DNA from: Cochliopodium minus | Taxonomy: Eukaryota > Discosea > Himatismenida > Cochliopodiidae | NCBI GenBank assembly: GCA_024220525.1 | Contig: JAMYWO010000058.1 | Coordinates: forward strand, 1-36,862 | Direction: 5' to 3' | DNA: 36,862 bases | Shown here: positions 1 through 36,862 of the stretch, one piece after another | Numbering within the stretch: position 1 is the first letter of the stretch | How the letters are laid out: the number at the start of each line of letters is the position of its first letter | Position numbers and translations under genes: made by a program | The notes under the pieces: model-generated | What the model was told of the DNA's origin: nothing | Seen by the model: only the letters and a program-made list of their open reading frames with translations | Database searches by the model: none

Positions 1-18
1 GTTTATTTTAAAATTTAG

Positions 19-452
19 TTTCTCCAAAAAGATTAAAAGAAAATAAAAGTTGTTTGGTTCCTCTCTTGAAACTGACTTTGACAGAAACACCTGAGGAATC
101 TATGAAAGATCTCGAAATCAAAATCTCCTTCCAACCAGACTACCAAACCTACCTCGTGAAAAGTGAAAAGAAAAATTGGAAAGTGGTTTGTATAAAACCT
201 TTTTTCGGAAATTCGACAGATTGTGAAACAAAGTTGTTTGAATTGAATGATCTTTCGATAAAAAACAATTTTGAAGTTTGTTTTGTTTCTTCTTTAAACA
301 AATGGTTTATTAGATCCGTTAATTCGGAAAATGGTACTATTATTGAATCTAATTCTTGTATTGTTTTGGGAAGCACTAAAATACGTTTTGTGGCTTCATT
401 AGAGGAAAAAGAAGAAGGATATAATTTGATCAAGAAGCAAATAATCTTTTAA
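19..452 (+). CDS. Terminal exon of a gene entering from the left, FHA-like C-terminus
   Basis: The window opens in what looks like an intron ending TTTAG at 14-18. From 19 one frame is open to the TAA at 450-452 (about 144 residues), reading SPKRLKENKSC onward. An ATG at 102 could be an internal start, but the acceptor and the open frame upstream favour a last exon. The end of the protein, NNFEVCFVSS...WFIRSVNSENGTIIES...LGSTKIRFV, resembles the second half of a forkhead-associated (FHA) phosphothreonine-binding domain, where S-x-N-G-T is the usual loop before the final strands. The first half of such a domain (G-R, S-x-x-H) is not obvious here, so the FHA call is weak. The gene runs toward permease copy 1 on the same strand, with about 165 bp of AT-rich sequence between them. 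Confidence 0.5.
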
Positions 453-617
453 AACAAACAAAAAAATTAAAAAACTTTTAAAATTTTAACTCTGTAATTC
501 TATCTTTTAATTACTTTGGATAAAAGAGAAAAGTAAACATCTGTTTTTTAAAGTTTTTAGATACAACATCTCTAAATTGAAAATAATAAAAATATAAAAA
601 AAAAAGATTTTTATAAT

Positions 618-2991
618 ATGAGAGGAGATATTAATGTCACAAAAGAAAATCTTTTTGAACATCAAAGTTTGTTGGATTCTCGCGAATATAAAGATACGAA
701 AATAAGGACATCTTGGATTAAATTTGCATTCAGTACCAATTTCAAAATATATTTTTGACGAAAAAAAATCTTGAATCAAATATTAACTATAGATTGATTA
801 AAAGATACTTGATTTTAATACAAATATCTCAAAAATTTATTTTTTCTTTAAATCTCAGTTACATATTTTTGTGCATGTGGTAAAAAATAAAAAAAATATC
901 ATTTCTTTGGAGATTCACAAATTAATTTTTTTTCAAAAAAGGAGGGAGTTTTGGATCAGAGGAACTATTAAATGCTTATCCATTGATTAGTTTTGCTTTT
1001 ATTTTTTCAATACCAATTCTATGGTAAATAATAAATAAAAAAAATTTTAAATAAAAAATGAAAAAATTTAAGATTCATTATAAAACAATTTCTCCATTTT
1101 ATAAAAGGAATTTTCCTATTTCTTTGATGTCTGCTGAATTGGGCCTTGCTATGCCTAACAATGATGGAGTGTTTTTGTGGATAAATGCTGCATTTGGTCA
1201 CGGATTCGCTTTTGTGTAAAAAAATAAAATAAAATATAATAAAAAATGAAAAAATATGATTTATTTAGATCTGCTATTTCTTATTGGGTTAACTACTCAG
1301 TTAGTTCATCAGTCTATTGTATTTTAATCATGAAATATTTGGCTTCTTTTGGTAAAAAGTTTATTAAAAGTTTAAATAAAAATTTTTTTTTAAGAAAATC
1401 TTTTTGCAGACCCAACATATCTTGACACACCCTTTTGGAAATATGGTAAAATAACAATTTTTATATTATTAATTTATATCTTATTTTTTTTTTGATAAAT
1501 TTAAACAAAAGGAATACCTCTTTCTGTGATTTTTATTGTGACTGTAATAAATTTGTTTGGGGTAGATTTTTTAGGATCTATTAGTGGAATTTTAAGTAAA
1601 ATAAAGATTTTTAGTTTTAAAATAAACTTTAAACTTTTTTTTGATAGGTGTGATAACAATAGGACCGTTTATTGTTCTTTTTTTCTTGTCTTTATTCAAA
1701 GGATATATTCACCCAAGTGATTGGTTCATTTTACCTCCAAAAGGATTTTTCCAGAAAGAAAATGGATTAGAACTTTTAATTGTGAGTTTTAATATTGGTA
1801 AAAAAAAAAAAATAAATAAAAAAAATTTTTGGAAATTATTTTAAAATTATTTAACAGCTCTTTGGAGTAATAGTGGGTAAAATTCTTTTTACTTTTTTTT
1901 AAAAATAAACAACTAAATTTTTTAAAAAAGTTATGATGCAGTGGGAAATATGATAGAAGAATTAAAAAATCCCAACAAAAACTTGTTAAAAGCAATGGTA
2001 TTAACTAACATTTCATCTGTTTTTACATACTTTGGTAATTTTTAAAACTTTAATAAAATAATTTATATTTATTTCAAAAATTAATTTCAAAATAAATTTA
2101 AAGTTTCTTTGGTTTCTGTCATTGGTGTAAATAAAAATTATGGATCATGGAAAGCTGGTGATTTTGCTGATTTTGCAGAAATTTTAGGGGGAAAACCTAT
2201 GAAATATATTGTCATTGTAAAGAATTTAATTTATTTATAAATTTTTTTGAAAAAAAAATAAAAAAATAAAAGATGTCTGCCATCTTATCTAATTTTGCTG
2301 TTTGTAATGCTTACATGCTACCTTGTTCAATGTAAAATAAATAACTTTTGCTTTATTTGTGATTTTGTTTAAATTAGGCAACTTTATGGGTAAAAAAAAA
2401 AAATTTTTTAAATTTTTTGTTTTTCTTAAATTATAATTTTTAATAAATAATTTTAGACTTGGAGGAGAACAATATTTGGGTTTATCTTTTCTTAGATACA
2501 AACATCCGAGGTTCCAAACACCTTGGATATCTATTATTATAAATGGTATAGTTTGTGCAATATGTGTCGTAGTTCCCTTTAACCTCTTGGTATCTAAAAA
2601 AAAAATTTAATATTTAATATTTAATATTTAATATTTAATGTTTTTCTTTTTTTAAAATTAAAATTTTTTTTCTTAGGTTAACGTCACAAATGTATATTAT
2701 TGCATCATCATTATCAGTGTTTCTCTTGCTATCTTCGTTTTAAGGTTTTCACAAGTTGGGAGATCATTGAATCGACCATTCAAAGCCACAATAAACAAAA
2801 AAGGGTTATTTCTTATAATTTTGGGACCCATATTGATTAGTTTGTTGGTTATTGTTACTTCTGTTCATGAGAGCTACATCTCCATCGTTTGTGCTTTTGC
2901 TTCATATATTATTTTTTATTTTTTGTTTCTTATATTAAGAAAATTGAGACCTGGAATGAAACCTCTTCTTACAATCAACTACATCAATTGA
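618..2991 (+). CDS. APC-superfamily amino-acid/polyamine permease, copy 1 (15 exons)
   Basis: Spliced model: 618-732, 859-879, 942-1023, 1108-1215, 1269-1351, 1410-1445, 1512-1595, 1648-1797, 1858-1876, 1931-2034, 2104-2216, 2273-2331, 2378-2389, 2457-2589, 2677-2991. All 14 introns are GT-AG, and the 1434 nt are in frame (477 aa). Family hallmarks of LAT/PUT-type APC transporters are visible: CGGSFGSEELL in the broken first membrane helix, then ELGLAMPNNDGVFLWINAAFG, DFLGSISGI and MIEELKNPNKNL. About 11-12 hydrophobic segments follow, so this is an integral membrane transporter, probably for amino acids or polyamines; the substrate cannot be read from sequence. A paralogue lies at 32567-34993. 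Exon 13 is only 12 nt and exon 9 only 19 nt. The start is the first ATG in frame, matching the N-terminal length of the paralogue. Confidence 0.9.
2605..2640. repeat. Short tandem repeat, unit TTTAATA
   Basis: About five consecutive copies of a seven-base unit lie inside intron 14 of permease copy 1. It is simple low-complexity DNA with no sign of function. Confidence 0.8.
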
Positions 2992-3096
2992 TAAAAAAAT
3001 GAATTTTATGTTTTTAAAAAATAAAAAAAAAAAAGTTTTTCTCCGAAATGAAAATAAAAAAATAAAAATAAAAAAAAATTGACGAAATAATAAAAA

Positions 3097-6000
3097 ATGA
3101 TAAAGACAACAATCTTATTTTCATTGCTATTTTTTTGTCTATTCACCCATCAAAAATTCATCACCTATTTTATAAGTGCAGAAGATATGGTTTGGGATTA
3201 TGCTCCTCAAGGCAAAGATGTGGTGCACAATAATATCACCAATATGTTCAAGATGGTTGCATCAAATGATTATTCAGATACATCTATTGGTAGAAACTAT
3301 ATAAAGTCTATTTATGTGGAATATCAAGATCATAAATTCTTCGACAAGAAGATTGTTGAAGACAAATATAAGCATAAAGGAATTTTAGGACCTATATTGA
3401 GGGCAGAGGTGGGTGATACTTTGCAGGTTGTATTTATGAATAAATTGGATAGAGACGTTAATTTACATCCACATGGTATGAGTTTTTAATTCATAAATCA
3501 TTCATTTAATTTGAAATATTGGATTTTGAAGAAAGATTATATTTTATAACTTCAAATATATCAGACACATGGAAAGAGAAAATATATTTAACCTAAAATT
3601 TTTGACGATATTTATATTACAGTTAGACATGTCCAAAATTTACAACTTTGTTAGCGGATATAAAATTTTTACTAACAAATTTTAAACTGTTGTAAAATTT
3701 TGAACATCTCTATATTACAGTATAACTTTCATTCAAATATATTTGAACTGAACTATAATATATCTCGGGTATATTCAAAATAAATAAAATAAATCCTTGA
3801 AAGATACGAGTTAATTGATCTTGAATTTTCATAACATAAAAATATCTCTTTTCATCAGAATATTACTCAAAAAAAAAATCAAACTTTCATTCATAATCTT
3901 TTCCTCAATTAGGATTGGCTGAGTTCGACAAAAATACTATCGCTTCTGATCCTGTCAAGCCAAAACAAACGAAAACATACATATGGAAAATCTCCAATGA
4001 ACAGGGTCCATCCAACGAAGATCCCACATCTATAGCATGGATCTATCACTCAACAATAAACACAACCACAGGTATAAAATATTTTTTTTATTTATTTTCC
4101 GAATTACAATTAAAAAATTATTTAAATTATTTAAATTTTTAATCTGTTTTTTTTTTAATTTATTTTTAAAACATTTTTTGTTTTTGTTTCAATTTAAACC
4201 TTATTTTTTAAATTTTTTAAAACATTTTACTTTTTTTTTCTTTTTTAGACACCAATTCTGGTTTGATTGGAGCAATTGTTATTACAAAGAAAGGAGCTAG
4301 AAGATCTATTGAAAACCCAATGCCAAAAGACGTCGACAAAGAATTTTTCGCTTTGTTCACTGTTTTCAACGAGAACATCAGTCCTCATATCGACCACAAT
4401 ATTCAAGTTTACACTAAGTCTCCTTCAAAAGTGAACAAAAATGATCCAGAATTCAAACATTGTAAAAAATTTCTTTTATATTTTTTTATTTCTTTTTTTT
4501 TTTACTTTTTATTTTAATTTTATTTAATTATTTTTTTGATTTTTTTATTTTTATATTCATTTTTATTTTTTTAAATATTTTAAATTTTTTTATTTTTCTT
4601 TTTCTTTTAAATATTTTAAATTTCAAAATGTTATATTTTTTTATTTTTTTAAATAGCAAATTTGATGATGGGAATTAATGGTTACTCTTTTGGTAACATT
4701 CCCAATCTTGACATGGACGCAGGAGACAAAGTGAGAATATACTATCTTTCTGTAGGAGACCAATTTGAGGGAACTCACACTCCTTATTGGTACGGACAAA
4801 CTGTGAGGCATTACGGGCATAATTCTGGTAAAAATTTACTATTAAAAAATTTTATGATTTTTTTTTATAAAAATAAAAAGATGTGATAAAAATCCTTCCT
4901 GGATCTACTTCAGTGGTAAAAATTTTTTATTTTTTAAAAATTATTTCACATTATAATACATATTTTTAAATTTTTTTCATTTTTACTTCTTTATTTATAT
5001 TTCTTTTCTTTTTATTAGTTTTATTTTTTAAATTTATTTTTATGTTAAAAAATTATTTTTTTTTTTTTATTTTATTTTATTTATTTTTTTATAAGTAAAA
5101 ATAATTTTATTTTTAGGCAGATATGGTTCCAGACGCAGTTGGAGAATGGCTGATAACTTGCGAAGTAGATCACCACAGTTTGATGGGAATGAATGGATTG
5201 TTTAGAATTCATCCGAACTCTCAGTACGTTCCCGAAACTCTTGATGGAGTGAAAAGAACCTATTTCATTAGTGCTGAGGAAGTCGATTGGGATTATGGTC
5301 CCTCTGGAAAAAATGGATGGACAGGTAAAAAACAAAACAAACAAAACAAAAAATAAAAATTTTTTAATAAAAAAAAATAAAAATGATCAAAAATAATAAT
5401 AAATCATAAATCATAAAAATAAAATAATAAATAATAAATAATAAATAATAAAAATAGTAAAAAATAAAAAATAAAAATTAAAAATAAAAATAATGATTAA
5501 AAATAATAAAAATGAAAATAAAAAATTATTTTCAAATATTAAAAAATGTAAAAATAAAATGAAACAAAAAGAGAAAATAATGAAAATAAAAAGATAAAAA
5601 AATTATAAAAAAATAACGAATAAATAATAAACAATAAAAAGATAAATAAATTAAAATAAAAAAAATCAATAAAAAAATAAATAGGAAAGCCTTTTGAAAG
5701 TGAAATGATGTCTAAAAGAATGATGGTAGAATATTTGGGAAGAATCTACAAAAAAGCGAGATATGTGGAATACACCAACTCTTTTTTCAACGAGACAAAA
5801 AAGAGGGAGAAGGAATGGGAACACATGGGAATCCTTGGTCCCGTCATCAGAGCTCAAGTCGGAGATATTATTGAAGTTTATTTCCGCAATAATTTGAAGT
5901 TTGACTCTTCTATTTTTCCTCATGGTTTGTACATGAGAAAAGATAATGAGGGTGCTGATTATTATGATGGACAAGATAGAGAAGGGGTAGAGCCTGGTAA

Positions 6001-7938
6001 AAAAAAATCAAATTTTTTGTTTTTTTATTTTTTATTTTTATTTCAAATTTTTTATTTCAAAATTTCATTTTTATTTTTATTTTTCATTTTTTTATTTTTT
6101 ATTTTTATTCTATAGGCGACATCAAGAGATATCTTTGGTACGTCCCTAAGAGAAGTGGTCCTTCTGAAAAGGATGACTCCTCCGTTGCTTGGGTTTATCA
6201 TTCTGAAATAGATCACGTCGCACAAACCAATGCAGGTAAAATTAAAATAAAAAATATAAAATAGAAAATATAAAATATAAAATATAAAACATAAAATATA
6301 AAATATAAATATAAAAAATAAAAAATAATTTTTTTTTTCTAATTAGGATTGATTGGAATAATATTGATAACAAAGAAGGGAGAAGCAAAGAGCGAAACAG
6401 AACTCAGACCAAAAGATGTGGACAGAGAACTAATCGTGCTAATGAACGTGTTCGACGAGAACAGATCTACATACCTCAACGAGAACATCCTCAACAAGTA
6501 TGGATCTCTTTCCAAGGTGAACAAGACGAGTCATGCTTTCTTTCATTCCAACTTGATGCATACTATCAATGGATATTGTTTTTCTAATACTGAGGGTTTG
6601 ACTATGAGGCAGGGTGAGAGAGTTAGATGGTATCAAGTAGGAATGGGATCTAGAAATGATATGTAAAAATAATTTTTTTATTTTTTTCTTTAAAAAATTT
6701 TTTATATTTGTTAATTTAATTTATTTTTTTGATTTTTTTAATTTTTATTTTTTTTTATTTTTTTTTATTTTTAAATCTTTTTATTATTTTTTGTTCCATT
6801 TTTATATTTTTTTTCTTTAGACATACTCCTCATTGGCATGGTCAAACCACCATCTCCAATGGGCACAGAGTGGATACTGTACAACTTCTTCCATCATCTA
6901 CTCTCGTAGCAGACATGATACCATACAATCCAGGTAATTTTATTTTTTGATATTTTTATTTTTTTTTATTTTTTTATTTTTTTATATTTTTCTTTTTTTA
7001 TATTTTATTTATTTTTTTTTATTTTTTTTATTTTTTTATTTTTATTTTTATTTTTATTTTTTTTATTTTTTTATATTTTTATTTTTTTATTTTATTTTAT
7101 TTTTTATTACATTTTATTTTATAATTTTTCTTTTTTTTATTTTTTATTTTTAAAAAAAGGAATTTGGGCTTATCATTGTCACGTAAATCATCATATTAAA
7201 ATGGGGATGATCGCACTCTATCAGGTCTCTGCTTCCATCATCCCAGTAAAACCCATCACCAGGACGGGAAGTCTCAGAAAGTATTTTATTGCAGCTGAAG
7301 AGATCACATGGGACTATGCTCCTCAACAAAAAAACGTTATCACTGGTGATCATTTAATAATTATTTCATTTTAGTATTTAAATCAACTATTTTTCCTCCA
7401 CTTTTTAAATTTTTTTAATTTTTGAATATTTATTAAATTTATTAAAAATTTTTTATTTTTTATTTTTTATTTTTTTTTTATTTTTTTTTTTTATATCTTA
7501 TTTTTTTATTTCAAAATTTTAATTTTTTAATTTTTAATTTTTATTTTTTTATTTTTAATTTTAATTTTTTATTAGGCAAAAATTTTGAAACAGAAAACGA
7601 ACTTTTGGTTACAGAACAAACCACAAGATCAATAGGCACAAAGTACCAAAAAGTGTGCTACGTGGAATACACTGACGCTTCTTTCACCAAAAAGAAAGGA
7701 AGGCCAAAGGAATGGCAACATCTTGGCTTTTTGGGTCCTTTGATCAGAGCTCAGGTAGGTGACGAAGTTGAGGTAATTATTTTAATTTTAATCTAATTTT
7801 TTGAAATTAAAATTTATTTTCTTTTTTATTAATTATCTTTTTTTTTCTCTTTTTATTTCTTTTTCATTTTTGTTTTAATTTTTGTTTTATTTTATTTTTT
7901 CAATATTTAATTAATTTTAAATTAATTTATTTTAATTT

Positions 7939-7972
<34 letters not shown>

Positions 7973-9001
7973 TTATTTTTAATTTCAATTTTTATTTTTA
8001 AATTTGAATTGATTTCAAAAAATTTTAATCCAACATATTTTAATTTATTATTTATTATTTATTATTTCATTTTTTAAAATAGGTGGTTTTCAAAAACAAA
8101 CACACATACCCAACATCAATACATCCTCACGGCTTCTTCTACAAAAAAGAAAATGAAGGAGCCCTTTACAACGATGGTGTAAAATTGGAAGACAAACCAG
8201 GAGATTGGGTAGAAGAAGGAAGAATCGTCATTTACAGATGGTTTGTACCTGAAGAATCTGGTATTTAATTTTGTTTATTTTGTTTATTTTTTATTTTTTA
8301 TTTTTATTTTTTTTTTTCTATATTTGAATTAATTTTTTTTTAATTTTTTTTAATTTTTTGATTTATTTTTTGATTTATTTTTTCTTGTTCATTTTTTTTC
8401 TTTTTATTTTTTATTTTTGTTTTATTTTTTATTTTTTTATTGATTTGAATTGATTTAATTTTTGATTTATTTTTTTTTTCTTTTTATTTTTTTAATTTTT
8501 TGATTATTTTTTCTTATTTGTTTTTTTTCTTTTTATTTTAATTTTGTTAATTTTTTGATTTATTTTTTTTTCTTTTTATTTTTAATTTTTTATCTTTTTT
8601 ATTGTTAGGACCTGCTGATAATGATGCCTCTTCCACAGTTTGGATTTATCATTCCCATGCAAATGAAGTGAATAACTCTTCTGCTGGTATGGTTGGTCCT
8701 ATTCTCGTCACTAAAAGAGGTCATTCAAAAACACAAAAAAATAATAAATAAAAAACTAAATAATTCCAAAAAATAAAAAATAATATTAAATCAAAAAATA
8801 AAAAATAAAAAATAAATAAAAATGAAATTATAAAATTAAAAATTAAATTCAAAATTTAATTGGAAATATATTTAAAAAAATACATTTAAAAAGTATGAAT
8901 TTGTTTTTAATTATTTTTTTTTTATTTTAGGAAAAGCAAGATCATCTTCAAATATGAAACCCAAAGATGTTGATGTAGAATTTTTGACCATTTTTATGTA
9001 G
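3097..9001 (+). CDS. Ceruloplasmin/hephaestin-type multicopper oxidase, five cupredoxin domains
   Basis: Spliced model: 3097-3475, 3913-4071, 4249-4461, 4657-4827, 4881-4915, 5117-5324, 5685-5996, 6116-6235, 6347-6662, 6821-6933, 7160-7345, 7576-7772, 8083-8260, 8609-8719, 8931-9001. It is in frame throughout (922 aa). A hydrophobic N-terminus (residues 1-25) is a likely signal peptide, so the enzyme is secreted or lumenal, probably a ferroxidase. Domains 1, 3 and 5 start at FISAEDMVWDYAP, FISAEEVDWDYGP and FIAAEEITWDYAP. Type 1 copper sites are complete in domain 2 (H291, C334, H339, M344) and domain 4 (H639, C682, H687, M692). Trinuclear ligands are complete only across domains 4 and 5 (H642, H644, H681, H683, H817, H819, H877, H879). 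Ceruloplasmin has six domains and about 1050 residues. Here domain 6 is missing, and the last codons (DVEFLTIFM, then TAG) sit on a potential donor AT|GTAGTT, so an intron may have been cut. Confidence 0.9.
3613..3720. mobile_element. 88-bp foldback (MITE-like) insertion candidate flanked by a 10-bp direct repeat
   Basis: Inside the 437-bp first intron of the multicopper oxidase gene, TATATTACAG occurs at 3613-3622 and again at 3711-3720. The 88 bp between them fold back on themselves: the left end AGACATGTCCAAAATTTACA matches the reverse complement of the right end with few mismatches, and the centre pairs TTTGTTAG (3647-3654) with CTAACAAA (3672-3679). Inverted ends plus a flanking direct repeat is the pattern of a small non-autonomous DNA transposon. 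No other copy was noticed in the window, so this is an inference from one locus. Confidence 0.4.
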
Positions 9002-9080
9002 TTTTTATTTTTTTTTTACTTCTTATTTTTTTTATTTTTTATTTTTTTATTTTTCATTAATTTAAATTTTTAATTTATTT

Positions 9081-10255
9081 TCATTTTGAATACTTTGTCA
9101 TTATTTTTTTTTCAATTTTATTTTTTTTACTTGTCAAAACGTTTGTAAATTTGAAACCACAAACAGCAGCAATAATTTCGGGATCAGAATACAACAAGTG
9201 AGGGGATTTTAATTGTTTGACATTTTTTTCCATTCCTAACTGTCCAAAAGTATTCACTTCCCCCATTACAAAAACTTTTCCTCCTTCTAAAAAAAAATGA
9301 TTAAAAAATAAAAAATAATATAAATAAGTAAATAAAAAAAATAAAAAATAATATAAATAAATAAATAAAAATAAAATAAAAATAATTTAAATAAAAAAGA
9401 TTTTACTTTGAAGAAATACAAAGTGATCATCTCCACATGAGAAAGATTCTATGTTTTCCAAGTGTATGTTTACTGGAGCACTATTATCTTTTTTGGTGAA
9501 TATTTTCCCATCAACTAAATAAAAAAATGATAAAATAATAAAAATAATTAAATGATAAAATATTGGAAATATATTAAAAATAAAAAAATAAAAAATAAAA
9601 TAAAAAATTAAAAAATATAAAAAATAAAAATTTCTTTTACGTGTTTCAGTGATGGATATGTCGCTTGATGTTTGAATTCTTTTTACATTTTTGTCCAGTT
9701 TGCAGAATTTGTAAGCGTTGGGTGTTGTATAAAAACTCCTTATGTTGCTACCTACCAAAAAATAAAATGGGTTTAAAAAATGAATTAAAAAAAAAACAAA
9801 TTTTACCACATCCATACAAATCTCCGTTCTATTTAATAAATTATAAATATAAAAATAAAAAATTTTTTATATTTTTTATATTACTCTTTCAATGAAGAAG
9901 GAATGATACATCCCCAGGATTATTGATACTATATTTGGATTATTCATTATCAATACTGGCTGCTTCTGATGGACTTGATCACCTGTGCCCAGCTGTCCAT
10001 GAGAATTGGAACCAAATGCATAGAGATCTCCCTTTTCTAATCATAAATAAAAGGAGGGGTAAAGAAATATCATTATGGAATCAAGATGCCTCATATATGT
10101 TGATATCAAGGTTGATATTGAAAAAGATATCTATTCAATATCCACCTATATAATTTGATATACACATTTTAGATATTTTATAAAAGACCTGTCAAAAACA
10201 TGCAATGTGTTGAAAATGAACTTGTTGAAACCATCCTCATTTTTTATTTGATCAA
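9081..10255 (-). CDS. RCC1-repeat (beta-propeller) protein, fragmentary
   Basis: Exons on the minus strand: 10232-10255, 9885-10036, 9807-9828 (22 nt), 9641-9751, 9407-9514, 9081-9286. The joins I could test keep one frame. RCC1 repeats are clear: GDLYAFGSNSHGQLGTGD, NGDLYGCGSN, SFSCGDDHFVFLQ, VFVMGEVNTFGQLGME and AAVCGFKFTNVLT. RCC1 propellers usually have seven blades (about 400 residues); only about four half- or full repeats (about 200 residues) are present. The first exon with an ATG was not resolved (an ATG at 10352 does not join in phase). The 3' end runs into AT-rich sequence: either the reading stops at 9081 after a lysine-rich tail, or a donor ACAA|GTAAAA at about 9130 leads to exons that are not there. 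The gene faces the truncated multicopper oxidase tail to tail. Role (Ran exchange factor or other RCC1-like scaffold) cannot be assigned. Confidence 0.7.
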
Positions 10256-10737
10256 CTGAAAATATTAAATAAGAAATTTCACTTTTGCATGTTTCCAATT
10301 ATTTTTGTTTTAACCCTTTCTCAATTCTTGTCAACAATGTTTCTCTTTGCATTGAAGTTAAATTTAAATTTAACAAACAAAAGTTGTTTTAAAAACAAAT
10401 TTTTTTTTTTCCGCCAAGATTAAAAATTTTAAATAGAAAGAAATTTCACAAAAACAAGTTTTTTAAAAGATATCTCAAAGGGAAATTTTTTTACAACCTC
10501 AATTAAAAACATTTTGAATTACTAAAATTTTTTTTTAACAATCAAAACAAAAAAGAAAGAGAATGTTTGTGACTAAAAATTTTTTAATTCGAATTTTAGT
10601 TACAAATCAAGTTAGGAATTTTTCAAGATTTTTTCATCTTAAATTTACAGATAAATATGTTTTTTAAAAAGTCTTTGATATCCACATTAGATAATGTTGA
10701 AGAAAAGGAAGATTAAATAAAAATTTTTTTTTTTCTT
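10256..10737. other. AT-rich interval, no gene seen
   Basis: Lies between the first resolved RCC1-like exon and the first MGNS micro-protein. It should hold the unresolved 5' end of the RCC1-like gene. An ATG at 10350-10352 (minus strand) opens a 16-codon frame (MQRETLLTRIEK) but fails to join in phase with the next exon. Nothing else is recognisable. Confidence 0.4.
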
Positions 10738-10911
10738 TTATTTTCTAAATATCTTCCTTTTTCCTGGTGGTAGAAATTCTTCATCTGATCTCAGAAAGTT
10801 GTAGATAAGTGGCACATTCTGTTTGCTTCGTCTGTCTTCTCTTATGACGTTTTCTTTACCTAAATCTAATCCATTAGAATCTTTCTTCCTTAAAACAACT
10901 GAATTTCCCAT
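10738..10911 (-). CDS. MGNS micro-protein A, predicted N-myristoylated (57 aa)
   Basis: A single-exon 57-residue frame starting MGNSVVLRKKD and ending GKRKIFRK. Met-Gly-Asn-Ser at the N-terminus fits the eukaryotic N-myristoylation consensus (Gly2 with Ser/Thr/Cys or a small residue near position 5-6), followed by basic residues, which would favour a membrane-facing protein. Its reality is supported by the neighbouring paralogue at 11617-11799, which shares GKENVIRE-like and NFLRSDEEF blocks while the flanking DNA is unrelated. I recognise no known family. Charge is high and there is no transmembrane segment. Confidence 0.65.
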   Translation of the reverse strand: MGNSVVLRKKDSNGLDLGKENVIREDRRSKQNVPLIYNFLRSDEEFLPPGKRKIFRK

Positions 10912-11616
10912 TTTTTTTTCTTAAAGGTAAAATTAGGAGTTTATTTTTTTTTTTTATTTTTAATTTATAATTTTATGTATTCGAATTAATGTTCCCATTT
11001 TTTTAGATTGAATTTGATGATTTTTTAAACTGAATCTCTTGCTTTGATAAGAAAAAAAAATCTTAGAAATTTGATAAAAAAAAAATATATTTCACATTTA
11101 AAGTTTCTTTATTTTGAAGGAAATGTTATTTGAATTCACAGCACCCGAAAAATTCTTAAATTGAGATCAAAACTCATATTTAGATTCTGTATAGGTGATT
11201 TTGTATATATGTAAAGGATTTTTTGATCCAGAGGCTCTTAAGAATTGTGGAGAAGATATAGGTACAAGTTTTGATATTATCCCATTATTTATTTTGCCTA
11301 AGGATAAAAAAAAAAAATTTAAAATTTCAATGAAAAAAATTTCAAATTAAAATAAATAATAATTCTCCTTTTCTAGAGAACAAAATGATATTTCAATCAA
11401 CAAAAATACAAAACTTTAGTTTAAATTGTTTATTTATTTTTCTTAAAAATTTTTTTATGTGTTATTTCACTTTTATATTTTTTGTTAATAAAGAAAGAAA
11501 TAAATCCATAGACCTATTCCAAACCTATTAAATTTTTTTTGTGTATTTTTTTAAAAAAGGGATGATTTGTTTTCCATAAGATGAGAAGTATCCTATTCTC
11601 AAAAAAAAAAAAGAGA
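10912..11616. other. AT-rich spacer between the two micro-protein genes, with one possible orphan exon
   Basis: Mostly A/T homopolymer. At about 11195-11300 both strands are open. Plus strand, after a TATAG acceptor: VILYICKGFFDPEALKNCG and more. Minus strand, after a CTTAG acceptor at about 11303: IISKLVPISSPQFLRASGSK and more. Neither joins to a neighbour that I can identify, so strand and status are unresolved. Confidence 0.3.
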
Positions 11617-11799
11617 TTATTTCACGAATAATGATCTTTTTCCTTGTGGTACAAACTCTTCATCAGATCTAAGAAAGTTGTGGATAAGAGGGCTGTTATG
11701 TTTGCTTGGTTTTTCCTCTCTTATAATGTTTTCTTTTCCACTCTCAAAGGTATATCCGTAGTTCTTTGAATTTCTGTTCATTGAATTTGAATTTCCCAT
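11617..11799 (-). CDS. MGNS micro-protein B, predicted N-myristoylated (60 aa)
   Basis: A single-exon 60-residue frame starting MGNSNSMNRNSKN. It is the tandem paralogue of the protein at 10738-10911, in the same orientation about 700 bp away. Shared blocks in order: GKEN[VI]IRE, SK[QH]N, PLI[YH]NFLRSDEEF, P[PQ]GKR and a final basic-hydrophobic tail. Gly2 after the initiator Met and Ser4 fit N-myristoylation. The N-terminal thirds differ freely while the C-terminal 40 residues are conserved, suggesting that the C-terminal part carries the function. Family unknown. Confidence 0.7.
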   Translation of the reverse strand: MGNSNSMNRNSKNYGYTFESGKENIIREEKPSKHNSPLIHNFLRSDEEFVPQGKRSLFVK

Positions 11800-12155
11800 T
11801 TTATATTTTGTATGTTTTTGATTTTGTGTAATGTGTTTTTTGTATTTGATTTTTTTTATTTTATTTTTGAATAATATTTTTTTTTATAAATTAATTAATT
11901 TTTTAAATTTCCCTCAAGATTTCTTCAATCTCAAAAAAAAAAGCACTTTTCAGAATAATCTCTTTGTTGTTCTGTTTTGAATCTTGTTAATGTTTACTGA
12001 CAATTTCTTTAAAAAAGAATTATTTTAAATTAATTTTCCTTTCAAATAAAAAAAAAAAAAAAATTTGTTTTGAATTTCATTTGAATAAATTTTTAATAAT
12101 TCGATAAAATCCATAAAAGGAAAATTAAATTTTAATTCGAACAACTTAAAAAATT
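11800..12155. other. AT-rich intergenic interval, nothing seen
   Basis: Holds the promoter side of micro-protein B and the 3' flank of the F-box gene. It contains only homopolymer runs and short A/T words, with no open frame of note on either strand. Confidence 0.5.
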
Positions 12156-13157
12156 TCAATAACCATGAAATATACCTATATCTATATCAATAATACCATA
12201 CACATCGCCGACAAAATCATATTGGGGATAAAATGAATCAGCTTTCATAAATAAAAGATGATCTCTGAAGTTCCAAAAATCGATGAAAGGATCATCATAA
12301 TGCTCCAAAGAGAAATCCTGCAGATATAACTTTAAATCTTTTAAAGTGATTTCATTTGCACGATCAATATATTCATCCACAATCTTAAATCTGCCCACAT
12401 CAGTGCCTAATATCAAATCTTTTTTTACTTCATTGAATAGATAAGGGTAATCCCTTTCGAAATGTGATTTCCACACTACATTATCACGTGATATTGCATA
12501 CCATTCTTTATTGACCAATCCCATCTTCAATGTATCTTTGGATGATAGCTTATCGAAAATCATTTTGAGAAGAGATTTTCTCAATCCTCCTTTTTCGGGA
12601 AGATTGACCTCGAATGTTACATTTTGAAGGGATGATTTTGCTTCGGGAGTTTTTTGGGGCTTTAATTCTTTGAAAAACAAAATAATGCTTGGAGATTGAA
12701 ATCGATTATGCATTGATTCTTTCTGTGAAAAAATATGAAAATTTAAATTTACTTTGATTAAAATTAATTAAATAATTTTCACTTTTAAATCATCTGATAA
12801 TTTATTCTCCAATGGGGTTGATCTTTTAAATGTGAAAGTTTTTAAAATCAATTTCTTGAAAACAGGATATGAAGCTACTTGTTGATTGACAAAAACATCC
12901 CTCGCAATAATTTCAGGAAGATGATAAATCTGATACAAAATTTAAAACTTTAAAAAAGATTTTAAACACTCTAATATTTTTTTTACTTGAAAATTAGTTT
13001 GGTAATAAGAATCCCAAACAAAGAAGCTAAAAATTTCCGAAATAAATTTTTGTGCAGTCTCTTTGTTTATATTTCCATTTGAAGACAGCCCATCAAATGC
13101 TTTCATTAGAGATTCTTCAGTAATTATGTTTGTGAAGTGTTGTTTAATAATTTCCAT
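12156..13157 (-). CDS. F-box protein (294 aa, 3 exons)
   Basis: Exons 12987-13157, 12783-12929 and 12156-12722 join in phase 0 at both introns and give 294 residues. An F-box is visible at about residues 152-190: LLKMIFDKLSSKDTLKMGL followed by VNKEWYAISRD and NVVWK, the usual L..IF..L...D.L....V...W..I..D...W pattern. F-box proteins are the substrate-recognition subunits of SCF (Skp1-cullin) ubiquitin ligases. Downstream I see no WD40, LRR or Kelch repeats, only a 100-residue acidic-aromatic tail, so the substrate class is unknown. The N-terminal 105 residues have no domain I recognise. ATG 13155-13157 opens the frame. Confidence 0.8.
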
Positions 13158-13498
13158 TTTTTTTTTTTGTTTTTTTTTCTTTTTAAATTTTTGTTTTACT
13201 CATTTTTTAAAATCAATCTCTAGAGGTGAATTTCAGATAAATTTTTTTTCCTCTTCATTTGAATATTTTTTTTGAAAATTTCCGGTGGGAGTTATTTCGA
13301 ACTTGAAGAACTGAATGTACTAAATAATAATTGGATTCAAAGTTCCTCTTTAGTATCCTCAAAAATTATTCTTAATCATTTCTTTAAATTGTCAAAAATA
13401 ATTATTAAATTTTGAATTATTAATTTAAAATCTTCCTCCTTTCTATTTTATTCATAAAAAAAAAAAAGTTTGAGCAAATTTTTTCTCTAATTTTAAAT
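13158..13498. other. AT-rich intergenic interval, nothing seen
   Basis: Upstream of the minus-strand F-box gene and of the plus-strand ORF at 13499. Low-complexity A/T sequence with no supported feature. Confidence 0.5.
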
Positions 13499-13873
13499 AT
13501 GCCAAGGAACATAAAGATCAAAACAATAAATATCACTCATAATAGTTATAATTTTAAAAATGTTAGGTTTGGGGATTGTATTTCCCTTAAGTTTTCTCAC
13601 CAAAAGCATAGTAATAACTGTCTTGATGTATTCAGATCCCCAAAAATCGTTTATTTAATTGGTTGGCTGCCAAGACTTTTCAAAAGTAAAATATCCTTCA
13701 TTGATTTTCATCATTTTTTTTATTACAGTGCCGAAAAAGAAATCTACATTGAAATATTGTTTTGGAAGAAGTTAACAAAAAGTTTCTTCGAAATAAAAAT
13801 TAAGAAAAATAAGAATGATGGAAAAATTAAATGTGATTTAAAATTATTAAAAATTATTAAAATAATCAACTAA
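13499..13873 (+). CDS. Hypothetical ORF (124 aa)
   Basis: An ATG-initiated 124-residue frame, lysine/isoleucine/phenylalanine-rich, starting MPRNIKIKTINITHNSYNF. I see no domain, signal peptide or membrane helix beyond short aromatic patches. It ends tail to tail with the GTPase remnant on the other strand. An open frame of this length can arise by chance in such DNA, so coding status is uncertain. Confidence 0.25.
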   Translation: MPRNIKIKTINITHNSYNFKNVRFGDCISLKFSHQKHSNNCLDVFRSPKIVYLIGWLPRLFKSKISFIDFHHFFYYSAEKEIYIEILFWKKLTKSFFEIKIKKNKNDGKIKCDLKLLKIIKIIN

Positions 13874-14119
13874 ACCTTTTGATAGACTGTATCACAGAAT
13901 TCTTTAGTTTTTTGAATTCTAGTTTTGAATAGAAGTTTAATAGATTCTTCCTCTTCGCTTTTATAAATGTCAAATTTTGTGAAAACAATCGCAATAACGG
14001 CTTCTCTCCAAAAAATCCTTCATTATTCCTAAAGGTGCTGATAAAATCTTCATAACAATCCTCTTGGGTAACATCGACTACAAAAATTAATTCATAAGAT
14101 CCCTGGAGGTATGTTTTCA
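13870..14119 (-). pseudogene. Remnant of a Ras-like (Spg1/Tem1-like?) small GTPase, C-terminal half
   Basis: The frame opening at MKTYLQGSYE reads ELIFVVDVTQEDCYEDF, the beta-4 strand and following helix of a Ras-like GTPase. In the neighbouring frame the sequence continues EAVIAIVFTKFDIYKSEEEE, where TKFD matches the guanine-specificity G4 motif (N/T-K-x-D) and is close to the TKYD of Spg1/Tem1 proteins, then runs to a TAG at about 13870. The shift between the two frames falls at a run of six T near 14014 and no GT-AG intron repairs it. No P-loop or DxxG segment can be joined upstream. It is therefore a host gene remnant, or a gene hit by a homopolymer sequencing error. Confidence 0.4.
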
Positions 14120-14120
14120 T

Positions 14121-14551
14121 TAATTTTTTTTTATCACCTGATTAAAATTTGATTTTTAATTTTTAACTGTTTGGAATTTCTTAAATATCCTCTGACAAAG
14201 TTTTTCATTTTCTTTAAATTTATCTGGGCTATCAGGTTTTTCCACATTTCTTTGAACCTATTATTGATCTTATTGAAGAGTCCTTAAAGTGTTTATTTCA
14301 AATATCTTGATTTTTTTTTATTTCTGTTAAAAAATACGAAGGATATAGATAGAAGAACTATAATGTGATCCCTCAAATTTTCCTCTTGCAAATCTATATT
14401 ATTCTCAAAAATCTTAAATCTACAAATATTCTGAAATATACAAATGATAAGCAAGTATCAAATTCTATTTTAGATCTAATTGAGAAATATCTTTTGGATA
14501 ATCTTATCTTTGATCAATTGATTTCCCTTGCAACAAAATAAAAAATAAAAA
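14121..14551. other. Interval with unresolved coding fragments
   Basis: Two stretches look coding but join to nothing. On the plus strand, 14358-14541 is open for 61 codons after an AG acceptor, ends with TAA 10 bp before the GPCR start, and reads ILDLIEKYLLDNLIFDQLIS near its end. Also on the plus strand, 14236-14285 (VFPHFFEPIIDLIEESLKC) follows a CAG acceptor, but its donor phase does not fit the first stretch. They may be the last exons of an upstream plus-strand gene. Confidence 0.3.
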
Positions 14552-15561
14552 ATGACGATATGCTCAGGGCAAAAAGGATATCCATTGTGGGTGAGACAAA
14601 TGCCCAAATGGATCAATTTCTCCAGCTCATTGGCATCGATCTTTGGATCATTGGCATTGATCTTCTTGTATTTCTATTATAAGCCCAAATCGGGAAAACA
14701 AACACATAGGATATTGACATTATTCCTTGCAATATCAGATTTGATAGCAAGCACATCTATATTTATTTCACAGGGTAAATATAAAAATTATATTTAATTT
14801 GACAAATATATTCGTTCAATAATCATTTTTTATGGATCGATAGATAGTTTCATCTTTACAATTTAAATTAAATATCCCTTTTTTTTTTTTTTTTTGAAAG
14901 CATGGCTTAATTTTTCATCTCACAACTACACCGCGTTTGTATGTAAATTTTTGAGAGCAGCCATTGAGTTCGGAAGTATAGGTGAAAGAATAAATCTAAT
15001 TCAAACTCATTTTTTTGATTTGATCGACCCATTTTTTTTTTAATTTATTAATTTATTTATTTTTTACTTTTATTTTTATTTTATTTTATTTATTTTTAAT
15101 TTTATTTTATTTTATTTTATTTTATTTTTATTTTTTAATTTTAATTTTAAATTTTATTTTAATTTTATTTTTATTTTTATTTATTATTTATTTTGATTTT
15201 TATTTTAAATTTTATTTTAATTTTATTTTTAATGATTATTTTTAATTTTTTTTTATTCAATCAATAATTTTTTTATTTTATTTTATTTTATTTTTTAATT
15301 TCTCATTTAATGATTATTTTTTTTTTTAATTTATTTGAATTTTTATTTATTATTTATTTTTTAATATCTTTTATATGTTTATTTTGATACAGCCTCCTTT
15401 TGTTGGACAACAGCAATGGCGTTCTACTTGTGGCGTTCATTGAATCAGAAACCAGAGAAAAAGTTCATTCAGTATGCTCACTTTTTCTGTTGGTTCATTC
15501 CTTCCCTCATTGTCATTTTGATTTTCACTACTGGTGGTTTCAAAGTTTCTGACCAAAATTG
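14552..15561 (+). CDS. cAMP-receptor-like (class E) GPCR, N-terminal half only
   Basis: Exons 14552-14774, 14901-14981 and 15393-15561 join in frame. Four membrane segments are visible: SLASIFGSLALIFLYFYY, ILTLFLAISDLIASTSIFI, FGSIASFCWTTAMAFYLW and HFFCWFIPSLIVILIF. The order and local motifs (SIASFCWTTAMA in TM3, the proline-rich TM4, conserved Cys before TM3) match the Dictyostelium cAR/crl receptors that signal through heterotrimeric G proteins at the plasma membrane. The frame ends FKVSDQNW at a donor TTG|GTATAA, exactly where family members continue with CW in extracellular loop 2. TM5-7 and the C-terminal tail are not present downstream, because a minus-strand gene begins within 200 bp. 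The gene is either broken or the assembly is misjoined. Confidence 0.75.
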
Positions 15562-15765
15562 GTATAAAAATTAAAAAATAAAAAATCAGCAATAAAAATT
15601 TTAAAAAACAAAAAACATAAATAGATAATATGCAAAAAAAAATAAAAAAAATAAAATTTGAAAATTTTAAAAACATGAAAAAATAAAAAATAGAAAAATA
15701 AATAATCAAAGATCAAAAATAAAATTTTGTAAGAATAAAAAAATTAAAAAAATAAAAATAAAAAC
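15562..15765. other. Low-complexity junction between two 3'-truncated convergent genes
   Basis: About 200 bp of A-rich sequence with no open frame separates the last GPCR exon from the last exon of the glycosylase-like gene. Both flanking exons end in splice donors, so this sequence reads as two intron starts facing each other. Confidence 0.6.
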
Positions 15766-17096
15766 CTGTTCCTTTGTCGTCAACAAGAAATTGCCTCACA
15801 ATTCCTTCGTATTTGAAAATGATCGACTGCNTAAAAATAAAAATAAAAATAAAAATAAAAATAAAAATAAAAATAAAAATAAAAATAAAAATAAAAATAA
15901 TTAAAAAATAAAAAATGAATAAAAAAAATAAAAAAGTAAAAAAAAAATAAAAAAAGTAAATAATAAATAAAAACAAAAATAAATAAAACCTTGGTTTTTA
16001 ACTACTTGATCTTTTAATTGGAATTGAGAAATGGGTCTGACGTACAAAAGCTTTTCTTTTTCTTCAGAATGTTCAACAGAAATGTCTCCCATTTTTTCGA
16101 CCAATTCAGGAATGCTTTTGATTTTACACAAATTGAGTATTTCATCAACACACTTTGAAGGACCTTTAATAAAATTTTAAAAGCGAAATAATTTATGCAT
16201 TTATTAAATTTATTAAATTTATATTTATTTATTGTTTTTTTATTGTTTTTATTGTTTTTTTATTTTTGTTTCTAATATAATATTTTAATCATTATTTATA
16301 TTTTTTTATTTTTACAATTTTTTTTTTATTTTTTCTTTATTTTTTTATTTACCACAAGTGACTTTTGGATTAAACCCGATCTTTTCGATGCTTCTGATCA
16401 ATATGCCTCCTACTTCCTTCTCCCCGTTACCAATGGTGATATCCAACCCCTTGTAATTACCCGACCTATAACTCCCATTCGTCTTGTGGAAATAAAAATT
16501 ACCCAATGTTTTTTGTACTTCATCTAAAAAATTAAAAAAAAAACATTTTAAAATTTTAATTTTTTAAATTTTAATTTTTTAAATTAATTTTAAAATTTTT
16601 TATTTTTTTTTTTGACTTTATTTTTTTTCATTTAGCAAAAAATTTTTTATAACCTTTGTGGGTGAAGGGATCGTTGAAAACTTCTTCATTGGTGAAATAA
16701 AATTCTATTTCTAGCAATCTTATTTTAGTTTTGTTCGCCACCAAAACTACCTTTTGTAAAAAAAAAAAAAAAAATATTTAACATATTAAAGTGTTTATTG
16801 TTTATGTTTGTGGATGATTATCAATCATTCAATTTAATTTTTGATTATACCTCATTCAAAAGGAAATTTGCTATTTCATCAAATTGCTTCTCCACATCCT
16901 CCAATGTCTTCAATATCTGCAGATCTATCTTTATCCCATCCGATATTGTTTTGCTATCATACAATTTGCTCCTCTCATCTCTGTCGCATTTTCGAATATA
17001 AATTATGATCGTTAAAAAAATTAATATCTATTACGATTTGCTTGGGGAATTAGGTTCATCAGTATTCTTCCTTTTTCTAATCACAAATTTGTCCAT
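15766..17096 (-). CDS. Conserved protein resembling 3-methyladenine DNA glycosylases, 3' end missing
   Basis: Exons: 17035-17096, 16851-16980, 16654-16750, 16353-16523, 16006-16163, 15766-15826 (about 226 codons). The last join works in phase only with the donor CAA|GTAGTT at 16005. Core motifs in order: RLLEIEFYF...DPFTHK, FYFHKTNGSYRSGNYKGLDI, GGILIRSIEKIG and GPSKCVDEIL. I recognise these from a widespread family often annotated as 3-methyladenine DNA glycosylase-like; E..YF, the G-L-D strand and IL-R-I recall the MPG fold, which excises alkylated bases. Enzymatic activity is an inference. The start MDKFVIRKRKN is basic, compatible with nuclear targeting. The C-terminus is absent: the last exon ends ACAG|GTTTTT and the only ambiguous base of the window (15831) lies 5 bp upstream of it, in the preceding intron. 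Confidence 0.65.
15831..15901. repeat. Ambiguous base followed by a TAAAAA hexanucleotide repeat
   Basis: Position 15831 is N, the only undefined base in the window. It is followed by about eleven near-perfect copies of TAAAAA. This marks a spot that the assembler could not resolve, inside an intron of the glycosylase-like gene. Confidence 0.9.
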
Positions 17097-17368
17097 ATTT
17101 TTATTAATTAATACACAAACAATTTTGATTCCTTTCAATTTTTTTTATTTCTTGTAAATTAATTTTCAAAAGAAATTATTTTTTAGATTTGTAAAATTAA
17201 TTAAACATATTGAAAAAAATTGTTTAATTAAATTTTCTCTCTTTTGTTTTTTGGAAACAAAATTAAAAAACTATGAGTTTGTTTTGCAGCTTTTAACTGC
17301 TTTCATCCTATTCCTGATAGTAAATTAATTTAACTTTGCATTCTGAAAAAATAAATTCAACAAAATAG

Positions 17369-18152
17369 TTATAATGAAGAAAAAACCAAAGAATAAAGGG
17401 TAAGTAAAGAAACAAGAAATGACAAATTGCCTGAAATAGGAATAGTAAAATTTTAAAGAAGGAAGCAAGTGCATAAAAAGAAATAAATAAATGTAAGGGA
17501 AAATGTAAGTAATAAATTTTAGGTAGCATAAGTATATTCTATTGTTGTGGTAATTAACCAGAAGAAGGAGAAGAGATAAAATTTAGTATTAGGTGGAACA
17601 CAATTAAAAGTAGATAGCATAAATTTTATTCTACCTCCTTCGTAATGCTCCAAAAATTTTCTATTTTGATAGTTTTCATAATCTTGTATTTGTTGAAAAT
17701 TTTTTGAGATGAATAGGATTGAAATCAAAGAGATTAGAAGAAGAGGAAGTTTGAAAAACCAAAAAAATAATCCCATTAAAACCAAAGACAGGAGTAATTA
17801 AAATGATAGAAGTTCCAGCAATCTTAATCAATTGATTTTTCTTCTCAACTTCTTTTTCATTAACATAAACTTGTGTCATTAAAAATTCTTCCGCCAATTC
17901 TTCTTTCAATCCCTCTTTTACATCTGTCGAAAGTTCAGAATATTGGTTGTTTCCCAAATGATATTGATGAATTTGTATGTGTATTGGATTATTTGAATTT
18001 GCAACATTTTGCTGATCTAAATATGATTCTATATCAAAGATTTCTTCTTTTTATGTTTTGGATTCTCCATTAATTCTGTTGATAGATACCAAGATATTCT
18101 TTCCCTCTTTGGGATTCCTGGATAACCATTGTTTGAACTTTTTTAATTCCAT
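17369..18152 (-). CDS. Small membrane protein (about 137 aa), family unknown
   Basis: Exons 18090-18152, 17783-18046, 17635-17682 and 17369-17430 join in one frame. Counting from the ATG at 18127-18129 gives 137 residues (MVIQESQRGKEYLEEIF at the start). The middle is acidic and helical (TDVKEGLKEELAEEFL). A first hydrophobic stretch, IKIAGTSIILITPVF, is followed by a charged loop (ENYQNRKFLEHYEGG) and a hydrophobic C-terminus (LSFLVSLLTLYSLVFSSL), suggesting two membrane segments in a hairpin or a tail anchor. The 100-nt T-rich stretch 17683-17782 explains an apparent frameshift as an intron, and 18047-18089 explains an apparent in-frame stop. A short exon MDTIQDEENESMK near 18240 would be a natural first exon but joins out of phase, so the start is uncertain. 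Confidence 0.55.
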
Positions 18153-18408
18153 CTGACATTAATAAAGTTCATTGAAATAAGAACATTAAATCTTTTTATT
18201 CTTACTTTCATTGATTCATTTTCTTCATCTTGTATCGTATCCATTTTATTTTTCAAAGTTTTAATGTAATACCTATTTTGAAACAATCCAAATTCAAAAA
18301 ACCAATTTGGTTTATTTAAAAAGTTAAATTAAGAGAAAAAATTTTTCAAAGAAAAAATAAATAATAAAATATTTAAATTCTTAAATTAAAGTTAAGATAA
18401 AAATTTTT

Positions 18409-20609
18409 TTATTGTTTATTTTGGCCACTGACTACTTTGTCGTTTTTGTTTTTGAAATAAAAATAAGAACCAATACCGAGAACCAAAGTAGTGAAGCCAA
18501 CAATTAGAAATTTGGAAAAAGAGGAAGGTTTGCGAAATGGAGGCAAAGCAAAATTGTCAGGAAGAAGGTTGGAGAGAAGATCTCCTTTGTTTTCTTTTTG
18601 ATCCCAATCTGGGAAATTTGCTCTGAAAAAAGAAGGTTCATTTCCTAAAATAAAATTTAATTAAAATTAAAAATAAAATTAAAATTTAAAATAAAATAAT
18701 GATAAAAATTAATTAAAAATAAAGTAATTAAATAATAATGATGATAATTAATTTAAAGTAAAAAATAAAATTTTGTTGTTTCTCACCTTCTTCTACAAAA
18801 GTGAGAGCGGAATTTATGTCGTTGGCGAAAGTATTGTCATCAAGTTTGTGGTTTCTTACGATCTCATAAGCCTTTTGCAAAGATTGTTCTTTCTCCTCTT
18901 GGTTACTTCCTAAATAAAAAAATAAAAAATAAAAAAAAAAATAAAAAAAAAAAAAAAAAAATTTAAATGTAAAATAAAAGAGAAAAATAAAAAATAAATA
19001 AAAAAATAAAAATAATAAAATGTCTTACCTTTTCCCAACCAAATGAAAATCTCATCATAACAATCTAACACCATTACATTGGTAGGATCAAGATCAGACT
19101 TACCAAAATTTTCGATTTCTCTAGTGGTCAACTCCCCGATACTCTTAGGGTTCTCATCATTGCTGTAGACATACAATCTAGGTTTGTGTAAGATGACAGG
19201 TTCTTTAAATAAAAAAAGAATAATAATAAAAATAAAAATAAAAATAAAAATAAAAATAAATCCATAAAAAAATAAAAATAAATATTAATTTTTTACCTTT
19301 GATTTCTGGTAAATCTTTTTGTTGATAAATTCTGTCTTTGGTTTCTGTTGCTCCAAGAATTTTCCAAAACAATTCCTTTTCGATGGATTAAAAAAAAAAA
19401 ACAGTTTATAATTAAATACATTCTTCGTTTAAAAGTTGTCAGATATTTACAGGCTCGAATTTTTCTTGAAACATTTTTGGTGGGACATCAAATCTAATCA
19501 AAAAAATTAGAATTAATTATCAATTAGAATCTTTTCTTTTTTTACGCAATTTTGATGCTTAATTGTTTTGCCATTTCTCTTTCTTCATCATTTGCAAATT
19601 CTTTATGAAAGGGGAAAATAAATTCATTCGTTTAAATAAAAGATTCTTTTAAAAAAATTAAAAAAAGATTACGTCCAAACCAAATGTAAACTAGATTCAA
19701 TCAAATTGAAAAAAAAATTTTGATCGAAAAGATTTCAATAGTGATTATTTAAATTTAAAAATAAATTAATAATAAAATAATTGATGAAAAAAAAAAAATC
19801 CCTCTTTAATTTTTTTATACCTGGTCTTCTATTTCCTGTCAAACAAAAGCAATCTTCAGAATCTAATGATGATACTTGACATGGAACTTCAACACATCTT
19901 GTTTCACCTTGATTAAAAAAGGAGAGTTAAATTATATTCCTTTTTATAACGATTAAAATTGTTACCTGGTTTGGTTGCTCTGATTCTTAATAATGTTTGT
20001 CTTTCTTTTCTATTTGATGGTTCTACTCTCGATCCCTTGAATATTACTATTCCATGGAATAGAGCAATGAAATGTGATGGTTCTCTTGCTTCATATATGA
20101 TTGATTTTATCACTATAAAAGCATAAATAAATTATTTATTGTTGACATATTAATTTATTTTGATAAAGGGTGATTCTTTTAGGTTAAATATTCTGATAAA
20201 CCAATTATATAAAGTAATGAAATAGAATGGATATGCAAAATGATAGAAAATCTATCATTTGGAAAGTATTCTCCTTTCTTTTTAAATTTACCTTTATTTT
20301 TTTCACTCAATGTCTTTACATATTCTTCAGATATTTCTCTATCTTCTTTGGTATGATCATTTCCAAACCATTGATAAACAATCAACAAATCTTCTTCTTC
20401 TCTGGTGATTATATAGGTTTGGGATGAAAAAAATATCCCTTGTTCATCTTTTATAATAAAATTGATAATTGGTGTTTGAATGATGTTCGAATTAAGGAGA
20501 TATAAAGAATATAAAATTTTATAGTTAAAATTTCTTCTAATCAAAATATACCTTTTTCAATATCAACATTTTTTTCTGAAATTAATTTGATTCTCAAAGT
20601 TTCTTCCAT
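18409..20609 (-). CDS. Gelsolin/villin-family protein with C-terminal membrane anchor (391 aa)
   Basis: Eleven exons: 20552-20609, 20292-20447, 19966-20112, 19821-19907, 19673-19690 (18 nt), 19546-19600, 19451-19493, 19297-19375, 19029-19202, 18787-18909, 18409-18644. The sum is in frame with one stop. Three gelsolin repeats are visible by their core strands: LLIVYQWFGND, PVYIWFGQFANDEE and VMVLDCYDEIFIWLGK. The link EAREPSHFIALFHG is typical of the G4-G5 junction of villin/gelsolin, and EPSFFRANFPDWD is the usual end of repeat 6. The protein thus looks like a G4-G6 half. Residues 359-377 (FLIVGFTTLVLGIGSYFYF) form one hydrophobic helix followed by a 14-residue basic/polar tail, the layout of a tail-anchored protein. 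Family members sever, cap or bundle actin under calcium control; here the actin link would sit on a membrane. No headpiece domain is present. Confidence 0.85.
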
Positions 20610-20717
20610 TATTTTTCTCAGTTGAAATATGCTTTTAAATTTTTTTTTTTTATCACAATAATTAATTGTGTTGAAGAAAAATTAAAAAAAAAGGAGAAAG
20701 AAAAAAGAGATTGTTTT
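20610..20717. promoter_or_regulatory. Compact divergent promoter between gelsolin-like gene and TRM5
   Basis: Only 108 bp separate the two start codons on opposite strands. The interval is A/T homopolymer-rich with no recognisable box. Both 5' untranslated regions and core promoters must fit here or overlap the neighbouring coding sequence. Confidence 0.45.
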
Positions 20718-22070
20718 ATGGAAGATAAGAGTATGGATAAATTCAAAAAATTGATTACATTTCCAGCATTGAGACTTCCAGAGAAGATCATATCAGAAGC
20801 CACAAAAAAATTCAAAAATTTTTCGAGCTTCAATCACACAAATATTAAAAATATACAGCCTTGTGATAAAATAGGATACAAGATGTATATATTCGATCAA
20901 AAATATCTCAAAGAAGACAAAAAAATAGAGTTTCCTCAGATAATTGATGAATTCATCGAAGAAAAAAAGGACGTGGAGATAGAGAAGACGACCATAGAGC
21001 TGGAATTGAATCATAAGAACTTCAACATAACAGATTTGATGAAAGAAATCTTGCCAGTTGAATTACACGATAATATACCTACCTCATTTGAAGCAATTGA
21101 TCATATAGCACATTTGAATCTTAGAAGAGAATATGAGCCATACAAGAATCAAATAGCAAATATAATAATGCTTAAAAATCCAAAGATTAAAACAGTTGTT
21201 AACAAAAAAGGATCTATAAATAATGTTTTCAGGACTTTCGAGATGGAATTGTTGGGTGGAGAAGATAGATATGAAGTAAAGTTGTGGGAGAATAAATGTT
21301 GGTTCGAATTCGACTTTAGGAAAGTATATTGGAACAGTAGATTACAAATGGAACATTCAAGATTGATTGATCTGATAAATAAAGATGAAATTGTATGGTA
21401 ATTAACCTTTTTATTAATTTTATCAAAATTACATTCACAACCATCCATTTATAAACATTCTTCATTTCACTATTTATTTATATATAGTGATATGTTTGCT
21501 GGTGTTGGTCCATTTTCTGTTCCATGTGCTAGAAGGAGAAATGCAATAGTATATGCCAATGATCTCAATCCATCATCCTACCAATATCTCGAGAACAATC
21601 GCAAGATCAACAAAATCAAGGATACCCAACTCAAGACCTACAATCTCGATGCAAGAGAATTCCTTGTGAAGATGGCCAAAGAGGGAGTATTGTTCAATTC
21701 TGCTATAATGAATCTCCCAAAGAATGCATTAGAGTTTCTTGATGTGTTCAGGGGTATCTTTAGAGGGAGGGATGATAATATAAAGATGCCCACCATCTAT
21801 TGTTATTGTTTTTCAAATGCGGAAGATCCTGAGAAGGATGCTCTTACTCGCGCAAGCAAATATCTCTCCTTTGATATCTCCACCAATTATCCTGTCACTA
21901 TTGAACGTGTTAGAGATGTTGCTCCAAAGAAATATATGTTGTGTCTCCAATTCTCTTTGCCAAAGGAGGTTGCCTTTGAGAATTTCGATCCTATTTTATC
22001 CAAACGCAAAAATGATCAAAATGATACATTGGATAAGAAAATCAAAGTAGATGATTCTGATGATGATTAG
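20718..22070 (+). CDS. TRM5: tRNA (guanine37-N1)-methyltransferase TRM5
   Basis: Exons 20718-21397 and 21488-22070 join through a split Cys codon and give 420 residues. TRM5 adds a methyl group from S-adenosylmethionine to N1 of G37 beside the anticodon, preventing frameshifting, and in eukaryotes starts wybutosine formation. Motifs: AIDHIAHLNLRREYEPYKNQ, then FRTFEMELLGGED and VYWNSRLQMEHSRL before the SAM-binding loop DMFAGVGPFSVP (residues 228-239). NDLNP follows at the second SAM-contact strand, and MNLPKNALEFLD is the active-site NLP motif. The C-terminus is acidic (DDSDDD). The 5' frame is open upstream of the first ATG but has no other ATG, so 20718 is the start; ATG 20733 is a possible alternative. 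No clear mitochondrial presequence is seen. Confidence 0.95.
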
Positions 22071-22336
22071 ATATTATAAACATCATTGATTTGTGCGTTA
22101 TTTCCAAATAGAATTATTTATTATTTTCAACCCTTTTTTTTATTTGTAATTAAAAACACAAAGTACTTTCTCCGTCAACCATTATGTTTATTTCCTTTAA
22201 TAATAGAATAAGTTTCCCTTTATGAAACATATTGGACAGATTTTTGATTGTAGAAAATAAAAAAAATTGAATTCAAAAAAAGGCTAAAATTATTCACCAA
22301 ACTTCACCCAAAAATACATAAATAAAGTTTTATAAA

Positions 22337-24393
22337 ATGAATGGTTTAAAGAAAGGATTACAAAGTATGGGAAATAGTATAAAGAACATGGATATAAAGA
22401 AGGGTACAGTTGGATTTAGTTCTTCGATTATTGGAGGGTATCTTTCAATAAATAAACAATTTAGCAATCTTTCAATTTGAACACCAATTAAATATTTTTG
22501 TAATAGGGAAGAGAAACCAGAAGAAGATGTATCATTTGACCATCATAAAAAAATTTTGTCAGATTATTCTGTTCATCTTGATAAGGTAAACTATCAATAT
22601 CAAGAATTCATATCCTCTTTCTCTTCAGTGGATGAAAAGATACAACATCTTAGTTCGGTAACCTCTGAATTTTATTCCACCAATAATAAAGAATATGTCG
22701 GACATTCTCAACAATTGACAAATACATCAAACACCATATCCAATCAACTTCAAATCTTTTTGGTAAATATCCTTTTATATATTTTAAGTATTTAATCTTA
22801 AAAATCACATAAAAAAATAAAATAATTAACCTATTAAGAAAGATATTGTTATATATTCACCTCATCTGCAAATCCATTCAATAATCCATTTTATACATCA
22901 AAATTTTACATCAAAATTTATTTTCTCTTTTTGATCAATAATTATTTCAAAATATTCAGAATGAATCACAAACCACATATCAAGAAATACAAAATCTCCA
23001 ATATACAGTACAAGATTTGAAAGGGAAAATTTCAATAAAGGCAGAATATTTAGCAAATGAAAGAACAAAGAAAACATTCCACGAGAAAATGGCCAAAGCA
23101 AATCTCTATCCAGAAAAGATCAAGGAGGCCAATCAAGCCTACTTGGAAGCAAAAGAGCAACATGAACAATATTACAAACAATTGTTGGTGGAGATGGAGG
23201 ATTTCACCAAAAACAGAATGAGATTGTTTGAGCCTGCATATAATGGAATGATGGCTTCAATGAGCAAGTTTTTCTTGGAAATTTCAAAAAGTTTTTCGAA
23301 TAACAGTAATTCTATCAACAACACAAATACCATCAACAATAATAGTAATAATAGGAGCTCTCCTCTCATCATAAAACAACCTCCATTGAAACAGTTGCCA
23401 ATTAAGGATACGCAGCAAAATCTTCCTCCAAGGAAAATTCCGCAAAAGGATCCAAACTCTCCCGTGAAGAACTTTCCTACCAAAAATCAGCCCGTAAAAA
23501 ATTTACCACCAGTAAACCGAAATAATCAACAAGGAAATTTTGATAACAATCAAAGCAGTCCTGTTATGCCTCCTCCTATCAACCGTCACAGTAAAACAAA
23601 TGATAATGTGCAGTCTCCACACAGAGGAAGTGTTCCTCCTCCTGTTCAACACAACAATAACAACAATTTGAGCAGCCCTAACATTCCTCCTGTCAATAGA
23701 GGAAACAGAATGTCTGTGCAGTACAATCAAAACCCTCCCCTTACTCCTCAAAGACCAAACAATAACAATAATGATAACTTTAACAACAGTTTTGAAAACA
23801 ACGATTATAATGACAACAATAGCAATGAATATGATTACAATAACAACCAAAACGATTACCAACAATCCAATAACAATCCTCCTCCTATCAACAGATCTCA
23901 CAGACCTCCTCCCCAACAACCCCAACAACAACAATCCTACGAAGAGATAATCAATGACGAAGTCACAAACTATGGCGTCTCCGTCGTCAATGATCGCCAA
24001 AACCAACAGATGGTGGGTCAAGGAGTCTCAAACCTTTCCAACAACAGGGAATATCAGAGCCAAATGGGAAACACCATCGCCAACAATTCTTCTAATCCTC
24101 TCGTCGGAAGTATTGCCAAAAATTCCACCGTTCAATCTTCTGTTGGAAGTGGTCTTGGTTACCTTGCTACTAATGAAACCGTCCAAAAAGAAGTTGGTAA
24201 CCAAATGGGCAACCAGATCAGACAAAATAACCCTAATAATAATAACCAACATAACAACCCAAAACAGAATTCTATTGATAGCAATCCTACCAACCCTGTT
24301 CAAAACAATGGTTTCAAGCAGTTGAAGGAGGATCAGCCTGAGAAGAAGACTGATTTGAATAGATTGATCAAGAGAAAGATGCGCATCATTTAA
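22337..24393 (+). CDS. BAR-like coiled-coil protein with Asn/Pro-rich tail (596 aa)
   Basis: Exons 22337-22437, 22507-22762 and 22960-24393 are in frame. Residues 1-33 (MNGLKKGLQSMGNS...) form a short amphipathic basic start. Residues 35-230 are almost entirely helical with charged heptads (DYSVHLDKVNYQYQEFISSF; ANQAYLEAKEQHEQYYKQLL; MRLFEPAYNGMMASMSKFFL), the size and texture of a BAR/F-BAR membrane-curvature module; the last helix with YNGMMASMSKF is particularly BAR-like. From about 233 to 450 the protein is Asn/Pro-rich with many PPP and PxxP motifs (PPPINR is repeated several times), likely SH3 ligands. A C-terminal block (about 453-538) has loosely repeated VxNLSNN/VGNQMGNQ-type units. 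The role is probably membrane remodelling or endocytic scaffolding (inference). Confidence 0.7.
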
Positions 24394-24584
24394 AAGAGAG
24401 AAACAACCTCCCTTTGTATCATTTTTAAGACAAAACAAAACTTTTAAGAATTTTTGAATTAAATTTTATATAAATTATATATTTTTTTTTTTATTCGATA
24501 GATTTCAAAATATTATTTTTAATTTTAATTTTTATTCACTTTATACAAAGAAAAAAATCCAATGAATTCTCTTCCTTTTATCAT

Positions 24585-24979
24585 TCATTTTTTTTCATTT
24601 TTTTTATTATAATTCTGGTTTATATTTTCTTGATACGGCATTATGTCGTAGATTCCTTTCATTATGTTGCTGGACATTAAATCTGATACCAATTTCATTC
24701 TATTTACTTCCAATTTTGCATTATATATTAATCCTATTGAGATCAAAAAAATATTTGAATATTTTTTTTTTTAAAGGGAATTTGTTTATTTTGAGAAATA
24801 TGTTTTTAATCTCAATTACCATCTGCCATTATTTCAGAAATGTATTTCGCACATTTTTCCAGTTCCTTACTGTTTTCCATTTCATTATTTTTATGGGAAT
24901 TGATGTTGTTATTCTCGAATCCAATAAAGGATGAATCAAAATCATTTTGAAAGTCAAAATCCCCACTGTTCATCATCAT
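24585..24979 (-). CDS. Small two-exon protein (102 aa), unknown
   Basis: Exons 24820-24979 and 24585-24733 join through a GAT|G-GA codon split and give 102 residues ending NKKNEKK. The N-terminus is acidic and aromatic (MMMNSGDFDFQNDF), and the middle is a helical segment (KELEKCAKYISEIMADGGLI, then NAKLEVNRMKLVSDLM). I see no signal peptide or membrane helix and recognise no family. In-phase splicing and the clean stop argue that it is a real gene. Confidence 0.55.
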
Positions 24980-25450
24980 TTTTTTTTTTAAATTCAGATT
25001 TTATCTGAAAAATCAATCAAATTAAGGAATCAAAGAAGCAAAAGATAATTAAGATACAAGTCTTAGAGTTTGGGTAATATTACTTTATTTGATTTCCTAT
25101 TCCAATTCACATTTTTTTTCAGTATTTAAAATTAAATATACATTTTTATATTTTAGGCAAAAAAAAAAAATAATATAATTTGGCTTTTTTCACATTTTTT
25201 TAGAGTAAATTCATGAAAAGATAATTTTCAAATAAATACAAAATTAAGTCCTTTATTTGTTTTCAATTTTAAGCTTATTTTTGATTAAATTTTAGTCAAA
25301 AATAAAATGAAATAAAATAATTAATTTTCAAACAAATAAAAAATAAAAAAAAAAAAGAAAAATGTTTTTAATAAACTAGGAGCCTTCCCAACTAAACATA
25401 CAAAGAATACAACACGAAATCCATTCAAGGGGGAACAAGAAATGATCAAA
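24980..25450. other. AT-rich intergenic interval, nothing seen
   Basis: Lies between the stop of the P450 reductase gene and the start of the small 102-residue gene, both on the minus strand. No open frame or structured element was seen. Confidence 0.5.
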
Positions 25451-28400
25451 TCAAAACCAAGTATCCTTCTGGAACCTCTTAGACTTCTCAAGCTGATGTA
25501 AATAGGAAAGTGCCTCGCTTCTTTCAAGACCACCCTTCATGCGAATGATATCAACAATAGAATTCTTGACATCAACCTCCATATGTTTGGCATCCCCACA
25601 AATATAAAGAGAAGCATCCCGATTATGCAAAAGATCCCACAAAAGATCAGCTTCATTTTGCAAGAGATGCTGTACGTAAATTTTTTGATCATTTTTTTCA
25701 CGAGAAAAAGCAGAAAAGAGGGAAATCTTCTTTTGTTCATGTAGATTCTGGAGCCACTCTCCATAGAGAAAGTCCTTGTCTTTGTACCTGCATCCGAAGA
25801 AGAGCACCATATCTCCTGGCGGCTGCTGCTGTGGTGACTGTAGGTGGTCCTTCTTGCTCTTGTGTTGTTGGTGCTCCCAAAGCCTTTGCTGGATAAAACC
25901 CCTGAATGGTGCTATATTCATGTCACACATGCATAAAAAAAAAAAAAAGAAAAGAGTTTAAAGATACGTATTTAAGATTCTATTTTTAATATGATTCTTA
26001 TAAAAAAATATAATATCTTTTAGTATTTCTTTTTTTTTTATGTAAAATGATTTTTTATCATCTTTAATTATCTTTCAAGATTTAATTTATTTTCAATAAA
26101 ATTTATTTCTGTATTTTTTATGTATAAATTTTTTTTTGTTAAATTTATAAACTTTATTTTTTTATTTGATATGTTTATTGTTGTTTTATTATTGTTGTTT
26201 TTGTTGCACAAATTTTTCATTTGTATTTTTTTTTACCGACACCGGTTCCCGGGCCTATCATGCAGATGGGAGAGTTAATGTCCTTGGGTAACCTGAAATC
26301 AGGGTTGTTGTTGACATAAATATTCACTGAGTCACCCTTTTTAACATAGTCGCTCAAAAAAGTGCTTGCCACCCCCACTCTTCCTCTCCCGTGAAGTCTT
26401 TTTTAAGAAAAATAAATGTAAAGTGTGATGAGTAAATATGTAAAAGAAAAATTTCAAATTTTTTTTTTTATTTTTTAAATTTGTTTTATTTTTTAAATTT
26501 GTTTTATTTTTTAAAAATAAAATTTTTAAAATAATTTTTATTTAAAATAAATACTTAAATTAAAATTTTTTTCACATTTTTTATATTTTTTTCTTTACTT
26601 ATATCTCACAACTGCTACAGTGATGGATACCACGTTGGGATTAACTTTGTATGAGCTTGATATTGAGTAGTAGCGAGGAAGCAAAGGTTTGACACTTAAG
26701 TAAAAAAAAAAAGTTCAAAAAACAAAAATTCAAAAATTTGTAAAAAAAAATTCAAAAAAAAATTTCAAAAAAAATTTCAAAAATTACAAAAAAAAAATAT
26801 TTCAAAAAATATTTCAAAAACTATAAAAAAATAAAAAATTTTGTGGGAGATTGAAAAAAAAAAAAACCTCTTTTCCAACAACTTGAGAAGAATTTGAAGA
26901 GAAGAGCTGGGAGGAAGAGTGGAGAGCTTGAGAAGAGTTGAAAAATGTGTCAGTACATCGTGTAGTTCCTTGTCCTCCAAGAAAGAATGGAGCAGTGTAT
27001 TCTCTTTGCCAAATCCTGTGTAAAAAGTTTTTTTATTTTTTTTTTTAATTTAATTATTTTTATTTTTATTATTTATTATTTATTTTTATTTTTTTAATTT
27101 ACCTTTTTCTAGCAATGATGTGAGCTCTTGCTTTTTTTCTTCATAGTTATTAGTTTTAGCGGAGCATTTTTGAGTGTTTGTTTCAATCCATTCAAGTATT
27201 TCTGGTTTAACATTTCTGTAGGGCAAAATTATTTTTTTATTTTTTTATTTTATTTTTACATTTTTTTTTCAAAATTTTTATTTTTATTTTTGATTTTATT
27301 TTATTTATTTTTACAAATTATTTATTTATTTATTTTATTTATTTTTACATTTTTTTTTTCAAAATTTTTATTTTTATTTTTGATTTGATTTTATTTATTT
27401 TTACTTTATATTTTTATTTTTTATATATATTTATTATTTTATTTATTGATATATTTATTTTCATTTTATTTATTTTACCTAAAGTCGTAACACAAGGTGA
27501 TGAGATCGAGAAACTTGATGTGATCCAACTTTGGCTGCATTCTGTTGAAGGACCCGTAGAACCAGTTAGGAGAATCTACCAGCACATTATCACATAAAAG
27601 GTCTTCTACTATTATTTCTTTCATTAAATTATCAAGTAAACTTTTTTTTTAAAAAAAAATTATTATTATTTTTTTATTTTATATTTTTTTTATGTTTTTT
27701 TTTTATTTATTTATTTTTATTTTTTTCATTTTTATTTTTTTTTATTTTTAAAATTTTTTTAAATTTTTATTTTTTTAAACCTATTTTTGTCGATTAGTCC
27801 AAAGAAATCTAGGATCAGTTTTATCTCTTGAGGGTGGTTTCTAGGCAAAACAGCGAGGCTATCTAAGTAAAAGAAAAAGTTAAATGAAAAAAAAAAATAT
27901 TTCATGAGTATCTATAAAAAAAAAAACAAAAAAAATAAAATAAAAAATGAACAAAAAAAAAATCATAAAATTTAAAAAAATATATGCAAAAATGCGAAAC
28001 ATAAATAAAATTACCTCCACATTCGTACGTCATCCCTGAGTTGCTGATGTCAAACTCAATGTGGATGGTCTCCTTGTCGCTTTTCTCGTCAACCAAAGTG
28101 AGAGATTCAACAAGGGAAACTCTGGCAGACAAAGGGTAATCCTATTAATAAAACAAAAAATAAAAAATAAATAAAAAATAAAATAAAATAAATAAAAAAT
28201 AAAATAAAAAGTTTTTTAAAAAATAAATTAAAATTAAATGATATATAAAATTATTGAAATAAAATGAAACAAAATAAAATTAAAATAAAATGATAATTAA
28301 AATAATTAAAATATTGATATAAAAGTAATTTTTTAATTAAATTTTTATTTCAATGAAAATAATTTTTTATTTATCATTTTAATTTTTTTCTTTTTAGTTT

Positions 28401-29576
28401 TTTTTTTTACCTTGCCTATTTTGATGGTCTTCTCTTTGATGAGACCTAGCTTCTGTTTCTCGTAGAGGTAGTCATGCTCGAGCTGCTTAATGGAGGGGGA
28501 GATGCTTCGGAGCTTGTCGATCACTTTGGTCGCCCACTTCTGGATGGCTGTCACTTCTTCCTGGTCTACGTCTACCCTTTCCAAAATTCTCTCGCCTCCC
28601 ATCTTTTCTAATCTTAAAGTAATTTTCAAATTCATTTTTTTTTTGTTTAAATTTATATTATAATTTAAAATTTAAAAGTTTTTTATTATTATTTTTATAT
28701 TATTTTTTTATTTTTCTTACATTTTTTTTATTATTTTTTATTTTTATTTTATAATGTCATTATTTTTATTTTTCTTACTTTATTTTTAAATTTATTTTTT
28801 GATTTAAATTATTTTATATTTCTTACATTATTTTTTATTTTTTATTTTATTTTTGAAAATATATACATTATTTTTCATTTTTATTATTGAAAATTTTTTT
28901 TTTTTTTACAAGGTGTCCATTGTTTTTCCAGCCTTACAATAGAAGGGATAAGAGGAGTCCCCAAGCGCCAAAGTTAAATACTTAATGTGCTTCAAATCAT
29001 ATGGTAAAGTCTCCGCTTTTTCGAAAAAATCTCTTGCAGTCGTTGGAGGTACACCTAATCACGAAATTGGAAAAAAATATTATTTTTTTTTTTTATAATT
29101 TTTCTCTGAAAGATTATAATTTTTTTTTTTTCACCATCTCCAAATGTTGAACATATCACAATTATGATCATCTCCTTATCAAATTCCAGCCAATCATAAT
29201 CTTCCATATTAACACATCTGGGCCAATAATTCTCTTCGCCGAGCTCCTGTAAGATTTTGTCATGCATCATGATGGAGATCTCCTTGGATGCTCCATATTC
29301 AGTGCCATATAGGATCAATATAGTCTTCAGATCAGTTTTCTTGGGATCTTTAAACAATTGTGAATCTTTCTTCACTGCCAATGCTATCTCTTCTTGTGTA
29401 TACTCTTTATATTTCGCCATGGATTGATATGTCCCACCTCCCAACTCATCTTTGCTCAATTTGGGATTGATGGCGCTATAGAGCCAATATGCCGACCCTG
29501 CAATTCCAAATAGCATCAATGCCTTTCGATAGTGAGGTTGGAGGAATTGAGAAAATCTATCAAAATTGCTTTCCAT
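25451..29576 (-). CDS. POR: NADPH-cytochrome P450 reductase (diflavin reductase, 712 aa)
   Basis: Eleven exons: 29135-29576, 28910-29054, 28411-28612, 28015-28141, 27781-27862, 27479-27640, 27103-27215, 26868-27015, 26599-26694, 26237-26397, 25451-25911. They total 2139 nt in one frame. The enzyme passes electrons NADPH-FAD-FMN to P450s on the ER. Residues 18-36 form the N-terminal membrane anchor. FMN domain: YGTEYGAS (90-97), STFGDG (143-148), LALGDSSYP. FAD: RYYSISS (481-487) and RVGVAS (512-517). NADPH: MIGPGTGVAPFRG (552-564), FFGCRYKDKDF and YICGD. The final Trp711-Phe712 provides the ring that shields the flavin; most P450 reductases end W-S. The GTEYG loop replaces the usual GTQTG, and LGDSSYP is closer to NDOR1/Tah18 or sulfite-reductase-type flavodoxins, so a related diflavin reductase is possible, but the anchor favours POR. 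Confidence 0.9.
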
Positions 29577-29680
29577 GGTAAATTTTTTTTATAAAATTAG
29601 TTTTTCAATTTTTTTTTATTTTTTAATTTTTTAAATAAATAATAATCATTTTTATTTTATTGATAATTTTTTTTTTCTCC

Positions 29681-32289
29681 TCAGTTATCTTTGGTCTCTT
29701 CAAAGTTTTCTTCGACTTCATAGATCAAGCTGTTACTCTCATTATAAGAAATGATGCTGTTAGAAATGCTCGTGTCTTCCTCACTGATGCTACTCTGGTT
29801 ATTGCTTTGATTGTCACTAACAAAACTATTAGTAACATTATTATTTTTGTCATGATTAGATTTTTCATCATTTCCTTTATCATTGTTATTGTTATTGTTA
29901 TTATTGATGTTGCTGGAGCTGGTTTTTAGTTTATTCTGATGAATATACTTTTCCATCTCCAAAGTATCAATCAAAAACTGAAACTTGGAAGCTATGGAGT
30001 GTTTCCTCTGACTGACCGAAAGCGGAGATTCTATAATCTCAAGTAAATCAGAGTTGTCGACCTGCCTCGAAGGACGCTGAAGCTTATGAGACCTCTCCCT
30101 CGAAGGAATCGAACCCAAAGGAACAGAAATCCTAATGTTAGGAAGTTTGCCTATTTTCAAGTACGAGAAAAGTTCTTTGTTGAGAAGAGAGAAGATGTTG
30201 GACACTGACACGCTCCCTAGCTGCTCGTAATTCTCCTGGTTGTTGCTTGACATGTTTTTGTGATGTAGAAACTCTATGTTCTCATTTTTAGTCAAGTTTG
30301 CCAACTTTGAAAAGAGATCCTCGATTGGGATTTCTAAAAATCAATAAAAATTTTTTTTTTATAAAATCGAAAAAAAAAAGTGTTTTATGTGTCAAAATTT
30401 TTTTTATTTTTTTTTTTCGAACAAAAATTTTTAGTTTTTTTTTTTTACCTATTATTTGCTCTATTTTTAATGGTTCTTCTTCACATTTGAAATTTTCTGC
30501 GAGATTCAAGAAAAGATCTCTGACGTTAGACTTGCATAACTTGTAGAACGATACGCTGTTGATGAACCTAACCACTCCCATTTTGAAAGAATCGCTGTAA
30601 ATTGTAAATTTGACACCCCACTCAAACTCAAAATATTCATTTTGAGAATTGTTATGAGACTAAAAAGAAAAAAAATAAAAAAAAATGATAATAAAATTTA
30701 AAAATAAAATAAAAAGAAAAAAAAACCAGAAAATTTTTTTATACCTGTTCTTTTTTATAATGTGTAATACTTATTGAACCATCTTTGAATTCTCTTATCT
30801 TAGTTCTTAATGAACCTTTGACATCTTTGTAGGCAAGTTTGGGCCAAATAGCGTTTCTCATTTCGAACATACAAGGGGAGAGGATCTGCAGATTTATACA
30901 CTTCATTATTTTGATTATTAATTCTTGCTCGTTTGTGCTTTTGAGAAGATTGAGATATATTTGTAGGATCGCATTGGGATCTTCGTTTGCTTTCAGGTAT
31001 TTCTCGCTTGACAATAAAAAAAATTTCAAGTTTTCATAATTGGAGTATTTCGACAGCAAAAATTTGAGCAGATCGTGTATTTCTTCTACTGAATTAGATT
31101 GAATTTGTACAAACTTTATTTTTTTTTTAAAAGAATTAAAATGAATTGGAACAAAACTTGAATTTTAATATTAAAATAAAATTTGAAAAAATTTAGAATT
31201 GAAAAAATTACTAATTCGTCATCTTCGTTATATATTTCTAAATTTTTGATGAATTTTGGAAAATCTGTATCGAATGAAAATTCTGTGGCGTTTGCATTAT
31301 AAAGCTTGGAGTAAGGAGTATGAATTTCTTGGAACTGAAAGAAGGCTATTTAATTTGAAAATAAAATAATGAATAAAAAATAATTAATTTCTTAAAATAA
31401 AATGTAATTAATAAACAATAAAAATAAAATAAAATTAATAAAATATAATAAATATTTGTGTTTGAATGAATATATTCCCATATAAATATGTGAGAAAGTG
31501 ATTTAATTATCAGTTCAAAATTTAAATAAAAATTTGATAAGAATAAAAATATTTAATAAAATATATTAATGTTGCCTTACTTTCATAACACTTTCTTTGG
31601 AATACTTTTGTTGTTTGAGGAGAAAACCAATAATCTATAATTTTCACTTCAGAAGCAGAACTCCCATTCTTTTTGAATATGACCTGAACCTTCCAAAGAA
31701 AGTAGAAAAACTCTTTCATGTTGGTGGAAAGATTCTTTGACTTCTGTCTTACAATCACTGCGAGTTTACCTTCGTTTATGATGAATGAGGATTCTAATTC
31801 GAGTTGATTGGTCATGGATGTGAAATAGATGCCTGATTTTTGAAGCCATGATTTGAGATATTCTTCTGCATATTTAATCACATTTCTGTGCATCACATTA
31901 AACACATCGACGTACATTTTTATCGTGTTATCTTCGTTGAATATTTCATTGAGACTTTTTATCAGATTTTCCATATCTTGTGTTATCTTATTCAATGTTT
32001 TGAAATTCTTCAACATGAAGATCTTTAAATAATTTTGGAACTTTTGATATTTCGATTCCTTCCCTATCATATTCCAAAATTGTCTCCATAACTCCAATTT
32101 GGATGTATATTTGTTGCTATCGAATAATATGTTACCCAGTATATCAAATACAGTTATATTTTTCAAATTCAACATATCCTGCGCTATCTCATTCCATTTC
32201 TTGTTCGTTTCTAGATGTTTTGTTATATTGTTTTCAAATTTCGATGGTGGTATTGGCCTTGAACTATTTAATTCAGGGGAACTTATCAT
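29681..32289 (-). CDS. Unrecognised 691-residue protein with Asn-rich, acidic tail
   Basis: Exons 31581-32289, 31212-31345, 30745-31113, 30449-30659 and 29681-30333 stay in frame (2076 nt), so the gene is intact. The first 560 residues are well folded in appearance: alternating helices and strands, many tryptophans and aromatics (for example WRQFWNMIGKES, FFYFLWKVQVIF, EYFEFEWGVKFTIYSDSF). The tail is low complexity, with an eight-Asn run and Ser/Glu-rich stretches ending FEETKDN. Serine/arginine clusters (SIPSRERSHKLQRPSRQ) could be phosphorylation sites. I see no catalytic motif, signal peptide or membrane helix and name no family. It starts 277 bp from permease copy 2 (divergent) and ends 104 bp from the reductase start. 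Confidence 0.75.
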
Positions 32290-32566
32290 TCAAAAAAAAT
32301 ATAAAAAGAAAAGAGATCAACTGTTAAATCCAAATCTCTTTCGCTATTTTTTTTATTTTTCAAAGGATCATTTCAAAAGATAATCTATATTGAATTTATA
32401 TGAGATAAATATTGAACAATTTTGAATAATCAAATCAAATATTCTATAGTTTAATCTCATATTTCAAATAATTATCAATCGGAATCAAGAAGAATTTTCT
32501 TTCTAAACTTCTTATTTCAAAAAAACAAAAAAATTAAAAAAAATTGAAGAGAATTCATCTAAAGTT

Positions 32567-34993
32567 ATGGAAGAGTCTTTTGAATCTGATCCTTTGTCAA
32601 AAATGAAGAGTGAAAAAGAGAAAGTGAGAGTTCATTTCATCAAATTTTCCTTTATTGGTATACTAGCTCTTTCATACACTCTTTTAAAAAATTTATATCT
32701 TATAAATGGGATATATTTGATGCTAATATACTTTTATATTCAAATAATATAAAGTGTATTTTTGTGTATGTGGTAAGAACTTTTATATACAAGTATAATT
32801 AATCCATGAATACTGATAATAATAATAATTATAGGTGGAAGTTTTGGTTCTGAAGAGCTATTAAATGCATATCCATTGATATGTTTTTTATTCATTTTTG
32901 GTATCCCAATCTTTTGGTAAAAAAAAAAAAATTTTTATTCTGTGAAAATATAAAACAATTTAAAAACAATTCTTTTTTAAAAATTCAAATTTTCAATCGA
33001 ATAAGTATTAATAACTTATACTTCCTTTTCTACAAAGGAATTTGCCCATTTCTATGATGACATCTGAATTGGGATTAGCGATGCCCTCGAATGATGGAGT
33101 ATTTACCTGGATTAATGCAGCATTTGGGCAGGCTATCGCATTTATGGCATCTATATCATATTGGATTTACTACATGTAAAAAAATATTTAAATTAGATTC
33201 ATATACCCTGCTATAATTTTAATTAATAAATAAATATTGAAATGGAATTGTAAATACGAATGAAAAAGAAGAATATTACTTGAATTTATAAAAACATTTT
33301 TAAAATCATCTTTTCTTTTAAAGAATAATTTATATTAATAAAAGTTTTTTAAATTTTATTCAAATTTTAAATTTTAAATCCTTGTTTGTTTTTGAATAAT
33401 TTTTTTCTCCATTTACATTCAAATTATTTTTTCCAATTTTTTTTAAAGAGTAAGTGCATCTGTTTATTGCGTACTTTTGTTTCAATACTTAGTCATTGCA
33501 AACCCAGCCGCCTTCAAAAATGATTACATCAAGTACGGAGTACCAATCTTCGTTATCTTAATTGTGATGATTATAAATCTTCTTGGTGCTGATTTTTTGG
33601 GTGCATTGAGTGGTGTCTTTAGTTTTATTACATTATTTCCATTTGTTGTTGTATTTTTTTGGTAAATTTTTTCTTTTTTTTTTTTAAAAATTATTTTTTG
33701 ATTTTTAATTTTCAATGTTTATTTGTTTTTATTTTTGAATTTAATGTTATTTTTTAAAAAATATTTAAAATGTTTTTTTTTTAATTATTATTTTTTTAAT
33801 TTTTCTTTCAGGTCTTTGGCAACACATAATGTACATCCCAGTCAATGGGTTATGTTACCTCCAAAAGGATTTTTCAAAAATGGGGGAATTGACAATCTAA
33901 TAACGGTCTTCAACATTGCTTTGTGGAATAACACTGCGTAAAAAAATTTTGATTAATTTTTTTTTATTATTATTTTATTAATCTATTTTATTTTATTTAT
34001 ACTTTTATTATTTATCTATTTTATTTTATTTTTATTTTTATCTATTTTATTTTATTATTATTTTTTCAAAGATATGACTCTGTTGGATCAATGATCGAAG
34101 AATTGAAAGAACCAAACAAAAACATTGCGAAATCAATGATTTTAACAAACATAGCTTCTGTGTTGACCTACATCGTCACTGTGGTGGGGTTTCTCGGTCT
34201 CAACACAAATTACGCCTTTTGGATCACTGGTGACTTTGCTACTTTCGCAGGACAATTAGGGGGTCCTGGTCTTAAGTATGCTATTGTTGCGTCATCTGTT
34301 GTTGTAAAAAATTATTTTCATTTTTTTTCTTAATTTATATTTTTACTTCCATTAATTATTTTTATTTTTTTTTATTTGGGATTCTTTAAAAATTTTTTAA
34401 TGAAAACTTTTTTTTTTAAAGACGAATTTTGCTGTTGTAAATGCTTACATGTTACCTTGTTCGATGGTATTACTTTTTTTTTATCATTATTTAAAAAATA
34501 AAAGTAGTTCATGTTTAAATTTATTTTTTTTTCTTTGAAGCAACTTTATGGTATTGGGGGAGAACAATACCTCAACATCAAACTCCTTCGCTACAAACAC
34601 CCCAAAACCCAAACGCCCTGGGTCTCCATCTTCGTCAACGCGTTCGTCTGCGCCGTCTGCGTCGTGATTCCCTTCAATTTCCTCGTCTCCGTCACCAACG
34701 TCTTTTATTGTTTCATCATCATCATGATGTCTCTCTCCATGATCGTCTTGAGATTTTCCAAGTATGGAAAGACTTTGAATCGTCCTTTTTTGGCTGCCCG
34801 AAACAACATTGCTGTCATTTTCATTGCCCTTTTGCCCATCGGAATCAGCATGTTCATCTTGGTCACTTCTGTCATGAAGAGTTACATCCCTCTCCTTGTT
34901 GCCCTTGGTTCTTTCGCTTTCTTTTTAATTCTTTACTTTGCTCTCAAACATATCAGACGTTTAAAGGTAACTTCTTATCACTCCATTAATTAA
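32567..34993 (+). CDS. APC-superfamily amino-acid/polyamine permease, copy 2 (9 exons)
   Basis: Spliced model: 32567-32657, 32755-32772 (18 nt), 32835-32916, 33038-33175, 33449-33661, 33812-33937, 34072-34303, 34422-34466, 34541-34993. It is in frame (465 aa). It is the paralogue of 618-2991, with the same motifs CGGSFGSEELL, ELGLAMPSNDGVFTWINAA, LGADFLGALSGVF, MIEELKEPNKNI and GGEQYLNIKLLRYKHP, and about 11-12 membrane segments. The last exon carries, as one uninterrupted block, sequence that copy 1 splits into four exons, and its first third is unusually G+C-rich with C-ending codons. The frame stops at 34991-34993. A donor TTAAAG|GTAACT just upstream could instead splice to a short exon ending at about 35171. 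Confidence 0.9.
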
Positions 34994-35351
34994 AACCTTA
35001 TTTTTATAAATAAAATAAAATAAAAACTAATAACAATATTTTTCTTCTTTTTCACACATGCACTCCCTAATAATAACAATAATCTCTTTTTTTTTCCCTC
35101 TCTTTCTTCTATTAAAAATGTTTTTTTTTTCTTTTTGTAAAAAAATAAGACTCATTTACACATTCTCTAGAGATTCAAGAAGAAGAAAAAGAAATTTGAT
35201 TTGTTCTTATTTATTTGTTAATTAAAAATATTAATTTATTGTTTTAATTTTTTTTTCTTTTTGATATTTTTGGAGGGAAAAAAATGTATATTTCAAAAAA
35301 AAAAACAAAAAAAAAAAAGAAAATTAGTAAAAAAGAAAATTAGTAAAAAAA
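34994..35351. other. AT-rich intergenic interval
   Basis: 3' flank of permease copy 2 and promoter side of the next plus-strand gene. One alternative terminal exon for the permease (AAG|ACTCATTTACAC then TAG near 35170) is possible. Otherwise only A/T runs. Confidence 0.4.
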
Positions 35352-36862
35352 ATGAAAACAATTTGTTTTAAAGAATGTGGTGATGAGAAATGTAATGATA
35401 AAAAGTGCTTGATTGATGATTTCTTGAAAAGGAATGCTGAAAAAAAAAATAAAGGAGAAAAAGTAATGGAATTCATCAAGAGGATGGGCTACACCAGCAC
35501 ACATGGGTTATTTCCTACATATAAAAAGAGCTACAAAGTGATAAAAGAAAGAATACACAAATACTTAACAGAAAACAAGGTAAAAAAATAAAGAATAAGA
35601 ACAGGAAGAAAAGGATCTCCTTTTGTTTTTTCATTTTTGTATAAGAAATTTGTTTTTTATACATTTAAAATTTTTCCCTCCATAAATAAATAAATAAATT
35701 AAAAAAAATCAAACATTAAATCCATACCTTCAACACCTCATCAAACTTTCTTTTTTTCAAATGATAAACAGGAATATGTGGAGGGAATAAATTACTTGAA
35801 GATAAATCCACAAACACATTCAAAGCTGAGGGAAGAAAGCAAATCAGATGGGGACAACAGATACACCATCTTCCTCATCAACCATAATCTAAAAGAGAAA
35901 ATCTATCAGGGATTGATAGAAAGGAAATGGGGAGAAGTTGAAGGGATCTTGCAACGATTCATGATGCATAGATTGTATGAACAAGATGGGGTGGTTCCCT
36001 TCTGCCAGTTCGTGGTATGTGCGAGGAGATTCTACAGAGAGCTGCCATCATGGAAGGTGATATGTTTGGGACATGACAATCTATCCTCCACCAACTATAT
36101 CGATCAATTGATCGCAGATCTTCTCATCATTCTTATCAAAAATAATTTTCAGGGAAAGAAAAATACTCTGAAAGAAAAAAATGTAAGATATTAATTTATT
36201 GTGCATATTTCTGATTTAGATATTTTTGAAATTTATATTGTTTGAAAAATTTACCCTTATTTATTTTTTTCTTTTAAATAGGTTGAGATATCAATCGATT
36301 ATCACACTCCAATTGATAAATCACTTGGAAATCAATTCTTTATGTGTTTCACAGAGCTCGCATATACCTTGGCGCCAGGTAGCATCCCTAATTTCAGCAA
36401 GGAAGAGATGAAAGGAGAGAAATTCGAAGAAATAAAGCAAGATCTGTTGAAATTGTGGAGGAATCACACCATCACACCCATCTCTGGTGAAATCGCACAT
36501 AAAAAACTCTCCGCCTTCAAAAATACTAGTTCTGATTATTTCTACCTTCGCATTTCTCATTCCTACATCTCCAATCTCTCCATCCTTGGCCTCAAAGATA
36601 TGCTAATCAATGAAAATCATCAGAAATCTATAGTGGCCCTATATCTATGCTATATAGAAGCTAAGGGAAGCAGATATATCGAGTATCCCATCAACTTGTA
36701 CAATCTCTATTTCCATAAGCCTCTCCATCAATTGATATCATGCATCTTGACTCCTCAATCCATCTTGAGAAAGACTATCTTCTCTCCCCCTCACTATTTC
36801 TCCCATCTCCTCGATGTGATGAATCCTTCACCTCTTTCCCAATCTGATGTCAAGATCAATTA
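35352..36862 (+). CDS. Unrecognised protein, runs off the right edge (possible SH2-like segment)
   Basis: Exons 35352-35579, 35772-36182 and 36282 to beyond 36862 join in phase 0 at both introns, giving more than 400 residues. The N-terminus holds a cysteine-rich patch (CFKECGDEKCNDKKC), which could bind metal. The middle is basic and helical (GLIERKWGEVEGILQRFM; VPFCQFVVCARRFYREL). In exon 3 a stretch reading LLKLWRNHTITPISGE...FYLRISHS...LSILGLKD recalls an SH2 domain, with the arginine of the F-L-x-R-x-S phosphotyrosine pocket in place, but the flanking signature is poor and I treat this as a hint only. Exon 3 uses more C-ending codons than the surroundings. The C-terminus is outside the window. 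Confidence 0.65.

Follow-up and report, generated by a model that had tools for sequence, protein, structure and literature searches.

The 36,862-nucleotide stretch of DNA analysed here (the window) contains a gene for a multicopper oxidase related to ceruloplasmin, and we consider it reasonably probable that the product is a ceruloplasmin-type enzyme in which three two-domain units are fused, the third being incomplete as assembled, and that it is probably secreted and works through a copper site at the interface between domains 4 and 5. The gene and its 3' surroundings are laid out in Table 1. Exon boundaries were chosen by hand to keep GT-AG borders and the reading frame, and 14 of the 14 introns fit such a model. 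Once spliced, the product runs to 921 amino acids without an internal stop up to a possible splice donor, or to 922 if an ATG is read before the TAG at 8999-9001. Two Pfam families were recognised in it, Cu-oxidase_3 (5.1e-32, three stretches) and Cu-oxidase_2 (4.2e-22, two stretches), and the top match among solved structures was ceruloplasmin (1e-212). Residues 6-17 have a mean Kyte-Doolittle value of 2.66, which is signal-peptide-like by hydropathy alone. The host genome is that of an AT-rich, intron-rich eukaryote. A genome search in which the best candidates were scored gave no second ceruloplasmin-like gene, the one in the window being the only one. Further multicopper oxidases lie on contigs 29, 33, 72, 85 and 121, and the best E value against the window protein among the pieces retrieved from them was no lower than 0.002.

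Table 1. Positions in the window of the oxidase gene, its domains and the features at its 3' end
Feature	Position	Strand	Basis or remarks
Ceruloplasmin-like multicopper oxidase gene, 15 exons	3097..8997	+	Exon model and translation
Exon 1: hydrophobic N-terminus followed by the N-terminal half of domain 1 (H124, H126)	3097..3475	+	Exon model, hydropathy
Exon 2: remaining ligand region of domain 1, IYHST, H172 kept, T174 at the fourth ligand	3913..4071	+	
Exons 3-6: domain 2, aa 184-351	4249..5324	+	
Exons 6-8: domain 3, from aa 366	5117..6235	+	
Exons 9-11: domain 4, aa 533-699	6347..7345	+	
Exons 11-14: domain 5, from aa 715	7160..8719	+	
Exon 15: linker and opening residues of domain 6 (...KPKDVDVEFLTIF); similarity ends here	8931..8997	+	
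Junction: 71% T, 9% GC	8998..9130	.	Possible oxidase donor at 8998 (+); possible RCC1-type donor at the other edge (-)
Pieces of an RCC1-repeat gene that runs toward the oxidase gene	9131..10040	-	RCC1 6e-13 and 6.9e-5

A full set of trinuclear copper ligands is found at the 4-5 interface only, adjoining the intact type 1 site of domain 4, as the preliminary description of this DNA had proposed; its residue numbers were all correct when checked on the spliced translation. Domain 4 supplies the type 1 set (H639, C682, H687, M692) and four of four trinuclear ligands (H642, H644, H681, H683), and domain 5 has its own four of four (H817, H819, H877, H879). The type 1 set is joined by an HCH motif to the eight trinuclear histidines, which gives 12 of the 12 ligands expected of a multicopper oxidase. 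Domain 1, also as described before, is one ligand short: it retains three of four (HPHG from residue 124, IYHST from residue 170) and has Thr in place of the fourth His, so that a 1-6 trinuclear site would be incomplete whatever domain 6 looks like. Domains 2 and 3 had been called degenerate. This is true of their trinuclear ligands, with none of four in domain 2 (HTPYWYG, CEVDH) and two of four in domain 3 (H468 and H521; FPHG, YHSE), i.e., two of eight at the 2-3 interface, but not of the type 1 set of domain 2, which is intact (H291, C334, H339, M344). Among the domains present (1 to 5), type 1 sites are complete in domains 2 and 4.

The same 12 ligands occupy the matching alignment columns in 10 of 10 bacterial two-domain relatives (L049-L058) found with search patterns containing no ligand motif, and for this reason we do not regard the set in domains 4 and 5 as a product of chance. 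The ligand-column alignment comprised 20 bacterial rows (L054, L055 and L075 among them), of which only L049-L058 are unbiased for ligand counts, because the sequences beyond these ten were gathered with a filter requiring copper motifs. The best reading is a working copper site, predicted from sequence at the 4-5 interface, where the twelve residues would bind copper in a multicopper oxidase geometry.

The term ferroxidase, applied to the protein in the preliminary description, is weakened by the alignment. The iron site of ceruloplasmin, adjacent to the type 1 copper of its catalytic domain, comprises Glu935, His940 and Asp1025 (PMC3738974). The corresponding columns of domain 4 hold His599, H604 and His686, respectively, so only the His940 position is kept and both the Glu and the Asp of the ceruloplasmin domain 6 site are His; in the alignment, domains 2 and 4 of this protein are the only ones with His at two of the iron-site columns. 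With two carboxylates of the ceruloplasmin iron site replaced by His, Fe(II) appears doubtful as a substrate. We think it unlikely that the enzyme is a ferroxidase paired, like ceruloplasmin, with a ferroportin-like exporter of the same genome. A ferroportin-family gene does occur on contig 60, with matches to six exons (best 2.3e-11), and the overall similarity to ceruloplasmin points the same way. However, the replacements of Glu935 by His599 and of Asp1025 by His686 argue against it, an FTR1 permease was looked for in the genome and not found, and the fourth iron ligand would have to come from the missing domain 6.

Five domains and the opening residues of a sixth are present in the assembly. 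The coding similarity of the oxidase breaks off inside domain 6, at a T-rich stretch of 133 bases, and the similarity of the convergent RCC1-type gene also seems to stop at the other edge of this stretch, at 9131; read further, its frame meets a stop codon at 9081. We infer that the junction is likely a misjoin or a rearrangement breakpoint and that the true protein would have six domains. The five-domain chain described earlier loses support from this coincidence of two endings. As for the absence of domain 6, it holds within the window, where the even-domain profile detected no further piece downstream or in the flank, but it is not established for the protein. Genome searches (best candidates scored) with the whole protein, with both Cu-oxidase families and with a composite query for even domains gave no assignable domain 6. 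The only lead was an exon on contig 20 (from 118,697), adjoining a long N run, with a type 1 end (CQTEQHHDRGM) and a membrane helix. It scored 24.7 bits with the even-domain profile, and was not assigned to the window gene because the end of a different oxidase on contig 121 scored 25.3 bits. A second copy of the RCC1-type region was also sought, with at least 139 matches (best 40 of 939 candidates), none near-identical except the region itself; most of them lie in its A/T-rich introns, and the few matches of 71-72% in exon-bearing parts resemble RCC1 paralogues.

A true five-domain enzyme, whose gene ends at the TAG at 8999-9001 and which works without domain 6, is in our opinion improbable. 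The in-frame TAG does come straight after the last similar residue, the window shows no domain 6 exon, the contig 20 exon is the only even-domain-like orphan among the best candidates scored elsewhere, domain 6 is not needed for the 4-5 site, and the stop at 9081 might mean that the RCC1-type gene truly ends there too. Yet the chain would end within the first strand of domain 6, the last codon shares bases with the GT of the possible donor, and the following 133 bases are composed like the introns of this gene. Moreover, the convergent similarity seems to stop at the edge of the very same stretch, and the genome contigs contain long N runs in which missing exons may lie.

In the best segment, bacterial two-domain multicopper oxidases with ceruloplasmin-like sequence share 39-47% identity with domain 3 of the window protein. 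Mean identity to 17 bacterial rows was 44.7 for domain 4 vs. 40.8 for domain 2 among the even domains, and 46.0 for domain 5, 45.1 for domain 3 (a small gap) and 40.2 for domain 1 among the odd ones; within their respective groups, domains 4 and 5 thus come nearest to the bacterial enzymes. Two scans of viral contigs gave no relatives. Trees were built from 17 bacterial sequences (without L054 and L075) plus the repeats of the window protein and of ceruloplasmin, so that animals were the only eukaryotic comparison. In these trees the repeats of the window protein group together, with support of 92, 91 and 99 (odd domains, even domains and pairs), and those of ceruloplasmin form a separate group (97, 100 and 99). 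In the recoded pair tree the support for the window repeats falls to 69. Trees with a shared triplication were rejected in 17 of 18 AU tests (10,000 resamplings). Under the LG model all three registers were rejected for pairs, odd and even domains, and with six-state recoding 8 of 9 tests rejected, the exception being one for even domains (p=0.107), with a tree in which the even domains of the window protein are not monophyletic. Because of these rejections a separate triplication (or gene conversion) seems to fit better than a shared one; gene conversion among the repeats would mimic independent triplication. The notion of a relocated active site, put forward in the preliminary description, is weakened as well, the repeats grouping with each other and not with those of ceruloplasmin.

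Circular permutation, in which a one-unit shift of a ceruloplasmin or algal Fox gene would have turned the old 2-3 or 6-1 site into the 4-5 site, is very improbable and was dropped after the full matrix of domain scores and the AU tests. The short loop of domain 1, similar to that of ceruloplasmin domain 5 in the alignment, would agree with it, and so would the best scores of domain 5 with ceruloplasmin domain 3 (131 bits) and of domain 4 with domain 2 (125 bits). But ceruloplasmin domain 2 is the best fit for every even domain of the window protein and domain 3 for the odd ones, apart from a slight preference of domain 1 for domain 5 until the ligands are masked. No register stands out, because the domain scores are largely a column effect, and the AU tests reject every register under LG (one of the nine recoded tests does not). 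An assembly chimera inside the gene, which would make the domain numbers wrong and the true site conventional, is very improbable: the bad-junction signs at the 3' end and intron 1 (the longest, 437 bases, with a T fraction of 0.38, below most other introns) could be taken for it, but all 14 junctions keep the frame and follow the domain order, exon 11 is common to domains 4 and 5, the genome search (best candidates scored) yielded a single set of these exons, and an upstream permease-like frame ends ca. 100 bases before the start codon and therefore leaves no room for an extra unit.

In the fused enzyme with a 4-5 site that we favour, the type 1 copper of domain 4 would accept electrons from the substrate, which would then travel over Cys682 and its neighbours His681 and His683 to the trinuclear cluster, held by four His from domain 4 and four from domain 5, where O2 would be converted to water. 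The second type 1 site, in domain 2, could do no more than store or relay electrons. Such a protein could have arisen by triplication of a two-domain unit like those that still occur singly in bacteria, an event most likely separate from the one behind animal ceruloplasmin, with the sites at the remaining interfaces decaying afterwards. Two-domain enzymes are active only as homotrimers (PMC3738974), and it therefore makes chemical sense for three fused units to work with a single remaining interface.

According to a 2013 survey of these enzymes (PMC3600357), no 4-5 trinuclear site had been described; its scheme derives them from a single ancestor that had six domains and three trinuclear sites. 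Tentatively, the window protein might represent a third six-domain class, an independent triplet fusion of the ceruloplasmin type in a eukaryote (probably a protist), with its sole site at 4-5 and the iron-site carboxylates changed to His before the triplication. If this is true, then together with 1-6 in animals and 2-3 in algae and bacteria it would mean that evolution can retain any one of the three equivalent interfaces and that the architecture of ceruloplasmin had more than one origin. A 4-5 enzyme would fill a gap in the survey scheme (PMC3600357), and the domain trees question its single-ancestor part. One vs. several triplications, and what decides the surviving interface, become testable matters, and the stage preceding fusion can readily be compared in the two-domain relatives from bacteria.

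Ceruloplasmin and hephaestin, which are multicopper ferroxidases of animals, have six domains, of which 2, 4 and 6 carry type 1 sites. They have the same repeat unit and cupredoxin-pair type as the window protein, and in both the type 1 sites are in even domains. However, their trinuclear site is at 1-6 and that of the window protein is predicted at 4-5, its domain 1 having only three of four ligands; their iron-site Glu/His/Asp is His/His/His here, and their repeats do not pair with those of the window protein in the trees. The six-domain oxidases of the algal Fox1 and bacterial MnxG types, compared by description, are like the window protein in that the trinuclear site is not at 1-6, but theirs is at 2-3 (PMC3600357), where the window protein falls short (none of four ligands in domain 2, two of four in domain 3). 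The bacterial two-domain oxidases (L049-L058 and relatives) share the ligand pattern of domains 4 and 5. They have one unit per chain, whereas the window protein has at least five domains in one frame-continuous model, and their cluster would lie between subunits if they form trimers as other two-domain enzymes do; in the window protein the units are fused and only one interface is complete.

We compared the window domains, the ceruloplasmin pairs and the bacterial relatives in a single alignment. In the window protein, a ceruloplasmin-like multicopper oxidase, three of the four trinuclear ligands are found in domain 1 (D1; Thr replaces the fourth), none in D2, two in D3 and all four in both D4 and D5. 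The type 1 set is complete in D2 (H291, C334, H339, M344) and in D4. In this fold, as in ceruloplasmin and the two-domain enzymes, an even domain shares the cluster with the odd domain that follows it in the ring. Since D4 and D5 are such a pair, the 4-5 interface is, judging from its residues, the sole complete one; 2-3 has two of eight ligands and 6-1 at most seven. A complete set at 4-5 was the core of the preliminary description and holds independently of D6, and the residue numbers proposed there were all correct against the translated exon model. The geometry of the site would follow from homology and pseudo-symmetry.

Vasin et al. (2013, PMC3600357) report a trinuclear site at domains 4-5 as not described. 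We found no later report in the openly searchable literature, where "multicopper", "trinuclear" and "domains 4 and 5" occur together only in that paper. The window protein appears to be a ceruloplasmin-type oxidase whose only complete trinuclear site occupies a position undescribed as of 2013.

The window covers 36,862 bases at the start of a contig of 185,954 bases (eukaryotic assembly of 44.65 Mb, 598 contigs). Exon boundaries of the oxidase gene were picked by hand (GT-AG, in frame). Ceruloplasmin is its best solved-structure match (1e-212), and searches of the assembly found no second ceruloplasmin-like gene, the sampled pieces of its other multicopper oxidases giving weak matches (best E 0.002). 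The protein very probably begins with domain 1, because a hydrophobic N-terminus (residues 6-17, mean hydropathy 2.66) directly precedes this domain and the upstream permease-like frame ends at 2991. Permease-like gene ends, possibly paralogues, lie at opposite ends of the window, and two similar short frames that follow one another upstream of the RCC1 pieces suggest local duplication (see table).

Features in the window and elsewhere in the same genome
Feature	Position	Strand	Remarks
Amino-acid-permease-like gene end	2767-2991	+	by eye; NRPF motif
Oxidase gene	3097-8997	+	15 exons, 921 residues, stop-free; 922 counting ATG ahead of TAG
Short frames	10741-10920; 11617-11799	-	MGNS..., NFLRSDEEF-P-GKR
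F-box protein fragment	12156-12713	-	PF12937/PF00646
TRM5/TYW2 tRNA methyltransferase	21492-22070	+	protein-family match
NADPH-dependent diflavin reductase-like piece	25451-25930	-	NAD_binding_1
NADPH-dependent diflavin reductase-like piece, flavodoxin-like part	29055-29576	-	by eye
Amino-acid-permease-like gene end	34511-34993	+	AA_permease_2; NRPF motif
Orphan last exon of multicopper oxidase (L027 / L047)	contig 20, from 118,697	+	type 1 ligands C, H, M, then hydrophobic membrane-helix-like stretch; long N run adjoins
Ferroportin-family gene	contig 60, 51,926-53,956	-	

Similarity of the window protein is last seen at VEFLTIF, a short distance into D6, followed by ATG-TAG and a possible donor GT from 8998. 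The 133 bases that come next contain 71% T and 9% GC and so resemble nine of the 14 oxidase introns, those with at least 60% T. RCC1-repeat pieces on the minus strand run toward the same spot; their similarity ends at 9131, also with a possible donor, although the frame beyond meets a stop codon at 9081. Because the 3' ends of two convergent genes both appear to be lost where this 133-base stretch begins and ends, we infer that the near-homopolymer is the trace of a misjoin or a rearrangement breakpoint. An even-domain profile search found no additional D6 piece within the window, and the orphan exon on contig 20 is indistinguishable from the end of another oxidase. With the 3' end apparently disrupted, this candidate ambiguous and long N runs in the assembly that may be gaps, the five domains originally described are a property of this assembly, and for the protein itself probably an assembly effect.

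The same description had the trinuclear site "moved", which is probably the wrong word. In separate trees for the odd domains, the even domains and the pairs (17 bacterial rows plus rat and human ceruloplasmin; a comparison with animals and bacteria only), the window repeats cluster together (support 92, 91 and 99, respectively), as do those of ceruloplasmin (97, 100 and 99). On six-state recoded data support for the window repeats was 69 (pair) and 84 (odd). Trees constrained so that repeats of one protein pair with those of the other, in any of three registers, were rejected in all six AU tests at 2,000 resamplings, a number flagged as too low. At 10,000 resamplings 17 of 18 tests, nine of the 18 on recoded data, rejected them; the exception (one register, recoded even domains, p=0.107) also had the window domains non-monophyletic. 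Simple domain scores gave no clear register. In the columns of ceruloplasmin Glu935 and Asp1025, His is confined to the window protein's two even domains, a pattern that a change preceding their duplication would produce. Gene conversion is an alternative to separate duplication for the grouping of the window repeats.

A scan of one genome per species (84,980 prokaryotic species, two odd-domain patterns) gave 77 pattern matches, 10 of which encode relatives. All 10 (L049-L058) are two-domain proteins with one complete 12-ligand set each; the reading frame of L050 reaches too far in the 5' direction, and L055, L056 and L057 carry C-terminal extensions. Such relatives are rare: at E 1e-30 they occur in two of 398 genomes sampled within one phylum and in seven of 297 within another, each count including the genome on which the sampling was centred. 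Two scans found none in viral contigs. Among 20 bacterial rows (these 10 and their relatives), seven keep the full Glu/His/Glu/Asp iron-site set.

That the protein is a ferroxidase, as first proposed, is doubtful though still conceivable. The residues that D4 carries at the iron-site positions do not support the activity; the genome has a ferroportin-family gene, and a search of it found no FTR1. In ceruloplasmin (PMC3738974) this site lies beside the domain-6 type 1 copper and consists of Glu272, Glu935, His940 and Asp1025. Where ceruloplasmin has Glu935, His940 and Asp1025, D4 itself provides His599, His604 and His686; the remaining residue of the window protein's site would come from the missing D6. 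As a guess, this His-lined pocket could accept an ion of a different metal, for example Cu(I).
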